This document shows positions 1-64,000 of a DNA stretch of 64,000 nt, piece after piece (within the stretch, counting starts at the first letter, position 1; every line of letters begins with the position of its first letter). The DNA is taken from NCBI GenBank assembly GCA_017535725.1, contig JAFXTO010000040.1:1-64000 (forward strand). The letters run 5' to 3'. The notes under the pieces were generated by a model. That model had not been told where the DNA came from, did not search any database, and was given only the letters and a program-made list of their open reading frames with translations. The position numbers were made by a program, and so were the translations under genes. This stretch comes from Bacteroidaceae bacterium (lineage in GTDB: Bacteria > Bacteroidota > Bacteroidia > Bacteroidales > Bacteroidaceae).

Positions 1-69
1 ATTGAAAAATGAAAAATGAAAAATAAAAGTTACTTAATTAATACCTTTCTTTTGACAACGTAATCTTTT

Positions 70-1732
70 TTACTGCACCTTGACACTTCGTCCATCTTTG
101 AACTTGACAATCGTGATGCCGCGGCCGGGTTGGGCTATACGCTGACCATTGAGGTTGTAGTAGCCTTCGACCTCGTTGGAGAGGGATTCCATATTGACAT
201 CTCGGATAGCTGTCTGTTTGGGTGCACCAAGGTAGAACAACTTGAAGCCGTCAATGACCAGCATATCATTATCCACTTTCTTTGTCAGCTTGGCACCAAT
301 GGTCATCATCCTTTCGGTGGTTTGTTCGAGTGTCAGAATATTATCGTAGAGGGCTGCACATTATATAATACATATACGGGCGAATAGTTGGTCTCATCGT
401 TGCTCTGGTTGTTGGAGCTGTGCTCGTCTAATACGGTGGGGTTGGGATTCTCTGCCCAACAGAAACCACGCTCGATAATCTTGTTACCGGTAGCGCTCAT
501 GCGGCCAACCATTGCGCAGCTTCCTACGATGACTTCGCCTGTGGTCACTTTGGGAACTGTGCCGCTGCCATTGAGCACGTTGTAGGCAAAGATGCCCTCT
601 TCCATGATATAATCTGCCGTAGCCACCTTGTCGGTATCGATATTAGCGCTGGCCTTCAGGCTCTTGGCACTGTTGATGGCCGTCTGCAGTTTCTCCTGCC
701 CGTTGGGTTTTCCGGAGGCCAATGCCGTCTCTCCTTTGGCGATGATGGCATCGAGTTGCACATAGAGTGCATTACTCTTACTGGCATCAGCCACGGCAAT
801 CGTCAATGCTCTGGAGGCAGCATCGCGTCCTGTACTTCCCGTTACGGCCTTGGCATCAGCAATGGCCGTCTGCAGCGCCTCCTTGGTGGCGGTGTTCATA
901 TCCTTACCCACCGATTCTTCGGCCTGTTTGATAAGTTCCGTGAAGGCAGCCTGCTCAGCCTCCTCGTCGAAACCCAGAAAAGAGAGGTGGAAATCGTCCA
1001 CGCAGCAGTAGTTACCTGTGGCATTGAGCGTCTGGAAGCCTATGGTTACCTCGCCGGAAACGCTGACGAACTCTACTGCGTAGGTGCCATAGACACCTAC
1101 TTCCGTGCGGCTGTCGCCGGCAAAGATGAAGCATCCCGTCTGCTGCATATTAGGGGTAGCCTGCTGGATGTTCTGGGCCACAGCGGTGAGCTTGTAGCGG
1201 CCGTTGGGCAGGTTCGTGAGGGTCTGCCAGAGCTTGGCGTCGTGAGCACCCGTCCCCCATTCCGACCACGTCTCGGCGTAGGTGTTACCCACCTTGCGGA
1301 AATCGCTGTTGCCCTGCGTGCCCATGCCACTGAACTGCCAGCCGTCGTTACCGCTCTCGAAGCTGGGATTTACGATAAGTTCGGTAGCATCCATGGGATT
1401 TTCGGGGCTTGCCAGATGTAGCCGATAGACGGTCATGGCCTCTAACAGCCGCTTCACCGCCTCATCCAAGCCCTCATTTTGGGCGGCATTCATGAGCCTT
1501 GGTAGATATATGCATTTCCTGCCGTGCCGCCTGACCATACCTCACGGTAGTAGTTGCCGTGCTTCAGCGGGAACACATTGTTCCCTTGCCGCCCGAACGA
1601 ATTAGTCTTCCACTGCGAACGTCCTTCCTGCTCGAAGTCAGGGTCGCTGATGCGGTCGGTCATGTCGGTCTGCGCCCATGTAATCACTGAGCAAGCCATT
1701 GCCGCGACAAAAAGTGAAATTCTGTTCATCAT
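70..1732 (-). pseudogene. Secreted carbohydrate-binding-like protein, broken by two frame changes
   Basis: The reading frame starts at 1732 (or ATG 1729) with a signal peptide (MNRISLFVAAMACSVITWA). It breaks near 1500, where NAYIYQG continues one frame over as LMNAAQNEGLDEAVKRL. It breaks again near 345, where the frame ends in a stop and the tail resumes as LYDNILTLEQTTERMM. The middle part has a CBM4/9-like stretch (NPSFESGNDGWQFSG ... YCCVDDFHLSFLG), a helical spacer and a fibronectin-like piece. The tail (YYNLNGQRIAQPGRG) is the C-terminal segment common on secreted Prevotella proteins. The second break looks like an internal deletion joining a fibronectin-like domain to a CBM-like tail, because two domain halves meet there. 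Assembly error is the other explanation for the first break. No catalytic domain was recognised. Confidence 0.7.
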
Positions 1733-1741
1733 ATTTTCAAA

Positions 1742-1853
1742 GTTGACAAGTAGACAAGTTGACAAGTAGACGAGTTGACAAGTAGACGAGTTGACAAGTA
1801 GACAAGTTGACAAGTAGACGAGTTGACAAGTTGACGAGTTGACGAGTTGACAA
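1742..1853. repeat. 8-bp tandem repeat array (GTTGACAA/GTAGACGA)
   Basis: About fourteen consecutive 8-bp units, GTTGACAA alternating with GTAGACAA or GTAGACGA, fill the gap between the GH43 stop and the upstream end of the broken secreted gene. Because 8 is not a multiple of 3, any frame reads through as an 8-residue cycle (STCQLVYL), which artificially extends open frames on both sides. Confidence 0.9.
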
Positions 1854-1856
1854 GTT

Positions 1857-4559
1857 TCAATTTACCTCCCACTCCCAGACGCCCTTCACACCTTCTGTGA
1901 TGATGACGCGCAGATAGCGGAAATTCTTGTTGATGAGATCCATATGCGGCGAGCATTTCTGTACATCGGAGTGTCCGCCGCAGGGTTGCCACGTCTGTCC
2001 GTCGGTGGAACCTTCGAGGCGGTAGGCATGTCCTGCCGTTGGACGCACGAAGGCGATGTGGCTCTCGTGAATGGTCTGGGCCTTCCCGAGGTCAAGGGTC
2101 AGCGTGGGCAGAGAGTCTGTGTCGCTGGCCATCCAGCGCGAGCCGTTGGACCCATCGATGGCATAGTCCGCCACGAAATACTCCGTGCGCTGGCAGCGGG
2201 AGTCGTTGAAATAGCGAATCTTATGGGGAGACCTGATGCTCGAAGCGGTCAGAGCTACGGGCTTCAGTAACTTATATTGTTCATTCTTCACATTCAGGGG
2301 TCCCACGCCCTCCAACGTCACTTCCACAGGTCGTATCGTTCCGTCTGCATTGAACTCCATGCGGTTGACATAAGTCTGACGGTTGGTGCTGTTGCGGCTG
2401 AATTCGAGGAAGGCAAAGTAGTAGTCTTCGCCGATGTTGAAGACGCAACCGTGTCCAGGACCGAAGACACCTTTATCTATATTAGTGGTCGAGACGCGGT
2501 CTTCCTGGGGAGTCTCGTAGGGACCGTAGGGCGACGTACGACTCATCATATAGTAGTACTCGTAGTTCTCGCTGCCACCTATCGTATAGAGGTAATAGTA
2601 TATACCATTGCGCTTGAAGAAGATAGGACCCTCGCTGTATTCCTTGCGGCGTGTCTCCAGGGTTCGGATATCCGAGAGCGTGCGCATATCCTCTGCCAGT
2701 TTCGCCACGTACCGTCTGCCCCAGAACATATAGGCCTGACCGTCATCATCGATGAACACCTCTGCATCAATGCCTCCGCGATCATCACCTTGCAACAGGG
2801 TCGCTGTCGGAGTGAATGGTTGCTCGAATTTATCCACGCCTCCCACGAGGGTAAAGGGACCATCCGGGCTGTCCGCTACGCCTACGTGCATGAAGCCGTT
2901 GACGGTCGGATAGATGTACCACTTGTCGCCACGCTTCACTGCCTTGCTGGGCGCCCAGTACTTCTCGTTCTCTGCCGAGGGGAAGTAGGTGCCGTTGAAG
3001 TTCCAATGCACGAAGTCCTTGGACTTCCACACCACCGGAGGCCCCGAGGTGTCCAGTCCACGGCCATAGCCGTCGGTGGTAGCATAGCAATAGAAGGTGT
3101 CGCCTATCAGCTCAATGCTGGCATCGGCAATCATATCAGGCACCAGGGCGTTGCCGAAGGGATTCTGAGGAATGGGTACAGGCGTTGCCTTTTGTTCGCA
3201 GATACGGACGAAGCCAAAGGTCGTGTGGCCGTCCGTGCGACGGACAAGCACCTTTCCCGCAAAATCGTCGTCGCGGAGCAGCACGTCCTTCGTCTTGAAG
3301 GTGAGGATAAGGTCGTTGCCGTCTGTACGAGAGGCTGTGGGGCGTGCTCCCCGGCCGTAGTCTACCTCGTGAGGTGAGCCAAAACGGAAGGTCGTGAGGT
3401 CGAGGTCTGTCTGCGGGCGGAACCCTTCTTCAGCGCGAACCCGCAGTTCTATGCTGCGCCCTTTCCACGTTCCATGCTCCACGTTCCATGCTCCATTCTG
3501 CGACAACAGCAACCCCGGGTCGAGGGGGATACAGATATTTTTGGAATTATGGTGATCCTGGGGCTTGTCGTCCCACTTAATGGTGTCGATGACGGCGAAG
3601 TTGGCCTGCACAGCCCGTCCGTACTTGTCCTGCACGATGCGCATGCGCTCGAACTTGAACCAGTCCTCCTGCGTGCCGTCCTTGTGGCGGGCAATTCCGG
3701 GCATATATGCTTCACCATCGTCCACCTGCCAGTGGAGGCCATCGGCAGAGCGGAGATAGTAGGCAATGCGTCCCAGCCAATCGTTGACAATCAGATTATA
3801 TTGCACCGAGTCTCGCCATAGCACTGGATCCTCGAAGCGGCCGTCTACCTTCGGATACACCGAGCCATCGGAGATCTGACGCCAGGTCGTGAGACCGTCG
3901 TCACTCACCCAAATACCACCACCGCGGCACACCATCAACCATCCACCCTCGGGACGGCGGGCGAAGCTGAGGTTCGAGAGGCCTTCGATGATAGGTTTGC
4001 CCTGTGGGTCGAAGTCGAAGTGGCCGTATTCCCACGGTCCGTCCAGACTCTTCGACATATAACGCCCGTCAATGACATAAAGCACCCACGTGCCGTCGTC
4101 TGTGCGGTAAATTTCGGGATTATGTCCTTTGCCCACGACCTGACGGGGCTGGAAAGGTCCGTGCATGGTGGGTCCCACGGCGTGTATCACCCATGAGTTG
4201 CCCCATTCCATGTGTCCTTTCTTTGCTCCCTCCGGCCAAGCTGCTACAAAATGATGCCACAAACCATCCTCGCCTTGCACGATATTCCCACCCCAGTAGC
4301 TCCACTGGGCGTCTTCGATACCGTTGTCTATCAGTCGCGGACGCACATAAGCTGCACCCCAGACGTCATCTCGCAGAACGGAACCTTCCATGGGCTGGAA
4401 ACGGTCCATAAAACGTGCACCCTCTGCCAGCTGAGACCATGCGGCAGGGCGGGGACGGTCGGTAATCTGTGCCAGAAGTAGTGATGGAGAAATGTGGAAA
4501 AAGAAGAGGAAAACAGGGGCTGGACAGAGCCACAGTAAGGTAAGTAGAGTTCTTTTCAT
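1857..4559 (-). CDS. Secreted GH43-family glycoside hydrolase with C-terminal F5/8 discoidin domain
   Basis: About 900 residues from ATG 4559, which opens a signal peptide (MKRTLLTLLWLCPAPV); the frame continues upstream only through repeat DNA. The first half (about 60-370) is itself propeller-like (WSYWGGNIVQGEDGLWHHFVAAW, split by family style), and the second half from about 466 is a clear GH43 five-bladed propeller: VPDMIADASIEL carries the general base Asp, GIDAEVFIDDDG the pKa Asp and YSEGPIFFKRNG the acid Glu. The last 140 residues resemble an F5/8 type C (CBM32) module. Family knowledge suggests an arabinofuranosidase, xylosidase or galactosidase acting on plant glycans outside the cytoplasm; the substrate cannot be told. 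A 14-bp direct repeat lies inside the gene near 3468-3496. Confidence 0.85.
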   Translation of the reverse strand: MKRTLLTLLWLCPAPVFLFFFHISPSLLLAQITDRPRPAAWSQLAEGARFMDRFQPMEGSVLRDDVWGAAYVRPRLIDNGIEDAQWSYWGGNIVQGEDGLWHHFVAAWPEGAKKGHMEWGNSWVIHAVGPTMHGPFQPRQVVGKGHNPEIYRTDDGTWVLYVIDGRYMSKSLDGPWEYGHFDFDPQGKPIIEGLSNLSFARRPEGGWLMVCRGGGIWVSDDGLTTWRQISDGSVYPKVDGRFEDPVLWRDSVQYNLIVNDWLGRIAYYLRSADGLHWQVDDGEAYMPGIARHKDGTQEDWFKFERMRIVQDKYGRAVQANFAVIDTIKWDDKPQDHHNSKNICIPLDPGLLLSQNGAWNVEHGTWKGRSIELRVRAEEGFRPQTDLDLTTFRFGSPHEVDYGRGARPTASRTDGNDLILTFKTKDVLLRDDDFAGKVLVRRTDGHTTFGFVRICEQKATPVPIPQNPFGNALVPDMIADASIELIGDTFYCYATTDGYGRGLDTSGPPVVWKSKDFVHWNFNGTYFPSAENEKYWAPSKAVKRGDKWYIYPTVNGFMHVGVADSPDGPFTLVGGVDKFEQPFTPTATLLQGDDRGGIDAEVFIDDDGQAYMFWGRRYVAKLAEDMRTLSDIRTLETRRKEYSEGPIFFKRNGIYYYLYTIGGSENYEYYYMMSRTSPYGPYETPQEDRVSTTNIDKGVFGPGHGCVFNIGEDYYFAFLEFSRNSTNRQTYVNRMEFNADGTIRPVEVTLEGVGPLNVKNEQYKLLKPVALTASSIRSPHKIRYFNDSRCQRTEYFVADYAIDGSNGSRWMASDTDSLPTLTLDLGKAQTIHESHIAFVRPTAGHAYRLEGSTDGQTWQPCGGHSDVQKCSPHMDLINKNFRYLRVIITEGVKGVWEWEVN

Positions 4560-4564
4560 AATCA

Positions 4565-4670
4565 AGTGGACAAGTAGACAAGTAAACAAGTAAACAAGTT
4601 GACAAGTAAACGAGTTGACAAGTGGACTCAATTCTCAACATTTCAACTTTTCAACTTTTCAACATTTAAC
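4565..4670. repeat. 8-bp tandem repeats, GTxxACAA then TTTTCAAC type
   Basis: Eight units of GTxGACAA/GTAAACAA (4565-4628) run into three or four TTTTCAAC units (about 4637-4670). The sequence AAGTGGACTCAA at 4620-4631 equals the terminal inverted repeat of the small element at 25471-25603. Confidence 0.85.
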
Positions 4671-4676
4671 AAGTAA

Positions 4677-5678
4677 CTAGTCCCCGATAGCAGGTGTTGT
4701 CTTGGTCTGCTCGCTGATCAATTTATCCAGTTCCTGTTGGATATCTTTCTTCCAGTCCGAACCGATGGCACGTACCGTGCGGGACGTATCCGCGAGGATG
4801 TAGTAGGGCAGCGTTTGGATGGCCAGTAACTCGCAAATGGGAGCATCCCAGATTTGGGGATAGCGGCGACGGTCGTAGTCGATGGTGTCGGCCTTCAGGC
4901 TATAGCCGTACTGCCGCTGGTCGAAGTCCAGGCTGATGCTGATGGGTTGCAGGCGCTTGCCTTTTGGCTGTTTCTCACACTTACGGATGGCTTCGCGTAT
5001 GCTGATGGCCGCCTTACGACTGTCGCTTTTCCAGGTGGCCCAGAAATAAAGCAGCACGGGGCGGGCGGCTGAGTCCGTGGAGAGCAGCCGCAGGGTGTCA
5101 CCGCCGATGGTGTCGGGTGGTAAGATGATATTCGGTAGTTTCTGGCCTTTGCGCAAGCGCGAGGAGGTGCTGCGCTCCAGCGTGAGCTGGCGCTGTAGAT
5201 AGGAGCTGACGCGGCTGTCGGGATTGGCTTCTATATAGGCACGCATGGCGCGGTGCAGGCTGTCGGAGGTAGCCTGTACATGCTCCTGGCGGAAGCGCGT
5301 GAGGGCTTCGTTCTCCGGGTTGCCCTTGATGCTGACCGCACGCAACTGGTTGGCATCACCATTGAAGCGCACGTGGTCGCCGGGGCGAGCAAAGATGACT
5401 TGTTCGTTGAGATTCGGATAGATGAGGTAGAAGGTGGACTCTTCCTCCAGCCTGATCGTCCATTCGAAGGAACCCTCCAAAACATGGATGGTGTCGAGGT
5501 CGGTCAGACTGCCGTCAATGGCATAGATATAAAAATCCGCCTGCCGCAGGTTCTCGAGGGTTCCTGTCAGACGGAAGGTGTGGGAGTCGGTGCAAGATAG
5601 GAGTAATAAAAAGACGCACACCCCAACCCCTCTATAAAGGAAGGGGAGGAGGGTGTGCGATATCTTCTTTTTAAACAT
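4677..5678 (-). CDS. DUF4369/thioredoxin-fold lipoprotein without redox cysteines
   Basis: 333 residues. A lipoprotein signal (VFLLLLSC) is followed by a DUF4369-like beta domain (FRLTGTLENLRQADFYIYAIDG) and, from about residue 175, a thioredoxin/AhpC-like fold (RPVLLYFWATWKSDSR). In this family the usual motif is WCxxC; here it is WKSDS, so both cysteines are missing and thiol-disulfide exchange is unlikely. The protein may instead bind or sense something at the membrane. Residues about 7-21 of the signal region (SHTLLPFLYRGVGVC) are encoded by a copy of the palindromic element at 5615-5659. The stop lies 1 base from the next gene upstream, so it is probably co-transcribed with the TPR lipoprotein. 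Confidence 0.8.
   Translation of the reverse strand: MFKKKISHTLLPFLYRGVGVCVFLLLLSCTDSHTFRLTGTLENLRQADFYIYAIDGSLTDLDTIHVLEGSFEWTIRLEEESTFYLIYPNLNEQVIFARPGDHVRFNGDANQLRAVSIKGNPENEALTRFRQEHVQATSDSLHRAMRAYIEANPDSRVSSYLQRQLTLERSTSSRLRKGQKLPNIILPPDTIGGDTLRLLSTDSAARPVLLYFWATWKSDSRKAAISIREAIRKCEKQPKGKRLQPISISLDFDQRQYGYSLKADTIDYDRRRYPQIWDAPICELLAIQTLPYYILADTSRTVRAIGSDWKKDIQQELDKLISEQTKTTPAIGD
5615..5659. repeat. Palindromic element inside the signal peptide of the thioredoxin-fold lipoprotein
   Basis: Arms CGCACACCC and GGGTGTGCG enclose CCCCTCTATAAAGG and AAGGGGAGGA. It is a single member of the CCCC...GGGG palindrome family seen in many places in this window, here translated in frame. Confidence 0.75.
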
Positions 5679-5679
5679 G

Positions 5680-7374
5680 TTACTTTACTATCCTGGCAAT
5701 CTGGGCGGTGTACTTGGCAAATTCGAGATCACGTGCCGCACGCTTGGCGAGATTGGGATTCTGCTGGATGGCGTTGCGCAGGCCAGTAACGACCGCAGCG
5801 GAGTCACCCTGACGGGCACCTAAGATGGCCTGCAGGTAGTAAGTGATGCCATCGACGTTGGGGATGTTGGCCAGCGTCTTGGCGGCGGAGGCGTAGTCTT
5901 TGTTCAGAATCTGAGCCAGGGCGGCGCTGTTGGTGTTCACGCCGGCGAGGTTGGCAGCAGCGGCTGCGTAGTTACCCTTGGCCAGGTTCAGGTTGCCGAG
6001 GATTTCGCTGTAGGAGTCGGAACCTGTTCCGCGAGCGAGATAGGCTTCTGCGTCGGCAACCTTACCCTCTGCCAGAGCCAGCAGGGCTTCGTTCGTGGCC
6101 ACTTCGGCGCTTTGGGGATTGATGCTCTTAGCCTTCTGCAGGTAGGCGGCAGCCGTCTGGACATCGCCGCTTTGGAAAGCCAGGTTGGCAAGGTTGTTAT
6201 AGGCGCGGGCGTCGTTGGAGAAGAGGGCGGCGGCCTTCTCATACCACACCTTCTTCTGGACGTTGTCCTGCTGCAGGGAAGCGCCGTAGAGCACCTCTTC
6301 CACACTCAGCGAGCGGGCGTCGGTCTTGAACTGCTCCACAATCTGCTCATCGCTGCGACCGATGACGTCGTAGTTGGCGATGAGGCGTGCACGGCGCAAC
6401 TCAGGCAGGATGCCCTTGGTGAGCTCCTCGTACACCACGCTCATATTGCGAATCTGCTGTTCGCGCTCGGCAGGATCCTGATACATGGAGAGGACGCGCA
6501 GGATGATTTCCTTATCCTGGATGTAACTCTCGTTGACCAGCTGCTGGAAGCCTTCCCAGTCCTCAGCGGTGAATCTCGTGGTGACATCGGCAGTCATCTT
6601 GTTCTTCTTCAGCTGCTCGTTGACATACTGCGCGGAGCTTTGCTGGCGTCTTTCGGCTAACTTCTCATTGTAGTCGAAGCGACCTTCGGGCGAAGCGTAG
6701 GCGCTGACCTCGATATTCAGCAGTCGAAGGGTCTCCTGATTGTCGTTGATTTCCTTCAGGATCTTCACGAAGTCCTGCACACTGGTGGTCTTCAGCTCGC
6801 TGGCGCGGATATTGGCTTGATTGACGAGGTACTTGATCTGACCCTCCTGCTTCTGGCGGATGGTGCGCTGGAAGGCGTCGGGAGCCAAGGCTGGATTGGC
6901 ACTGGCGATGGTGCTGCGCAGCAGGTCGCTGGTGGCAACGACGCCGTAGCCCACCTTCAGGTCAGGCAACTGAATCTTCTTTTTGCCCTTCTTGGCGTCG
7001 AAGCGCAGGTAGAGGTCGCTCTGCATCATGCCTTCTCTGAAGGGGAAGGTGGCGCGCAGGGTATAGGTACCGCCTGTCTTATAGTTGACAACGGTATTGT
7101 TGCCCTGTACCTTCTCACCCTGGAAGGTGGTGCCAACGGAGGTCACCTCGCCGCCCCTGTACTTCAGTACGGGGGTCACACCGAGGGTGACTTTCTTATG
7201 CATATACTTCTGGGGGAAGGTGGCGCTGATGGTGGCGGGCACCTCGCTGCCCACGGTCTCCAAGGGGGTCGGGGTGACGGTGATGTTGTCGGCAGTGAGA
7301 GAGCCGAACTTGCTGCATGATGCCAGCATGAGGGCACCGGCAGCAGCAATGGAAAGAATGGTAATCTTACGCAT
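5680..7374 (-). CDS. TPR lipoprotein with OmpA-like segment
   Basis: 564 residues beginning with a lipoprotein signal (ALMLASCSKFG). The N-terminal 170 residues are beta-rich. A segment around 215-260 (NIEVSAYASPEGRFDYNEKLAERR) matches the OmpA/MotB-like peptidoglycan-binding pattern, and tetratricopeptide units follow from about 360 to 500 (YNNLANLAFQSGDVQTAAAYL). Such proteins sit in the outer membrane and may anchor to peptidoglycan; the exact role is unknown to me. A strong Bacteroidetes promoter lies 43-75 bases upstream, so this gene probably starts the operon with the thioredoxin-fold lipoprotein behind it. Confidence 0.8.
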   Translation of the reverse strand: MRKITILSIAAAGALMLASCSKFGSLTADNITVTPTPLETVGSEVPATISATFPQKYMHKKVTLGVTPVLKYRGGEVTSVGTTFQGEKVQGNNTVVNYKTGGTYTLRATFPFREGMMQSDLYLRFDAKKGKKKIQLPDLKVGYGVVATSDLLRSTIASANPALAPDAFQRTIRQKQEGQIKYLVNQANIRASELKTTSVQDFVKILKEINDNQETLRLLNIEVSAYASPEGRFDYNEKLAERRQQSSAQYVNEQLKKNKMTADVTTRFTAEDWEGFQQLVNESYIQDKEIILRVLSMYQDPAEREQQIRNMSVVYEELTKGILPELRRARLIANYDVIGRSDEQIVEQFKTDARSLSVEEVLYGASLQQDNVQKKVWYEKAAALFSNDARAYNNLANLAFQSGDVQTAAAYLQKAKSINPQSAEVATNEALLALAEGKVADAEAYLARGTGSDSYSEILGNLNLAKGNYAAAAANLAGVNTNSAALAQILNKDYASAAKTLANIPNVDGITYYLQAILGARQGDSAAVVTGLRNAIQQNPNLAKRAARDLEFAKYTAQIARIVK

Positions 7375-7416
7375 GGTAGAAAAGAATTATTTAATCGTTT
7401 TTGCTTCTTTCGGCCG

Positions 7417-7448
7417 CAAAGGTAGTACAAACAACGTGTACCACCAAA
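7417..7448 (-). promoter_or_regulatory. Bacteroidetes-type promoter for the TPR lipoprotein operon
   Basis: On the minus strand TTTG (7445-7448) is followed after 20 bases by TACCTTTG (7417-7424). This fits the -33/-7 pattern of the primary sigma factor of the phylum. Confidence 0.75.
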
Positions 7449-7510
7449 AAAAATCCTCGCTTTTTCAGCCTTCTCGCAGAAACGACACTACTTTTACTGC
7501 TTGCAGACCA

Positions 7511-7909
7511 TCAGGGGAGTCGCTTCCAAGTTTGCGTTTCGTGGAAGATACCCAGATAGCCGCGGACTTTCAGGTTCTTGCCATCCATCCAGATGGCACA
7601 CTTGTAGGTCTTGCCGGTCTTGGGATCATAGATGGTGCCTCCTTCCCATCTGTCCTTCTTCTTGGAGAGGCCGGAAAGGATATCGACGCCTACGAGTTTA
7701 CGGCTCTGGAGGGCTGCATCGGGATTGTGCTTGTCTTTCGTGTCGGCACCCTGTTGCAGCCAGATAATCTTACCATTGACTTTGTCGCCGGACTGGTAAA
7801 TCTCTACGTGGCCGTCGCCGGACTCGATGAGCCATTTACCGAAGATGTCTTGTGAATAGGAGGTGAGTGACAGAATGGCCAATGCCATACTTAAAAGGAT
7901 TCTTTTCAT
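7511..7909 (-). CDS. DUF2147 secreted protein
   Basis: 132 residues. A signal peptide (MKRILLSMALAILSLTSYS) precedes a compact beta-barrel-like domain with the DUF2147 pattern: FGKWLIESGDGHVEIYQ at the start, GGTIYDPKTGKTYKCAIWM in the middle and LKVRGYLGIFHETQTWKR at the end. Family members are small periplasmic or outer-membrane-associated proteins of unknown function. It stands alone between cysS, 84 bases upstream, and the TPR lipoprotein promoter. Confidence 0.85.
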   Translation of the reverse strand: MKRILLSMALAILSLTSYSQDIFGKWLIESGDGHVEIYQSGDKVNGKIIWLQQGADTKDKHNPDAALQSRKLVGVDILSGLSKKKDRWEGGTIYDPKTGKTYKCAIWMDGKNLKVRGYLGIFHETQTWKRLP

Positions 7910-7993
7910 TGGGTTCTAATTTATGGATGAATGATCATTTTACTTAAAGTAGGTATTCAAAAATACTTAAAACCAATTATGAACACCTTATAC

Positions 7994-9502
7994 TTACTTG
8001 TTCAGTGTCCAGGTGGCCCCGTCCTTGGTGTCCTTGATGACGAAGCCAAGGGCGGTGAGTTCGTTGCGGATGCGGTCGCTGGTGGCCCAGTCCTTGTTGG
8101 CTTTGGCGATGGCACGCTGCTCAAGTAGCATGTCAACGACGTGGCCGAACGCTTCCTCACGAGCGGCAGAAGCGGAGGAACCTGCTTGTACGCTGGTGGG
8201 AGGAAGGAGTCCCAGAATGTCTTCAGCGAAGAGGTGGATGGTGGAGGAGAGCTCCTCGAAGTCGGCAGAGGATATGGTTCCTTTGTGGTCCAGTACGCGG
8301 TTGATGGTGGAGGCTGCGTCGAAGAGGTGGCTGATGACGAGGGGCGAAGCGAGGTCGTCGTTCAGGGCGTCGTAGCACTTCTGACGGAGTTCGGAGCAGA
8401 GGCGGTGGGTTTGCTCGTCGCTTTGGGCTTCGGGCGTGAGGCGCTTGAGGTCTCCGATGGCGTTCATCAGGCGTTGCAGTCCTTTCTCAGCAGCCTGAAG
8501 GGCTTCGTTGGAGAAGTCTACGGTGCTGCGGTAGTGGGCCTGTAGGATGAAGAAGCGTATGGTCATGGGAGAGAAGGCCTGCGTGAGCTTCTCGTGTTCT
8601 CCCTTGAAGAACTGATTGAGGGTGATGAAGTTACCGAGCGACTTACCCATTTTTTGTCCACCAACGGTGAGCATGTTGCAGTGCATCCAGTACTTGACCA
8701 TGTCGCTACCCTGACTGGCTACGGCCTGTGCTATTTCGCACTCATGATGCGGGAATACGAGGTCCATGCCTCCTCCGTGAATGTCGAAATGGTTGCCGAG
8801 GTACTTACGTCCCATGGCGGTGCACTCGCAGTGCCAGCCGGGGAAGCCGTCGCTCCAGGGGGATGGCCAGCGCATGATGTGTTCTGGCTGGGCGGCCTTC
8901 CAGAGGGCGAAATCCACCTGGTTACGTTTCTCGCCTATGCCATCGAGTTCACGGCTATTGTTGATGACGTCGTTCAGGTTTCGGCCAGAAAGGCGTCCAT
9001 AATGGTATTTCTCGTTGTATTTCTCCACGTCGAAGTAGACGCTGCCGTGGCTCTCGTAGGCGAAACCATTGGCCAGTATTTCCTTGACCAGCTGGATTTG
9101 TTCGATGATATGGCCTGTGGCATGAGGTTCTATGGAGGGGGGCAGACAGTTGAGAGCGCGCATGGCATCGTGGAAGCGGTTGGTGTAATATTGTGCCACC
9201 TCCATGGGCTCCAGCTGTTCCAAGCGGGCCTTCTTGGCAATCTTATCCTCACCCTCGTCAGCATCGTGCTCCAGATGACCTACGTCGGTGATGTTGCGGA
9301 CGTAGCGCACCTTATAGCCCAAGTGCTGGAGGTAGCGGAAGAGGAGGTCAAAGGTGATGGCAGGACGTGCGTGGCCCAAGTGGGCATCACCATAGACGGT
9401 GGGGCCGCAAACGTACATGCCTACTCGGCCTTCAACAAGAGGCTTGAACAATTGCTTAGTTCGCGAGAGTGTATTATATATAAGAAGGGGTTGGTTGTTC
9501 AT
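7994..9502 (-). CDS. cysS: Cysteinyl-tRNA synthetase
   Basis: 502 residues, cytoplasmic class I aminoacyl-tRNA synthetase that charges tRNA-Cys. Visible landmarks: the zinc ligand in [10 protein letters not shown] (Cys32), the HIGH-type motif HLGH (41-44), a second zinc site around [25 protein letters not shown], and the KMSKS-type motif [10 protein letters not shown] near residue 285. The C-terminal helical part carries the anticodon-binding region. Length is normal for the family. No clear promoter is seen in the short gap to ispG. Confidence 0.97.
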
Positions 9503-9545
9503 TGTTGTGATGAGTTTTATAGAATAAAATAGGGATTATAGGACT

Positions 9546-9600
9546 CATGGGGCTAATAGGGCTAATGGGGCTAATTGAGCTCATGGGTTCCATGAGATTT
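9546..9600. repeat. Short GGGGCTAAT repeat and small inverted repeats
   Basis: Three near-identical 9-10 bp units (GGGGCTAATA, GGGCTAATGG, GGGCTAATTG) flanked by CTCATGGG/CCATGAG inverted words between ispG and cysS. It may act as a weak structure in the intergenic transcript; no terminator T-run is present. Confidence 0.5.
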
Positions 9601-9614
9601 TATCAGGCTTATGG

Positions 9615-10835
9615 TCAACATCGGCCATCTGCATGGATGAGTTCCAGCAGGCGGTCTACCGCTTCGGCCTCTGGTATATTCTTCTCCACGCATTCCTTGC
9701 CGCGGTAGAGGCTGACTTTACCGGCAGCAGCACCGACGTAGCCATAGTCGGCGTCGGCCATCTCGCCGGGACCATTGACGATGCATCCCATGATACCGAT
9801 TTTCAGTTCCTTGAGATGAGCGGTGGCAGCCTTGATACGCTGGATAGTTGCGGGCAGGTCGTAGAGGGTGCGTCCACAGCCGGGACAGGAGATGTATTCC
9901 GTCTTGGTCATGCGCCGACGGGAGGCTTGGAGGAGAGCGTACGCCACGGGTATCTCGTTCTCAGGAGGCTCAGAGAGGGACACGCGGATGGTGTCTCCGA
10001 TGCCATCTATGAGCAATGCTCCGATCCCCACAGCACTCTTGAGGCGGCCGTCTTCACCCTCACCGGCCTCAGTGACGCCCAGATGTAGCGGATAGGTCAT
10101 GCCCTCGGCATCCATAGCCTGACAGAGCAGTCGCACGGATTCGACCATCACCACGGTATTCGAGGCCTTGATGCTGACCACTACATCCTTGAAACCGACC
10201 TTCGTACACACACGCAGAAACTCCATGCAGCTCTCGACGATGCCTGCCGGCGTGTCGCCATAGCGCGACATAATGCGGTCGCTGAGCGAGCCGTGGTTCA
10301 CACCAATACGCACCGCCGTACCATGTTCGCGGCAGATGTCGAGGAAGGGTATGAGGCGGTCTTCTATCTTCTGGAGTTCGGCGGCATATTCCTCGTCTGT
10401 GAACTCCAGTTTCTTGAACTGACGGGCGGCATCGACGTAGTTGCCAGGATTGATGCGCACCTTCTCGCAGTAGCGGGCGGCGACGTCAGCCACCGCAGGG
10501 TTGAAATGGACGTCTGCCACCAAGGGAACATCGCATCCGGCAGCCCGCACACGCTCGTGGATGACCTTCATGTTCTCGGCCTCGCGTAGGCCCTGCGTGG
10601 TCAGCCTGACGAGCTCTCCTCCAGCGGCGGCTATCGCCAGAATCTGGCGTACGCAACCTTCCGTGTCCATAGTGGAGGTGGTACACATAGACTGAACCCG
10701 CACTGGATTCTGTCCTCCGATACCAATATTGCCGACTCGTACTTCGTGGGTGGGACGCCTTCGTCCCAGACCCCCTCCCCGCTCCCCCTCAAGGGGGAGA
10801 GTGGAATGTATCTGACTGGATGTCTTTTGTTCCAT
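9615..10835 (-). CDS. ispG: 4-hydroxy-3-methylbut-2-enyl diphosphate synthase (IspG/GcpE), short form
   Basis: 406 residues. It makes HMBPP from methylerythritol cyclodiphosphate in the non-mevalonate isoprenoid pathway, in the cytoplasm with a 4Fe-4S cluster. The TIM-barrel part (VRVGNIGIGGQNPVRVQSM to GIGDTIRVSLSEPP) is joined by a short linker to the cluster domain with CPGCGRTLYDL and GCIVNGPGEMADADYGYVG. As I recall, Bacteroidetes and plant enzymes usually carry a large extra domain at this junction; here it is absent. The N-terminal stretch STLPLEGERGGGLG is a translated palindromic element, and no ATG lies between it and the conserved core, so it must be translated. Confidence 0.93.
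   Translation of the reverse strand: MEQKTSSQIHSTLPLEGERGGGLGRRRPTHEVRVGNIGIGGQNPVRVQSMCTTSTMDTEGCVRQILAIAAAGGELVRLTTQGLREAENMKVIHERVRAAGCDVPLVADVHFNPAVADVAARYCEKVRINPGNYVDAARQFKKLEFTDEEYAAELQKIEDRLIPFLDICREHGTAVRIGVNHGSLSDRIMSRYGDTPAGIVESCMEFLRVCTKVGFKDVVVSIKASNTVVMVESVRLLCQAMDAEGMTYPLHLGVTEAGEGEDGRLKSAVGIGALLIDGIGDTIRVSLSEPPENEIPVAYALLQASRRRMTKTEYISCPGCGRTLYDLPATIQRIKAATAHLKELKIGIMGCIVNGPGEMADADYGYVGAAAGKVSLYRGKECVEKNIPEAEAVDRLLELIHADGRC
10750..10804. repeat. Palindromic element within the ispG N-terminus
   Basis: CTCCCCCTTGAGGGGGAG on the coding strand, followed by a second small palindrome TGGGACGaaggCGTCCCA. It encodes about 18 residues of the IspG N-terminus and forms an inverted pair with the copy at 10873-10905. 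Confidence 0.75.
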
Positions 10836-10872
10836 TGAAAACAGAGATATAATTTCTACTCTTGAAGGTGAC

Positions 10873-10905
10873 CACCCACCCCCTAAAGGGGGAGTGAGGA
10901 GGGGA
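10873..10905. repeat. Palindromic element at the end of purE
   Basis: CCACCCACCCCCTAAAGGGGGAGTGAGGAGGGG. On the coding strand it provides the last residues (PSSLPL) and the TAG stop of purE. Together with the copy in ispG it brackets the purE-ispG junction in inverted orientation. Confidence 0.75.
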
Positions 10906-11404
10906 TCCTAAACTTAAACTTCACTTCCGCCAGTTCCTGGTTGGCTTTCACAATCTTCTGTGCGAGACCTTTCTTATATTCGCGCATGCGCTCGGCCAAG
11001 GCGGTGTCCGTCAGTGCCAACATCTCGCAAGCCAGAACGGCAGCGTTCTGTGCACCATTGACTCCTACAGTTGCAACGGGTATTCCAGGAGGCATCTGAA
11101 CGATGGAGAGGAGCGCATCGAGACCGTCGAGCATTCCTTTAATAGGTACACCAATAACAGGCAGTGTGGTCTGTGCTGCAATGACTCCTGGCAGGGCAGC
11201 AGCCATTCCCGCTGCTGCAATGATAACCTTGAGTCCACGGCCCTCGGCGCCGCGGGCGAAAGCCTCTACTTCGGAAGGGGTACGGTGAGCCGAAAGGGCG
11301 TTCATCTCGAATGGTACTTCCATTTCATCGAGGAACTTGGCAGCTTTCTCCATGACTGGCAGGTCGCTGGTGCTGCCCATGATGATGGATACTAAAGGGG
11401 ACAT
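10883..11404 (-). CDS. purE: N5-carboxyaminoimidazole ribonucleotide mutase
   Basis: 173 residues, class I PurE, converts N5-CAIR to CAIR in purine synthesis. Landmarks: IIMGSTSDLPVME at the N-terminus (phosphate binding), SAHRTP (catalytic His), AAAGMAAALPGV and the conserved NAAVLACEML near the C-terminus. The last residues after ELAEVK are low in conservation and come from the palindromic element. A good promoter sits 232-263 bases upstream. ispG follows in the same direction after 47 bases and may share the transcript. Confidence 0.96.
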   Translation of the reverse strand: MSPLVSIIMGSTSDLPVMEKAAKFLDEMEVPFEMNALSAHRTPSEVEAFARGAEGRGLKVIIAAAGMAAALPGVIAAQTTLPVIGVPIKGMLDGLDALLSIVQMPPGIPVATVGVNGAQNAAVLACEMLALTDTALAERMREYKKGLAQKIVKANQELAEVKFKFRIPSSLPL

Positions 11405-11409
11405 TATAG

Positions 11410-11620
11410 TTGTTTTGAAGTTTAGAGTTTAGAGTTTAAAGTTTAGAGTAGTTATGAAGTTGAGAGTTTAGAGTTGAAAGAAGTTATGGATTTTAATTTT
11501 CATTCTTCATTAGTTCAACTTTTCAACTTTTCCGCTCGGCGCCTTGCGACGCTTCATGCTTGAAGAACGTTTCAACTTTTCAACTTTTCAACGTTTCAAC
11601 GTTTCAACTTTCATCGGAAC
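11410..11620. repeat. Intergenic repeats: 7-bp TTTAGAG array, 8-bp TTTTCAAC array and a GC-rich dispersed word
   Basis: TTTAGAG units (11416-11475) lead to TTTTCAAC units (11513-11530 and 11570-11610). Between them CCGCTCGGCGCCTTGCGACG and CTTGAAGAACG are a short copy of the dispersed element seen at 26562-26635 and 29293-29364. The stretch forms the long leader of purE and has no gene. Confidence 0.8.
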
Positions 11621-11635
11621 CTTGATTTTGCGCCG

Positions 11636-11667
11636 CAAAGGTACGCGGTTTTTGTCGAAAAAACAAA
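11636..11667 (-). promoter_or_regulatory. Promoter for purE
   Basis: Minus strand TTTG (11664-11667), 20-base spacer, TACCTTTG (11636-11643). The leader is about 225 bases and contains the repeat arrays. Confidence 0.75.
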
Positions 11668-11831
11668 AAAACAGGGTTAAAACTTGTAATCTTGTCAAGC
11701 CCTCCGAGTAACTTTTCCATACCCTTTTGTCAATACAATCATGGAAAGGCATTCATTATCAGCAGAAAAAGATTTTCGCGTCCGCCGAAAATTTCCATGA
11801 GGCAAGTGATACAACCTATCGGAAAAAGCCG

Positions 11832-11839
11832 TACCTTTG
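11832..11839 (+). promoter_or_regulatory. -7 box for the TPR/HTH regulator gene
   Basis: TACCTTTG followed by ATG at 11865. No good -33 TTTG is visible at the expected distance, so the promoter may be weak or activated. Confidence 0.5.
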
Positions 11840-11864
11840 CCGCAGATTTCAACATCAATTGTCT

Positions 11865-13295
11865 ATGAAGACCGTCAGAGCCCTTTGCCTACTGCTCGCA
11901 ATGCTGATTGTAGCGGCTTGCCATTCCTCGTCTGATGACTCCCTCAGGGAAACCCCAGACAGTGCCAGCGCCTGCTACGAGCGTGCCCTCAACGCCTACG
12001 ATTCCGACAGCATTCGTCTCGCCGAACAGTTGCTGAACCAAGCCATCCGTCTCGCAAAGAAGGGAAACGACCTTCATACCATGTACCTCGCACAATTGCA
12101 ATTGTCACAATCCCTCTCTCAGGGTAATCCCGAGGCGGCATTGAAGGTGGCAAAGCAGGCACTCGCCACCTACAAACGCAACCCCGACAGCAAACGCAAC
12201 CATATTATTATTCTTGATTATATAGGAACGTACGCGAGCCAGGTGGCATTCCTCAGCGGCGGCTCCTTCGGCGAAGCTCTCGACTACACACGCGAAGCCT
12301 ACGAACAGGCAAAGCTACACCGCGAAGAACTGGGCACGGAACAGCTCTGCCAGACCCTCACCAGTTTGGCAAACATCCATTGGGCTATGGAGGACTATCA
12401 GGAAGCACGGCGTTATGCCCGGATGGCAGAGCACAATGCCACTCGCGAGCTCCTGTTGGGCACACAACAAGTTCTGGCACGCTGCCTCGTCAGCTGCGAC
12501 TCCCTCGCCGCTGCCGAGGACATTTACCGTCGTATGGAACCGGGCAACGATCTGCAGGCTTCCTATATCGTTCAAAGCAATCTCGCCAAGCTCGCCCTGT
12601 ATCGCAATGACATCGAGGCGGCAGAGGAGGCCATAGACTCTGCCTTCAGCCACGCAGAAGACCTCTACTACCAAGCCCTGCAACAAAAGGACGACTACTA
12701 TCAGACCGCCTTACAGCAGGAGCGCGACAACGAACGCCTGCGCTACCAAACCGCCCTACAACGACGTACACTCTGTAGCGGCATCATCATCGTTCTTCTA
12801 CTGGCTGGTATCACCACCTATATCATCCGCCAGCGCCTGCGCGACAACAGGCAAAAGCTCATCATGCAGCAACAGGAACTGCGATTGCGCCAACAGGAAG
12901 CCGAAGCTCAGCGAGACCAACTGCGTCAGCGCGACGGCATCATCGAATTCCTAAAGAACTTCATCCTCGAACGCTCTACCGTCATCCAGAAATTAGGTAC
13001 CAGCAGCGAACGCCACGTCACCCTCACCCCGCACGAATGGAAAGAGGTGGAACGCACCCTCAACGCCATCGACGGCGACCGCTTCATCCGACTGCGAGAG
13101 CGCTTTCCCGACCTGCGCGAAGAAGACCTCCAGCTCTGCATCCTCACCCGCCTGCGCCTCACCAACCGCGCAATCGGCAACATCTACGGCGTCAGCATCT
13201 CCGCCGTGCAGCACCGCAAGCTGAAGCTCAAAAAGGAAGTCTTCGGGGAGGACAACCCCGACATTACCTTTGAACAAGTGCTCGACAGTTTGTAA
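11865..13295 (+). CDS. Membrane-anchored TPR protein with cytoplasmic helix-turn-helix domain
   Basis: 476 residues from ATG 11865, chosen because it opens a lipoprotein-like signal (LLLAMLIVAACHSS) and lies just after a -7 box. Residues about 30-290 form TPR-like helices (SACYERALNAYDSDSIRLAEQLL), then a membrane helix (CSGIIIVLLLAGITTYII), a coiled coil rich in Q/R/E, and a C-terminal helix-turn-helix (REEDLQLCILTRLRLTNRAI, SAVQHRKLKLKK). This layout is common in Bacteroidetes regulators with external sensing and internal DNA binding. If the cysteine were lipidated the HTH could not face inwards through one helix in the usual way, so topology needs testing. Target genes are unknown; the next gene downstream is a candidate. 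Confidence 0.75.
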   Translation: MKTVRALCLLLAMLIVAACHSSSDDSLRETPDSASACYERALNAYDSDSIRLAEQLLNQAIRLAKKGNDLHTMYLAQLQLSQSLSQGNPEAALKVAKQALATYKRNPDSKRNHIIILDYIGTYASQVAFLSGGSFGEALDYTREAYEQAKLHREELGTEQLCQTLTSLANIHWAMEDYQEARRYARMAEHNATRELLLGTQQVLARCLVSCDSLAAAEDIYRRMEPGNDLQASYIVQSNLAKLALYRNDIEAAEEAIDSAFSHAEDLYYQALQQKDDYYQTALQQERDNERLRYQTALQRRTLCSGIIIVLLLAGITTYIIRQRLRDNRQKLIMQQQELRLRQQEAEAQRDQLRQRDGIIEFLKNFILERSTVIQKLGTSSERHVTLTPHEWKEVERTLNAIDGDRFIRLRERFPDLREEDLQLCILTRLRLTNRAIGNIYGVSISAVQHRKLKLKKEVFGEDNPDITFEQVLDSL

Positions 13296-13365
13296 AGTTG
13301 AAAGGTTGAAATATGGAAAAGTAAGGAAGCTAAAAATTGAATATTAACTACTAAACCATACAATT

Positions 13366-15471
13366 ATGAAACGAATAGTTCTTTTTGCAATGCTTTGCTT
13401 GTCTGCTTGGATTATGCAGGCACAACAGGATTCCACATATCATGCCTTCGTAGAGAGAGGCAAGTCGTGGTGCGTACACGGTTTCAATGCAGAAAATTTT
13501 CATACCGTCACCAATTATTACTTTTCATTGGAAAAGAACTATTTCGAAAGAAATGGACACGAATATTTCGAGATGTGCTCTAGGACCGATAATGGCGAGG
13601 AGACCTCAGTCGGTTTGTTCCGTGAAGAGGACTACCGTGTGTATCTCTATGAGGAAGAGGCTGGTAGGGAATATTTGATATATGACTTCAACCTGCAAGT
13701 GGGCGACAGGTTCGAGCCAGAATACGGTGACTATTCCTTCTGTGAAGTAAAGAAAGTGGGGGAACTACAAGTAAATGGTGAGACACTGAAGACCATTACC
13801 TTTGAAGCTAACGATAAGACGTCGTATGCTTTGGAAAGGGTGCAAGTAGAATGGATAGAAGGCATCGGACACCTTTCCGGACCTTTGGGTGGATTGTTCT
13901 CAGAGATTGTTCGCAACTCTTGGGAGTATCATACGGCATACGTACTCTACGACTACTCTCCCTGTTACCTTCCCCTCTCTTTCGACCTACCAGATACCGG
14001 TTGGCACGGTTGCCAGCTTCGACCTGTCAAGAAAGTAGCCTTCGATGATACCATCGGTAAGTTTGAATATGAACTTGTTCCGGATTCGGAACATGACAGC
14101 TATGCCCTTCACGTTTTTGGGAATGGCCCCATTTCCTGTAGCCCGAATCAATATTTGTATTGCATAGAAGAGGATACAGGAGACCCAAATGTCCGTAAAC
14201 TGACGTTCCAAGGCGAAGAACTGGCACCTTATGCGGATTGTATATGGATGTATGAGGTGGATTTGTACTTTCATTTCTTCCAACCTGATATTCAGTATAT
14301 CGCAGTTGATAAACAAGGTGAGCATCCAGTTCCTGTCCACGATAAGGAGGTTCCCTATCGTCCCTTCATTGAAGAGGGGAAGGTGTGGAAGGTGGGATGG
14401 TTCCCCGGACTGACTACGACTGCACAGCGGGTGGATAGCTACTATTTCGAAGGCGACACGATAGTCGGTGACTATTCCTGCAAGATCATGAAATGTTACC
14501 ACGGAGAGACAAACCAACCTTGGAGCGGAAGGGCGCCATGGACAGAGTATGTTGGTTCCATTTACGAAGGAGGACAGCGTGTTTATTGTCTCTTCCCAGG
14601 GAAAGAAAAGTTCGTCCTCCTCTATGACTTTGCGTCTGCCGTCGGTGATACCATAGAAATATACAATGGATTAGCCGCGTATATGCAGGAAATGACCAAG
14701 GCTATCATTATGAAACGGACATATAACGACGCAGAATACTACAAAGGAACATCAACCTTCTTGGCACTGGCCATTCCAGAGGAGATAGACCACAAACATG
14801 AGTTTTGGCAAATCGACGAGCCAAATGTTTGGATGGAAGGAGTTGGAAACGTTGGAGTTCCATTGGATAATGTTTTTCCCTGCGATTGGGAGGGCTATTA
14901 CAACAGCTTGATGTCCTGCACCATCGGCGATGAAGTCATCTACGGCGTGACGTCCATTGGCTCTGAAGTGAAGAAACAATGGTTAGACTTCACGCATACG
15001 ACGAAGCCGAGGCCGAAGAGTCCGGGGATAAATGAAAGCCCCTCTCCAACTCTTCCCGTGGGGGCGAGGGATGAGACTGATGGCGAAGAGATGGTGACGG
15101 GAGAATACTCAGCGAAGGAACTGTTCGTAAACCTGAAGACGCTGACGGGACCGTATGTAGTGACACTGACGGACGACAACGGCAAGGAGGTGTATCGCAA
15201 GGAGGTGCAGACAAGTAACATCGTGGCACTCAACACCGACCTGACGAAATACGCCGACGGCACCTACACCCTCATCATAGAGAACAGCGAGGAGCAGTAC
15301 ACCGCCACCCTCGCACTCCCCCTTATCGACGATACCGTGCCCACCTCTGAAATCGTAAATGACACCTCTGTAAATCGTAAATACTTCGACCTCAGCGGAC
15401 GCCAACTCTCCACCCTGCCCACGCAGAAGGGGGTGTATATCCGAGAGGGCAGAAAAGTGCTGGTGAAGTGA
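13366..15471 (+). CDS. Secreted protein with two related halves and a C-terminal sorting-type tail
   Basis: 701 residues. Signal peptide (MKRIVLFAMLCLSAWIMQA), then two related units: FVERGKSWCVHGFNAENFHT with NYYFSLE near residue 28, and FIEEGKVWKVGWFPGLTTTA with SYYFEGD near 340. Each continues with hydrophobic beta strands and a tail describing a value read-out (LLYDFASAVGDTIEIYNG). The C-terminus (KYFDLSGRQLSTLPTQKGVY) matches the tail common on secreted Prevotella proteins and follows a beta-sandwich of about 85 residues. Around residue 560 the segment SPSPTLPVGARDETDGEE is a translated palindromic element. No enzyme motif was recognised. Confidence 0.75.
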   Translation: MKRIVLFAMLCLSAWIMQAQQDSTYHAFVERGKSWCVHGFNAENFHTVTNYYFSLEKNYFERNGHEYFEMCSRTDNGEETSVGLFREEDYRVYLYEEEAGREYLIYDFNLQVGDRFEPEYGDYSFCEVKKVGELQVNGETLKTITFEANDKTSYALERVQVEWIEGIGHLSGPLGGLFSEIVRNSWEYHTAYVLYDYSPCYLPLSFDLPDTGWHGCQLRPVKKVAFDDTIGKFEYELVPDSEHDSYALHVFGNGPISCSPNQYLYCIEEDTGDPNVRKLTFQGEELAPYADCIWMYEVDLYFHFFQPDIQYIAVDKQGEHPVPVHDKEVPYRPFIEEGKVWKVGWFPGLTTTAQRVDSYYFEGDTIVGDYSCKIMKCYHGETNQPWSGRAPWTEYVGSIYEGGQRVYCLFPGKEKFVLLYDFASAVGDTIEIYNGLAAYMQEMTKAIIMKRTYNDAEYYKGTSTFLALAIPEEIDHKHEFWQIDEPNVWMEGVGNVGVPLDNVFPCDWEGYYNSLMSCTIGDEVIYGVTSIGSEVKKQWLDFTHTTKPRPKSPGINESPSPTLPVGARDETDGEEMVTGEYSAKELFVNLKTLTGPYVVTLTDDNGKEVYRKEVQTSNIVALNTDLTKYADGTYTLIIENSEEQYTATLALPLIDDTVPTSEIVNDTSVNRKYFDLSGRQLSTLPTQKGVYIREGRKVLVK
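15039..15070. repeat. Palindromic element inside the secreted repeat protein gene
   Basis: CCCCTCTCCAACTCTTCCCG with GGGGGCGAGGG, encoding the Pro/Ser-rich linker before the C-terminal beta-sandwich. A single copy in frame. Confidence 0.65.
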
Positions 15472-15479
15472 TAAAAAAA

Positions 15480-15525
15480 CTATCACTCCTTAACGGCCAC
15501 ACGAGATGGCCGCAAAGAGTGATAG
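15480..15525 (-). terminator. Hairpin terminator for the GH3 gene, between convergent genes
   Basis: CTATCACTC (15480-15488) pairs with GAGTGATAG (15517-15525), and an inner CGGCCA/TGGCCG stem sits within. On the minus strand the hairpin is followed by GTTTTTTT, a typical U-run. It may also stop transcription arriving from the plus-strand gene. Confidence 0.75.
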
Positions 15526-15579
15526 AACGGTTTTAAAGATGGTGATTAGGTGTATTTTGAATGTCTTAGTAACGGTTAC

Positions 15580-18186
15580 TTAGTTCAGTTCCACGGTCAC
15601 ACTCTGCAAGTCTTGCGGCCTGGAGCTGGTGCCGTAGAGGATTTCGTAGCGTCCGCTGTGGGCTTGCATGGAGTTTGTGGCAGGATTCCATAGTTCAAAG
15701 GTTTTGGCTGTCAGGGGCAGGACTACGTTTGCTGTCTGTCCGGCTTTCACCTCTACTCGCTGGAAAGCGCGCAACGACTTCAAGGGGCCTTCGCTGTCGC
15801 TGAGGTCGCGGACGTAGAGCTGCAAAACTTCCGTGCCGTCGCGTCGTCCGCTATTGCGGACAGGGACGGAGAGGCGGAATAATTCATCTGTTTCAGCAGT
15901 GCGGGCAGAGAATGCCTTGGAGGGAGTCAGGGTTCCCTTCCCTACCTCAAAGGTCGTATAGCTCAGGCCAAAGCCGAAGGCAAACAAGGGGTCGGAGAAA
16001 TAGCGATAGGTGCGTCCTTTCATGGAATAATCCTCATAGTCAGGCAGCTGTTCCGTATTTCGATAGAAGGTGATGGGCAGCTTGCCGCTGGGACACACGT
16101 TGCCGAAGAGGACATCGGCCACGGCGGTGCCTCCCTCTTGACCGGGATACCAGACTTGGAGGATGGCGTCGCAGCTTTCTGTTTCGGGCGTCAAGGCAAT
16201 GGCCGAGCCGGAGCAGTTGACATATACTACGGTCTTCCCAGCCGCCTTCAGTGCCTTCAGGAAATCGCGCTGCACGGCAGGTAGTTCGATATTGGTGCGG
16301 TCACCACCCTTGAACCCTTCGATCTGAACGGGCATTTCCTCACCTTCGAGAGCAGGCGAAATGCCTCCCACGAAGACCACCGTCTGGATGCCTTTCAGTT
16401 CCTGGATGGCGGCTTGATAATCGATGGGCATTTCCTTGGCGACATTGATTTTCATGTCAGCACCCCACGTAGGCACAAAAGCGTAGTGTACCTCTATATT
16501 ATAAGACTTGCCGGCCTCGGCCTGCAGGACGGTGCGGGTGGGAGTGGTGCGCCATGAGTGTACGCGCTGCTTGCGTTCGCCGTCCACAAAGACCTCGAAA
16601 TGGCCTGTTCCATCGACATTGACCACATATTCACCTCCCTCACGCGGAGTGAAGGTCGTCTCGTACTTAGCCGAGAAGTCGGAGAGCGCCACGCCGGGGG
16701 CGAAGTTGTGCATACCTGCCGTGGTGACGGAGAGGGGCGTCGTGTACTGCTGGGTGCATACAGGCTGTCCTTCCTCCTTCGGGTTATTCCAGAAAGTTCC
16801 TTGCAACCCGGCGCGTCCATTGGCACGGCACTCAGTAGCCAGACGACTGTCCATCACCTTGTCGTAGGTGAGGTCGCAGCCCGGCTGGTAAAGTATTTTC
16901 TTCTGCTTGGCACGAATGCCGTCGAGGATGGTGATGGTGTGATTGGGCGTACCATTGTAGTTACCCCACATCATGGGTTGGTTGTCGGCGTTGGGGCCAA
17001 TGACGGCGATGCGTTCCTTACCGGCCTTCAGGGGGAGAACGTCGCCCTTGTTCTGGAGCAGGACGATGCACTGGCGCGCCATGTCAAGGGATTTCTGGGC
17101 GCTTTCCTTGGTGGACATGGCAGAATAGGGAATCTTAGCCCATTCCACCAGGGCGGGGTCATCCATTTCACCCAGGTCAAAACGTCCCTCGAGCAGTCGG
17201 ATGACATGCTTATCCACTTCTGCCTCGGTCAGCAGTCCGCGGCGAACAGCCTCGGGAACACTGCGATAGGCGTAGCGATAACCGCACTCCACGTCCGTAC
17301 CAGCCAGGACAGCCTTGGCCGAGCCATGAACGGCATCCGATGAAGATTTGTGGGAGGTATAGAAGTCGCTGACGGCTCCGCAGTCACTGACAACGAGGTA
17401 CTTGAAACCCCACTCGTCGCGCAGGATTTGTTGTAGCAGACGGGCGTTGCCGCAGCAGGGCTCGTCGTCCAAACGCTGGTAGGCACACATCACCTCGCGG
17501 ACTTGTGCATCCTGCACCAAGGCCTTGAAGGCTGGCATATATGTTTCCCAGAGGTCGCGCGGCTCTACATCAGTCAGGTTGGCGCTGTGGCGTGTGTACT
17601 CGGGACCGCTGTGTACGGCGTAGTGCTTGGCACAAGCCCAGAGCTTGCGGTACTTCGATGTCTCGGGACCCTGCAGGCCACGCACCACCTGTGTGCCCAT
17701 CACGCTGGTAAGGTAGGGGTCTTCGCCGTAGGTCTCCTGCCCACGTCCCCACCGTGGGTCGCGGAAGATGTTCACATTGGGAGTCCAGACGCTGAGGCTG
17801 TGGAACTTCTCATCCTCACCACCGTTGTTCATGCGCTGGTGATACTGGGCACGGAACTCGGTGCTGGCCACGTCGAACACCTTATATACTAATTCAGGGT
17901 TGAAGCTTGCTGCCATTCCCACAGGTTCAGGGAAGACCGTCACGTTGCCCTGGTTGGCAGCGCCATGCAAAGCCTCGCTCCACCAGAAGAACTTACGGAT
18001 TCCCAGCCGAGGTATGGCGGGCGACTCGTCGAGCATGAGTTGTGCCTTTTCCTCCAAGGTCAGACGGGAGCAGAGGTCTTCGGCCCGCTCCCGGGCACTC
18101 AGTTCCGGGTTCTGGTAAGGCAACGTCTGGGATTGCAGCGTGGCAACAACGCTACAAAACATCGTAATGAGCAGCAGTTTCTTCAT
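15580..18186 (-). CDS. Secreted GH3 beta-glycosidase with PA14 insert (xylosidase/glucosidase type)
   Basis: 868 residues with signal peptide (MKKLLLITMFCSVVATLQSQ). The GH3 N-terminal barrel runs to about 330: DPRWGRGQETYGEDPYL, KHYAVHSGPE and the nucleophile Asp268 in VVSDCGA. The C-terminal GH3 sandwich is interrupted at about 450-590 by a PA14 domain (GLQGTFWNNPK ... FEVFVDGERKQ), and a fibronectin-III-like domain ends the protein. This architecture is known from Prevotella xylan and cello-oligosaccharide enzymes (Xyl3A type). Location is probably periplasmic. It forms its own transcription unit: -7 box upstream and a hairpin terminator downstream. Confidence 0.9.
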   Translation of the reverse strand: MKKLLLITMFCSVVATLQSQTLPYQNPELSARERAEDLCSRLTLEEKAQLMLDESPAIPRLGIRKFFWWSEALHGAANQGNVTVFPEPVGMAASFNPELVYKVFDVASTEFRAQYHQRMNNGGEDEKFHSLSVWTPNVNIFRDPRWGRGQETYGEDPYLTSVMGTQVVRGLQGPETSKYRKLWACAKHYAVHSGPEYTRHSANLTDVEPRDLWETYMPAFKALVQDAQVREVMCAYQRLDDEPCCGNARLLQQILRDEWGFKYLVVSDCGAVSDFYTSHKSSSDAVHGSAKAVLAGTDVECGYRYAYRSVPEAVRRGLLTEAEVDKHVIRLLEGRFDLGEMDDPALVEWAKIPYSAMSTKESAQKSLDMARQCIVLLQNKGDVLPLKAGKERIAVIGPNADNQPMMWGNYNGTPNHTITILDGIRAKQKKILYQPGCDLTYDKVMDSRLATECRANGRAGLQGTFWNNPKEEGQPVCTQQYTTPLSVTTAGMHNFAPGVALSDFSAKYETTFTPREGGEYVVNVDGTGHFEVFVDGERKQRVHSWRTTPTRTVLQAEAGKSYNIEVHYAFVPTWGADMKINVAKEMPIDYQAAIQELKGIQTVVFVGGISPALEGEEMPVQIEGFKGGDRTNIELPAVQRDFLKALKAAGKTVVYVNCSGSAIALTPETESCDAILQVWYPGQEGGTAVADVLFGNVCPSGKLPITFYRNTEQLPDYEDYSMKGRTYRYFSDPLFAFGFGLSYTTFEVGKGTLTPSKAFSARTAETDELFRLSVPVRNSGRRDGTEVLQLYVRDLSDSEGPLKSLRAFQRVEVKAGQTANVVLPLTAKTFELWNPATNSMQAHSGRYEILYGTSSRPQDLQSVTVELN

Positions 18187-18217
18187 AATTTGTCGAATCT
18201 TTTAGAAATTGCGGTGG

Positions 18218-18225
18218 CAAAGTTA
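18218..18225 (-). promoter_or_regulatory. -7 box for the GH3 gene
   Basis: TAACTTTG on the minus strand, 31 bases before the GH3 ATG. The -33 element is not obvious. Confidence 0.55.
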
Positions 18226-18375
18226 CAGATTTTTTCGCTAACATAACCTCTTATTATGTCTCTTTTTCTTCTTCTTTCTCCAAAAAGAGGGTTGGATTAC
18301 GCAAAAAAAGCGACCCAAAGCGGGGCGGAGCAAGAAAAAAAGGGAAAAAGGAGCGGCACTCTCATGGGAAATGAT

Positions 18376-18383
18376 TACTTTTG
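18376..18383 (+). promoter_or_regulatory. -7 box for rubredoxin/recX/EFR1 genes
   Basis: TACTTTTG on the plus strand, about 68 bases before the rubredoxin ATG; the three genes downstream are closely spaced and likely share it. Confidence 0.55.
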
Positions 18384-18451
18384 TCCCCCGAAAGCTCAAC
18401 AACGCGACCCACGAGGCCGCACAGTATTCACCTCTAAAAAATAACCCGATT

Positions 18452-18613
18452 ATGAAAAAGTATGTTTGCGACCCCTGTGGTTATGTTTATGACCCCGAAC
18501 TTGGAGACCCCGATAATGGCATTGCCCCCGGAACCGCTTTCGAAGACCTCCCCGAAGACTGGGTGTGCCCCATCTGTGGAGTAGGCAAGGAAGACTTCAG
18601 CGCTGAGGAATAA
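18452..18613 (+). CDS. rd: Rubredoxin
   Basis: 53 residues, a one-electron carrier with an Fe(Cys)4 centre in the cytoplasm. Both iron-binding loops are present: [13 protein letters not shown] and [13 protein letters not shown], the hallmark CxxCG pairs about 33 residues apart. The start ATG 18452 gives the normal family length; the frame continues upstream but without family similarity. It precedes recX by 20 bases. Rubredoxins in anaerobes usually serve peroxide or superoxide reduction. Confidence 0.95.
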
Positions 18614-18633
18614 AGAACACACCTATTTATATA

Positions 18634-19074
18634 TTGGAGTACTCCACAGCCCTGAGTCGCATGGCATCCCTCTGCAGCGGAAGCGAACATTGCGAAAGCG
18701 AGGTACGCGAGAAGCTGCAGAGGGGTGGTATGTCCCCCGACGACATCCAGCGCATCGTGGACTATCTCTATGAGGAGCAGTACTTGGACAACCTGCGTTA
18801 CTGCCGGGCCTTTGCCCACGACAAATTGCGCTTCGCCCGCTGGGGACGTGTGAAGATACAGCAAGCCCTCCGGCAAAAAGCCGTACCGGATGCAGCTATC
18901 TCCATCGCCCTGGATGAGTTGTCCGAGGAGGAATATCGCCGCATCCTGCACGACCTGGCACAGCAGAAAGAACGAACCTTGAAAGACGAGGACGAATACA
19001 CCCGCCGCGGCAAGCTCATCCGCTTCCTCGCAGGACGGGGATTCACCATGGACGAAATCCTCGACAGCCTCTGA
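18634..19074 (+). CDS. recX: Regulatory protein RecX
   Basis: 146 residues, small helical protein that modulates RecA filaments. The pattern of three-helix repeats is visible: GSEHCESEVREKLQRGG, DIQRIVDYLYEEQYLDN, RYCRAFAHDKLRFARWGRVKIQ and the C-terminal RRGKLIRFLAGRGFTMDEIL. The start is TTG 18634, which keeps the conserved ALSRMASLC helix; an ATG start at 18661 would cut into it. recA is not adjacent, which is normal outside some phyla. Confidence 0.9.
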   Translation: MEYSTALSRMASLCSGSEHCESEVREKLQRGGMSPDDIQRIVDYLYEEQYLDNLRYCRAFAHDKLRFARWGRVKIQQALRQKAVPDAAISIALDELSEEEYRRILHDLAQQKERTLKDEDEYTRRGKLIRFLAGRGFTMDEILDSL

Positions 19075-19098
19075 ACCCTACGTAATCATCAGCAGAAA

Positions 19099-19911
19099 AT
19101 GATTTTCTATTTTTCCGGAACAGGAAACACCCGCTGGGCGGCAGAACAAGTGGCAGCAGCCACCGGCGACCGCCTGCTCTTCATCCCCGAGGAACTGAAG
19201 GGCGACTGCCACTATAACCTGACTTCTCGAGAGCCCTTTGGCTTCTGTTTTCCTGTCCACGGCTGGCAGCCTCCGCATATTGTCCGGCAGTTCATCCGCC
19301 GCCTGCAAATCACCTCTCCCTTCGCCCTGAAGGCGCATTATTGCTACGCCCTGGTCACCTGTGGCGACAGCATCGGGCGCACCATGGAAATCCTGAGCAA
19401 GGAACTGCATCGGAAGGGGCTGGCGCTCAACAGTACCTTCTCGCTTACGATGCCTGAAAGCTACGTCTGTCTGCCATTCATGTACACCGACACCCCTCAG
19501 CGCGAGCGGGAAAAACTGCAACAGGCGGAGGAGGATTTACAGCAGTACAAGGAACTCATTATCGACCACAAGCGGGATGAGCACCACACGCGTCGCGGCC
19601 TGACGCCCTGGACGTTCAGCCACGTCTTCGGTGCCTACTTCAACGCCCGGATGATTAGCGACTCGAAGTTCACGGTGGATGCCGACCGCTGCATCCATTG
19701 TGGCAAATGCCAGCAGGTATGCCCCACCGGTGACGTCACCCTCGAAGCCGAATCCACGGATGCCGAAGCACCACGACTGCCTCATTGGCATCACGATGAC
19801 AGCTGCACCAATTGTCTGGCCTGTTATCACTACTGCCCGCAGCACGCTATCAACTACGGCAGCATCACCCGCAAACGCGGACAATACTACTTCGGGCACT
19901 CGAAAAAATAG
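19099..19911 (+). CDS. EFR1-type flavodoxin/ferredoxin fusion protein
   Basis: 270 residues, cytoplasmic electron carrier. The N-terminal flavodoxin half starts with the FMN-phosphate loop FYFSGTGNTRWAAEQ and has the CGDSIGR segment near residue 90. The C-terminal half carries two 4Fe-4S sites, CIHCGKCQQVCP (about 198) and CTNCLACYHYCP (about 231). This combination is named EFR1 family ferrodoxin in current annotation. Its partner is unknown; the rubredoxin two genes upstream suggests a small redox operon. Its 3' end meets the GH2 gene 17 bases away on the other strand. Confidence 0.9.
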   Translation: MIFYFSGTGNTRWAAEQVAAATGDRLLFIPEELKGDCHYNLTSREPFGFCFPVHGWQPPHIVRQFIRRLQITSPFALKAHYCYALVTCGDSIGRTMEILSKELHRKGLALNSTFSLTMPESYVCLPFMYTDTPQREREKLQQAEEDLQQYKELIIDHKRDEHHTRRGLTPWTFSHVFGAYFNARMISDSKFTVDADRCIHCGKCQQVCPTGDVTLEAESTDAEAPRLPHWHHDDSCTNCLACYHYCPQHAINYGSITRKRGQYYFGHSKK

Positions 19912-19928
19912 TAAGGTGTCTCTGTGTC

Positions 19929-22900
19929 CTAAAAATTAACTGCATCTAAGAATTCTATTTCGACGATGCGCAGTTCGTTCTTCGCATCGTCTCCGTCCTT
20001 GGCCTTGAGGAGGTCCAATTCTCCTGCGGCCGGCTCGGTGACTTCCACAATCCCGCCGAAAGCATCGTCGTCCTTGCCTGCTCCCCGCAGGCGAATGGTG
20101 ATTTCGTCGGCCGTCACGATATTGGTTGGCTTCAGGTGGATATACCCCAAACTGCGGGGCGTCTCGCCGCTCCAGATAGGGAACTCGCGGGAGGGCTCAT
20201 CGAGGTTGGTGGCCACGATTTCCAGTTTGTAGCTGCGTTGTCGCCATCCCGTCAGCTTCATGCAGATGTCATCTATTGCGGTACGGCGTGCCAGGTGATA
20301 GGTAATCCAAGCGGTGGATAGCCGTCCGTCGTTCTTCCATTCCGACAGTTCATTGTCATCGAAGCTGCGGACGGCGTGCTCGCTGTCATAACCTGCTGTG
20401 GCCGATGCGATAGGGACGCCCACGGCACGCTGACGATAGGAGGGCGTGAGCGGCGTTTCGCCTCGGGTGAAATGGCCTTTCAGGGAGAGGGAGGGGAGGT
20501 AGTGGAAGACGTCCACCGGCATCGTGCGGACGGCGATGTGTTCGGCCTCACCCAGACCGTCGGCAGCAGCAGCCACATGGATGGTGCCCGCCTTGGTGGT
20601 GGTGCGCACAAGGATGCGGCACACGCCGCATTCCACCGGCAGCGAGGTCGCACCGACGTAGTTATCCGATGTGTTCTTGGTGGCCGCGGCATCCAAGAGG
20701 GCGGGATCCAGGTTGAGGTTTGCCTGCTGGAACTGCAGGTTGTTGCGCGTTCCTATTCCGCCTATCCACTGCCCTTGGCCAGAGAGCGAGAAGTGGAGGA
20801 TTCTGTCATCCAGCGGACAGCGGCGCCCTTGCTCATCAACGACTTCTGCCTGGATGATGACCATATCCGCGCCGTCGGCTTTTGCCCCTTCAGGATTCTG
20901 GATGGCCGTGAGTCGCAGGTGATGAGGCTCGCCGGCCGTGATGAGCTGGTAGTCGGAGGTGCGCTGCCCTTCCGTGTAGCCCACGGCACACAGGGCCCCG
21001 GGTTCATAGTGTACGCTGTCGAAGGTGAAGAGGTAGTTGTAGTCACGTCGTCCGTGACCCAGACTGCGGTCGTTCAGGAACAACTCCACATCGTCCGCAT
21101 TCGAGACGACATACACCTTTTTTATAGTACCCGTCGGGTAGTTCCAGTGTCCCACGATGTACGTGGCGGGCCTCTCGTCGTCCACCCAGCCTGTCCACAT
21201 CACCTGATGGGCGAAGAAGGCGTCTTTCGGGATGCGCATGGCGTCGGTGACGCCGCTCGTGCGGAAATTGGATTCGCCTCGGTGGTGCGTGTTGGTGTCG
21301 GAGAAGATAATCTTCACGCCGCCAGAGCTGACGCGCGTCCCTGTACCAGGCCGTTCCTGCCAATAGTCATACCAGCGGCGCACCATCTCCACGGCAAACT
21401 CATCCATATTATGATTGTACTCCACGGCTGGCTTTCCCCGGTACAGCGGTCCGCTGCCCTCGTGGTGATAGGGGTGGCTCTGTTCGTCCCAGTATTTCCG
21501 CAGTCCCTCGTCGCGGCAGTATTCCATGGCCCAGAAAGGTCGTCTCTTGCTCTTGTTGATATACAGCATCTCGCCCCCGTAGTCCGACTCGTCGATATCC
21601 AGCATCTCGCGGCTGCCGATGGCACGTCCTCCGTAGGGGTCGTACTGGTCGCGCAGGGCTTTCATCTCGAGCATGTGTTCGCGGCTGATGCTCTCGTTGC
21701 CGCTCTCGTAGAAGATAATGCTGGGGTTATTGCGGTTGTAGATGATGGCATCGCGCATCAGCTCTATGCGCTGTTGCCAGCGCGGTCCATCCACGTCCTT
21801 CTCGGCATCCCCTGCGGGCATAGCCTGCATCAGTCCCACTCTGTCACAGGACTCCACGTCCTGCTTCCAGGGTGTGACATGCATCCATCGCACCAGGTTT
21901 CCTCCCGACTCCACCATGAGTCCGTTGCTGTAGTCGCTGAGCCACGCGGGCACGCTCAGTCCCACTCCCGGCCACTCGTTGCTCGTCCGCTGGGCGTAGC
22001 CGTGAATCATGATGCAGCGGTCGTTCAGCCATATCTTGCCCTCGCCGAAGCGGGTCTTGCGGAATCCCGTGCGGGTGACCACTTCGTCGATGAGGGTTCC
22101 GTCGGCACCCTGCAGGCGCGTGGTCACCAAGTAGAGGTAGCCGTAGCCCCACGACCAGAAATGCAGGCCGCTGACCTCCTGTTGGATATGTACCGTTCGG
22201 GTCTCGCCCGGCAGCAAACTTTCGTAGTCACCGTGCAAGGTGGCAACGACGTGGCCCTCGGCATCCTGCACCTGCGCATAAAGATAAAAGGAACGCGCGC
22301 GCGTGTCGTCGTTCCGCACTTCGGACTCGACGTGGATGGTGGCACGGTGGCCGGCGATGTCGAAATTGCTGGCGTAGATATAGGTGCCCGTGGTGCCCAG
22401 GTTGGAATAGAGCGGCAAGGTCTGGTAGAGGCGGTCCGCCTGGTGGAGGTAGGCATTCTTGGGAATACCGCCGTAGTTGGCGTTGAAGTTGCGGTCGTTC
22501 CACTGGTAACGGCTGTCCAGCACCGGGTCACGGTACGTCCAGCTGTTGTCCACGCGCACGGCGATGACATTCTCACCCTCCTGGGCGTAGCTTGTCAGGT
22601 CGAAGCCGCAGGCCATCACCCCGTTCGTGGAAATGCCCAGCCGGTGGCCGTTCATCCAGAACTCTCCGCCCTGCCGCACGCCCTCGAATTCCACAAACAC
22701 CTTCTTGTCCCGCAGGTTCTGCAGGCGGAAATGCTTGCGGTACCAGACGATGGTGTCCGTCAGGTCCACGATATCACGTGCAAACGCCTCGTGCCCGTTG
22801 AAGGCGCGCGGCAACGTGATTCGTTCCCAATACCTGTCGTTGAATTCCACCGCTTCTGCTCCCCGGAAATCTCCTACAGCCATCAGCCATTCAGCATTGA

Positions 22901-22976
22901 AATTCTGACGCTCGCGGTTAACGGCTATAGCGTCAAGAGCAAATAGCAATGTTAGCAGGAACAGAAGTTTTCTCAT
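19929..22976 (-). CDS. Secreted GH2 beta-galactosidase-like enzyme
   Basis: 1015 residues from ATG 22976, which opens a signal peptide (MRKLLFLLTLLFALDAIA). The frame continues upstream into the tRNA gene, so that extension is rejected. Order: sugar-binding jelly roll (FNGHEAFARDIV, FWMNGHRLG), Ig-like domain, GH2 barrel with acid/base Glu in SGNES near residue 430 and nucleophile Glu in FWAMEYCRDEG near 490, then a DUF4982-like domain and C-terminal beta domains (about 790-1015). The family removes galactose, glucuronic acid or other sugars from oligosaccharides; the exact substrate is unclear. No promoter is seen between it and tRNA-Leu, 15 bases upstream, so it may be read through from the tRNA promoter. 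Confidence 0.88.
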   Translation of the reverse strand: MRKLLFLLTLLFALDAIAVNRERQNFNAEWLMAVGDFRGAEAVEFNDRYWERITLPRAFNGHEAFARDIVDLTDTIVWYRKHFRLQNLRDKKVFVEFEGVRQGGEFWMNGHRLGISTNGVMACGFDLTSYAQEGENVIAVRVDNSWTYRDPVLDSRYQWNDRNFNANYGGIPKNAYLHQADRLYQTLPLYSNLGTTGTYIYASNFDIAGHRATIHVESEVRNDDTRARSFYLYAQVQDAEGHVVATLHGDYESLLPGETRTVHIQQEVSGLHFWSWGYGYLYLVTTRLQGADGTLIDEVVTRTGFRKTRFGEGKIWLNDRCIMIHGYAQRTSNEWPGVGLSVPAWLSDYSNGLMVESGGNLVRWMHVTPWKQDVESCDRVGLMQAMPAGDAEKDVDGPRWQQRIELMRDAIIYNRNNPSIIFYESGNESISREHMLEMKALRDQYDPYGGRAIGSREMLDIDESDYGGEMLYINKSKRRPFWAMEYCRDEGLRKYWDEQSHPYHHEGSGPLYRGKPAVEYNHNMDEFAVEMVRRWYDYWQERPGTGTRVSSGGVKIIFSDTNTHHRGESNFRTSGVTDAMRIPKDAFFAHQVMWTGWVDDERPATYIVGHWNYPTGTIKKVYVVSNADDVELFLNDRSLGHGRRDYNYLFTFDSVHYEPGALCAVGYTEGQRTSDYQLITAGEPHHLRLTAIQNPEGAKADGADMVIIQAEVVDEQGRRCPLDDRILHFSLSGQGQWIGGIGTRNNLQFQQANLNLDPALLDAAATKNTSDNYVGATSLPVECGVCRILVRTTTKAGTIHVAAAADGLGEAEHIAVRTMPVDVFHYLPSLSLKGHFTRGETPLTPSYRQRAVGVPIASATAGYDSEHAVRSFDDNELSEWKNDGRLSTAWITYHLARRTAIDDICMKLTGWRQRSYKLEIVATNLDEPSREFPIWSGETPRSLGYIHLKPTNIVTADEITIRLRGAGKDDDAFGGIVEVTEPAAGELDLLKAKDGDDAKNELRIVEIEFLDAVNF

Positions 22977-22991
22977 CGTGTCTCTCCGATG

Positions 22992-23077
22992 TGCCCGGAA
23001 CGGGAATCGAACCCGTACGACCATCACTGGTCAAGGGATTTTAAGTCCCTCGTGTCTACCAATTCCACCATCTGGGC
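22992..23077 (-). tRNA. tRNA-Leu (anticodon UAA)
   Basis: 86 nt with a long variable arm. The anticodon stem AGGGA/TCCCT holds the loop CTTAAAA, giving anticodon TAA. The T arm ACGGG-TTCGATT-CCCGT and acceptor GCCCAGA/TCCGGGC are present; one A-C mismatch sits at acceptor pair 5-68. CCA is not encoded. It starts 13 bases after its -7 box. Confidence 0.93.
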
Positions 23078-23089
23078 TGGTTTGCGGTG

Positions 23090-23121
23090 CAAAAGTAGGT
23101 GAAAAATTTGAAAGTTCCAAG
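23090..23121 (-). promoter_or_regulatory. Promoter for tRNA-Leu (and perhaps GH2)
   Basis: Minus strand CTTG (23118-23121), 20-base spacer, TACTTTTG (23090-23097). It overlaps the divergent promoter of the glycosyltransferase gene on the other strand. Confidence 0.7.
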
Positions 23122-23138
23122 TTTTTATCCTATTTTTG
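23107..23138 (+). promoter_or_regulatory. Promoter for the glycosyltransferase pair
   Basis: TTTG (23107-23110), 20-base spacer, TATTTTTG (23131-23138). The start ATG is at 23148, only nine bases after the -7 box, which leaves almost no leader. Confidence 0.75.
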
Positions 23139-23147
23139 CGCCAAAAT

Positions 23148-24422
23148 ATGAACATATTACTTGTAAATACCTCCGAAATGGCTGGCGGAGCGGCTATTGC
23201 AGCGTCCCGTTTGTGCGATTCCCTGAACCGACGAGGCGTTCAGGCGACGCTGTTGGTACGCGACCGCGAAACCAGTCGCGCCACCACCCGCAGGGTGCCT
23301 GTTGGTGGCTTACGAGGTATGCGTCTGCAAGCAGCTTTCCTCTGGGAACGCTTCCGCATTTGGTGGGCCAACGGCTTCCGGCGCCAAGGACTCTTTGCTG
23401 TGGATATCGGTGTGGGGGGAGCCAGTATCGTGGACACCCCGGAGTTCAAAGCCGCCGATATCATCCACCTCCATTGGGTCAACCAGGGTTTCCTCTCCCT
23501 TGCCGAGCTACGTCGCATCCTGCGGAGCGGCAAACCCGTCGTCTGGACGATGCACGATATGTGGGTTGCCACGGGTATCTGTCATTACGCTGGTGATTGC
23601 GATCGGTTCCACACCCACTGCCACGACTGTCCCCAGCTGCTTCGTCCAGCTCCCCACGACCTCTCGTGGCGCATCTTCGATAGGAAAGCCACCATCTACT
23701 CCGAGGGACGCATCTCCTTTGTGGGCTGTAGCCGGTGGATTGCCGACCAGGCACGGCAAAGCCGTCTGATTGGTGCCTTCCCCATCACCAACATTCCCAA
23801 CACCTACGACCACCACGTCTTCTGTCCCGGCTCACAGGAAGAGGGGCGCCTGCACTTCACCCTGCCCCGCCGCCTGCGCCTGCTGCTCTTCGTCTGCCAG
23901 AAAGTCACCGACCCACGCAAGGGCCTCGAATACCTCTTTACCGCCTTGCGCAGCCAGCCGCTGCACGCTTGGCAGGGACGTCTGGCGTTGGTCGTCGTGG
24001 GACAGATGGCCGATGATGTGGCCGAGCGCATCCCCCTGCCCATACACACCCTGGACTACATCTCCAACCCCGAGGACATGGCCTTGCTCTACCGCGCCGT
24101 GGACCTCTTCGTGACTCCCTCCCTCGAGGACAACCTACCGAATACCATCATGGAAGCCATGGCCTGCGGAACACCCTGCGTGGGGTTCAACGTTGGTGGA
24201 ATACCCGAAATGATTGACCACGGAAAAAACGGCTACGTAGCCCGATACCGCGATGCCGACGACCTCGCCAAGGGCATAGACCACGTCCTCAGCGACCCCA
24301 ACTACCAGGAACTCGCCAACGCTGCCGCGCAGAAGGCCACCACCGTATGGAACGAGCAGCGAGTCACCGACCAGTACATCGAGCTCTACCAGCAACAACT
24401 CCGTGACCCCGTAAATCCTTAA
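23148..24422 (+). CDS. Glycosyltransferase family 4
   Basis: 424 residues, retaining GT-B enzyme acting at the cytoplasmic membrane face in polysaccharide or glycolipid synthesis. Landmarks: N-terminal NILLVNTSEMAGGAAIAASRL (donor/acceptor loop), WTMHDMWVATGICHY in the N-terminal lobe, CQKVTDPRKGLEYLF at the start of the nucleotide lobe, and the E-x7-E-type region EDNLPNTIMEAMACGTPCVG near 335-355. Start ATG 23148 sits directly behind the promoter; an alternative in-frame ATG is 23178. The next gene, 9 bases downstream, is another transferase, so the two likely act in one glycan pathway. Confidence 0.9.
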   Translation: MNILLVNTSEMAGGAAIAASRLCDSLNRRGVQATLLVRDRETSRATTRRVPVGGLRGMRLQAAFLWERFRIWWANGFRRQGLFAVDIGVGGASIVDTPEFKAADIIHLHWVNQGFLSLAELRRILRSGKPVVWTMHDMWVATGICHYAGDCDRFHTHCHDCPQLLRPAPHDLSWRIFDRKATIYSEGRISFVGCSRWIADQARQSRLIGAFPITNIPNTYDHHVFCPGSQEEGRLHFTLPRRLRLLLFVCQKVTDPRKGLEYLFTALRSQPLHAWQGRLALVVVGQMADDVAERIPLPIHTLDYISNPEDMALLYRAVDLFVTPSLEDNLPNTIMEAMACGTPCVGFNVGGIPEMIDHGKNGYVARYRDADDLAKGIDHVLSDPNYQELANAAAQKATTVWNEQRVTDQYIELYQQQLRDPVNP

Positions 24423-24431
24423 CGCCCTACT

Positions 24432-25454
24432 ATGTCCCCCGCCCTCATCGACGTCTCCGTCCTCATCCTCTTCTTCAACCGTCCCGAACAGCTGTCGAAG
24501 GTGTTCGAGCAAGTGCGCCGCGCACGCCCCGCGCGCCTGTTCCTTTATCAGGATGGCCCTCGCGGCGAACGTGACATGCCGGGAATCATGGCCTGCCGGG
24601 AGGTCGTGGCACAAGTGGACTGGGAGTGCGACGTCCACACGATGTACCAGGAGCGCAACTACGGCTGCGACCCCTCGGAGTACATCTCCCAGAAGTGGGC
24701 CTTCTCCCACGTGGACAAATGCATCGTCCTCGAGGACGACGACGTGCCCGACGTCTCTTTCTTCCACTTTTGCAAGGAGCTGCTGGACCGCTACGAGCAC
24801 GACCAGCGCATCACCCTCATCTCCGGTTTCAACCACGAGGAGCACACCCCCGACTGCGGCGACGACTCCTACTTCTTCACCTCCCATTTCAGCATCTGGG
24901 GCTGGGCCAGCTGGCGGCGCGTCGTGGACCAATGGGACGAGCACTACACCTTCCTCGATGACCCCACAGAGCTGCAGATGCTGTCCAACCTCGTCCGCGA
25001 GCGCGGCTTCCGCGACGACTTCTTGCTGACCTGCCAGCGCCACCGCGAACTGGGCAAGGCCTACTACGAAACTATCTTCGAGAGCTGTATGCGCCTCAAC
25101 TCCGGCCTCGCCATCATGCCACGCGATAACCTCGTCAACAACCTCGGCGTCACGGCCGACAGTACCCACTTCGCAGGCACCACCGCCACTCTGCCACGAG
25201 GCTACCGCCGCATCTTCACCATGGGACGCTACGCCATGCAGTTCCCCCTCCACCACCCCCGCCACGTCATCGAGCACGTGGCCTTTAAGGAGCGCGTTTA
25301 CCGCATCCTCGCCTGGAACCATCCGTGGATCAAGGTCTCCCGCTCCTTCGAGGAACTCTGGCTGAACCTTCGTCACGGCGAGTTCGGCACCATCCGTCAG
25401 GCCATCGTCAAACGCATCCGCAAGTGGATTAACCCCCGTCAGGCCATCCACTGA
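24432..25454 (+). CDS. GT-A fold glycosyltransferase
   Basis: 340 residues without signal or membrane segment. The N-terminus VSVLILFFNRPEQLSKVFEQV is the usual start of a GT-A nucleotide-binding fold, and IVLEDDDVPDVSFFHF (about 98) holds an acidic run in the place of the DxD metal site. FSIWGWASWRRVVDQW around 152 is a strongly aromatic motif shared with Bacteroidetes proteins annotated as hemolysin activation or GNT-I-like transferases. Donor and acceptor are unknown. It follows the GT4 gene in the same direction with a 9-base gap. Confidence 0.8.
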   Translation: MSPALIDVSVLILFFNRPEQLSKVFEQVRRARPARLFLYQDGPRGERDMPGIMACREVVAQVDWECDVHTMYQERNYGCDPSEYISQKWAFSHVDKCIVLEDDDVPDVSFFHFCKELLDRYEHDQRITLISGFNHEEHTPDCGDDSYFFTSHFSIWGWASWRRVVDQWDEHYTFLDDPTELQMLSNLVRERGFRDDFLLTCQRHRELGKAYYETIFESCMRLNSGLAIMPRDNLVNNLGVTADSTHFAGTTATLPRGYRRIFTMGRYAMQFPLHHPRHVIEHVAFKERVYRILAWNHPWIKVSRSFEELWLNLRHGEFGTIRQAIVKRIRKWINPRQAIH

Positions 25455-25470
25455 CAACTGCCCATAGGTA

Positions 25471-25603
25471 TGAGTCCACTTTAAAAAGTCCTGAAAGGAC
25501 TGTAACCTACCAGCCCAGGGCAGTGCCCTGGGTGATAATCACTCCGTTAGAGCAACGCCCTATAAGGGCAAAAGCACAATAAAAGCTTTTTCAAGTGGAC
25601 TCA
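25471..25603. mobile_element. 133-bp miniature element with 18-bp inverted ends
   Basis: TGAGTCCACTTTAAAAAG (25471-25488) and the reverse complement of CTTTTTCAAGTGGACTCA (25586-25603) match with one mismatch. Inside lies the hairpin CCCAGGGCAGTGCCCTGGG (25514-25532) and AACGCCC/GGGC words. The inner palindrome belongs to a repeat I recognise as widespread in Bacteroidetes. It encodes nothing and looks like a non-autonomous transposable element or a structured intergenic repeat. Confidence 0.7.
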
Positions 25604-25636
25604 AGCATTAGTTTTTGATAGAAAAGTCCATTTTCT

Positions 25637-25668
25637 CTTGGTGTTTCCGTCTTTTTATTGTACCTTTG
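25637..25668 (+). promoter_or_regulatory. Promoter for the kinase-like gene
   Basis: CTTG (25637-25640), 20-base spacer, TACCTTTG (25661-25668); the ATG follows 50 bases later. Confidence 0.7.
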
Positions 25669-25718
25669 CGCTCGAAATCGCAAATTGCACTTTTTGATTA
25701 ACTACTTAAAAAATCGAT

Positions 25719-26546
25719 ATGGCTGTAACATTCTTCATTATTTTATTCCTTCTCATTGCCTTCGGCATCACTTTCTTATTGCTTAAACGTCGCTACACGA
25801 AGCAGCTGGACATTGCCACGAAGCGTGCTCAGCAGAGCGAGCGCCTGAAATCAGTTTTCATTGAAAACATCAGCCGCACCCTCCGTTCGCCACTCAACGC
25901 CATCAACAACTATGGCGACCAGATTCTTGAGAAGAAAGATGAAGAGATGCAGCCTGCTCAGGTGAGGAAGGCGGTGACCCATATTGCTGAGTTCTCCAAG
26001 GAGCTGACAGATTACGTCGAACAGCTCCACGAAATGTCCAAGCTCGAGGGCATCACCCCGTCCTTCACGTTCATCGAGGTCAACCTCTCCGAACTCATGG
26101 CGTCCTATCGTCGCGAAACCCTGAACTACACGAAGCCCGATGTCAGCGTCCGTGTGACCACCGAGCTCTCGCCGCATTGCAGGGGCGTTCTGGACACCAA
26201 TCTCATGCACCAGCTGATGATGCATCTGTTGACGAATGCTGCCAAGCACGTCACCCACGGCGACATCTTCATCCGATATACCTGTGAGCGCAGGGGACTG
26301 AAGGTCTCTGTCAGCTACACCGGCATGGAACAATCCGAACTGGCCGAGGGCGACATCTATACCTATCTGGAGCAGGAGGATGCCCTCAAGGATTCCAGCA
26401 AGTCATCCGTCTTAGGACTTGCTATCTGCCGCGCCATCGTCGATATGTTTGGAGGTGAGTTCTTCATGGAAACAGAAAGCGGCAAGAAAAACGTCGCCTC
26501 CTTCTGGTTCCCATGCGAGATGAAGGACGTCTACAGAGACCTCTAA
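25719..26546 (+). CDS. Histidine-kinase-like membrane protein without phosphoacceptor histidine
   Basis: 275 residues. One N-terminal membrane helix (FFIILFLLIAFGITFLLL), a dimerisation helix pair and an ATPase-like domain. The H-box normally reads ISHELRTPLNAI; here it is ISRTLRSPLNAI, so the histidine is Arg. The N-box is kept (MHLLTNAAKH), but the G1 box DTGxG is YTGME, so the ATP-binding Asp is lost. The G2-type GLAICRAIVDMFGGEF remains. There is no periplasmic sensor domain and no response regulator nearby. It is most likely a pseudokinase that binds a partner; a strong promoter and intact frame argue against decay. Confidence 0.8.
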   Translation: MAVTFFIILFLLIAFGITFLLLKRRYTKQLDIATKRAQQSERLKSVFIENISRTLRSPLNAINNYGDQILEKKDEEMQPAQVRKAVTHIAEFSKELTDYVEQLHEMSKLEGITPSFTFIEVNLSELMASYRRETLNYTKPDVSVRVTTELSPHCRGVLDTNLMHQLMMHLLTNAAKHVTHGDIFIRYTCERRGLKVSVSYTGMEQSELAEGDIYTYLEQEDALKDSSKSSVLGLAICRAIVDMFGGEFFMETESGKKNVASFWFPCEMKDVYRDL

Positions 26547-26640
26547 ATTAGTTTAGAGTTTAGAGTTCTTCGAAGGATCGAAGCGACCAAGGTCGAGCGC
26601 TTGAAGGGTCAAGCGTCGCAAGGCGCCGAGCGTAGAGTAG
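26547..26640. repeat. TTTAGAG words and GC-rich dispersed repeat, copy A
   Basis: TTTAGAG units are followed by a roughly 70-bp element (26562-26635) containing TTCGAAGGATCGAAGCGACC and GGCGCCGAGCG. The same element lies in opposite orientation at 29293-29364, so the two copies bracket the ATPase and repeat region. Confidence 0.7.
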
Positions 26641-26737
26641 TTAGATAGTTTAGGGTAGATAAAGTAGGTCTCTACGTTAGAGAAAAGACCCTCTTACGTA
26701 GATGCTTCTTTGCATGATTTATCCTAAAAGAAAACTC

Positions 26738-26829
26738 AAAAAGTTTGCGGGATTTGACATATTCGGGGATAAAAAGTTTGCGGGATTTGACATATTCGGG
26801 GGTAAAAAGTTTGCGGGATTTGACATTTT
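26738..26829. repeat. 33-bp tandem repeat, three units, before the ATPase gene
   Basis: Units begin at 26738, 26771 and 26804, each AAAAAGTTTGCGGGATTTGA plus CATATTCGGGG. The last unit is cut short 12 bases before the -33 box of the ATPase promoter. Confidence 0.9.
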
Positions 26830-26841
26830 TATCTACAATTC

Positions 26842-26872
26842 TTTGATAATTAGAAATAAACATATATCTTTG
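26842..26872 (+). promoter_or_regulatory. Promoter for the DUF4143-type ATPase
   Basis: TTTG (26842-26845), 19-base spacer, TATCTTTG (26865-26872); the ATG is 30 bases further on. Confidence 0.75.
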
Positions 26873-26902
26873 CCGCGCAAAACATAAGATTACATCAATA
26901 AT

Positions 26903-28255
26903 ATGCCATCCAAAGCAACAAATAAGGTTTTCAAGCGGAAGATATATGAGCGAATGCTCGAATGGAAAAGGGACCAGCACGGAACTACGGCTCTGCTCAT
27001 CAGAGGCGCAAGACGCGTCGGAAAATCTACTATTGCCGAACAATTCGCAAAGAAAGAATATGAGAGTTGTCTCATCATAGATTTCGCGCATGTCTCCAAA
27101 GACATCATGCGTCTTTTTGAAGACACCTCAGATCTTGATTACCTCTTCACACAACTTCAGTTGGCTTATCATGTGAATCTGGTTCCCAGAAAATCGGTGG
27201 TAGTCTTTGACGAAATACAGAAACAGCCTCTGGCACGTCAAGCTATCAAGTACTTGGTTGCTGACGGACGCTATGATTACATAGAAACTGGCTCGCTTTT
27301 GAGTATCAAAAAGAACATAAAAGACATAGTGATTCCAAGCGAGGAAACGCGCCTTGATATGTATCCCATGGATTACGAGGAGTTCCGATGGGCATTAGGC
27401 GATGAGGCTACGATACCGCTGTTGAAGATCGTGTTTGAAAAACCAAAGCCTTTGGGCGATGCCGTTCACAGGAAACTCATGCGTGACTTCCGGTTATATA
27501 TGTTAGTCGGTGGAATGCCGCAGGTCGTCAATGATTATCTTGATACACAGAATCTGAGTATCGTAGACCAGCGCAAACGCAGCATCATCAATCTTTACGA
27601 TGATGACTTCTACAAGTTAGACCCCTCGGGCGTAACTTCGCTGATGTTCCATGCAATACCTGCTCAGCTGAGTACAAACGCATCACGATATAAGGTGGCA
27701 GGTGTCGTGGAAGGAGGACGTGTAGATCGACTTCTGGAAGAGATAGCGATTTTAAAAGACTCGATGACTACCAATATCTGTTATCATGCAAATGATCCGA
27801 GCGCCGGACTATCACTGAACATCAGTCAGGACCAGTTTAAATTATTTTGCGGAGACACAGGATTGTTTGTGACATTGGCATTTTGGGACAACGATTTCAC
27901 AGAGAATGTCATCTATCAGAAATTGCTCACCGACAAACTCAACACGAATCTTGGCTATGTCTATGAGAATATTGTTGCACAAATGTTAGTGGCAGCAAAC
28001 AATAAACTATTTTATCATTGTTGGCCGACGGAAACGGGAAAGCGAAACTACGAAGTTGACTTCATCGTTTCCCGGAAAGCAAAGATTTGTCCCATAGAAG
28101 TAAAATCATCGCAATCTACACAACACGTTTCAATAGACACATTTATGAAGAAGTATTCAGAACGTGTTCTTCACAGATATCTACTTCATCCAAAAGACAT
28201 TCGTAAAGACGAGGATTTGCTTTGCCTGCCGACCTATATGGCTTCATTCCTTTGA
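26903..28255 (+). CDS. AAA-type ATPase with DUF4143 domain
   Basis: 450 residues. The P-loop is RGARRVGKSTIAEQFA (about 34-49), Walker B is SVVVFDEIQ near 96, and the sensor region ETGSLLSI follows. After residue 220 comes a winged-helix part, and the C-terminal third carries the DUF4143/nuclease-like pattern YEVDFIVSRKAKICPIEVKSS (split E...D...ExK). This family is abundant in Bacteroidales, often within accessory islands; its role is not established. Base composition is lower in G+C than the flanking housekeeping genes, and repeat arrays lie on both sides, which suggests horizontal origin. Confidence 0.88.
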   Translation: MPSKATNKVFKRKIYERMLEWKRDQHGTTALLIRGARRVGKSTIAEQFAKKEYESCLIIDFAHVSKDIMRLFEDTSDLDYLFTQLQLAYHVNLVPRKSVVVFDEIQKQPLARQAIKYLVADGRYDYIETGSLLSIKKNIKDIVIPSEETRLDMYPMDYEEFRWALGDEATIPLLKIVFEKPKPLGDAVHRKLMRDFRLYMLVGGMPQVVNDYLDTQNLSIVDQRKRSIINLYDDDFYKLDPSGVTSLMFHAIPAQLSTNASRYKVAGVVEGGRVDRLLEEIAILKDSMTTNICYHANDPSAGLSLNISQDQFKLFCGDTGLFVTLAFWDNDFTENVIYQKLLTDKLNTNLGYVYENIVAQMLVAANNKLFYHCWPTETGKRNYEVDFIVSRKAKICPIEVKSSQSTQHVSIDTFMKKYSERVLHRYLLHPKDIRKDEDLLCLPTYMASFL

Positions 28256-28397
28256 CTCTAAACCACATTCCATCCACGAATCAGAGGCGGACAACCGCGT
28301 TGAATAATTAATCTCTGCAAGCTGGTCGTTCTTTAATGCGTAGGCGCAGAAGCGTAGAGAGCTGGGCGCAACTTGAAATGGACACAGATGGGTAGTA

Positions 28398-28417
28398 CGT
28401 TTGACAACTGTCAAACG
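28398..28417. repeat. Near-perfect palindrome before the 22-bp array
   Basis: CGTTTGACA-AC-TGTCAAACG, nine-base arms with a two-base centre, 31 bases before the first 22-bp unit. It resembles a dimeric protein-binding site. Confidence 0.6.
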
Positions 28418-28428
28418 ATTCACTCAGC

Positions 28429-28604
28429 CGTACGAGTTTGCCATCTCGTCCGTACGTGTTTGCTAACTCGTCCGTATCTTATTAGACTTACATACGTATC
28501 TTATTGGTCTTACATACGTATCTTATTGGACTTACATACGTATCTTATTGGACTTACATACGTATCTTATTGACCTTACTTCCGTATGTTATTATGCTAT
28601 AATC
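28429..28604. repeat. 22-bp direct repeat array, eight units
   Basis: Units start exactly every 22 bases at 28429, 28451, 28473, 28495, 28517, 28539, 28561 and 28583. The first two read CGTACGAGTTTGCCATCTCG, the later ones CGTATCTTATTGGACTTACA with the last bases TA. Period and length resemble iterons of plasmid origins, but no replication gene is near. There are no spacers, so it is not a CRISPR. Confidence 0.85.
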
Positions 28605-28625
28605 TCCTCGCGTACGCGCGTATGC

Positions 28626-29175
28626 GCGCGCGGGCACGAAAGAAAGAAAAATCCCGTCACTTCGTCACAAATGGATGTTTTTAAGGTATCTAATTTCTGA
28701 ATATTAGATGTTTATAAGTGTGACGAAAGGTGTGACGAAGGTGATAAATTGGTGACGAAGTGACGAAAACGCCCCCAAAATACCCTAAATTTATGAATAA
28801 TTCATGGTTAAATTAGTGATAAATTCGTGTAAAGATGAATCTTCCAACGTCAATGGGTACATCAATGGTCATGAATAATCTTCAACGCAGCATGTTGTGA
28901 GAGCCAGCACCAATTCTTCTCTTCTCACATAAATTATCCATGCGCTCGGCTCGAAGAGACGCTTGACACTTCAAGAATTGACCCACGAACTTTCCATGAA
29001 TTATCGCTTAGCGAAGTCAACAAAAGACCATGAATTATTGCAGAGCATGTGACGATTTCGTCACTTCGTCACGCTCCGTCACGCTCTTCGTCACGCTCCA
29101 TTTTATTAGCATACAATGAATTATCTCCAAATGTGACAAAGTGACGAGATTTTCGGTGCTCTCGTGCCCGCGCGC
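28626..29175. mobile_element. 550-bp noncoding block with inverted ends and GTGACGAAG words
   Basis: GCGCGCGGGCACGA (28626-28639) is repeated inverted at 29162-29175, and inside it CGTCACTTCGTCACA (28655-28669) mirrors TGTGACAAAGTGACG (29132-29146). The interior has many GTGACGAAG/CTTCGTCAC words, including GTGACGAAGTGACGAAA near 28754, and no credible gene. It could be a miniature transposable element, an attachment region or a replication/maintenance site. Confidence 0.65.
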
Positions 29176-29187
29176 ACGCGAAAGGTT

Positions 29188-29234
29188 GGTGACGGGTGCG
29201 GTCTTTTTCTGTTAAAATTTGAAAAAGGGACACC
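29188..29234. repeat. 47-bp hairpin repeat, copy 1
   Basis: GGTGACGGGTGCGGTCTTTT to GGGACACC with inner CTTTTTC...GAAAAAG arms. A near-identical 47-bp copy is at 37765-37811. Confidence 0.8.
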
Positions 29235-29578
29235 AGTTCATATTAATGGTGTTCTAAGGGCAGGACGGTGAAGCCGATTCCCGAGCAAGCTCGCCCGCTC
29301 GGCGCTCTGCGTCGCTTAACACTTCAAGCGCTCGACCCTTGGTCGCTTCGACACTTCGAAGAACCCGTAGCCTTTCTCCGCTCAATAGCTGGGGGTGGGC
29401 AGTACCCCCGGAATGCTTTCCGACCTTTCTGTCCGTTATTAACCTCATAGGTCGTAAAATCCTTTCTTTTTTCTGAAAGATAAGACATTTTCTGCTGATT
29501 TTTCCGTAAAAACAGTAAAAAATAGACGGATTATGAACATTTTTTGGCAAAGAAGTCGAAGAATTGAAAACTTTTATG
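29235..29578. repeat. Gene-free stretch with dispersed GC-rich repeat, copy B
   Basis: 29293-29364 is the inverted partner of the repeat at 26562-26635 (CGCTCGGCGCTCTGCGTCGC ... CTTCGAAGAAC). The remainder (29365-29578) becomes A+T-rich and leads to the promoter of the leader RNA. I see no gene here. Confidence 0.65.
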
Positions 29579-29586
29579 TACTTTTG
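29579..29586 (+). promoter_or_regulatory. -7 box in front of the structured leader RNA
   Basis: TACTTTTG followed by GCATGTGGAATC; transcription would begin about 29592. No TTTG is found at the expected -33 distance. Confidence 0.55.
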
Positions 29587-29591
29587 CATGT

Positions 29592-29830
29592 GGAATCGGG
29601 GAGAAATCCGGTTTCATTGATGCATTAGCTTATTATTTCGCGCTTAACCAAAAGTGCCTGAGAAACTCTTTTTGGAATAGTCACGAGATAATAGAAGTGA
29701 GGTTACCAGAGCAATCTGGATACCTGCCTAAAGTGTAAAGCTATGCCCTCGCCTTATGGCGTGGCGTTCTTATTACACAACAGGCAGGGGTTCCAATTCT
29801 CAGGCACGCCCCACGGTTAAGCGCATAAGG
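29592..29830 (+). ncRNA. Structured RNA or leader of the CXXX-peptide operon, family unknown
   Basis: A long nested hairpin is visible: GCGCTTAACC (29640-29649) with GGTTAAGCGC (29815-29824); GTGCCTGAGAA (29654-29664) with TTCTCAGGCAC (29797-29807); TTGGAA (29672-29677) with TTCCAA (29791-29796); CCTGCCT (29723-29729) with AGGCAGG (29782-29788); GTGTAA (29733-29738) with TTACAC (29773-29778); and a tip CGCC-TTAT-GGCG (29750-29761). The 5' side also holds a small hairpin CCAGA-GCAA-TCTGG (29706-29719). The outer three stems are 27 perfect base pairs. It lies between a -7 box and the operon's first gene, so it may be a riboswitch-like leader, or an independent RNA such as a 6S-like RNA, which also is a long rod with a one-sided bubble. 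No terminator is visible before the gene. Confidence 0.6.
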
Positions 29831-29882
29831 ATGATCACGCCATTTTTATGCCCTTACTATTGCATTCAGTAAATCTAAATGG

Positions 29883-30413
29883 ATGTGTACAACGTACAGA
29901 CTCCTACATCCAGAAAGTGAAACGCTGAATCTCGGGAAGTCTATAGGCCTAACATGTTTTATTATTTTGAAGTATTTCTCTCGTTTATTATTAACAGGGT
30001 GTCTTCTTCTACCTTTTTTTGTAACATCATGTAGTAAAGATGGTGATGAAGAAGAAATCACCGAAATTGTTGACTCATCTCAAAACAACGATTCTAAAGA
30101 AGGACAGCAGACAACAAACAAAAAACCAGTTATCCGTTCTTTGAAATTATCTGTCAAAAAGAATGGTTCGAAAGTATCTTCTTCTGTAGGTATCAATGCA
30201 ACGATACAAGTCGAAAACCCAGCCGACGCTCCTGTTACAAATGTATCTATCTCATGTGAAGGGAAAACGGCTTCTGCAAGGTATTCTATGGGATATTATA
30301 CAGCAAGTCTCACTGTCCCTGGAAAAGCCTATGGAACAACTTATACCGTAAAAGCAACAGCAACTAATAAATATGGTTCATATACCAGTAATACATCATT
30401 CAAAAGACCATAA
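29883..30413 (+). CDS. Lipoprotein at the head of the CXXX-peptide operon
   Basis: Up to 176 residues; the true start may be internal because the first 25 residues do not look like a signal. The lipoprotein signal is clear (LLLTGCLLLPFFVTSCSKDG), followed by an acidic linker (DEEEITEIVDSSQNNDSKEG) and one Ig-like beta domain of about 85 residues (VIRSLKLSVKKNG to SYTSNTSFKRP). It ends 4 bases before the Cys-repeat peptide, so the two are co-transcribed. I do not recognise the family. A role as surface partner or immunity protein for the peptide would be a guess. Confidence 0.7.
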   Translation: MCTTYRLLHPESETLNLGKSIGLTCFIILKYFSRLLLTGCLLLPFFVTSCSKDGDEEEITEIVDSSQNNDSKEGQQTTNKKPVIRSLKLSVKKNGSKVSSSVGINATIQVENPADAPVTNVSISCEGKTASARYSMGYYTASLTVPGKAYGTTYTVKATATNKYGSYTSNTSFKRP

Positions 30414-30417
30414 TATA

Positions 30418-30726
30418 ATGAAAACAACATCAGAAAACATTTGTTCAAGAAGGGAATTCTTCAAACAAGCAGCAAAAGGCGTATTGCCCATTTTAGGACT
30501 AACTATTTGGGGACCATCTTTAATATCTTCGTGTAGTAAGGATGATTGTGATGGTTGCAACAATAGTTGTTCTGATAGTTGCGTTACAAGTTGTAAAAAT
30601 ACCTGCGATGCAAGTTGCTCATCTGGCTGTAAAGGAAGTTGTAGTACCGGATGTAGTAAAACTTGCAAAACGACCTGCCAAACAACGTGCAAAGAAAGGT
30701 GTAGTACAAAATCAAGATATAATTAA
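30418..30726 (+). CDS. Cys-X-X-X repeat peptide precursor with twin-arginine lipoprotein signal
   Basis: 102 residues. The N-terminus has a twin-arginine motif SRREFFK (residues 10-16) before a hydrophobic stretch (GVLPILGLTIWG) and a lipobox-like LISSC, so the product should be exported folded and perhaps lipidated. From residue about 46 on, 13 cysteines follow each other at exactly four-residue spacing (CNNSCSDSCVTSCKNTC and so on) with mostly Ser, Thr, Lys, Gly and Asn between. This matches what is called CXXX repeat peptide in protein family naming, a target of radical SAM maturases. Two bases separate it from the radical SAM gene. Regular spacing suggests a thioether or other Cys-based repeat modification along one face. 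Start ATG 30418 follows the preceding stop closely. Confidence 0.9.
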   Translation: MKTTSENICSRREFFKQAAKGVLPILGLTIWGPSLISSCSKDDCDGCNNSCSDSCVTSCKNTCDASCSSGCKGSCSTGCSKTCKTTCQTTCKERCSTKSRYN

Positions 30727-30728
30727 AG

Positions 30729-31913
30729 ATGGCATCAGAAGACAGTCTTACACGTTACAAGAACATAACTTTTATTGTGACCAAAGATTGTCAATTGGCT
30801 TGTAAATATTGCTATCTCGTAGGAAAGAATTCTAAGGAAAGAATGTCCTACGAGATAGCGAAGTTGGCTGTTGACTATCTGTTAAACGAAAACCGTAATT
30901 TCCAAGAAGAAGGGGTTGTCTGGGATTTCATAGGGGGAGAACCCTTCGTAGAAATAGATTTAATAACACAAATATGTAATTACATCAAATATGTGATGTA
31001 CGACAAAAATCATAAATGGTTTAACAATTATAGATTTAATATCTCAACAAACGGAATAAATTATAATAATGATAAAGTTCAGAAGTTCATAAAGGATAAC
31101 CATACCCATCTGAGTATTGGCATAACTATTGATGGGACAAAACAAAAACACGATTTAAACCGTATATATAAAAATGGGAAGGGATCTTATGATGATGTCG
31201 TCAAAAACATTCCATTATGGGTGGAGCAATTCCCTAATGATGGGACTAAAGTGACTATCAGCAATTTGGATATTCCATATATTAAAGAGAGTGTCTTGCA
31301 CCTTTATAATCTCGGCATTCATGAAGTTAATATAAATTGTGTTTTCGAAAATGTATGGAATGAGGGAGATGATATAAAATTTGAACAGCAGCTGATAGAA
31401 CTGGCTGATAGTATTATAGATAAAGGGCTTTATAAAGCCTATGATTGTTCGTTCTTTTCCGAAAATATTGGGAAGCCACTTGTTGACAATGGAAATTGGT
31501 GCGGAGCAGGGATGATGCTCGCAATTGATTCATCTGGCAATTTCTACCCATGTACGCGATTTGCCGGCTACTCCTTACGCTCAAAGAAACCAATTGTTAT
31601 TGGAAATGTTTGGAACGGAATTGACAATAATAAACTTCGCCCTTTTCTAACGCTTAACAGAAAAATGCAAAGCTCTCAAATGTGTATCGACTGTGAAGTG
31701 GCCAGTGGATGTGCGTGGTGCCAAGGCGAGAATTACGATGCAGCAGATACTCCTACCATCTATCAGAGATCCACTGCTATATGCAAAATGCATAAAGCTC
31801 AGGTTCGTGCCAACAACTACTATTGGAACAAGCTCTATCGCAAGTTAGAATTGGAAGGCGAGCGAGAGGAGTTTGAGAAAAATAAAAAAGAAACAAAAGA
31901 CATCATCTGTTGA
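30729..31913 (+). CDS. Radical SAM/SPASM peptide maturase for the CXXX repeat peptide
   Basis: 394 residues, cytoplasmic. The S-adenosylmethionine cluster motif CxxxCxxC is CQLACKYC (Cys21, 25, 28), and IGGEPF is the SAM amino-group motif. ISTNGI and ITIDGT continue the barrel. The SPASM part has CGAGMMLAIDSSGNFYPC near 257, then CIDCEVASGCAWC and a final Cys, ligands for extra 4Fe-4S clusters. Such enzymes modify cysteines or neighbouring residues of a leader-bearing peptide; the peptide directly upstream is the evident substrate. The next gene starts 4 bases after the stop. Confidence 0.92.
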   Translation: MASEDSLTRYKNITFIVTKDCQLACKYCYLVGKNSKERMSYEIAKLAVDYLLNENRNFQEEGVVWDFIGGEPFVEIDLITQICNYIKYVMYDKNHKWFNNYRFNISTNGINYNNDKVQKFIKDNHTHLSIGITIDGTKQKHDLNRIYKNGKGSYDDVVKNIPLWVEQFPNDGTKVTISNLDIPYIKESVLHLYNLGIHEVNINCVFENVWNEGDDIKFEQQLIELADSIIDKGLYKAYDCSFFSENIGKPLVDNGNWCGAGMMLAIDSSGNFYPCTRFAGYSLRSKKPIVIGNVWNGIDNNKLRPFLTLNRKMQSSQMCIDCEVASGCAWCQGENYDAADTPTIYQRSTAICKMHKAQVRANNYYWNKLYRKLELEGEREEFEKNKKETKDIIC

Positions 31914-31917
31914 CGAT

Positions 31918-32844
31918 ATGCTGCAATACCTTATTTTATTATTAGACGATACGAGTACCTCGTTTTGTCATTACGAGAATCCTAAAACGGAACGTCGATT
32001 GATTCCCGTGGAAACATTGAGGCAGGGAATCCGATTCAGTATGATGGAGAATCTGATGATCCAGTATGTTTATCCCGACTATGAGCTTCCCCAAGATTAT
32101 CAGGATGTGATAGAAAGTATAGACCACTCCAAAATCAAACCCCAAAAAGAAGATGCAGATGTGTGGGTGACAGACAAGGTGGAATGCTTGAGTTCGGATA
32201 TCCCTGTGGTGTTACGTATTGACAAAGAGGGCTTGCTCGCTCATGAGCAGGGAATCGCTGAGGCAATAGGAAAAGTTTCGAGACTGAATATCGTTCTGAC
32301 TGATGTAGAGACTTTCATGGAAGAAGACTTTACTCACTACAAGTCTTTACTTGGAAAACTATCATCCTCGTTGGAACAATTATATGTTGATGGGAAAACT
32401 CCGCAACTAAATTTACTGACTGACCGCATGATGCTCAAGCAGATGAACAACTGTAGAGCGGGCGATACGACAATCACACTGGCACCTAACGGAAAGTTCT
32501 ATGTCTGTCCTGCTTTCTACTATGAAGACCCGTCTGATAGCATCGGTGATTTGGAGAATGGACTTGACATTATGAACAAACAACTATATCGGCTTGACCA
32601 TGCACCAATTTGCAGTCATTGCGATGCATGGCAATGCAAACGCTGTATTTGGCTGAACCGCAAGACAACGCTGGAAGTGAACACTCCTTCACATGAGCAA
32701 TGTGTGTTAGCACATTTGGAGCGTAATGCAAGCCGCGATTTGTTGAATAACATACGCAAGCATGGGACTTTCCTTCCTGAACAGGAAGAAATCAAAGAAA
32801 TAGATTATTTGGACCCTTTTGATAATAGAGACGAATGGCAATGA
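31918..32844 (+). CDS. SPASM-type CXXX peptide maturase lacking the radical SAM cluster motif
   Basis: 308 residues from ATG 31918 (an earlier in-frame ATG at 31873 would overlap the upstream gene by 41 bases). There is no CxxxCxxC in the first half, where RLIPVETLRQGI and IPVVLRIDKEGLL suggest a barrel remnant. The C-terminal part keeps a SPASM-like set: CRAGDTTITLAPNGKFYVCP (about 181) and CSHCDAWQCKRC (about 236), plus a last Cys. I match this to proteins named CXXX repeat peptide maturase. A second protein of this type beside a true radical SAM enzyme suggests a two-component complex that presents or holds the peptide. It overlaps the next gene by four bases (ATGA). Confidence 0.8.
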   Translation: MLQYLILLLDDTSTSFCHYENPKTERRLIPVETLRQGIRFSMMENLMIQYVYPDYELPQDYQDVIESIDHSKIKPQKEDADVWVTDKVECLSSDIPVVLRIDKEGLLAHEQGIAEAIGKVSRLNIVLTDVETFMEEDFTHYKSLLGKLSSSLEQLYVDGKTPQLNLLTDRMMLKQMNNCRAGDTTITLAPNGKFYVCPAFYYEDPSDSIGDLENGLDIMNKQLYRLDHAPICSHCDAWQCKRCIWLNRKTTLEVNTPSHEQCVLAHLERNASRDLLNNIRKHGTFLPEQEEIKEIDYLDPFDNRDEWQ

Positions 32845-33110
32845 AGAAACTTGTAGGGCAAGTGACACCCGAAGAGCGTACAGAGATTCAGACGCTCTTT
32901 GAACGTCGCAACGGATTGAATGAACTGGCGAAGATTCTGACAGCAGACAATGCCGAGTTGTATGAGAAACTTGTGAAAGATTTGGGCGAGACCAGTACGA
33001 AGTTCCAAAGCTGGTGGGATCGTATGGCTCAGAAATACCTGTGGGAATCAGCTGAGAATGGCAACTGGGAGATTAACTTTGAAACATGTGAAATATTTCT
33101 CGTAGCATAA
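32841..33110 (+). CDS. Small CXXX peptide modification-system protein
   Basis: 89 residues from ATG 32841, which overlaps the previous stop as ATGA; ATG 32835 is an alternative. Helical and charged at the start ([20 protein letters not shown]), then [11 protein letters not shown] and a C-terminal [16 protein letters not shown] associate this with proteins named CXXX repeat peptide modification system protein. It may bind the precursor leader. The TAATG junction with tatA shows tight translational coupling. Confidence 0.75.
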
Positions 33111-33349
33111 TGGCATTAAAACTGTTATTTATTGGCACAACCGAATTGCTGCTTATCAGCGGCCTTGCCCTGCTGCTTTTCGGCGGTAAGAAACTGCCAG
33201 AAATGATGAAAGGTCTGGGGCAGGGCGTTCAGAGTTTCAAGAAGGGAATGAAAGAGCCTTTGGAAGAGGAAACAGAAGAAGCAGAGTCAGAGCAAGAGAA
33301 TGTCGAAGGAGAAAAGAAAGCAAAACCAGAAGACAAAGACAAGCAATAA
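33110..33349 (+). CDS. tatA: TatA-type component of a dedicated twin-arginine translocase
   Basis: 79 residues. One N-terminal membrane helix ([19 protein letters not shown]) is followed by the conserved hinge [17 protein letters not shown], an amphipathic helix and a strongly acidic/lysine tail. TatA oligomers form the pore that passes folded Tat substrates. The gene starts inside the stop codon of the upstream gene. There is no separate TatB; in two-component systems TatA does both jobs. The likely cargo is the twin-arginine peptide in the same operon. Confidence 0.9.
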
Positions 33350-34136
33350 AGGCACAGAACACGATGAGGCTCTGATGACTACTGGCGGACACCTTGAAGT
33401 GCTCCGCCAAATGCTTTTCCGTATCCTTGGCGTAGCTGGGACTTTTGCTGTAGTAATATTCTGCTTCAAGGACACTACATGGCAACTACTGCTTGCTCCA
33501 AGTGAGTGGGACTTCTGTACTTACCGCTGGATAGAATCGGCTTTTCAATTCTTAGACACGGGCTTCCGCTTTGAGGAGTTCCATGTCAACCTGATAGCTA
33601 CTGATTTATCGAGTCAGTTCATGACACATATCACAACGGCTGTTTATCTTGGTGTATTGGGAGCATCACCTTATATATTATTTGAGCTGTTCTGCTTCAT
33701 ATCGCCTGCGCTTTACGAAAACGAACGCAAATATTCCGTACAGGTAGCTGGCATCGTCTATGTGCTCTTCATCCTCGGCGTGCTGATGTCGTACTTCGTG
33801 CTGTTCCCCATCTCGTTCCGTTTCCTCGGCACTTACAGCGTGTCGGCAAGGGTGGTGAGCAACATCACGCTTGATTCGTATATTTCTACCTTTGTGTCGT
33901 TGACACTGGTCATGGGTGTTGTGTTCCAACTACCCATTATTGCTTTCTTCCTTGGCAAGATGGGCGTGATTACTTCCGAAATGCTTTCCCAATACCGCAA
34001 ACATTCCTTCCTCATCATTATGTTGGTGGCTGCTATCATCACCCCGCCCGACTTGATGACACTTATTCTTGTTACCATTCCTCTATATCTTCTTTATGAA
34101 TTAAGCATTAGAGTTGTAAAAATCGTTGAGAATTAA
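33300..34136 (+). CDS. tatC: TatC, receptor of the dedicated twin-arginine translocase
   Basis: 278 residues at most; ATG 33375 would give 253 and begins with the family's N-terminus [12 protein letters not shown], so the true start is uncertain. The conserved [32 protein letters not shown] (receptor loop with Glu), and later [20 protein letters not shown] are present, with six membrane spans. TatC binds the RR motif of exported precursors. The first start overlaps the tatA end by 50 bases. It closes the operon; no terminator is obvious before the repeat at 34164. Confidence 0.92.
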
Positions 34137-34163
34137 TCTTGCATGATTATGAAAACAACTCAA

Positions 34164-34252
34164 TAGTGTCTTTTAAACTTTTAACGGACACCCAATCAAA
34201 ATGCCAAGAGTCGCGAGATGGCAACAACAAGAGATTTTCCCGATAGTGGATG
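34164..34252. repeat. 89-bp direct repeat, copy 1, left of the toxin-antitoxin pair
   Basis: TAGTGTCTTTTAAACTTTTA ... GAGATTTTCCCGATAGTGGA. It differs from the copy at 35167-35255 at about six positions. A short frame inside (QQQEIFPIVD) equals the N-terminus of the Nudix protein at 53426, so the repeat seems to carry a gene remnant. 34256-34400 holds nothing recognisable. Confidence 0.85.
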
Positions 34253-34409
34253 TATGTCGAGCATCGCAGCATTCGAACTGTTCTAGTAACTGTTAAATAA
34301 TAACTGGGCACGATTTGCTAAATGAAGAATAAATGAACAAAATGAACGAAAATGGCAGCATAATGATAAAAAAATGCGTCATGATGATGTAGAATCAAAA
34401 TAAAACATC

Positions 34410-34417
34410 TATCTTTG
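34410..34417 (+). promoter_or_regulatory. -7 box for the toxin-antitoxin pair
   Basis: TATCTTTG 23 bases before the antitoxin ATG. Confidence 0.55.
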
Positions 34418-34440
34418 CAGCATCTTAAGCGATAAACACT

Positions 34441-34755
34441 ATGGCACAAGTATCAATGACCGTGCGTATGGACGCACAACTGAAACAGAAGTTTGATGTG
34501 CTCTGCTCACAATTTGGCATGAGTGCAAATACGGCTATGAACATCTTCGCGAATGCTGTTGTGGTTTATAGGCGAATACCTTTTGAAATCAAGGCATACG
34601 AAGATGATTCTGCCGAGAGTTGGAAGAGGGCTTTTTACGCCCTAAGGAAACAAGCCCGGGAAAATGGTCTTCAGGATATGTCTTTAGAGGAAATCAATGA
34701 GGAAATACGTCAGACACGTGCGGAAAGAGCAGAAAGGGAAAAGGTCGCCGTATGA
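34441..34755 (+). CDS. RelB/DinJ-family antitoxin
   Basis: 104 residues. The N-terminus SMTVRMDAQLKQKFDVLCSQFGMSANTAMNIF is a ribbon-helix-helix DNA-binding fold typical of RelB/DinJ; the C-terminal half is helical and charged (EEINEEIRQTRAERAER) and should wrap the toxin. It overlaps the toxin gene start by four bases (ATGATA), the usual arrangement. It probably represses its own promoter. Confidence 0.9.
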   Translation: MAQVSMTVRMDAQLKQKFDVLCSQFGMSANTAMNIFANAVVVYRRIPFEIKAYEDDSAESWKRAFYALRKQARENGLQDMSLEEINEEIRQTRAERAEREKVAV

Positions 34756-35164
34756 TATACGCTGTTATTGACACGAACGTCCTTGTTTCGGCTATCATCA
34801 CAAGTAATCTGCAATCTCCAACTTTGCGGGTGATGGAGGCTATGCTTGCGAAAAAGATTATTCCCCTGTATGACGATGAAATCATCTGCGAGTACTCAGA
34901 AGTACTGCATCGTCCCAAATTTGGTTTTGATGACAAAGTAATCAATTCATATCTGGAAGCTATATTGAGAGAAGGCATATCAGCTCAGCGTGTTACCAGC
35001 AGTAACTTTTTCCGGACCCTAAGGACATTGTATTCTATGAAGTAGCCCTTTCAAAGGAAGAAGCTTACCTTGTGACGGGAAACAAGAAGCTTTTTCCCAA
35101 TTCGCCCATTGTTGTTTCTCCCGCTGAAATGATGGATATTCTGCAACGAGAAGGATTTGAATAA
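34752..35164 (+). pseudogene. PIN-domain toxin with a one-base frameshift
   Basis: Full-length family shape if the frame is repaired: YAVIDTNVLVSAIITSNLQS at the start (Asp of the PIN active site), DEIICEYSEVLHRPKF in the middle. At 35003-35014 one base is missing in the run TTTTTCC, so the first frame stops at 35045 after SNFFRTLRTL. The other frame continues PDPKDIVFYEVALSKEEAYL and VTGNKKLFPN to a stop at 35162-35164, with the second acidic cluster. The toxin as sequenced would lack its C-terminal third. An assembly error in the T-run is also possible. Confidence 0.85.
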
Positions 35165-35166
35165 AC

Positions 35167-35255
35167 TAGTGTCTATTATGCTTTTAACGGACACCCAATC
35201 AGAACGCCAAGAGTCGCGAGATGGCAACAACAAGAGATTTTCCCGATAGTTGATG
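35167..35255. repeat. 89-bp direct repeat, copy 2, right of the toxin-antitoxin pair
   Basis: TAGTGTCTATTATGCTTTTA ... GATTTTCCCGATAGTTGATG. Together with copy 1, 1003 bases away, it encloses the toxin-antitoxin module exactly, starting two bases after the toxin stop. Confidence 0.85.
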
Positions 35256-35256
35256 A

Positions 35257-35500
35257 AGAGGGGCATCTGCAAAACATGCCCCATTTACTGCCAATATTAA
35301 TGAAAGCCCAAAGCGGTATTTTGTTGAAATAGGCCGCTGCGATGCCATTGCCGCTTGTCATCCCCTCCGCGTGGTCTTTCGTGACAGTAGTTTCACCGAA
35401 GCCGCACAAAAAATGAACCTCTTCGAACTGTTTAAGCAGAAGTGCGGTTGGACAAATCAGGAAGTGCAGAACAACGTCAGAGTGATATATTTTTCGGTGT
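35257..35500 (+). pseudogene. C-terminal remnant of a type III DNA methyltransferase
   Basis: The frame after TGATGA reads GASAKHAPFTANINESPKRY, then YFVEIGRCDAIAACHPLRVV and FRDSSFTEAAQKMNLFELFK. The pattern HPLRVVFRDSSF is typical near the end of Mod subunits of type III restriction-modification systems. The N-terminal catalytic part is gone, replaced by the 89-bp repeat. It shows that a restriction system once stood here. Confidence 0.6.
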
Positions 35501-35599
35501 TTCGTCAAGAAAAATGTGTAAAGACGTCAGTTATTCGTCAAGAAAAGTGTGTGAGGACTTCGATTATTCGTCAAGAAAAGTGTTATAAAACAAATGAAA
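35501..35599. repeat. 33-bp tandem repeat, three units
   Basis: TTCGTCAAGAAAAATGTGTA, TTCGTCAAGAAAAGTGTGTG and TTCGTCAAGAAAAGTGTTAT begin at 35501, 35534 and 35567, 33 bases apart. As at 26738, an array with the same period stands upstream of an ATPase locus. Confidence 0.8.
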
Positions 35600-35969
35600 C
35601 TAAAATTTAAAACCAACAATTCCAAAAGAAAGACCAAAAACAACTCCTTTTTTGATAATACAGAGCAAAAGCAGCATAAAACAACAATAATATTATGCGA
35701 AAACTACTGAACTAGGAACAGAGAGCCCTGAAGAAGCAGTAACGAAAAGACATTGGGAGTTTCTCTCTCATTTATCCCAGTGTCGGGAGCGCGGGTAGCG
35801 TGACCATTCAGGTCAACCCCGCGCTCTCTTGTTTGTGAAAAGGGTGAAAATATATTCGTTTTGGTTGTTCATGTGTTATGTAAAGTTAAGTTTTATTACA
35901 AATAATGCTTTTTATTTGGCGGTGAAATACAAAATTGCTAATTTCGCCGCTGAATAAAACGACATTTTT
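35600..35969. other. Gene-free stretch with one strong hairpin
   Basis: GAGCGCGGG...TGACC (35787-35805) pairs with GGTCA...CCCGCGCTC (35811-35826-35828), a GC-rich stem-loop followed by TCTTGTTTG. It may be a transcription terminator of an older gene. Around 35938 CTAATTTCGCC resembles a degenerate -7 box for the ATPase remnant. Confidence 0.5.
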
Positions 35970-36547
35970 ATGAAAAGTATTATAGGCAGAGAAGCAGAGA
36001 TAAGGGAATTGCAAGAGCGATACTCAAGCGATAGGGCTCAGTTTGTTGCTGTATATACAAATTGTCAGACCCGTTCTGTATCTTCTATCTGCGCTATGTA
36101 CCAGACAATAGCAGCTATACCACCAGTTTCTGGCAGGAGAGCCATACTTCACAAAGCATCGTCAGTTGGCGCGGATTTGCATTTGAGGAAATTTGCCTCA
36201 AACATATCAGTCAGATAAAGCAAGCTTTGGGAATCCAAGGTGTCAATACCAAACAGTCATCATGGGCACTTCGGGGGGATGATGAGAAAGAGGGGACACA
36301 AATTGACCTCATTATAGAACGTGCGGACCTTATTGTGAACATGTGTGAGATGAAGTTCTATGGTGAGGATTTCTCTGTTGACAAGGCCTATTTTCAGAAG
36401 CTCAACACTCGTGAGAAGCTGCTTACGGAACATATTTCCAAACGAGAGAAAGTTCATCCCGCCTTAGTCACTACATACGGATTGAAATATAATGAGTATA
36501 GTGGCGTTTTCCAACGAGTGGTAACAATGGATAATCTATTTGTATAG
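35970..36547 (+). pseudogene. AAA ATPase (DUF234-type C-terminus) with the middle deleted
   Basis: The start MKSIIGREAEIRELQERYSS is the normal N-terminus of the Bacteroidales ATP-binding protein family, reading on to QFVAVY where the P-loop should come. The frame then changes and joins the family's C-terminal part (SDPFCIFYLRYVPDNSSYTT, WRGFAFEEICLKHISQIKQA, IDLIIERADLIVNMCEMKFY, FQRVVTMDNLFV). The Walker motifs and about 250 residues are missing. The remaining C-terminal frame runs 36062-36547. A second, intact ATPase of a related group is at 26903. Confidence 0.8.
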
Positions 36548-36589
36548 TATTAAAAAACAAACACTAACAAAAAAAACGTTCATCCCATC

Positions 36590-37717
36590 ATGATTGTCAT
36601 GAGACACAGAATCATTGCCATCATTGCCCTCCTGTGGGCATTTGCAGGAGGTTATAGCACTGTTGTGGCGCAGGAAAATCTGCAGCGGCAAGCGAAGACA
36701 ACGGGGGCGGAAAAGACCTTCACTATTGTGAAGGAGCTGCCCATCACCAGCATCAAGAACCAGTGGCGCAGCGGCACCTGCTGGGCCTACGGCACGCTGG
36801 GCTACCTCGAGAGCGAAATCTTGCGCAAGACAGGCCGCGAGTACGACCTCTGTGAGATGTTCATCGTCAACAAGGACTACATGGACAACGCCACGCACTA
36901 CGTGCGCATGCACGGTTTCAGCCAGATCTCCGAGGGCGGGTCGTGCGACGATGTCGTGGATGTCATCCGTCGCCATGGCATCTGCCCCGAGGACGCTATG
37001 CCCGCACCTGGTTCGCTCGTGGGCGACTCGTTGGCCAACTTCAAGGTCTTCTTCCCCCGGCTGGACAGCCTGGTGCGCAGCATCGTGGTCAAGGATGCCA
37101 AAGCCCCCAAGCCCCACTGGCAGGACAGCGTGCAGGTTCTCATCGACAGCAACCTTGGCCGTTGCCCTGAGACCTTCGTCCACGAAGGCAAGACCTACAC
37201 CCCGCGCTCCTTCGCCGAGAGCCTCGGCCTGAACCTCGACGACTATGTCAGCCTGACGAGCTACACGCACCACCCCTTCCGTGAGTGGTTCGTCATCGAG
37301 GCTCCCTACAAGTGGCGCCTCAAACCCAGCTATAACATCCCCATCGACGAGCTCATGGCGACCCTCGACGCGGCCCTCGATGCCGGCTACACCGTAGCCT
37401 GGGGCGGCGACGTCACGGGCGACTTCGACCGCACCGGCACGGCCGAGCTGCCCGACGGTGTGCAGCCCTCACAAGCGTTGCGGCAGGAGCAGTGGGACGA
37501 TTGGCGCTTCACCTACGACCACGTGATGCTCATCTACGGCAAGGCCACCGACGAGGCGGGCCGCCCCTTCTACATGGTCAAGAACACTTGGGGTCGCTAC
37601 GGCCGCTACGACGGCATCTGGTATATGTCGCGCGACTACATGGCGCTGAACACCACCTACATCTTCCTCAATCGCCACGCACTGCCGAAGCATTTGCGGA
37701 AGGCCGTCAGCAAATAA
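36590..37717 (+). CDS. Secreted C1-type (bleomycin hydrolase-like) cysteine peptidase
   Basis: 375 residues, signal peptide (IIAIIALLWAFAGGYSTVVAQ; start 36590 or ATG 36599). The catalytic triad of papain-like aminopeptidase C is in place: Gln and Cys in NQWRSGTCWAY (Cys64), His310 in TYDHVMLIYG and Asn331 in VKNTWG. Length is shorter than cytoplasmic PepC and it carries an export signal, so it acts in the periplasm or outside, probably on peptides. It ends at a perfect hairpin. The gene is clearly higher in G+C than the island on its left and marks its border. Confidence 0.9.
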   Translation: MIVMRHRIIAIIALLWAFAGGYSTVVAQENLQRQAKTTGAEKTFTIVKELPITSIKNQWRSGTCWAYGTLGYLESEILRKTGREYDLCEMFIVNKDYMDNATHYVRMHGFSQISEGGSCDDVVDVIRRHGICPEDAMPAPGSLVGDSLANFKVFFPRLDSLVRSIVVKDAKAPKPHWQDSVQVLIDSNLGRCPETFVHEGKTYTPRSFAESLGLNLDDYVSLTSYTHHPFREWFVIEAPYKWRLKPSYNIPIDELMATLDAALDAGYTVAWGGDVTGDFDRTGTAELPDGVQPSQALRQEQWDDWRFTYDHVMLIYGKATDEAGRPFYMVKNTWGRYGRYDGIWYMSRDYMALNTTYIFLNRHALPKHLRKAVSK

Positions 37718-37760
37718 TCCCATATCGGTCATTAGGTCGCCCTAATGACCGATATGGGAT
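37717..37760. terminator. Perfect 20-bp hairpin between convergent genes
   Basis: ATCCCATATCGGTCATTAGG, loop TCGC, then the exact complement. It begins at the stop codon of the peptidase. There is no U-run, but the stem is very stable and can stop transcription from both sides. Confidence 0.75.
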
Positions 37761-37764
37761 AACC

Positions 37765-37811
37765 GGTGACGGGTGCGCTCTTTTCTGTTAAAAATTGAAA
37801 AGAGGAACACC
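37765..37811. repeat. 47-bp hairpin repeat, copy 2
   Basis: GGTGACGGGTGCGCTCTTTT ... GAAAAGAGGAACACC, same length and ends as 29188-29234. On the minus strand it directly follows the fructokinase stop and could terminate the fructan operon. Confidence 0.8.
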
Positions 37812-37812
37812 T

Positions 37813-38766
37813 TTATTTTAGCAGTTCATCCGGGTAGGTGGGCATGGCTCCGTTTTGGGTGCAGACGTATGCACTGACCTGAACGGCGGTGCGATGGGCC
37901 TCGGGAACGGACTTACCGTTGAGGATGCTACCCACGAAGGAGCCAGTGAAGGAGTCGCCTGCGCCTACGGTGTCGGCCACCCTTACCTTCGGAGTCTCTT
38001 GGAAGGAGACGTGGCCGGGGGTGAAGACGTAGCTGCCGTTGGTGCCGCAGGTGAGCACGAGCATGTCGAGGTTGTACTTGCCGAGGATGAGCCAACATTT
38101 ATTTTCGATGTCGAGGCCGGGATAGCCGAACATGCGGCCAATGAGCACCAATTCCTCGTCGTTAATCTTCAAGATGTTACAACGCTGGAAGGACTCGCGC
38201 AGGATCTCTTGCGTATAGAACTGCTGGCGCAGGTTGATGTCAAAAATCTTCAGGCAGTCAGCGGGTGTGGCATCGAGGAACTTCTGGATGGTCTCGCGGC
38301 TGACCACATTGCGCTGAGCCAGTGAGCCGAAGCAGACGGCGCGGCAGTTGCGGGCAATCTGGGCGATGTCATCATCGAAGGGGATGTTGTCCCAAGCCAC
38401 GTTCTCCTTGATGTCATACGTGGGGATGCCCTGCTCGTCGAGCTGCACCTGCACGGTACCAGTGGGATAAGGCACGCGGGGCAGCAGGTCGTTCAGGCCG
38501 TGCTCCTTCAGGGCCTCGATGGTCTCGTCGGCCAGTTTATCCTCGCCGAGTGCACTGACGGCGATGGTTTTGTCCATGCCGAGGAATTGCCCGGCATGAT
38601 AGGCGAAGTTGGCGGGTGCCCCACCCAGTTTCTTACCTTCGGGAAGTACATCCCACAGGACTTCTCCGAGTCCGACGACGTAGCGAGTAGCCTCACCCCC
38701 GAAACTGGCCTCACCCCCGCCCCCTCTCCGATTGGAGAGGGGAGTAGTTACATTTTGCTGTTCCAT
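37813..38766 (-). CDS. Fructokinase (PfkB family)
   Basis: 317 residues, cytoplasmic, phosphorylates fructose from fructan breakdown with ATP. The core starts at YVVGLGEVLWDVLPEGKKLG with the sugar-binding GGAPANFAYH; the PfkB signature DTVGAGDSFTGSFVGS (catalytic Asp) is near 265. The first 26 residues (MEQQNVTTPLSNRRGGGGEA and on) have no family counterpart: they come from a palindromic element that also supplies the start codon. Last gene of the fructan locus, 93 bases after the permease. Confidence 0.93.
   Translation of the reverse strand: MEQQNVTTPLSNRRGGGGEASFGGEATRYVVGLGEVLWDVLPEGKKLGGAPANFAYHAGQFLGMDKTIAVSALGEDKLADETIEALKEHGLNDLLPRVPYPTGTVQVQLDEQGIPTYDIKENVAWDNIPFDDDIAQIARNCRAVCFGSLAQRNVVSRETIQKFLDATPADCLKIFDINLRQQFYTQEILRESFQRCNILKINDEELVLIGRMFGYPGLDIENKCWLILGKYNLDMLVLTCGTNGSYVFTPGHVSFQETPKVRVADTVGAGDSFTGSFVGSILNGKSVPEAHRTAVQVSAYVCTQNGAMPTYPDELLK
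38691..38751. repeat. Palindromic element in the fructokinase start (with a partial duplicate)
   Basis: CCTCACCCCCGCCCCCTCTC CGATTGGAGAGGGGAGTAGT (38709-38751), preceded by a second CCTCACCCCCG at 38691. Inverted partner: 38864-38902. Confidence 0.85.
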
Positions 38767-38859
38767 ATTCTCTGAGATAATATAATTGGTTAATATAGCT
38801 ATTACTTTATAACGAAGAATCTAATAAGTTTTCACTGTTGTTCCTTTATAGCGGTGAGA

Positions 38860-40092
38860 CTATCTACTCCCCTCTCCAATCGGAGAGGGGTTGGGGGTGA
38901 GGCTTTTTATGTAGGTGAACAGATAGACGACACCCACGGCCATCACCAGCACGGCACCGGCCTGTCCCATGGCATCGCTCAGTAATCCCATGAAGAGCGG
39001 GAAGATGGTGCCGCCGAAGAGACCCATAATCATCAGGCCACTGACCTCGTTCTGCTTCGAGGGCATGGCTTCGAGGGCGGTGGCAAAGCACATCGAGAAG
39101 ACATTCGAGTTGCCGTAGCCTACGAGGGCGATAGCGGCGTAGAGCATCCATTTCTCAGTACCCACAAACAGGCCACACATCGACAGGGCCATCATACAGA
39201 CGGAGATGATGAAAAACGTCCGCATCTTCAGCACACGCAAGAAGAAGGAGCCGGTGAGACAGCCGATGGTACGGAAGATGAAGTAGAGCGAGGTGGCAAA
39301 GGCGGCCTCGTTGAGTGTCATGCCGAGGCGTTCCATCAGAATCTTCGGGGCCGTGGTGTTCGTGCCTACGTCGATGCCCACATGACACATAATGCCGAGG
39401 AACGACAGCAATACGATGGGCGTGCCGAGAAGCGTGAAGCATTCCACGAAGGTAGAGGGTTTGCCCTCCACAGGCGGTTCCTCTATGGGGGTCACAAAGA
39501 GCAGAATCGTGGAGAGGATGCCAACCACAAGGAAGATGGCGAAAAGCACACGCCAGTTCAGTCCGAACTCCGGTATGACCATTGTGGCGCCCCACATGGC
39601 GAGATAAGGTGCTGAGAACGAGGCAATAGCTTTAATGAACTGTCCGAAGGTCAGCGTCGAAGCAAGATTACCACCCCCCATCACGGTCGATACCAGCGGG
39701 TTGAGCGATGTCTGCATCAGGGCGTTGCCGATACCCAACAATGAGAAGGCCACGAGCATGATACCGAAGTTCTCACCAAAGAGCGGTAGCAGCAGCGACA
39801 CCACCGTCACCACGAGCGACAGCAGCACGGTCTTCTTACGACCAATCTTGTTCATCAGCATACCCGTGGGAACACTGAAGATGAGGAACCAGAAGAATAC
39901 AAGCGAGGGAAACACGTTGGCCACGGAGTCAGTCAGCCCTAGGTCTTCCTTCACATAGTTGGAGGCAATGCCCACCAGATCCACGAAGCCCATGCAGAAG
40001 AAGCAGAGCATTACGGGAATCAGAGCTAAGGAAGCCTCACCCCCGACCCCTCTCCTATCGGAGAGGGGAGTAGTTACATTTTGCTTTTGCAT
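38860..40092 (-). CDS. MFS sugar permease (FucP-like)
   Basis: 410 residues with 12 predicted membrane spans, inner membrane. The pattern GFVDLVGIASNYVKEDLGLTD, the cytoplasmic loop NKIGRKKTVLLS and FGTFxxALxxSLNPL-type segment NALMQTSLNPLVST fit the fucose/glucose-galactose permease group; its place beside fructokinase and GH32 argues for fructose uptake. Both ends are built from palindromic elements: MQKQNVTTPLSDRRGVGGEA at the start and SLTPNPSPIGEGSR plus the stop codon at the end. Confidence 0.9.
   Translation of the reverse strand: MQKQNVTTPLSDRRGVGGEASLALIPVMLCFFCMGFVDLVGIASNYVKEDLGLTDSVANVFPSLVFFWFLIFSVPTGMLMNKIGRKKTVLLSLVVTVVSLLLPLFGENFGIMLVAFSLLGIGNALMQTSLNPLVSTVMGGGNLASTLTFGQFIKAIASFSAPYLAMWGATMVIPEFGLNWRVLFAIFLVVGILSTILLFVTPIEEPPVEGKPSTFVECFTLLGTPIVLLSFLGIMCHVGIDVGTNTTAPKILMERLGMTLNEAAFATSLYFIFRTIGCLTGSFFLRVLKMRTFFIISVCMMALSMCGLFVGTEKWMLYAAIALVGYGNSNVFSMCFATALEAMPSKQNEVSGLMIMGLFGGTIFPLFMGLLSDAMGQAGAVLVMAVGVVYLFTYIKSLTPNPSPIGEGSR
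38864..38902. repeat. Palindromic element at the end of the permease gene
   Basis: CTACTCCCCTCTCCAATCGG AGAGGGGTTGGGGGTGAGG; gives the last 12 codons of the permease. Inverted relative to 38709-38751 with the 112-bp intergenic region between. Confidence 0.85.
40035..40077. repeat. Palindromic element at the start of the permease gene
   Basis: CCTCACCCCCGACCCCTCTC CTATCGGAGAGGGGAGTAGTTAC; its continuation ATTTTGCTTTTGCAT contains the permease start codon and is shared with the fructokinase start. Confidence 0.85.
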
Positions 40093-40142
40093 ATTATTCT
40101 ATTTTTGTTTGTATTAGAGATATTAGTATTTCAGCGGTAAGA

Positions 40143-41885
40143 CTATCTACCCCCCTCTCCAATAGGAGAGGGGTTGGGGGTGAGGCTGTATATTGTTGCC
40201 CTGCCACCCTTCACCTTTATATTATTATAGGGTTCGGAGGGGAACACGAGGTTGGTCATCGCCATCTTTCCATCGGCATCGAAGGCCTCGATGCTGCAAC
40301 GGTCGATGAAGAGGCGCAGTTGCTTGATGGTGCCATAGGTCGGGGCCTCGGTCACACAGGGGAAGTCTGCGCTGAAGCTCACATCACCACTCTTGGTACG
40401 ATCCATCGTGAAGGTCTGCTTCGCGGCATCGTAGGTCATCGTGACCTGCTCGCCCTTAGCGTTCGATAGCACTATCTCAGCTTGTTTCTTTACGTCGATG
40501 ACTATCTCGCAGGCTTCCGTCGGCTGCTTCACCTGGACACCACGAGCGGTCAGCATTTCCTTAGAAGGCACAACGCTGACGTAGGTCTCACCGTTATATG
40601 TAAAGAGTCCAAGGTCGCGGGGGATGCTGTTGGCCGAGCGGAACTGCATCGTCGGTACCTGGTTGGCGTACTGCCAGTTCGACATCCAAGCCAATACCGT
40701 GCGTCGGTTGTCAGGCGCATTGTAGAACGATACTGTAGCATAATGGTCTTTTCCATAGTCCATCCACTTCGTCACTTCGGGCTTCGACTCGCAGGTGAAC
40801 TTATGGCCGTCGAACTGCCCGACAAAGTACTGTGTGGCAGAGCCTCCAAATGGCCCTCCTGGGTTGATGTTGCAGATGAGTACCCACTTGTTATCAATTT
40901 TGAACAGATCAGGACATTCCCACACGCCATCGTGGTTGCCGTATCCCAAACCGAAGCGTGACTCCTCCTTCCACTCCTTCAAGTCTGAGGACGAGTAGAT
41001 GCGCATTTCCTGTCCCACGGCAAGGATGAGGTTCCACGCCTTGATGTCCTCGTTCCAGAAGGGACGCGGGTCGCGGAAGTCCTTGTCTTCGGCAGTCAGC
41101 ACGGGGTTACCTTCATACTTCGTAAACGTCCTACCGCCATCGTTGGAAAAGGCTATGCACTGCGCCTGCACGTCACCGCCAAACGGTGTGGGACGGCTCG
41201 CCGTGTACATGGCCACAACATCTCCATCCTGTATACTCTGTGTCCTCTGTCCGCTCTGTGCACTCTGTGTTCTAACTACACACGACCCGCTGAACATGGT
41301 GCCCCATACGTCGGGAGCCAACGCCACACCCTCGTCCTTCCAATGGATGAGATCGGTCGAAGATGAGTGTCCCCAATGCATGTTGCCCCACATGGAACCA
41401 TAGGGGTTGTACTGGTAATAGAGATTCCAAACGCCATCCTTATAAAACATCCCGTTTGGGTCATTCATCCACCCACGCTTCGGCGTATGGTGATACAGTG
41501 GCCGGAACTTCTCGTCGATCAAGGCGAAATCTGCATCGTCGTTCTGCGCCAACTTCTTGTAGCACACGCTACCCGTCGGCACATTCTGCACGCAAACCCT
41601 TAGCTCACCTTTACCCTGATAGGGCTGCAAGTCGAGCGCTACATAATAGTCCACCTGCTCACGGGCCATGCGCACGTTCTGCTCCATCTGTAGCATACCG
41701 CTGACGATAACCTGCACCTTCCCCTCGGGAGCCTTCTCCTCGATGGGCAACCACAGGTAGCGTCCAGTCTCCTTCGGCATCACGATGCTCTGCTCACAAG
41801 CCTGAGGCGTCACCACCTGACCCCACCCCATCGTCAGCGTCATCACGGCCACCATTGTCATTAAAAATCTCTTCATCATGCTCAT
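40143..41885 (-). CDS. GH32 fructan hydrolase (levanase/inulinase type)
   Basis: 580 residues with signal peptide (FLMTMVAVMTLTMGWG). All GH32 landmarks are visible: WMNDPNG with nucleophile Asp142, FSGSCVV, FRDPRPF near 273 (transition-state Asp) and WECPDLF near 326 (acid/base Glu). An extra beta domain of about 90 residues precedes the catalytic part, and the usual C-terminal sandwich follows. It releases fructose from fructan, probably in the periplasm. The C-terminus YSLTPNPSPIGEGGR is a translated palindromic element and provides the stop. Confidence 0.95.
   Translation of the reverse strand: MSMMKRFLMTMVAVMTLTMGWGQVVTPQACEQSIVMPKETGRYLWLPIEEKAPEGKVQVIVSGMLQMEQNVRMAREQVDYYVALDLQPYQGKGELRVCVQNVPTGSVCYKKLAQNDDADFALIDEKFRPLYHHTPKRGWMNDPNGMFYKDGVWNLYYQYNPYGSMWGNMHWGHSSSTDLIHWKDEGVALAPDVWGTMFSGSCVVRTQSAQSGQRTQSIQDGDVVAMYTASRPTPFGGDVQAQCIAFSNDGGRTFTKYEGNPVLTAEDKDFRDPRPFWNEDIKAWNLILAVGQEMRIYSSSDLKEWKEESRFGLGYGNHDGVWECPDLFKIDNKWVLICNINPGGPFGGSATQYFVGQFDGHKFTCESKPEVTKWMDYGKDHYATVSFYNAPDNRRTVLAWMSNWQYANQVPTMQFRSANSIPRDLGLFTYNGETYVSVVPSKEMLTARGVQVKQPTEACEIVIDVKKQAEIVLSNAKGEQVTMTYDAAKQTFTMDRTKSGDVSFSADFPCVTEAPTYGTIKQLRLFIDRCSIEAFDADGKMAMTNLVFPSEPYNNIKVKGGRATIYSLTPNPSPIGEGGR
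40147..40185. repeat. Palindromic element at the end of the GH32 gene
   Basis: CTACCCCCCTCTCCAATAGG AGAGGGGTTGGGGGTGAGG; inverted partner 40035-40077. Both pairs around the permease share the spacer words CATTTTGCTTTTGCATATT and GCGGTAAGACTATCTAC. Confidence 0.85.
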
Positions 41886-41912
41886 TTTTCTTTAGTTATT
41901 AATAATCTGCGG

Positions 41913-41920
41913 CAAAGTTA
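41913..41920 (-). promoter_or_regulatory. -7 box for the GH32/permease/fructokinase genes
   Basis: TAACTTTG on the minus strand, 27 bases before the GH32 start. Confidence 0.55.
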
Positions 41921-42060
41921 TACGTTTTTCTCGTTTCTGGCCTGTTATTTCTGTTTCATTTTCTGCAAATAATCGTTCACTGCATCATTATTGCTATAAA
42001 TGTTATCCTGAAAAGCAATCTTCTTTGCCAATTAACTAACTAAAAAATATCTACTAACCT

Positions 42061-42918
42061 TTATTTGACAAAAACCTTTTTGCCATTTACGATATACATT
42101 CCTTTGCGGGGATTAATCACGCGCTGACCAGCGATGTTGAAGTACTCGGTGGTAGTGCTTGCAGAGTGAACGGACGTTTCACGAACACCCGTACTCTCTT
42201 TCTTGACGAGCACGATGGCTGTGAAGTTGAAGGGATTGCCACTTTCCTTGTTGCATTGAACCATGAGTCTGTCAGTGTCAAGTCTTGCAGCCATATCAAT
42301 GCCCTCAAGGCTGAGTTCTGCATACTCGTTAGTCATGGTCATCGTGGTCTGGTCGCCCAGCTTGCCACCCTCGTCCCATCTGGTGAGCACATTGATGACA
42401 TAATCCGTACGGTTAGCCTCTGAATAGAAGCGGATGGCCTTGTAGTCGCTCCAGTTGATGCCATCGAATGAGGTCTTGGCCACCTCTAATGTACTCCATT
42501 CGTCCATCCAGAAGTAGCCTGTCCAGACTGTATTCTCATCGACATTGTCCTTGCCGTCGCCATACCATATCTTGGTTACGGTGAAGCCTTTGCCGCAAAT
42601 CTCCATTCCGTAGGCCTGAAGACTTGCAAGCATTCCCTGGGTGATGAACACTTCCATTTCGTGCTGATCTGCATAAAGGAAGTGGGCGTAGCGTGTTCCA
42701 GGCAGCATGCCGCCGTTGCTGTGCAGTTCGATGACTTCTCCCGTGGCGTCGGTGAATTCAAAGACGATTTTCTGTCCTACCTGAGCTTCTGCAAACTTAG
42801 CAGCCTCAATAGTCAATGTGTTAGACCAATCTACCGCGTGCGTACCTTCCCAAAGATCTGTGGCCGTAGCGATGGTTGTTGTTGCCATAAGGCATAAGAG
42901 TAAAAATGCTTTCTTCAT
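42061..42918 (-). CDS. Secreted beta-sandwich protein of the fructan locus
   Basis: 285 residues from ATG 42918, which opens a signal peptide (KKAFLLLCLMATTTIATA). Two beta-rich stretches follow (WEGTHAVDWSNTLTIEAAKF and WTGYFWMDEWSTLEVAKTSF), each like a carbohydrate-binding module with surface Trp residues, then the secreted-protein tail (EYFNIAGQRVINPRKGMYIV). No catalytic motif was seen. Its location between two GH32 genes suggests a fructan-binding role, which is inference. It has its own -7 box. Confidence 0.75.
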   Translation of the reverse strand: MKKAFLLLCLMATTTIATATDLWEGTHAVDWSNTLTIEAAKFAEAQVGQKIVFEFTDATGEVIELHSNGGMLPGTRYAHFLYADQHEMEVFITQGMLASLQAYGMEICGKGFTVTKIWYGDGKDNVDENTVWTGYFWMDEWSTLEVAKTSFDGINWSDYKAIRFYSEANRTDYVINVLTRWDEGGKLGDQTTMTMTNEYAELSLEGIDMAARLDTDRLMVQCNKESGNPFNFTAIVLVKKESTGVRETSVHSASTTTEYFNIAGQRVINPRKGMYIVNGKKVFVK

Positions 42919-42961
42919 AATGTTGTTGTTTAAAGGGTTAGACAATTAAATTTTCCGAGTG

Positions 42962-42969
42962 CAAAATTA
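42962..42969 (-). promoter_or_regulatory. -7 box for the secreted beta-sandwich protein
   Basis: TAATTTTG on the minus strand, 43 bases before the start. The gap 42970-43081 also contains the near-palindrome ATCGTTCAATGTAGC/GCTACATTGAACGAT-like words (43020-43051), a hairpin that may end the upstream operon. Confidence 0.5.
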
Positions 42970-43015
42970 CTGCAAACCAACCAAATAGACAATAAGATAT
43001 GTTACATAGGATAAG

Positions 43016-43055
43016 AGAAATCGTTCAATGTAGCATTATTTTACTACATTGAACG
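43016..43055 (-). terminator. Hairpin after the lipoprotein GH32 gene
   Basis: ATCGTTCAATGTAG (43019-43032) pairs with CTACATTGAACGAT (43045-43052 region), loop CATTATTTTA. It lies just behind the stop of the minus-strand GH32 lipoprotein gene and probably ends the susC operon transcript. Confidence 0.6.
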
Positions 43056-43081
43056 ATAATTCATAAAAACCGCTCAAGCCT

Positions 43082-44791
43082 TTACTGCTGACTGACTTTT
43101 ACATCACTGATGGTGACGGAACCACCGTAGTTATTGATGCTCCAGCAGTTCTTCTGGATACCGTAGATGCGCTGGGTGTAGGCACAGACATCGTTGATGT
43201 AGAGCACGAGGACGCTGTTGTCGGTGTAGATGTCGATGTGGTAGGTGTTATCGGCAGGACGCTCAAACAAGTAGCCGTCAGCGGCATCAATGAAGCCCTT
43301 GCCTTCTGTACCCTCCTGCTCGAAGTTCACCTTGCGGTGGTTCTCATCCTCGGGGTTGACGACAATGGTGTAGTACTTCTTAGAATCGGAGCCGCGGACG
43401 AAGGAGATGCCGAACTTATCCCAGTTATTGGAGGTCTTGATAGTGAATGAGATATGATTAGCCGTACCGAGACGTTTATAGAGGACGTAGGCATCGTCGC
43501 CGGAGAGGGTACCACCGTTATAGCCGTTCGACTCCATTACATTAGCACTAACAGCCTGATTATATTTCGAGGCCATAGCAGGCACGGCACCCAAAGTCAG
43601 CGTACCGTCAGTGTGCTGGATAATCTTGTGGCATACCAGCGCACCTGACCAATTGGGCTCGCCATCGGCACCAACGTTGATGTTTTTCTCATGAATGTCA
43701 GCACCGGTGCGGTAGGGACTCCAGCCCCAGATGAGGCGGTCGGCGCCGTTGGAAGCGGTCTTGGCTGCATAGAAGGCGCGGCTGTCGAGCACACCCTCAT
43801 GGCCATCCTTCGGCCAGTTGGCACCTGGATCGTTGAAGCAGGCCTTCAGGGCATCGAAGGTGGGAGCCATCATGTACTTCACCTTGCGGCTCCATGCGGC
43901 ACGGTAACCTTCGCTATAAACCAAGTACCACCAATCACCCATCTTGAAGATGTCGGGACACTCACACATGCGGTCCCATATCATGGGGAAGGAGCCTACG
44001 TGCTCCCACGTCTTCATATCGCTTGACTTGAACTCGGCGAAGCGGAGCTTACTGGCGATGACCATGTGATAGAGGCCATCCTCAGCGGTGAAAATCTGCG
44101 GGTCGCGGAAGTCATTGGCGTCGTAACCGTAATCAGTGCCCTTCAGCTGCCAGACATTATCCTTAGTCCAAGTCTTGAAGTCGGACGAGATGGCACGCAT
44201 CACGACCTCGTGGTTGGGCAGCAGGACGTTGTAGCCAGTGTAATAAATATAGTAGAGACCGTCCTTCTCGTTGTAGATGGCGCAGCCAGTGCCGAGGGAA
44301 GCATCCTGCTGGGCGGTGCTGGTGCCAGTGGGGAGGACTTCACCGAGGGGTGTGTAGTTGGCACCGTCCTTGGTACTGATGCCCCAGAAGGGGTGGTAGC
44401 AGGCACCGTTGTTGTCGTACTCCTGGAGGTAGAGCACCTTGTATTCGCCAGCCTTCTGATCATAGAAGGGCATGGGGTCACCACAGCGTCCGATGGCGGG
44501 CATGTAGTAGGTATTAAAGCCTGCTTCGTCGGTGGGGGCGAAGAAGGTGGTGGTGCCAGCCCAGTCACGGGCAGGGTCGGCTGTGAAGTCGTCGTCGCTG
44601 CAGGAGAGAAGGCAGAAAGCGAGAAGCAGACCCACCCCCCAGCTTGCCCGTCCTCGGCTTAGGAGATAAGCCTCGGTCGCTCGGGGAGCTTGACATTTAG
44701 TCAACCTCCTTTTTCCTCGCTGCCCTGCTAGGGAGGGGAGTAAATACTCTTGCAAGTAGTTATTACTTTTGGAAAATATAGTGGTATTCAT
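43082..44791 (-). CDS. GH32-type surface lipoprotein (fructanase) with C-terminal concanavalin-like domain
   Basis: 569 residues from ATG 44791. The lipoprotein signal is late (LLLAFCLLSCSDDDF at about 50) because the first 45 residues are encoded by a long variant of the palindromic element. The catalytic propeller has GRCGDPMPFYDQKAGEYKVL (Asp region), DANDFRDPQIF and MCECPDIFKMG, matching GH32 catalytic residues. The last 180 residues are a beta-sandwich with ISFTIKTSNNWDKFGISF. Position and build correspond to the surface endo-levanase slot of the Bacteroides thetaiotaomicron fructan locus. Confidence 0.88.
   Translation of the reverse strand: MNTTIFSKSNNYLQEYLLPSLAGQRGKRRLTKCQAPRATEAYLLSRGRASWGVGLLLAFCLLSCSDDDFTADPARDWAGTTTFFAPTDEAGFNTYYMPAIGRCGDPMPFYDQKAGEYKVLYLQEYDNNGACYHPFWGISTKDGANYTPLGEVLPTGTSTAQQDASLGTGCAIYNEKDGLYYIYYTGYNVLLPNHEVVMRAISSDFKTWTKDNVWQLKGTDYGYDANDFRDPQIFTAEDGLYHMVIASKLRFAEFKSSDMKTWEHVGSFPMIWDRMCECPDIFKMGDWWYLVYSEGYRAAWSRKVKYMMAPTFDALKACFNDPGANWPKDGHEGVLDSRAFYAAKTASNGADRLIWGWSPYRTGADIHEKNINVGADGEPNWSGALVCHKIIQHTDGTLTLGAVPAMASKYNQAVSANVMESNGYNGGTLSGDDAYVLYKRLGTANHISFTIKTSNNWDKFGISFVRGSDSKKYYTIVVNPEDENHRKVNFEQEGTEGKGFIDAADGYLFERPADNTYHIDIYTDNSVLVLYINDVCAYTQRIYGIQKNCWSINNYGGSVTISDVKVSQQ
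44629..44740. repeat. Long palindromic element variant inside the lipoprotein GH32 start
   Basis: Outer parts CCCACCCCCCAGCTTGCCCG and CCCTGCTAGGGAGGGGAG, interrupted by inner arms CCTCGGCTTAGGAG / AGCCTCGGTCGCTCGGGGAG. It encodes about 37 residues between start and signal. Partner: 44838-44871. Confidence 0.75.
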
Positions 44792-44837
44792 ATTGTTTGT
44801 TATTTGAGTTATTACTTTTTTATTGCTTTGGGTAACC

Positions 44838-44871
44838 ACTCCCCTCCCTAACAGGGAGGGGCTGGTGGGGT
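44838..44871. repeat. Palindromic element behind the DUF4960-type gene
   Basis: ACTCCCCTCCCTAACAGGGA GGGGCTGGTGGGGT, four bases from the stop of the upstream gene; with 44629-44740 it brackets the intergenic region in inverted orientation. Confidence 0.8.
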
Positions 44872-44874
44872 CGT

Positions 44875-46272
44875 TTATTTTGTTAAATAGTTAATGGCAT
44901 TCTTTGTCATTGTGGCAATGTTCTTATGGTAGTTCTCCTGATAGCCAGGTTCGAGAGTATAGCTATACCAGTCGTAGCAGCCGGAGCCGATGCAGATGAT
45001 GCCTCCCTTGCCGTCATGGGCGGGATATTCCCAAGCAACAACAGCGCCGTCGCCGCCAATGCCGAGGACTTTACCACCGGTGCGGGTCTCCCAAGCAGCA
45101 TGGCTGTCGTAGCCACCCCAGTCGGTGCCGATGTGGTACTGGGCGGTGGAATTGGTGATATGATAGCCAGCGTCGGTGCAATAGACCTCGTTGGCATTGT
45201 CGCCCTGGATGAGGTTCTGCCACAGCGGGTGGTCGTTCTGGCCGTCGAAGATGCGGAAGCTCCACGGTCCGCCGCACAACTCGGCAGCGTCTTCGTTCTG
45301 GCCCCAACAGTTGTTGGGTGTGGTCCACTCGTCATCACCGGTGGCGCCGATGAACGAGGGCAGGTTGGTGGCATAGCGGGTGAGGAAGAGTGCGCCGCCG
45401 TTCTCATAGAAGGCACGCAGCTCGTTCTTCGTGTCGAGGGCGTCGGTAGCCTTAGCCACAAACACGTCGTGACCGTCCACGCCACCATCGACATGCCAGT
45501 GCCACCAGATGACCTTACAATCACTGAGGTCGAGTGTTCCGGCACGCAGGTCGGCGAAGCTGGCATATAGTGAGTTGGCCACGTTGCCAAGCATCCACTC
45601 ACAGGCGACCTTAGCCTCGGAGTCGAGCTCGCTCATGGTGGCGGCGCTGCCAATGAAGAGGGCTGCAGGCTTGTCGATGCAGATGACCGTGACGGTATAA
45701 GTGCTCATGGCCGAATTGTTGGTCACGGTATAAGTGACAGGCTGAGTGAAGTCCGTAGCAGCACCAGAGGCTGGGGTGATGGCGGCGTTCTGGCTATAGG
45801 TGATAGAAGGCACTAGGGTGGTGATGTCTACTCCTGCTGGCACATAGACTGTGATGGTCTTTGCTGCCTGGTCGATGGCTCCGGTGTAAATGTCGTTGAT
45901 AACGAAGGATAGTATGCGTGCCTCGTCATGGAGGACGCTGACGGTCCAGTCGAGGAAGGTTTCGCCGTTGGTGACGTGCAGCACCTGGGCGGCATTCATA
46001 TTGAGAGTGGCACCCTGGGCGATGTTGCAGGCTGCGCCATCGCTGACGGTGAGTGTGGTGACCTTCATGGCAGAGGTCTCATAGACCTCGGGGAGGCGGA
46101 CAACGATAGAGTGCGAGGCGAGGTCGATGGTACCCTCATAATTGTCGAGTGCAAAAGCCTCCACCATGCAGTCGCCAGAAAGTTGTAAATCGCTGGTGTT
46201 ATCCTCGGAGCACGACCATAGCCCACAGACGGCACACAACGCGAAAAATACATATAATAATTTGGTATTCAT
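44875..46272 (-). CDS. Surface glycan-binding lipoprotein, DUF4960 type (levan-binding position)
   Basis: 465 residues with lipoprotein signal (FFALCAVCGLWSCSED). Two or three Ig/DUF5018-like repeats follow (SFVINDIYTGAIDQAAKTIT, VTYTVTNNSAMSTYTVTVI), then from about 210 an alpha/beta domain rich in aromatics (IWWHWHVDGGVDGHDVFVA, FLTRYATNLPSF, WGGYDSHAAWETRTGGKVLG). I relate it to the DUF4960 protein that follows SusD in the B. theta fructan locus and binds levan. The second domain looks like a glutamine-amidotransferase-like fold without enzyme function. It lies on the outer surface. Confidence 0.8.
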   Translation of the reverse strand: MNTKLLYVFFALCAVCGLWSCSEDNTSDLQLSGDCMVEAFALDNYEGTIDLASHSIVVRLPEVYETSAMKVTTLTVSDGAACNIAQGATLNMNAAQVLHVTNGETFLDWTVSVLHDEARILSFVINDIYTGAIDQAAKTITVYVPAGVDITTLVPSITYSQNAAITPASGAATDFTQPVTYTVTNNSAMSTYTVTVICIDKPAALFIGSAATMSELDSEAKVACEWMLGNVANSLYASFADLRAGTLDLSDCKVIWWHWHVDGGVDGHDVFVAKATDALDTKNELRAFYENGGALFLTRYATNLPSFIGATGDDEWTTPNNCWGQNEDAAELCGGPWSFRIFDGQNDHPLWQNLIQGDNANEVYCTDAGYHITNSTAQYHIGTDWGGYDSHAAWETRTGGKVLGIGGDGAVVAWEYPAHDGKGGIICIGSGCYDWYSYTLEPGYQENYHKNIATMTKNAINYLTK

Positions 46273-46299
46273 AATTACAATTCGTTTAATTTTTTGTTT

Positions 46300-48039
46300 T
46301 TACCAGTTGCCAATATTCTGAATATAATTGCCGTTGCTGGCTGAGATCTGCTCGAAGGGGATGGGCAGGTACTCGTCCTTGTTGGCGGTGAAGTGGGCAC
46401 TGGCGTAGATGGCGCAGTGGGGAATCTCCTCGGCGTAGTACTTGTTGAGGACGGTGGCGGCATCGCCCCAGCGAACGAGGTCAAAGAAACGCTCGCACTC
46501 CATTCCGAGCTCCAGACGGCGTTCCATCTTCACAATCCTGACAGCGTCTTCCTTGCTGTAGCTGCCCTTGTAGGTGGAGGCGAACATCTTGATACCGTAT
46601 AGGTGCTGGTAGCTGCTGATCATCTGGGTACTGCCAGCGGCTCGAGTGCGGACGGCATTGACCAGCTTGATGGCTTCGTCGGTTTTTCCCAACTGGGCGT
46701 AAGCCTCAGCGCGCATCAGGAGTACGTCGGCGTAGCGGAAGACGATGCGATTCATGGAGGAGGCCCAGTAGCTGCCCTTGATGAGGTATTGACCGATGAG
46801 GGCGGGATCAACGTTCTGCTTCAGCGAGACGTTGTAGCCGTAGAGGCCATTGGAGCGGCTCCAGATGCTGGTTTCTTCCATCATGTAGTTACGGTTGAAC
46901 ATGTAGGGCAGTCCGGGTATGCCCACAGTGAGGAAGAGGCGCGGGTCGGCGTTGTCGGCGGTCTTGTCATAGTCCTTCTGGTTGAACGTGTCGATGAGGG
47001 GCAGACCGTCGGCACCGGTGCGGTAGGCGTTGACGAGGTTCTGGCTGGGCTTGTAGAAATCGCAGCCACCGTCGGTGGCACCGGGTATGTTGGGCGGGAT
47101 AAGGCCGTAGCTCCAGTTGAGGTTGCCGTAGGTGCTGCCGTCGTTGCGGCTGTACTGAATGGCCCAGAGGCTCTCGCGGCCGTTCTCATACTGCTCCTCG
47201 GGACGGAAGTTGTTGTGCATGTCGTCCTCCAGGCCGTAGTCGGCGTAGAGAGCGGAGTTGGTGAACTCGATGACCTTCTGCAGGTCGGCCTCGTCGATGC
47301 TGGTGACCAGATTGCTGTTGGCGTCATCCTGATGATAAGCCTTGTAGAGATACACCTTGGACAGGAAAGCAGCGGCGGCAGCCTTGGTGGGGCGACCCTT
47401 GTCGGCCTGCGTGGCGGGGAGGGTGTTGTAGGCTTCCATGAGGTCGTTGATGATGAGCTGCCAGCCCTCGTCATTGGTATAGGTGCGGTTGCTGAGGGTG
47501 TTGTACTCGTCGTAGCTCAGATTGGGGTCGATGACGAAGGGGATGTTCTTGTAGAGGCGCTTGAGGAGGAAGTGGGCGTAGGCGCGGAGGAACTTCATCT
47601 CTGCCAGGCGTTGCTGCTTCATGGTGAAGCTATCGTCGCAGGAATTCAGGAGGGCGATGGCACTGTTGACACGGGAGATGCTGTTGTAGAGGCGCACCCA
47701 CATATCATTAATATTCCAGTTGGTGGTCAGGACGCCCTGCTGCACCTCCAGCTGATGGAACACGTCGCCGTCGCTGGTACCACTACCGCCCTTGTAGGCA
47801 TCGTCCGAGCGGACATCGAAGTTCCACATAGAGAAGGAGGAGTTGATGTCCTCGGCAGAGGTGAAGATGGCGTAGGCGGAGATGGCCATGGCCTCTGCGT
47901 TCTCGGGTGATTTCACCTGCTCGTCGCTGAGGGTGCCCTGCGGGGTGTGCTCGTCGAGGAAGTCGGAGCAGGAGATGAGGGTTGCTGTGATACAGCAACA
48001 TACAAAACCTTTGGTAATGAATTGATATATCTTTTTCAT
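46300..48039 (-). CDS. susD: SusD-family fructan-binding outer membrane lipoprotein
   Basis: 579 residues. Lipoprotein signal VCCCITATLISCSDFLDEHT, with the SusD-typical DFLDExTPQG opening. TPR-like helices (FLRAYAHFLLKRLYKNIPFV, AAAAFLSKVYLYKAY) and the C-terminal RKELGxE-type region (EDAVRIVKMERRLELGMECE, FDLVRWGDA) are present. It caps the SusC barrel and captures oligosaccharide. Twelve bases separate it from the susC stop. Confidence 0.95.
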   Translation of the reverse strand: MKKIYQFITKGFVCCCITATLISCSDFLDEHTPQGTLSDEQVKSPENAEAMAISAYAIFTSAEDINSSFSMWNFDVRSDDAYKGGSGTSDGDVFHQLEVQQGVLTTNWNINDMWVRLYNSISRVNSAIALLNSCDDSFTMKQQRLAEMKFLRAYAHFLLKRLYKNIPFVIDPNLSYDEYNTLSNRTYTNDEGWQLIINDLMEAYNTLPATQADKGRPTKAAAAAFLSKVYLYKAYHQDDANSNLVTSIDEADLQKVIEFTNSALYADYGLEDDMHNNFRPEEQYENGRESLWAIQYSRNDGSTYGNLNWSYGLIPPNIPGATDGGCDFYKPSQNLVNAYRTGADGLPLIDTFNQKDYDKTADNADPRLFLTVGIPGLPYMFNRNYMMEETSIWSRSNGLYGYNVSLKQNVDPALIGQYLIKGSYWASSMNRIVFRYADVLLMRAEAYAQLGKTDEAIKLVNAVRTRAAGSTQMISSYQHLYGIKMFASTYKGSYSKEDAVRIVKMERRLELGMECERFFDLVRWGDAATVLNKYYAEEIPHCAIYASAHFTANKDEYLPIPFEQISASNGNYIQNIGNW

Positions 48040-48051
48040 GATGGCTGCTTA

Positions 48052-51000
48052 TTAGAATGACACATTAAGACCGAAGGTGACGTTGAGGGGGATGGGATAG
48101 CCGAAGTTGGCGTTCTCGGGATCTACGCCGGTGAAGCTCTTGCTCTTGATGGTGAAGAGGTTCTGGGCACTGAGGTACACGCGGAGGCGGTCAGCATGAA
48201 TTTTGCCGCAGACCTTCTCGGGCAGGTTATAGCCGAGCTGGACGGTGCGGAGTTTGGCGTAGCTGCCATTCTCGACGAAGTAGCTCGAGACGCGCTTCTC
48301 GTTGTTGTTGTCCATGGTGCTGATGGCGGGGATGTTGCTGCCCATGTTCGTGGGGCTCCAGGCATCGAGCAGACGGTTGCCCTTATTCAGGTTGCTGATG
48401 TTCAGACCGCTCCAGAGGTCGGTCTCACGCTTGAGGTCAGAGATGACATCGACGCCCTGCACACCCTGCCAGAACATGGTGAAGTCCCAGTTCTTGTACT
48501 GCAGGTAGATGTTCAGGCCCCAGGTGAAGTCGGGCACGGGGCTGTAGATCCATTTCTGGTCCTTCTCGTTGATGACTCCGTCCTCGTTGAGGTCCTTCCA
48601 GCGGATGCGGCCGAGGCCGGCACCGTTCTGGGTGGCGTGGTTGTCTATCTCGTCCTGACTCTTGAAGATGCCGTCATAGACGTAGCCGACTTGTGCGCCA
48701 AAGGGATGACCGACAACGCTCTCTACGCCGTTGCCACCAAAGGTGCCACGTGCGGCGATGGTCTCGGGCAACTTGGTCACTTCGTTGCGATAGGAACCGA
48801 TGTTGCCCGTCAGGTCGTAGCTGAAGTGGCCCACGCTGCCACGATAGCCGATGTTGAACTCCACACCTTTGTTCTCCATCTCGCCGGCGTTGATCCACTG
48901 GCTACTGCCTTCACCCATGACACCGATACCGGGCATATAAACAAGGATGTCCTTGGTCTTCTTGTAGTACCACTCAAAGGAGCCGTAGAGGGCGTTGCGG
49001 AAGAGGCCGAAGTCCAGACCGATATTAGTCTGCGTGGTGGTCTCCCACTTCAGGTCGTCGTTACCGAGCTGGTTGCGCTTGAAACCGCTGGGAAGGGTCT
49101 GGCCGCCGTTGGTGCCGGCGATGTCGTAGCTGGTGCCGTAGCTCTGGCCACCAAAGCCAGCCTCGCCGTAGTTGCTCTCGTAGAGTGTGTAGCGGGCAAT
49201 GTTCGAGATTTCCTGGTTACCCGTCTGACCCCAGCTGGCGCGCAGCTTCAGGTTGTCGAGCCAGTTAATACCCTTCATGAAGCCTTCCTCGCTGATACGC
49301 CAACCGGCACTGACGCTGGGGAAGGTTCCGTATTTATTATTCTTACCGAAGCGACTGCTGCCGTCATGGCGAACGGTGAGGCTGGCCAGATAGCGGTCGG
49401 CGTAGGAGTAGTTGATTTTACCAAAGAATGATGTGAGCGTGTAGCCCTCGCCACTGCCGTAAGCCTCGGCCTCGCCCACACCGGCGTTGGGCCACATATA
49501 GTCGGGGTTCAGGATCATGTAGTCATACTTTTTGCCACTGAACCACACGTCATCCTCGCGGTTCAGCTCAACGCCAGCGAGGACGTCGCCGCGGTGCTTG
49601 CCCTTCTCGAAATTGTAGGTGGCAATGGCATTCCACATCCACTTCGTCCAGTGCTCCTGCTTGGCTTCCACGCCGTTGATGGGGTTGGCCACGGTTCCCT
49701 CGGTGATGGGGTACTGGAAGATGCGCTGCTGTTTCTGTGCGTAGTCGAGACCAAAGGTGGTTTTGACGTTGAAGCCCTTGAAGGGGTTGATGTTCAAGTA
49801 GGCATCGCCGAACATGCGCCAGTAGGTGTAACGGTTATCGCTGTTGCGGTCCAGACGGGCCACGGGGTTCTCGCGGTCGGGATAGCCGCCCACAGGACCT
49901 GCGTAGTCTCCGCTGGTGGTGTAGACAGGGAGTGAGGGATTGAACTGCAACACATTCTCCAAGAAGCCGCCAGGCGCCTGCACTTCGCTGGTGCGGTTGA
50001 CGGTTAGGTTCTCACCCACGGTAATCAGGTTGCGCTCGCCCAGTTTGATGAGCTTGTAGTCTGAGTTCACGCGAGCCGAGAAACGGTCAAAGTCGCTCTG
50101 CTTGATAATACCCTTATTCTTATAATAGCCGAGGGAGAAGAATGACGATCCGCGTTCGCTGCCGTTGCTCAGCGAGACGTTGTACTGCTGAATGACACCC
50201 GTGCGGGTGGTCTCGTCGAACCAATCTGTGTCGGCGGCAGGGGTGGTGCCGGCGGCATCCAGATATTTGCTCATGGTGATGCCGTTGATGGTGGGCACGC
50301 CCTGCTGGTTGTAGGTCCAGTCGTAGCGGTAGCCGAGGCCGTTCTGGTTGGGGTCGAGGCCATCGTTGACATATCCCTGCCACATCACCTGTCCGAACTC
50401 CTTGGCATTGAGCACGTGCATTTTGTGGGCGTAGGTCTGCACGGCTACCGAGCCGTCGAAGTTGATTTTCACTTTGCCCTCCTTGCCCTTCTTGGTGGTG
50501 ATGATGATGACACCGTTGGCAGCGCGGCTACCATAGATGCTGGCCGAGGCAGCGTCCTTCAGCACCTGTATGCTCTCAATGTCGTTGCCGTTGAGCTCGT
50601 GCATACCAGCCTTAGTGGGCACACCGTCGATGATATAAAGCGGGTCGTTGTTGTTGAGCGTGCCCACACCGCGGATGCGCACCGTGGCGGCACCCGAGGG
50701 TGAACCGTCGGCGGAGATGTTCATGCCAGGGACGCGGCCCTGCAGAGCCTTGATGGGGTTGTTCTCATTCTGCTTGGCAATCTCATCCACGCTGACCACG
50801 CTCACGGCACCTGTGAGGTCAGCCTTGCGCTGAACGGTGTAGCCGGTGACCACGAGTTCATTCATCTCCGAGGCGGCCTCGCCCATGGTCACGGTCATGC
50901 CGTCCTTGGCCGCAACCTCCTGGGTCTCGAAACCCATGAAGGAGACTACGAGGGTGGCACCACGGGACACCGAAATCTTGAACTTACCGTCCATGTCGGT

Positions 51001-51165
51001 AATCGTGCCGTTGGTCGCGTTGCCTTTTTCTCTTACCGTGGCACCAGGCAGACCCTCGCCGAGGTCGTCGAGCACTGTGCCACTGATGTCCACTTGCTGC
51101 GCCCAGAGCGCTGTGCCAGCAAGAATGAGCGCGAGGCTCATCAACAATCGTCTTAGCTTTTGCAT
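48052..51165 (-). CDS. susC: SusC-family TonB-dependent fructan transporter
   Basis: 1037 residues, outer membrane. Signal peptide (LLMSLALILAGTALWAQ), a carboxypeptidase-like regulatory domain (VDISGTVLDDLGEGLPGATV), TonB-box/plug region (YIIDGVPTKAGMHELNG, VLKDAASASIYGSRAANGVI, with the SusC-typical triple ASIYGSR) and a 22-strand barrel ending in Phe (NVTFGLNVSF). It imports fructo-oligosaccharides with TonB energy. First gene of the operon; transcription is likely controlled by the sensor/regulator directly upstream. Confidence 0.96.
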   Translation of the reverse strand: MQKLRRLLMSLALILAGTALWAQQVDISGTVLDDLGEGLPGATVREKGNATNGTITDMDGKFKISVSRGATLVVSFMGFETQEVAAKDGMTVTMGEAASEMNELVVTGYTVQRKADLTGAVSVVSVDEIAKQNENNPIKALQGRVPGMNISADGSPSGAATVRIRGVGTLNNNDPLYIIDGVPTKAGMHELNGNDIESIQVLKDAASASIYGSRAANGVIIITTKKGKEGKVKINFDGSVAVQTYAHKMHVLNAKEFGQVMWQGYVNDGLDPNQNGLGYRYDWTYNQQGVPTINGITMSKYLDAAGTTPAADTDWFDETTRTGVIQQYNVSLSNGSERGSSFFSLGYYKNKGIIKQSDFDRFSARVNSDYKLIKLGERNLITVGENLTVNRTSEVQAPGGFLENVLQFNPSLPVYTTSGDYAGPVGGYPDRENPVARLDRNSDNRYTYWRMFGDAYLNINPFKGFNVKTTFGLDYAQKQQRIFQYPITEGTVANPINGVEAKQEHWTKWMWNAIATYNFEKGKHRGDVLAGVELNREDDVWFSGKKYDYMILNPDYMWPNAGVGEAEAYGSGEGYTLTSFFGKINYSYADRYLASLTVRHDGSSRFGKNNKYGTFPSVSAGWRISEEGFMKGINWLDNLKLRASWGQTGNQEISNIARYTLYESNYGEAGFGGQSYGTSYDIAGTNGGQTLPSGFKRNQLGNDDLKWETTTQTNIGLDFGLFRNALYGSFEWYYKKTKDILVYMPGIGVMGEGSSQWINAGEMENKGVEFNIGYRGSVGHFSYDLTGNIGSYRNEVTKLPETIAARGTFGGNGVESVVGHPFGAQVGYVYDGIFKSQDEIDNHATQNGAGLGRIRWKDLNEDGVINEKDQKWIYSPVPDFTWGLNIYLQYKNWDFTMFWQGVQGVDVISDLKRETDLWSGLNISNLNKGNRLLDAWSPTNMGSNIPAISTMDNNNEKRVSSYFVENGSYAKLRTVQLGYNLPEKVCGKIHADRLRVYLSAQNLFTIKSKSFTGVDPENANFGYPIPLNVTFGLNVSF

Positions 51166-51208
51166 TGTTTTGTTTGTTAGTGAATGATGTTTGTTGGTTT
51201 TGCTGGTG

Positions 51209-51216
51209 CAAAGGAC
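51209..51216 (-). promoter_or_regulatory. Weak -7-like box before susC
   Basis: GTCCTTTG on the minus strand, 43 bases before the susC start. Its first two bases deviate from TA, fitting a promoter that needs an activator; AraC-type half sites may lie in 51217-51290 (TTGAACATTTGTTACTTTGC), but I cannot define them. Confidence 0.35.
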
Positions 51217-51321
51217 GGTATAATATATAAAGGTGTAGATAAAGAATCGTTCATCCCCTTGAACATTTGTTACTTTGCAACAAATATGAAAGAGGATGAA
51301 CGATATTTACAAGGTGGAAAA

Positions 51322-51425
51322 GTTGACGAGTTGACGAGTTGACGAGTTGACGAGTTGACAAGTTAACGAGTTGACAAGTTAACAAGTTGACAAGTTAACA
51401 AGTTGACAAGTTGACGAGTTGACAA
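51322..51425. repeat. 8-bp tandem repeat array, 13 units
   Basis: Thirteen consecutive GTTGACGA, GTTGACAA or GTTAACAA units between the regulator stop and the susC upstream region, then CCGCTCGAGCTTGCTCGC, a short form of the dispersed GC-rich element (51429-51466). Confidence 0.9.
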
Positions 51426-51456
51426 CGTTTCCGCTCGAGCTTGCTCGCTTGACACT

Positions 51457-53148
51457 TCAAGAACTTTTCCTGACTTCCCCTGGCACCATGCCAAATTCAT
51501 CCTTGAAGCATTTGGTGAAATAGGCGGGGGCGGAGAAACCGACGTCGTAGGCCACCTCGCTGACGTTCTTATCTGTGGTCAGCAACATCTGGTAGGCTCG
51601 ATTCAGACGGGCGATGCGCAGGAGTTCCACGGGTGACGAGCCCGTGAGGGCCTTAACCTTGCGGTAGAGCTGCACACGACTGAGGTTCATCTCAGCCGCC
51701 AGATCCTCCACGCTAAGCTCACTGTTCGTCATCCTCCGTTCCACGACTTCGCGAAAAAGGGTAATGAAGAGAGGCTCTGTTTCTGTTTTTTGCCCTTCCT
51801 CTGGAATATCGGCGATTGCCGTTGTTTTCTCTATGTTCTCTGTCAGCTCTATGCTCTCTGTGCTTCCCAGATTCCATAGGTTATTTACAACGCGTTCCCT
51901 GCGGATATTGACTTTACTGAGGTGGTAGAGGTAGAAGAGGACGATGGCCACGAGCAGCAGGATGATGACGCCGATAGCCAACCAGTTGACCACTCTTTGC
52001 ACATCAAGTTCATGGAGATAGTTGTCCGCCTTGTCGTGCAGCAGGTCAAGACGGTCGGCTTGTCGCATCAGCTCCTCGCTTTGCATCAGCAAGACCTTGG
52101 CATTGTCTCTGGTCACTAAGGCTGACATCAACATCGTCTCCTTCTCGTAGGGCTTTCCTTCGAGAATATTAACAGCCAATTCGATAATCTGGTCACCGTG
52201 TGTGGGATAAATGTAAGAGGCGTCAAGCAAAGAGTCGCGCACTAATTGTATGCCGCCATTCTCGCCCGGCAGGCCGTCGATGCCGCAATATAACACGGCC
52301 TCACCCCCGACTCCTCTCCTAAAGGGGAGGGGGGCGTGATTATCTTTGCTATTGGAAATGTCAGTGGCAAAATTATCTACTCTCGCCTCCCCTTCAGGGG
52401 AGGGATTGAGGGAGGGGCCAGAGTTTGCTAACGCTTTTCTTGCTCCCATTGCAGTGCGGTCATTGGCTCCAAAAACAAGGTCTACGCGTACATCTTTATT
52501 ATTTAAGAGCCATTGTTTCGTACTCTCGTATGCGGTCGGCTCCGTCCAGTCACCCTGCAGCGAGCCCACCACCTTGATACCGGGCGCATCCTTGATGGCA
52601 TCCATGAAACCGTTGTGGCGCTCGATGGCGGGCGATGACCCTTCCAAGCCCTTTATTTCCAACACATGCCCCTCTTCAATTTTTAAACTTTTCAACTTTT
52701 CAACAATATACTCGCCCATCACGCGCCCCATCTCGTAGTTATCAGCACTGATAAAGGCGGTATATTTCTGCGAACTGGTCTTGCGCTCAAACACTATGAC
52801 GGGGATGCCTTTGTCGTATGCACGGTCGATGGCAGGCGAGATGGTCTGCACCTGATTGGGTGCCACAATCAGCAAGTCGATGCCATCATTCATGAGGCTG
52901 TCAATCTGCTGCACCTGCCGCTCGTCGCTATCGTAGGCCGCAGCAAACTTGAGCTCCACGTTGTCATGGAAATAAGCCCCCATACGCAGCTCAGCATTCT
53001 GCTTGTGACGCCAAATGTCATCCGAACACTGTGATATTCCGATACGATACTTCACCTTGTTGCCCGAGCAAGAGGCAAGTACCGTAGCCAATACAAATAC
53101 ATAAAAGAAACGCTTACGAAGTTTCTGCAATCCTTCTATCGTATCCAT
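51457..53148 (-). CDS. Fructan-locus sensor/regulator: periplasmic sugar-binding domain fused to AraC-type DNA-binding domain
   Basis: 563 residues from ATG 53148 (further upstream frame has no family similarity). Layout: N-terminal helix/signal (RKRFFYVFVLATVLASCSG), LacI/RbsB-type ligand-binding domain (YRIGISQCSDDIWRHKQNAE, DLLIVAPNQVQTISPAIDRA, GIPVIVFERK, YCGIDGLPGENGGIQLV), one membrane helix (WLAIGVIILLLVAIVLFYLY), then a cytoplasmic AraC domain (LAAEMNLSRVQLYRKVKALT, VSEVAYDVGFSAPAYFTKCF). No kinase or receiver domain is present. In B. theta the fructan locus is controlled by a hybrid two-component sensor with the same kind of periplasmic domain; this protein would be a one-piece alternative. 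About 40 residues in the ligand-binding domain (GPSLNPSPEGEARVD...APLPFRRGVGGEA) are a translated pair of palindromic elements. Confidence 0.85.
   Translation of the reverse strand: MDTIEGLQKLRKRFFYVFVLATVLASCSGNKVKYRIGISQCSDDIWRHKQNAELRMGAYFHDNVELKFAAAYDSDERQVQQIDSLMNDGIDLLIVAPNQVQTISPAIDRAYDKGIPVIVFERKTSSQKYTAFISADNYEMGRVMGEYIVEKLKSLKIEEGHVLEIKGLEGSSPAIERHNGFMDAIKDAPGIKVVGSLQGDWTEPTAYESTKQWLLNNKDVRVDLVFGANDRTAMGARKALANSGPSLNPSPEGEARVDNFATDISNSKDNHAPLPFRRGVGGEAVLYCGIDGLPGENGGIQLVRDSLLDASYIYPTHGDQIIELAVNILEGKPYEKETMLMSALVTRDNAKVLLMQSEELMRQADRLDLLHDKADNYLHELDVQRVVNWLAIGVIILLLVAIVLFYLYHLSKVNIRRERVVNNLWNLGSTESIELTENIEKTTAIADIPEEGQKTETEPLFITLFREVVERRMTNSELSVEDLAAEMNLSRVQLYRKVKALTGSSPVELLRIARLNRAYQMLLTTDKNVSEVAYDVGFSAPAYFTKCFKDEFGMVPGEVRKSS
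52299..52419. repeat. Inverted pair of palindromic elements within the regulator gene
   Basis: CCTCACCCCCGACTCCTCTC CTAAAGGGGAGGGGGG (52299-52340) and CTCGCCTCCCCTTCAGGGGA GGGATTGAGGGAGGGG (52381-52419), 40 bases apart. The reading frame stays open through both and the spacer, adding about 40 residues. Confidence 0.85.
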
Positions 53149-53244
53149 CGCATTCTCTATTTTTTGGTGCAAGGGTGGTGCAAACCGAATGCAAAGAACA
53201 GTTCTTTGCTGAGGTGCTGCCCACCTTCGCGATGTTTCACGGCG

Positions 53245-53252
53245 CAAAGATA
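53245..53252 (-). promoter_or_regulatory. -7 box for the fructan regulator
   Basis: TATCTTTG on the minus strand, 96 bases before the regulator start. Confidence 0.55.
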
Positions 53253-53357
53253 CTACTTATTTTTGGAGATTTTGAGCTATTTGTATAAAAACAGCCAAAT
53301 AGTAATCGGTTTTTATGATTTGCTGGAACTTTTCTTACTCAAATCATTTCTTTTGAC

Positions 53358-53365
53358 TACTTTTG
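53358..53365 (+). promoter_or_regulatory. -7 box for the Nudix gene
   Basis: TACTTTTG on the plus strand, 60 bases before the ATG; divergent from the regulator promoter. Confidence 0.55.
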
Positions 53366-53425
53366 CACAAACAAATGTTGCAGTTATCAGAACGGACTCC
53401 CTATCTGAACAAAAAGAATAGCGAA

Positions 53426-53977
53426 ATGGATAATCAAAAAGAGATCTTCCCAATAGTGGATGAAGAGGGGCGGGTGATTGGTTCGGCCACGAGGGGCGAA
53501 TGCCACAGTAGTTCGAAGCTGTTGCACCCCGTAGTGCATCTGCATGTGTTTAACTCAGCAGGCGACATCTACCTGCAACGCAGGCCAACGTGGAAAGATA
53601 TTCAGCCAGGGAAGTGGGACACTGCCGTAGGAGGACACATTGATTACGGCGAGACACCAGAAGAGGCGTTACTACGCGAGGTGCGCGAGGAATTGGGCAT
53701 CACGGACTTCCAACCTGAATTCATGGACAAATACGTTTTCGAGAGCAAGCGCGAGCGTGAACTGGTGTATGTTCATCGCTGCATCTACGACGGCGTGATT
53801 CGTCCTTCGACCGAAGAACTGGATGGTGGCCGGTTCTGGACGATGGAGGAGATACGCGAGGCAATGGGCAAGGATATACTGACGCCTAACTTCGAAAGCG
53901 AATTTAGAAGATGTTTCCGTACTTTGGTGACGGTGACAACGACACCACCCCTACACGACCACCATTCCGAATGGTGA
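53426..53977 (+). CDS. Nudix hydrolase
   Basis: 183 residues from ATG 53426; the frame's earlier ATG would lie in the promoter. The Nudix box GGHIDYGETPEEALLREVREELGI (G-x5-E-x7-REUxEEx, shown here in parts GGHIDYGETPEEALLREV and REELGI) sits near residue 70. Start EIFPIVDEEGRVIG and HPVVHLHVFNSAGDIYLQRR are typical of the YfcD/IPP-isomerase-like group, which hydrolyses nucleoside diphosphate-linked compounds. The last nine codons overlap the convergent yccF gene by 27 bases. Confidence 0.9.
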   Translation: MDNQKEIFPIVDEEGRVIGSATRGECHSSSKLLHPVVHLHVFNSAGDIYLQRRPTWKDIQPGKWDTAVGGHIDYGETPEEALLREVREELGITDFQPEFMDKYVFESKRERELVYVHRCIYDGVIRPSTEELDGGRFWTMEEIREAMGKDILTPNFESEFRRCFRTLVTVTTTPPLHDHHSEW

Positions 53978-54319
53978 CAGGGCAAGCCTTGCCAAGCGGA
54001 AGTGCATCTTGCCCCAGGGGATGCCGATGATGGTGATGCAGAGCAGTAGGCCGTAGAAGATGTGGGTGAGACAAATCCAGATGCCACCTACGAAAAACCA
54101 CAAAACATTCATGAAAACGCTCAGGCAGCCCGGCTGCGACGCCTTCCACTGCACCTGCGATCCGAACGGCCAGATGGCCAGCATACCCAGTTTCATACTC
54201 TGCAAACCAAACGGGATACCAATAATGGTTATCATCAGAAGCAGTCCCGCGATGAAATACTCTATGGCAGTATGCAGCCCGCCAAAAATCAGCCAAATGA
54301 TGTTGCCTAAAAACTTCAT
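53951..54319 (-). CDS. yccF: YccF-family inner membrane protein
   Basis: 122 residues with two similar halves, each containing a membrane helix and the family motif: LLLMITIIGIPFGLQSMKLG and LLLCITIIGIPWGKMHFRLA, followed by LAIWPFG and LALSPFG. This is the YccF/DUF307 signature. Function is unknown; it is a small integral membrane protein. Its 3' end overlaps the Nudix gene on the opposite strand. Confidence 0.92.
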   Translation of the reverse strand: MKFLGNIIWLIFGGLHTAIEYFIAGLLLMITIIGIPFGLQSMKLGMLAIWPFGSQVQWKASQPGCLSVFMNVLWFFVGGIWICLTHIFYGLLLCITIIGIPWGKMHFRLARLALSPFGMVVV

Positions 54320-54374
54320 GTTCGCTCTCTTTCAATTCTCTGTTTGTTAGGAGTGCTTGCTAAGTAACATCTTA

Positions 54375-55034
54375 TTACAGTTTCTCGCCATAGCAGAGGT
54401 CGCCGGCATCGCCGAATCCTGGGACGATGTATTTGTTGGCATTCATGCCGGGGTCGATGGCGGCGCACCAGACGGTGGCATCATCGGGCAGTGTCTGGCG
54501 GAGGACTTCAAGACCTTCGGGGGTGGCGATGACACAAGCGATATGTATGTGCTTGGGGGTACCCGTCTTGATGAGGGCTTCGTAGCTGGCAGCCATACTT
54601 CCACCCGTAGCGAGCATTGGGTCAACGATGACGAGGGTCTTGCCCTTGCAGGAGGGGGCTGCCATGTATTCTGTATGGATGCCTACCTCGGTATGCTCGC
54701 GATTGGTGTACATACGATATGCTGAGACGAAGCCGTTGGCGGCACGATCGAAAACGTGGAGGAAGCCTTGGTGGAAGGGGAGTCCGGCGCGTAGTACAGT
54801 AGCCACGAGCATGTCGTCTTTCGGTACGTTGATGTCGATGGTGCCGAGTGGGGTGGTAACGTTCTTGGTTTTGTATTCGAGTGCCTTGGAGAGTTCGTAG
54901 GCCATCATCTCACCGATACGCTGGATGTTGTGGCGGAAGAGGAGTCGGTTGCGCTGGTAGCTCTTGTCGCGCAGTTCGGCCATGTACTGGTTGATAACGG
55001 TGTTTTGCTGGGAGAAGTCGATGATTTTTAACAT
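54375..55034 (-). CDS. upp: Uracil phosphoribosyltransferase
   Basis: 219 residues, cytoplasmic, makes UMP from uracil and PRPP. The PRPP loop KTLVIVDPMLATGGSM (about 131-146) and the uracil-binding C-terminus CAAIDPGMNANKYIVPGFGDAGDLCYG are complete, as is the flexible loop REHTEVGIHTEYM. Length is slightly longer than the E. coli enzyme at the N-terminus, normal for Bacteroidetes. Confidence 0.97.
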   Translation of the reverse strand: MLKIIDFSQQNTVINQYMAELRDKSYQRNRLLFRHNIQRIGEMMAYELSKALEYKTKNVTTPLGTIDINVPKDDMLVATVLRAGLPFHQGFLHVFDRAANGFVSAYRMYTNREHTEVGIHTEYMAAPSCKGKTLVIVDPMLATGGSMAASYEALIKTGTPKHIHIACVIATPEGLEVLRQTLPDDATVWCAAIDPGMNANKYIVPGFGDAGDLCYGEKL

Positions 55035-55080
55035 GTTGAAAGGTTGAAAAGTGGAAAGGTTGAAAGATTGAAAGGGATAG

Positions 55081-55638
55081 TTAGTTTCCTATGACGAGTT
55101 GGAAGGGTGTGTAGCGGACGAGGTAGCGGTAGAGGCTGCTACCAGGTTCGCCTTGAGAGACGGTTCCGAGTTCGTTGAGGTCATAGATTCTCATACAGTT
55201 GGAACATTCTGCCCGGGCACCTGCAAGCAGTCGGATGTTGCGGGTGATGCTGAGGTTGTCGTAGCAATTGGGACAAACAATGTCGTAGCAGATGACCTGG
55301 TCGGGGAAACGGCTGGAAATCATGGAGGTGTGGCCGACGACAAAGCCGTTGGAACGCCCGAAATTGAAGTGACCGTAGCTCACCTCACGTGCTGTAAGGC
55401 TGACGGAACGGGTGGTCTTCAGGTTGGTGTACTCCATGAAACTGCCCTTGTTGACCACGGTGCAGAACTCGCCCATCCCGTTAAGTGCCGCGTTGAGCAC
55501 CTCGTTGGTATTGGTGTTCTGGACGACGAAGCGGACAGGATAGTTATCATAGAGACGTTCGGCCTGAGAACAGGAGGAGAGGAAGATTGAACAGAATAAA
55601 AAGTTGAAAAGTTGAACTTTTGGAGCAGCGAGCGCCAT
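55081..55638 (-). CDS. Small lipoprotein with two CxxC pairs
   Basis: About 185 residues from ATG 55638; the frame is open up to 55803 but that extension is repeat DNA. The signal NFLFCSIFLSSCSQAE is itself partly encoded by 8-bp repeat words. The mature part is beta-rich (YPVRFVVQNTNTNEVLNAAL) and carries CPNC and CSNC 32 residues apart (VICYDIVCPNCYDN, ARAECSNCMRIYD), like a zinc ribbon or a Rieske-less iron site. I do not recognise the family. It lies between argH and upp, same strand. Confidence 0.7.
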   Translation of the reverse strand: MALAAPKVQLFNFLFCSIFLSSCSQAERLYDNYPVRFVVQNTNTNEVLNAALNGMGEFCTVVNKGSFMEYTNLKTTRSVSLTAREVSYGHFNFGRSNGFVVGHTSMISSRFPDQVICYDIVCPNCYDNLSITRNIRLLAGARAECSNCMRIYDLNELGTVSQGEPGSSLYRYLVRYTPFQLVIGN

Positions 55639-55683
55639 CAAGCTTGCTTGAAATGGCCGAGTCGTGACAAAAGTCAGCGAAGC

Positions 55684-55857
55684 TAAAGGTTGAAACATTG
55701 AAAGATTGAAAAAGAGGAGTGCGAAGCGGCGGAGAAGTCGATAAGCACGCGGCCCATAGGATTCATGGGCTTCAGGACGTGTATGGGCACTACTATCTTT
55801 CAATGTTTCAACTTTTCAACCTTTCAATGTTTCAATCTTTCAATATTTCAACCTTCA
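55684..55857. repeat. 8-bp TTTCAACC/TTTCAATG repeats between argH and the small lipoprotein gene
   Basis: GTTGAAACATTGAAAGATTG (55690-55710) and eight TTTCAAxx units (55797-55857). The array reaches the last codons of argH. Confidence 0.75.
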
Positions 55858-57188
55858 GCGAGCTTCCTCTCCGCCTCATCGACTCGCTCGAAGGGAAAAC
55901 CTTCGAGCACTTGGTGCATCTGGGAAGCGATTTCGGCGGTGCAGAGATTACCGATGGAACCTGCATGGGTGTGATGTACCTGCTTCTGCGGTGTGAACTG
56001 ACCTGCTTCGATGTCAAGTCCCACCTTGCGATAGGCATCACGGAAGGGCATTCCGTTGGATGCGAGACGGTTAACCTCCTCGACGGAGAACATGAGGTCG
56101 TAGCGCGGGTCATCGAGGATGTGTTCGTTCACCCGTATGCGCGCAATAATATAAGTGGTCATGCGGAGGCAGTCCTTCAGTTCGTCGAAGGCGGGGAGGA
56201 ACACCTCCTTGATAATCTGCAGGTCGCGGAAGTAGCCGCTGGGCAAGTTGTTCATGATGAGCGTCACCTGCTGGGGCAGAGCCTGCAACTTGTTGCACTT
56301 GGCACGGGTGAGTTCAAAGACGTCGGGATTCTTCTTGTGGGGCATAATGCTGCTGCCCGTTGTACATTCGTCGGGTAGTTTCAGGAATCCGAAGTTCTGG
56401 GAGTTGAACAGACAGGCGTCGAATGCGAGCTTGGCGATGGTACCGGCGACAGATGCGAGTGCGAATGCTACGTTGCGCTCCATCTTGCCACGTCCCATCT
56501 GGGCGTAAACCACGTTGTAGTCCATGGAATCGAATCCCAGCAGGTCAGTGGTCATCTGTCGGTCAAGGGGAAAACTGGAACCATAGCCCGCAGCGGAGCC
56601 CAAGGGGTTTCGGTTGACAAGGCGGTAGGCAGCCTGCAGGAAGAGCATGTCGTCCGCCAGGCTCTCGGCGTAGGCACCGAACCAGAGTCCGAAGCTGGAG
56701 GGCATGGCAACCTGTAGGTGTGTGTAGCCAGGCATGAGCACGTCCTTATACTGCTCGCTCTGGACCTGCAACGCGTCGAAAAGAGCCTTCACTAGTTCCA
56801 CGACCTCGCGCAGCTGACGGCGTGTCCAGAGTTTCAGATCCACAAGTACCTGGTCGTTACGCGAACGTCCGCTGTGAATCTTCTTGCCGACATCTCCCAG
56901 ACGGCGTGTCAGCAACAGCTCCACCTCACTGTGTATATCCTCCACCCCTTCCTCGATGGAAAACTCCCCTGCACGGATGTCGGCGAGGATGCGGCGCAGC
57001 TCGGCCAACAACACTTGTAACTCGCTGGCTGTCAGGAGGCCGATGGATTGTAACATCGTGATGTGGGCCATGGAACCCAACACATCGCTCTCAGCCAGAT
57101 AGAGGTCGAGTTCACGGTCACGCCCCACGGTGAACCGCTCGATTTCGGCTGTGGGCACCACATTTTTCTGCCAAAGCTTCATTGCCAT
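55848..57188 (-). CDS. argH: Argininosuccinate lyase
   Basis: 446 residues from ATG 57188; it splits argininosuccinate into arginine and fumarate. Landmarks: KLWQKNVVPTAEIERFTVGR, SEVELLLTRRLGDVGKKIHS, GRSRNDQ, GYTHLQVAMPSSFGLW and the lyase signature GSSIMPHKKNPDVFEL (catalytic Ser). The N-terminal half of the frame upstream of 57188 belongs to the overlapping SRPBCC gene region in another frame. Length fits the family. Confidence 0.97.
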   Translation of the reverse strand: MAMKLWQKNVVPTAEIERFTVGRDRELDLYLAESDVLGSMAHITMLQSIGLLTASELQVLLAELRRILADIRAGEFSIEEGVEDIHSEVELLLTRRLGDVGKKIHSGRSRNDQVLVDLKLWTRRQLREVVELVKALFDALQVQSEQYKDVLMPGYTHLQVAMPSSFGLWFGAYAESLADDMLFLQAAYRLVNRNPLGSAAGYGSSFPLDRQMTTDLLGFDSMDYNVVYAQMGRGKMERNVAFALASVAGTIAKLAFDACLFNSQNFGFLKLPDECTTGSSIMPHKKNPDVFELTRAKCNKLQALPQQVTLIMNNLPSGYFRDLQIIKEVFLPAFDELKDCLRMTTYIIARIRVNEHILDDPRYDLMFSVEEVNRLASNGMPFRDAYRKVGLDIEAGQFTPQKQVHHTHAGSIGNLCTAEIASQMHQVLEGFPFERVDEAERKLAEG

Positions 57189-57217
57189 AACTTTACACGC
57201 GAAATATGATATGGAAT

Positions 57218-57700
57218 TCAATACCCGTAGGGTATCATTGCGAGCATGTCGGCCAGTTTCTCCACCCCTTCCTGCAGGGGTTTCTTGGCCATCTGCTTCA
57301 TGAAGAAATTGAGTTCTGCGCCGATGGTACACTTCATCTTGCACTCGTAGGGCGATGTGGGTAGTAGCTGAATCCAGAGATTTGCGGCCATGGGGGCCCC
57401 TTCGACGATGAACTTGATGCACTTCAGCTCATCGCGTTCAACGATGCGGAGTGTCACGGCTCCGATAGGTGAAGAGGGGTAGGTCACGGCGTCTTCCGTG
57501 AACTGCAGCTGAGCCACGGCCTCCTGTATCTGGCCGAGCTTATCCTCCGGCACCTGTCCGGAGGACTTGATTTGCTCCACAAAGGCAGGGTCGTTGGCGC
57601 GCTCCTGAATGACGCGGAGGTTATTTAAGTCCGACAGTTTCGCATAGACAGAAGACTGCGGATAATGAATGAGCTTTACGGAACTTTCGAATTTGGTCAT
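57218..57700 (-). CDS. SRPBCC-fold protein
   Basis: 160 residues, no signal peptide. The pattern FESSVKLIHYPQSSVYAKLS at the start, a helix with NLRVIQERANDPAFVEQIKS, strands TLRIVERDELKCIKFIVEGA and a long C-terminal helix (FFMKQMAKKPLQEGVEKLAD) fit the START/polyketide-cyclase-like fold. Ligand unknown. It sits between pyrE and argH, 29 bases from argH, so probably one operon. Confidence 0.8.
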   Translation of the reverse strand: MTKFESSVKLIHYPQSSVYAKLSDLNNLRVIQERANDPAFVEQIKSSGQVPEDKLGQIQEAVAQLQFTEDAVTYPSSPIGAVTLRIVERDELKCIKFIVEGAPMAANLWIQLLPTSPYECKMKCTIGAELNFFMKQMAKKPLQEGVEKLADMLAMIPYGY

Positions 57701-57772
57701 ATATGGGGACGGCTTGCGCCGTAGTTTAATGTTTAAGGTTTAAGGTTTAAAGTTTAAAGTTTAAAGAGAGGT

Positions 57773-58402
57773 TTACCCCCAGTGTGCTGGGTCTTTACGC
57801 CACTCGTTGAGCAGCTGGATGTCAGATTCCTTGATATATCCGATGCGTGCGGCTTCGTTGACGACGGCCTCGTAGTTGGTGAGTGTGACGAGGTTCACCT
57901 TGGCTTGGCGGAAGGCTTCGGTAGCCACATCGAATCCATAGGTGTATGCGGCCACCATACCGATGACCTCGCATCCGTTCATCCGGATTGCTTCCACGGC
58001 CTTGAGGCTGCTGCCACCGGTACTGATGAGGTCTTCAACGACGACGACCTTCATGTCCGGCTTCAGTTCTCCTTCGATGAGGTTCTCCAGTCCGTGATCC
58101 TTGGGTTTCGAACGGACATAGACGAAGGGCAGTGACAGCAGGTCTGCCACAAGTGCTCCCTGTGGAATGGCACCGGTAGCCACGCCTGCCACAGCCTCCA
58201 CCTCGGGGAAGCGTTCGAGGATGATGCGCGCAATCTCGGTCTTCACGAACGAGCGCAGCTCAGGGTATGAGAGGGTCTTACGATTATCGCAATAGAAAGG
58301 AGACTTCCAGCCGCTGGCCCAAGTGAAGGGGTTCTGGGGCTGTAGTTTAATAGCTTTGACTTTCAACAGTTTGGCTGCAAAGATTTTTTCGAGTGTTTTC
58401 AT
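57773..58402 (-). CDS. pyrE: Orotate phosphoribosyltransferase
   Basis: 209 residues from ATG 58402, since the core begins KTLEKIFAAKLLKVKAIKLQ and a promoter lies just upstream. FTWASGWKSPFYCDNR (substrate loop), GVATGAIPQGALVADLLSLP and the PRPP motif KVVVVEDLISTGGSSLKAVE are complete. Makes OMP in pyrimidine synthesis. Behind it, TTTAAGG/TTTAAAG heptamers fill 57724-57768. Confidence 0.97.
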   Translation of the reverse strand: MKTLEKIFAAKLLKVKAIKLQPQNPFTWASGWKSPFYCDNRKTLSYPELRSFVKTEIARIILERFPEVEAVAGVATGAIPQGALVADLLSLPFVYVRSKPKDHGLENLIEGELKPDMKVVVVEDLISTGGSSLKAVEAIRMNGCEVIGMVAAYTYGFDVATEAFRQAKVNLVTLTNYEAVVNEAARIGYIKESDIQLLNEWRKDPAHWG

Positions 58403-58459
58403 AACGCTTTTACCTATTTCTGCGAGTGGTGTTAACTCGCACGTTTCTCTTTTCGGGCG

Positions 58460-58467
58460 CAAAGATA
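58460..58467 (-). promoter_or_regulatory. -7 box for pyrE-SRPBCC-argH
   Basis: TATCTTTG on the minus strand, 57 bases before the pyrE start. Confidence 0.6.
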
Positions 58468-58689
58468 GGTAAAAAATTTCACATGCGAAGCATTTTATCA
58501 GAAAATGACCCATTTCGAAGACATTTTATTGTCTGAAGTCATGTACAGATGACAAAATCGTCGCGCACGCGTACCTTTAAATAATTAGCTGGGCATTCAA
58601 CAAGCGGCCTTAGGCAACCGAAATAGCCCCCAAAAGAGCATGTGGACACAAAAAATCCTGTTTTTTTAGGCCGTATTCCGATTTTTCAC

Positions 58690-58697
58690 TACTTTTG
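58690..58697 (+). promoter_or_regulatory. -7 box for nadB
   Basis: TACTTTTG on the plus strand, 50 bases before the nadB GTG. Divergent from the pyrE promoter. Confidence 0.6.
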
Positions 58698-58747
58698 CCC
58701 CCACTAAGGGGCCAAAGTGCCTCTCAACACCCTAAAAACTGAACAAC

Positions 58748-60337
58748 GTGATTCGCAAATTCGACTTCCTTATCATCGGCTCGGGCGTAGCCGGCATGAG
58801 CTATGCACTCAAGGTCGCCCAGAGCGGCAAGGGCAAAGTGGCCCTCATCTGCAAAACCACCATTGACGAGGCCAACACCGACAAGGCACAGGGCGGCGTG
58901 GCCAGCGTCACGAACCTCAAGGTAGATAATTTCGAGAAGCACATCCAGGACACCATGGTGGCCGGGGACTTCATCTCTGACCCCGCCGCCGTAGAGCAGG
59001 TGGTAAGAAACGCGCCGAAGGGCATCGCAGACCTCGTGAAGTGGGGCGTGAACTTCGACCGCAACGAGGATGGGGAGTTTGACCTCCACCGCGAAGGCGG
59101 ACACTCGGAGTTCCGTATCCTGCACCACGCCGACGACACCGGCCACGAAATCCAGCAGGGACTCATCCGTGCCGTACGCGCCGACAAACGCATCACCGTC
59201 CTCGAGAACCATTTCGCCGTGGAAATCATCACCCAGCACCACCTCGGCCGAGAGGTCAACCGCCACATGACGGACATCGAGTGCTACGGCGCTTACGTCC
59301 TCGACCCTGACACCCACAAGATTGACACCTTCCTCTCGCGCGTAACGCTGATGGCCACCGGCGGCACGGGTGCCGTCTATGCCACCACCACCAATCCCAA
59401 TATTGCCACGGGCGACGGCATCGCCATGGTCTATCGCGCCAAGGGCATCGTCAAGGATATGGAATTCGTGCAGTTCCACCCCACCGCCCTCTTCAATCCC
59501 AGCGAGACGCACCCCGCCTACCTCATCACCGAGGCTATGCGCGGCTACGGCGGCATCCTGCGACTGCCCAACGGTGAGGAGTTCATGCAGAAGTACGACA
59601 AACGCCTCTCCCTCGCTCCCCGCGACATCGTAGCGCGAGCTATCGACAAGGAGATGAAGATCCACGGCATCGACCACGTTTGCCTCGACGTCACCCACAA
59701 AGACCCCGAGGAGACCAAGCACCACTTCCCCAATATCTACGCCAAGTGCCTCAGCATCGGCATCGACATCACCAAGCAGTACATCCCCGTGGTGCCCTGT
59801 GCCCATTACATGTGCGGAGGTATCAAGGTCGATTTGAACGGCCAGTCCACCATCAACCGCCTCTACGCCGTCGGCGAATGTTCCTGCACCGGCCTCCACG
59901 GCGGCAATCGCCTGGCCTCCAACTCCCTCATCGAAGCCGTGGTCTATGCCGACAAGGCGGCCGAGCACTCCATCGCACACATCGACGAATATGCTTTCAA
60001 CGAGCAGGTACCGGAGTGGAATGACGAAGGCACGATGACCAACGAGGAGAAAGTGCTCATCGCACAGGATATGAAGGAAGTAGGGCAGATTATGTCGAAC
60101 TACGTAGGCATCGTCCGCAGCGACCTGCGCCTGCATCGGGCCTGGACCCGCTTGGACATCATCTACGAGGAGACAGAGGAACTATTCAAGCGCGTCAAGG
60201 CCAGCAAGGACATCTGCGAACTCCGTAATATGGTCAACGTTGGCTACCTTATCACCCGCCAGGCCATCGAACGCAAGGAGAGCAGAGGCTTGCACTACAC
60301 CGTTGACTATCCCAAGCACGCCTACGACCAGAAATAA
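58748..60337 (+). CDS. nadB: L-aspartate oxidase
   Basis: 529 residues, FAD enzyme that turns aspartate into iminoaspartate for NAD synthesis, cytoplasmic; in anaerobes fumarate can be the acceptor. GTG start at 58748. FAD loop FLIIGSGVAGMSYALKVA, substrate loops DKAQGGVASV and HREGGHSEFRILHH, QFHPTALFNP, and the succinate dehydrogenase-family tail YAVGECSCTGLHGGNRLASN are intact. nadA and nadC are not adjacent; the gene stands alone with promoter and terminator. Confidence 0.95.
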   Translation: MIRKFDFLIIGSGVAGMSYALKVAQSGKGKVALICKTTIDEANTDKAQGGVASVTNLKVDNFEKHIQDTMVAGDFISDPAAVEQVVRNAPKGIADLVKWGVNFDRNEDGEFDLHREGGHSEFRILHHADDTGHEIQQGLIRAVRADKRITVLENHFAVEIITQHHLGREVNRHMTDIECYGAYVLDPDTHKIDTFLSRVTLMATGGTGAVYATTTNPNIATGDGIAMVYRAKGIVKDMEFVQFHPTALFNPSETHPAYLITEAMRGYGGILRLPNGEEFMQKYDKRLSLAPRDIVARAIDKEMKIHGIDHVCLDVTHKDPEETKHHFPNIYAKCLSIGIDITKQYIPVVPCAHYMCGGIKVDLNGQSTINRLYAVGECSCTGLHGGNRLASNSLIEAVVYADKAAEHSIAHIDEYAFNEQVPEWNDEGTMTNEEKVLIAQDMKEVGQIMSNYVGIVRSDLRLHRAWTRLDIIYEETEELFKRVKASKDICELRNMVNVGYLITRQAIERKESRGLHYTVDYPKHAYDQK

Positions 60338-60350
60338 GGTAGCTCTATAC

Positions 60351-60389
60351 ATTAAGTAGGTGTTCAAAAATTTTGAACACCTACTTAAT
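60351..60389. terminator. Long palindromic bidirectional terminator between nadB and the GH105 gene
   Basis: ATTAAGTAGGTGTTCAAAA (60351-60369), one base, then its exact complement to 60389. A+T-rich ends give U-runs on both strands. A degenerate copy of half the stem, TTAAAGTAGGTATTCAAAAA, lies at 7944-7963. Confidence 0.8.
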
Positions 60390-60412
60390 ATAACACATCA
60401 TCAGTCTTGCTA

Positions 60413-61558
60413 TCAGGGCCGGGACGTCAGCAGCCGATAGTATTCCGCGGCACCGAGGAGGAAACAGCCAGTGCCAAAATCCTCGAAGTCAGGATGTTGT
60501 TCATAGGTGACGGGCTGGGCAGAAGCAGGTTCTTTGCCCGTACCCTGTACGTAGCCAAGGAAACCGTCGGGATGAACACAGTCGGTGGCCATCGTCTTCC
60601 AGGCACGGTCGCAGGCAGAGCGGTAGCGACGCAACGAAAGCAACCCAGTGCGGATGCCCCAGCTCATGCCACAGAGGAAGAGAGCGGAGCCTGTGAGTTC
60701 CTTGCCGCCGTAGTTCGTAGGACAGAGCAAGCTGGGATTCCAGAGACCGTCGGCACGCTGGCAACACAACAGGGCGGCACTCATGCGCTCGAAGTCCTTG
60801 CGCAGCAGGCGGTAGTGACGCCGCATCTGTTTATCCATGGGGCGTGAACTGAGATCATCCATCGCCTTGACGATGGCCACATACGCCCATCCGCAGCCTC
60901 GGCTCCAGTAGCAGTTGCTGCCGTCAGCTTCCTTGTAGGGCGGCACATAGTCCTGGTCACGCCACCACAATCCTTCCTTTTCGTTGAACAGCCCACCGGC
61001 CAACGTGTCACGCGTCCAGATGTACATCTTCATGGCGTGGTCGGCATAGCGGCTGTCGCCCGTGATGCGATACATCTTTGTATAGGCGGGCAAGGCCATC
61101 TGAATGGCATCGACCCACGTCCACCAACCCACTTTTGTCTGCATCTGGAGTTCGAGGTTCTGCTGCACGTGCTCCATCATGCGGCGGTCATTTGTCATCA
61201 GATAGCGGTCGAGGTAGGTCTGGCCGCAACACTGGTTATCGGCATCCGTCGTCCGAATGCCGTCACGCGGCTTCCAGCCGTGGAATTCACCCCAACGGTC
61301 CACATAGTCGAGATAAGCGGGAACGGGGTCGATGGCATAGAGGGCCATCAGACCTTCATAATATACCGCACGAGTCCACAGGTGGCTGGGACGTTCTTTT
61401 TTTACAAAGGTCGGCTGGGTAGGGTCAGGAACATTGTTCATGAAATAGTCATTCACCCTACGCGCCATTGCCAGCACCTCCTCGGCAGCGGGTTGGGCAG
61501 AGGCGGCAGGAAGAACGCAGAATAGCGTTGTGAGCACAGAAAAGAGGAAGTTCTTCAT
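60413..61558 (-). CDS. GH105 unsaturated rhamnogalacturonyl hydrolase
   Basis: 381 residues, signal peptide (FLFSVLTTLFCVLPAASA). Alpha/alpha barrel with HLWTRAVYYEGLMALYAID, GWWTWVDAIQMALPAYTKMY (catalytic Asp in WVDA) and YWSRGCGWAYVAIVKAM typical of GH105/GH88. It removes the unsaturated uronic acid left by pectate or rhamnogalacturonan lyases, in the periplasm. It is divergent from the GH28-GH106 gene, matching a pectin locus. Confidence 0.92.
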   Translation of the reverse strand: MKNFLFSVLTTLFCVLPAASAQPAAEEVLAMARRVNDYFMNNVPDPTQPTFVKKERPSHLWTRAVYYEGLMALYAIDPVPAYLDYVDRWGEFHGWKPRDGIRTTDADNQCCGQTYLDRYLMTNDRRMMEHVQQNLELQMQTKVGWWTWVDAIQMALPAYTKMYRITGDSRYADHAMKMYIWTRDTLAGGLFNEKEGLWWRDQDYVPPYKEADGSNCYWSRGCGWAYVAIVKAMDDLSSRPMDKQMRRHYRLLRKDFERMSAALLCCQRADGLWNPSLLCPTNYGGKELTGSALFLCGMSWGIRTGLLSLRRYRSACDRAWKTMATDCVHPDGFLGYVQGTGKEPASAQPVTYEQHPDFEDFGTGCFLLGAAEYYRLLTSRP

Positions 61559-61581
61559 AGATGTTTGAGCATTTGTGTGTG

Positions 61582-61589
61582 CAAAGATA
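61582..61589 (-). promoter_or_regulatory. -7 box for the GH105 gene
   Basis: TATCTTTG on the minus strand, 23 bases before the start. Confidence 0.6.
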
Positions 61590-61611
61590 AGAAAAAATCG
61601 CCGATTATTTG

Positions 61612-61619
61612 TATATTTG
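61612..61619 (+). promoter_or_regulatory. -7 box for the GH28-GH106 gene
   Basis: TATATTTG on the plus strand, 17 bases before the ATG. The two divergent -7 boxes are only 22 bases apart. Confidence 0.55.
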
Positions 61620-61636
61620 CACCCGAAAACACGATT

Positions 61637-64000
61637 ATGATGAGATACAACTTGTTTTTGTGCGCTTTTCTATGCACTTTTGGAATCCGAGCAGTGGCCG
61701 GAAGCGGAAAACCGACTACTAACCATTGGCCCGATGGGACGCCCATCAGCAGTTGGTTCGCCGACACCAGCCGCATCAACATTTCGACACTGGGTACACG
61801 CTACGTCCTCACGGACTATGGCGTGGCCACGGACAGCAACCTCGTTCAGACGGCTTCGATACAGGCCGTTATCGACCGCGCCTCGGCCGATGGAGGAGGG
61901 GTCATCGTGGTGCCGCGTGGAACGTTCCTCACGGGAGCGCTGTTCTTCAAGAGAGGGACACACCTGCATGTCGAGGAGGGCGGAAAGCTGAAGGGAATCG
62001 ATGCCATCAAGCACTACCCCTTGCTGAAGACCCGCATCGAAGGGCAGACACGCGACTACTTTGCGGCATTGGTGAACGCCGATAGCGTGGACCACTTTTC
62101 CATCAGCGGACAGGGAACCATCGACGGCAACGGCCTTCGCTTTTGGGAGGAGTTCTGGATTCGGCGCCGCTTCAATCCAGAATGTACGAACCTCGAGGCA
62201 CTGCGACCTCGGCTGGTCTATCTCTCCAACTGCAACGACGTACAGGTACAGGACGTACACCTCATCAACAGCGGTTTCTGGACCAGCCACCTCTATCGCT
62301 GCCAGCGCGTGAAGTACATCGGCTGCACCATCTATGCACCCCATGAGCCGGCAGAATCAAAAGCTCCCAGCAGCGACGCCCTGGACATTGATGTCTGCCG
62401 CGACGTGCTCGTACATGGCTGCAAAATCAGCGTGAACGACGACGCCGTGGTCATCAAAGGCGGAAAGGGCACCTGGGCAGACCTGCAACCAGAGAACGGA
62501 CCGACAGAGAACGTCATCGTGCAGCACTGTCGCTATGGGTTCGTCCACGGATGCCTCACCCTGGGCAGCGAGAGCCTGCATGACCGGAATATCATCCTGC
62601 GCGACTGCCACGTTGACAAAGCCAGTCGCGTGCTGTGGCTGAAGATGCGACCTGACACCCCTCAGCACTACGAACAGCTGCGCGTGGAACGCATCACGGG
62701 TTCCTGCGGCAGTTTCCTTTTCATCCGTCCATGGACACAGTTCTTCCAACCCTCTGAACGCCAGGACATGCCGCTGTCAGAGTGCCACGACATCACCATC
62801 AGGAACATCCAGATGCGCTGCCGCCGCTTCCTCGATATCGGCGCCTCAGACAAATACCGACTGCATCGCTTCACCTTCGAGGACATTGACGTGGAGGAGG
62901 AACGGGGAGAGTTCAATACGGAGGCGATAGAAAGTGTGGAGACACACAACGTGAATGTCCGCAGGAAGCAGGAGACCTCAACGGCAAAGGCTGGCACCCG
63001 ATGGTGGTGGATGGGCTCGGCGGTGGATGAGGAGAACCTGCGATGGAACCTGGAACAGTATGCGACAAAGGGTATCGGAACCGTGGAAATAACACCGATT
63101 TACGGAGTGAAGGGCAATGAACAGAACAACGTGCCCTTTCTTTCCACGCGATGGATGGACTTGCTGCGCTTTTGCATCGAAGAGAGCAACCGCCTGGGAA
63201 TCCAGGTGGATATGAGTTGTGGAACGGGCTGGCCATTCGGCGGCCCAGACGTGCCATTGGAAGAGGCGGCCTGCAAGCTGGTGGTGGTGGATACCATCGT
63301 CAACAAGGAAGCTGTCGAAGGGCTCAAGCTGGAAGCTCCCCAAAAAGAGAAGGACTTCGCACGACTCATCGTGCAACGGGATTTCCCAACTTCTGATGCC
63401 GCCCGACGCAGGGTCATCGCACTCTTCGAGAGCCGGACGCGCCAGCGGGTGAAACGTGCAGCTCCAGGAGGCGAGGGCTGGGTCATTGATCACTTTGATT
63501 CCACGGCGGTGGCACACTACCTGCAGCGCATCGACGACGCCTTCACAGAAAATGGCACCCCCTGGCCTGCCACCCTCTTCAACGACAGCTACGAGGTCTA
63601 TGGTGCCGACTGGACACCCACCTTATTAGAGGAGTTTGCACAACGGCGCGGCTACCGGTTGGAAGACCGACTGACGGCATTCATCGATGGCGATGCAGAT
63701 ATCATCAGCGACTATCGCGAAACAATGGGAGAATTGCTGCTGCAGAACTTCACGGAACAATGGACGCGATGGGCACACTCCCACGGCACCAAGGTACGCA
63801 ATCAGGCTCATGGCTCGCCGGCGAACCTCATTGACGTCTATGCGGCAGTGGATATTCCTGAGATTGAAGGCTTTGGACTGACGGACTTCGGCATTCGTGG
63901 CCTGCGACGCGATGCGATGACCCGCAAGAACGATGCCGACTTCTCGATGCTCAAATACGCTTCGTCGGCAGCCCACATCACAGGCAAGCCGCTCACCAGT
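61637..64000 (+). CDS. GH28-GH106 fusion enzyme, truncated by the window end
   Basis: The frame is open from ATG 61637 to the last base (788 codons so far). Signal peptide (NLFLCAFLCTFGIRAVAG). Residues about 45-440 form a GH28 beta-helix: the family start IQAVIDRASADGGGVIVVPR, SSDALDIDVCRDVLVHGC and NDDAVVIKGGKG (catalytic Asp pair), HGCLTLGSES and WLKMRP. From about 454 a GH106 alpha-L-rhamnosidase begins: WWWMGSAVDEENLRWNLEQY, IQVDMSCGTGWPFGGP, LFNDSYEVYG and the AAHITGKPLTS segment at the end. Combined activity would be rhamnogalacturonan backbone cleavage plus rhamnose release. About 400 residues are missing at the 3' end. Confidence 0.88.
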   Translation, partial: MMRYNLFLCAFLCTFGIRAVAGSGKPTTNHWPDGTPISSWFADTSRINISTLGTRYVLTDYGVATDSNLVQTASIQAVIDRASADGGGVIVVPRGTFLTGALFFKRGTHLHVEEGGKLKGIDAIKHYPLLKTRIEGQTRDYFAALVNADSVDHFSISGQGTIDGNGLRFWEEFWIRRRFNPECTNLEALRPRLVYLSNCNDVQVQDVHLINSGFWTSHLYRCQRVKYIGCTIYAPHEPAESKAPSSDALDIDVCRDVLVHGCKISVNDDAVVIKGGKGTWADLQPENGPTENVIVQHCRYGFVHGCLTLGSESLHDRNIILRDCHVDKASRVLWLKMRPDTPQHYEQLRVERITGSCGSFLFIRPWTQFFQPSERQDMPLSECHDITIRNIQMRCRRFLDIGASDKYRLHRFTFEDIDVEEERGEFNTEAIESVETHNVNVRRKQETSTAKAGTRWWWMGSAVDEENLRWNLEQYATKGIGTVEITPIYGVKGNEQNNVPFLSTRWMDLLRFCIEESNRLGIQVDMSCGTGWPFGGPDVPLEEAACKLVVVDTIVNKEAVEGLKLEAPQKEKDFARLIVQRDFPTSDAARRRVIALFESRTRQRVKRAAPGGEGWVIDHFDSTAVAHYLQRIDDAFTENGTPWPATLFNDSYEVYGADWTPTLLEEFAQRRGYRLEDRLTAFIDGDADIISDYRETMGELLLQNFTEQWTRWAHSHGTKVRNQAHGSPANLIDVYAAVDIPEIEGFGLTDFGIRGLRRDAMTRKNDADFSMLKYASSAAHITGKPLTS

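Follow-up and report, generated by a model that had tools for sequence, protein, structure and literature searches.

A cysteine-repeat peptide operon of gut Bacteroidales with a twin-arginine signal and a separate TatC lineage

Why should an operon for a short cysteine-repeat peptide carry genes for a twin-arginine translocase? The question is raised by seven genes, all on the + strand, in a 64,000-nucleotide stretch of Bacteroidaceae DNA (contig JAFXTO010000040.1; the whole stretch is called the window): a lipoprotein, a CXXX peptide, a radical SAM/SPASM enzyme (rSAM), a SPASM-only maturase, a modification protein, tatA and tatC. The answer that we favour, and judge reasonably probable on sequence evidence, is that this operon makes a radical-SAM-modified cysteine-ladder peptide and exports it via Tat, the Tat signal doubling as leader. 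In the literature searched, no paper came up that treats CXXX peptide, maturases and tatAC together.

Operon layout and leader RNA

The features of the locus are as follows.

29579..29586, + strand: TAnnTTTG promoter-like box, read directly in the sequence
29590..29870, + strand: structured RNA leader and candidate for a new RNA family (z-score, covariation, match in 6 of 96 loci, no Rfam match)
29967..30413, + strand: gene for a lipoprotein, probably starting at TTG, without conservation across related operons
30418..30726, + strand: precursor of the CXXX-repeat peptide, bearing a twin-arginine signal and a lipobox (TIGR04117, 40.2 bits, cut-off 50)
30729..31913, + strand: radical SAM/SPASM maturase, TIGR04115 (604.5 bits, cut-off 350; nearest solved chain CteB 5wgg)
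31918..32844, + strand: SPASM-only CXXX maturase, TIGR04119 (250.8 bits, cut-off 150)
32835..33110, + strand: CXXX modification system protein, TIGR04116 (102 bits, cut-off 50; predicted structure)
33110..33349, + strand: tatA, operon type (TIGR01411, 57.8 bits, cut-off 53.9; PF02416; group differences)
33300..34136, + strand: tatC, operon lineage (TIGR00945, 156.1 bits, cut-off 132.7; PF00902, 199.1 bits; tree; Gln at the Glu170 position)

The gene order and content given in the preliminary description are borne out, as is the tight spacing. Four bases lie between the lipoprotein stop (30413) and the peptide ATG (30418), two between the peptide end (30726) and the rSAM start (30729), and four between the rSAM end (31913) and the likely maturase ATG (31918); the modification gene (start 32835) then overlaps the maturase (end 32844) by 10 bases, base 33110 is common to the modification gene and tatA, and tatC (start 33300) overlaps tatA (end 33349) by 50 bases. 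Because about 90% of 68 operon TatC proteins lack residues 12-18, tatC possibly starts at ATG 33375 instead. The TatA and TatC families exceed their cut-offs on the operon, and the TatB model falls below its own (29.1 bits, cut-off 56.5).

The lipoprotein, which had been counted as an operon member, does lie 5' of the peptide, but other loci hold no relative at E values up to 10, and it was rejected as a component of the system. Its start is probably TTG 29967, since the stretch that precedes it matches the conserved leader also present in locus L052.

No gene starts at position 29579, which is occupied by the TAnnTTTG box 5' of the structured leader; the box fits the Bacteroides promoter consensus. 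The RNA itself (29600-29880, z -7.36) shows covariation, with one of five measures (further pair types) not above shuffles (30 vs 30.1), helices 2 and 6 (possible pseudoknots) without double changes and two helix 3 pairs mostly unpaired. Its six matches among the 96 loci, the window's included, each lie 5' of a CXXX operon on the same strand. Specificity to these operons was nonetheless rejected, a match being found in 32 of 121 genus genomes, and so were identity with a known Rfam family and a tRNA or tmRNA origin.

The peptide, its signal and the modifying enzymes

Both the SRREFFK motif and the 13 cysteines at exact four-residue spacing were correctly read in the preliminary description, from which the lipobox ISSC-SKDD was absent; motif, hydrophobic stretch and ISSC lipobox together give the window peptide the layout of a Tat signal. 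It matches TIGR04117 at E 2.7e-10, under the cut-off, with the CXXX array present, and it is absent from the hits of TIGR01409, the general model of Tat signals, up to E 5.

Related loci place this signal in context. After reduction to distinct rSAM loci 96 remained, window included, with 93 readable upstream and 89 downstream; the named loci, 80 in number, were taken as the best of 373 candidates and are skewed towards close relatives. An RR-type CXXX peptide occurs in 93 of the 93 loci with enough upstream sequence, so that the Tat targeting proposed for the window peptide would appear constant in the sampled family. The pattern RR.F[FLIM] is found in 137 of 143 CXXX ORFs. Of 3125 other ORFs with a length of 80 aa or more in the same loci, 16 have it within the first 60 residues, and its presence in the peptides is thus beyond chance.

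The CXXX signals also carry residues that ordinary Tat signals largely lack: F at position +4 in 133 of 137 peptides vs 2 of 17 ordinary signals, and P at +13 in 130 of 137 vs 0 of 17, where the comparison set comprises the 17 of 30 loci (L235-L264) with a readable RR.F[LIFMV], at least two of which (L242, L264) score below the TIGR01409 cut-off. Loci without tatAC keep both features (+4 F in 26/26, +13 P in 24/26). That this FF/LP signature is kept without a private Tat suggests that the signal doubles as a leader for the modifying enzymes, although common descent of the peptides could also account for it.

If recognition were its whole function, the RR segment would be a leader and nothing more, with export by Sec and the lipoprotein pathway. 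Such a reading could draw on a signature whose conservation exceeds that of ordinary Tat signals from the same genomes, and which does not change with the presence of tatAC. We consider it very improbable: the Tat signal is complete, with its RR motif, a hydrophobic stretch and a cleavage site or lipobox; in 67 of the 89 loci readable downstream, tatA and/or tatC follow on the same strand; and the CXXX proteins of an Anaerococcus plasmid and of the two phage-type loci L266 and L269 lack RR and, in the sequence examined, tat genes as well.

All three enzymes of the operon exceed their family cut-offs. The rSAM adjoins PapB in NCBIfam scores and matches the solved chain CteB 5wgg at E 2e-29, in an alignment that begins only at residue 93 of the CteB chain; no leader-binding (RRE) domain was identified, and both points speak against the favoured reading. 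The predicted fold of the modification protein (mean pLDDT 93.9) is a hairpin of two helices accompanied by three short strands. These enzymes probably modify the CXXX peptide, and by analogy with the ranthipeptide enzymes the modification would most likely be a set of thioether cross-links. PapB joins Cys to Asp or Glu within CX3D/E motifs, which likewise have four-residue spacing (PMC9413430). PapB/PapA and the CteB ranthipeptides thus offer the nearest rSAM/SPASM enzymes by sequence and, for PapB, the same motif spacing; they differ in that in the present peptides the next Cys is preceded mostly by Ser, Gly or Thr (73% of 2189 steps), a second SPASM protein is present, and the N-terminal segment is a Tat signal.

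Regularly spaced cysteines, 7 to 74 per CXXX ORF, might alternatively bind metal. The peptide would then be a lipoprotein that binds metal or Fe-S and is loaded with it in the cytoplasm, with the maturases aiding assembly and Tat serving the cofactor rather than cross-links. Many of the peptides do possess a lipobox, which by a strict pattern is seen in 23 of 62 loci with tat genes and 12 of 20 without them, and cofactor-bearing proteins are Tat cargo (PMC6708511). On the other hand, the rSAM falls in the peptide-modifying SPASM group, whose characterised members act covalently, and we regard this alternative as unlikely.

The operon TatC and its distribution

The carriers of the system are gut Bacteroidales. 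TIGR04115 is over its cut-off in 24 of 201 family genomes; generality in Bacteroidia was rejected, TIGR04119 being found in one of 395 class genomes, the window's own.

On a TatC tree, 68 operon copies and 49 housekeeping copies are split by a single branch (SH-aLRT 88), and the operon/housekeeping trait needs one change, as compared with a shuffled mean of 37.8. At the position of E. coli Glu170 (TatC position 210), Gln stands in 62 of 68 operon proteins and Glu in 49 of 49 housekeeping ones; Glu170 is a transport-critical residue whose Ala variant is inactive (PMC10092561). Of 121 genomes of the genus, 28 have the rSAM gene, and 10 of these encode an operon-type TatC; none of the other 93 does, short remnants in two genomes aside. 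The operon tatC is a separate lineage linked to CXXX operons, and this Tat copy seems to be kept for the CXXX peptide.

The private translocase claimed for the peptide is thus upheld as a lineage tied to these operons, but not as a requirement. The preset expectation that RR-type peptides always occur with tatAC fails: tatAC is absent from 22 of 89 readable loci, yet the RR signal persists in all 21 of them whose peptide can be read, and the private pair is therefore not required. A TatC is encoded elsewhere in 16 of 19 tested genomes with a tatAC-less operon. In the other three (G310, G320, G324) no TatC was found; their assemblies may be incomplete, because other Tat signals over the cut-off are present. 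Mapped on the rSAM tree, the presence of tatAC takes 16 changes, of which supported branches force at least five; tatAC is lost or gained repeatedly. Tat targeting looks constant, with the private translocase common but dispensable. Among named isolates, Leyella stercorea DSM 18206 and Bacteroides salyersiae DSM 18765 have a tatAC operon, with one and two TatC found respectively; the operon of Bacteroides congonensis, for which one TatC was found, lacks tatAC.

The operon tatAC might also be an extra or replacement general Tat, set beside peptide genes by chance and without substrate preference. That tatAC-less operons keep the same signal would fit, since any Tat may then serve, as would the window's own genome (assembly 76% complete), where the operon TatC is the only one found and three other Tat signals exceed the cut-off, two Gfo/Idh/MocA oxidoreductases and one aldo/keto reductase. 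Against it stand the restriction of the lineage to genomes with CXXX operons in the genus sample, its differences at fixed positions from the 49 housekeeping copies compared, and the two or more TatC matches in 26 of 31 tatAC-operon genomes, although G333, and perhaps others of the 26, has both of its matches in CXXX operons.

Other Tat signals bear on the same point. The survey covered 39 chosen genomes (14 + 25): ten with the operon TatC only, 22 with a further TatC, and seven excluded because no TatC was found, namely G015, G043, G082 and G020 (0 over cut-off), G310 (1), G320 (1) and G324 (5). Sole-TatC status is weaker for two of the ten, G276 (searched with the window TatC only) and G125 (a single match, place not given). 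Six of these ten show no further Tat signal above the TIGR01409 cut-off, as against two of the 22, in which the further TatC was recognised from the number and position of matches rather than from a tree; the remaining four of ten have one to three, as a general Tat would allow. Taken together, we find a general Tat without preference quite unlikely.

Proposed mechanism and relation to known systems

Returning to the modified, Tat-exported peptide, the rSAM, its SPASM-only partner and the small modification protein would act in the cytoplasm on the CXXX array, with the extra conserved signal residues ELQSRREFFKKAAK..LPILG presumably serving as their leader. It is strongly suggested that the RR motif directs the finished, folded peptide to Tat, where the operon's minimal TatA-TatC pair would carry it through the inner membrane; after loss of that pair, the housekeeping Tat would probably take its place. 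The lipobox would then anchor the window peptide as a lipoprotein, possibly at the cell surface. The fuller proposal, that such peptides with a Tat signal as leader are exported both folded and cross-linked by a dedicated TatAC bearing Gln at the Glu170 position, we would put at an even chance.

Parts of this scheme are known elsewhere. The NCBIfam CXXX system (TIGR04115, TIGR04116, TIGR04117, TIGR04119) agrees in its three enzyme families and in the match of the peptide to TIGR04117, and differs in that the window peptide is below the TIGR04117 cut-off; the names and descriptions available for these families mention neither Tat nor a lipobox. Bacillus subtilis tatAd-tatCd, as described in PMC6708511 and PMC3827258, is a second, minimal TatA and TatC pair with one known, co-expressed cargo, phoD, beside a general Tat. 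There, the cargo is an enzyme, whereas here it would be a short peptide of cysteine repeats that comes with modifying enzymes of its own, and the operon TatC has Gln at the Glu170 position. Bufferins, copper-related RiPPs according to the available text of PMC12538549, are likewise modified Cys-containing peptides with an N-terminal export signal; their chemistry is of the MNIO/DUF2063 type as opposed to radical SAM, and tat genes are not mentioned for them in that text.

If the proposal is true, it would join peptide natural products to folded-protein export. The operon would also offer a natural TatC with Gln at the site where the E. coli Ala variant is inactive (PMC10092561), and a Tat cargo that is very small, defined and served by a translocase of its own, which would be useful for understanding how Tat moves folded proteins.

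The operon, its relatives and the repeat peptide

Between 29967 and 34136 of the window, seven genes follow one another on the + strand with short gaps or overlaps, encoding a lipoprotein, the CXXX-repeat peptide, a radical SAM/SPASM maturase (rSAM), a SPASM-only maturase, a modification protein, TatA and TatC, the order given in the preliminary description. Against NCBIfam profiles, the rSAM matches TIGR04115 at 604.5 bits (cut-off 350), the SPASM-only maturase TIGR04119 at 250.8 (150) and the modification gene TIGR04116 at 102 (50); tatA and tatC score over the TIGR01411 and TIGR00945 cut-offs, and the peptide matches TIGR04117 under its cut-off (40.2 vs 50). The twin-arginine motif SRREFFK and 13 cysteines at exact four-residue spacing, as first described, can indeed be read in this 102-residue peptide, together with a lipobox directly followed by SKDD. 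The upstream lipoprotein has no relative among the other loci compared. For the modification protein, structure prediction gives with high confidence a two-helix hairpin and three short strands, for which comparison returned no telling match. The window's genome holds a second operon with a twin-arginine (RR) CXXX peptide, L051, where tatA was not found in the ~570 bases from the modification gene to the contig end.

Within the family, 24 of 201 genomes have an rSAM scoring over the TIGR04115 cut-off, and 25 regions were fetched around the genes concerned. A scan across species genomes yielded 373 candidates, the best 80 of which were taken as named loci; 77 are titled with Bacteroidales names and the other three with Clostridium, Lachnospiraceae or Clostridia. 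Once repeats were removed, 96 distinct rSAM loci remained, the window included. Across 2189 CXXXC steps, Gly occupies X2 in 35%, and Ser, Gly or Thr occupy X3 in 73%. Since the nearest relatives of the rSAM are PapB (NCBIfam) and CteB (solved chains), thioether links would be the best guess for the modification of the product. The CXXX ORFs carry from 7 to 74 cysteines (e.g., L151, L149, L153 and L032 7240-8508). Some have a long non-repeat stretch within the array; that of L032 7240-8508 has no Pfam match.

The motif RR.F[FLIM] is present in 137 of 143 CXXX ORFs, spread over 89 loci, vs 16 of 3125 other ORFs taken as a control. Four further loci (L052, L124, L125, L184) have an RR peptide under a looser cysteine rule, for a total of 93/96, and the remaining three (L130, L157, L182) are cut off upstream. 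The 137 peptides share the segment E-L-Q-S-R-R-E-F-F-K-K-A-A-K-x-x-L-P-I-L-G, where position +4 of the signal is F in 133 peptides and position +13 is P in 130; among the 17 other Tat-type signals readable in a set of 30 loci, 15 have L or I at +4 and none has P at +13. Because operons without tatAC bear the same signature (F 26/26, P 24/26), it is not kept for a private TatC. The simplest reading of these sequences is that it would serve as a leader for the modifying enzymes, shared descent being also possible.

Tat genes within and beyond the operon

A same-strand tatC lies within 9 kb downstream in 65 of the 96 loci and tatA without tatC in two; 22 have neither, each with more than 4.5 kb of downstream sequence, and seven end too soon. 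It had been proposed that the modified peptide needs Tat and that the operon brings a private translocase for it, with the suggestion to check whether RR-type peptides always occur with tatAC. They do not: all 21 readable peptides among the 22 loci lacking tatAC keep the RR signal, and a private translocase is thus not needed. Loci with tatAC are scattered over the rSAM tree, a distribution that takes 16 changes, at least 5 of them forced.

Fifty genomes were searched again for TatC, which is present in 16 of the 19 with a tatAC-less operon and in 31/31 with a tatAC operon. Among the latter, 26 have two or more TatC matches, some being pieces (in G333 both lie in CXXX operons), and five, including Leyella stercorea DSM 18206, have the operon TatC alone. 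Together with G000, G099, G085, G125 and G276, these five make ten genomes in which the operon TatC is the only one found. Other Tat signals scoring above the TIGR01409 cut-off are present in 4/10 such genomes vs 20/22 with a further TatC (Fisher p 0.005); as the genomes were hand-chosen and are unequal in size, and TIGR01409 does not list the CXXX signals themselves, we take these counts as supporting evidence only. Only the operon TatC was found in the window's genome, whose assembly is 76% complete, so a housekeeping copy could lie in the missing part; of its three other Tat signals, two are on Gfo/Idh/MocA oxidoreductases and the third is on an aldo/keto reductase with ferredoxin-like domains. 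On four contigs (G113:C51, G127:C45, G155:C32, G339:C3), a non-operon TatC lies within ~3 kb of a long Tat-signal ORF, and these copies may have linked cargo too.

TatC in general is common (160/201 family genomes). A search with the window TatC found matches in 104 of the 121 genus genomes, and these form two identity groups: 70–100% in 10 genomes (52% in G257; split in G210), and ~34–50% elsewhere. The operon type is found in 10 of the 28 genus genomes with an rSAM gene and 0/93 without, short remnants in genomes lacking a listed rSAM match (G234, 68% over 73 residues; G235, 83% over 35 residues) being uncounted. The modification gene adjoins all nine operon-type copies besides the window's. 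In a tree of 117 TatC sequences, a single branch (SH-aLRT 88) separates the 68 operon copies from the 49 housekeeping copies. Near the start, the operon lineage has mostly GG and the housekeeping lineage W(D/E). Residue 210 (window TatC) is Gln in 62/68 operon copies and Glu in 49/49 housekeeping copies, and aligns to Glu165 of Aquifex TatC (4b4a), the counterpart of E. coli Glu170; a passage in PMC10092561 describes the Glu170-to-Ala variant as transport-inactive, with the assembled translocon locked. Of the six other operon copies, four have Glu, one has Leu and one could not be read at this residue. Those with Glu (L156, L161, L171, L190) cluster where the operon side first divides, with support of 95 without L190 and 64 with it; for the rest of that side, support is only 20.

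A structured leader RNA

A structured RNA of ~280 bases (29590–29870; z -7.36 for 29600–29880) precedes the operon. In an alignment of 17 sequences, 90.6% of cells pair vs 31–47% when slid, 12/45 pairs have changed on both sides vs a mean of 7.9 after shuffling, and the covariation score reaches 0.174 (0.085 after shuffling); one measure is no higher than in shuffles. Two possible pseudoknots are themselves without covariation support. No Rfam family matched. In 6/96 CXXX loci the RNA is found upstream, on the operon's strand, and 32/121 genus genomes have matches to it. The whole element is recognised in 15/30 loci, and in all 15 the next ORF (at least 80 codons, 38–261 bases on) has an N terminus that, as judged by eye, resembles that of a protein for export or lipid anchoring.

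Relatives outside Bacteroidales and novelty

On an Anaerococcus prevotii conjugative plasmid (L267; NC_013164.1, 44-8866), rSAM and maturase are fused in one gene, and there is a short TIGR04116-like piece (32.9 bits, under the cut-off of 50). The plasmid's peptide, 56 residues long, has four cysteines at CXXX spacing and lacks RR; ABC transporter genes follow, and the 15.6 kb searched showed no tat gene. It also has a lanKC gene. In two phage-type loci, L266 (4369-7251) and L269 (6451-9251), CXXX proteins that lack RR are encoded next to TIGR04115-like enzymes; that of L266 scores 399.6 bits (cut-off 350), while that of L269, at 300.6, falls short, and the available stretches contain no tat gene. 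These proteins have no export signal, and in L266 TAG is read as Gln. A further phage-type record, the short contig L265, encodes an rSAM scoring 418 bits and lacks a CXXX ORF, and L271 pairs an 8-Cys peptide without RR with a more distant rSAM. By contrast, L270, titled Bacteriophage sp., carries an RR-type peptide with maturase, modification gene, tatA and tatC, as in Bacteroidales operons. These cases, few in number, fit a pattern in which RR and tatAC would travel together with Tat export.

Among the matches listed in the open-licence literature, which older subscription work would escape, no paper joins CXXX peptides and Tat, and the words CXXX, Tat and twin are absent as whole words from the available part of a survey of Bacteroidales RiPP clusters (PMC10352776). 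The CXXX peptide system itself is of an already known kind; what is new here is that a radical-SAM peptide system, whose modification, export and function are putative, is paired with both a Tat signal and a distinct Tat lineage.
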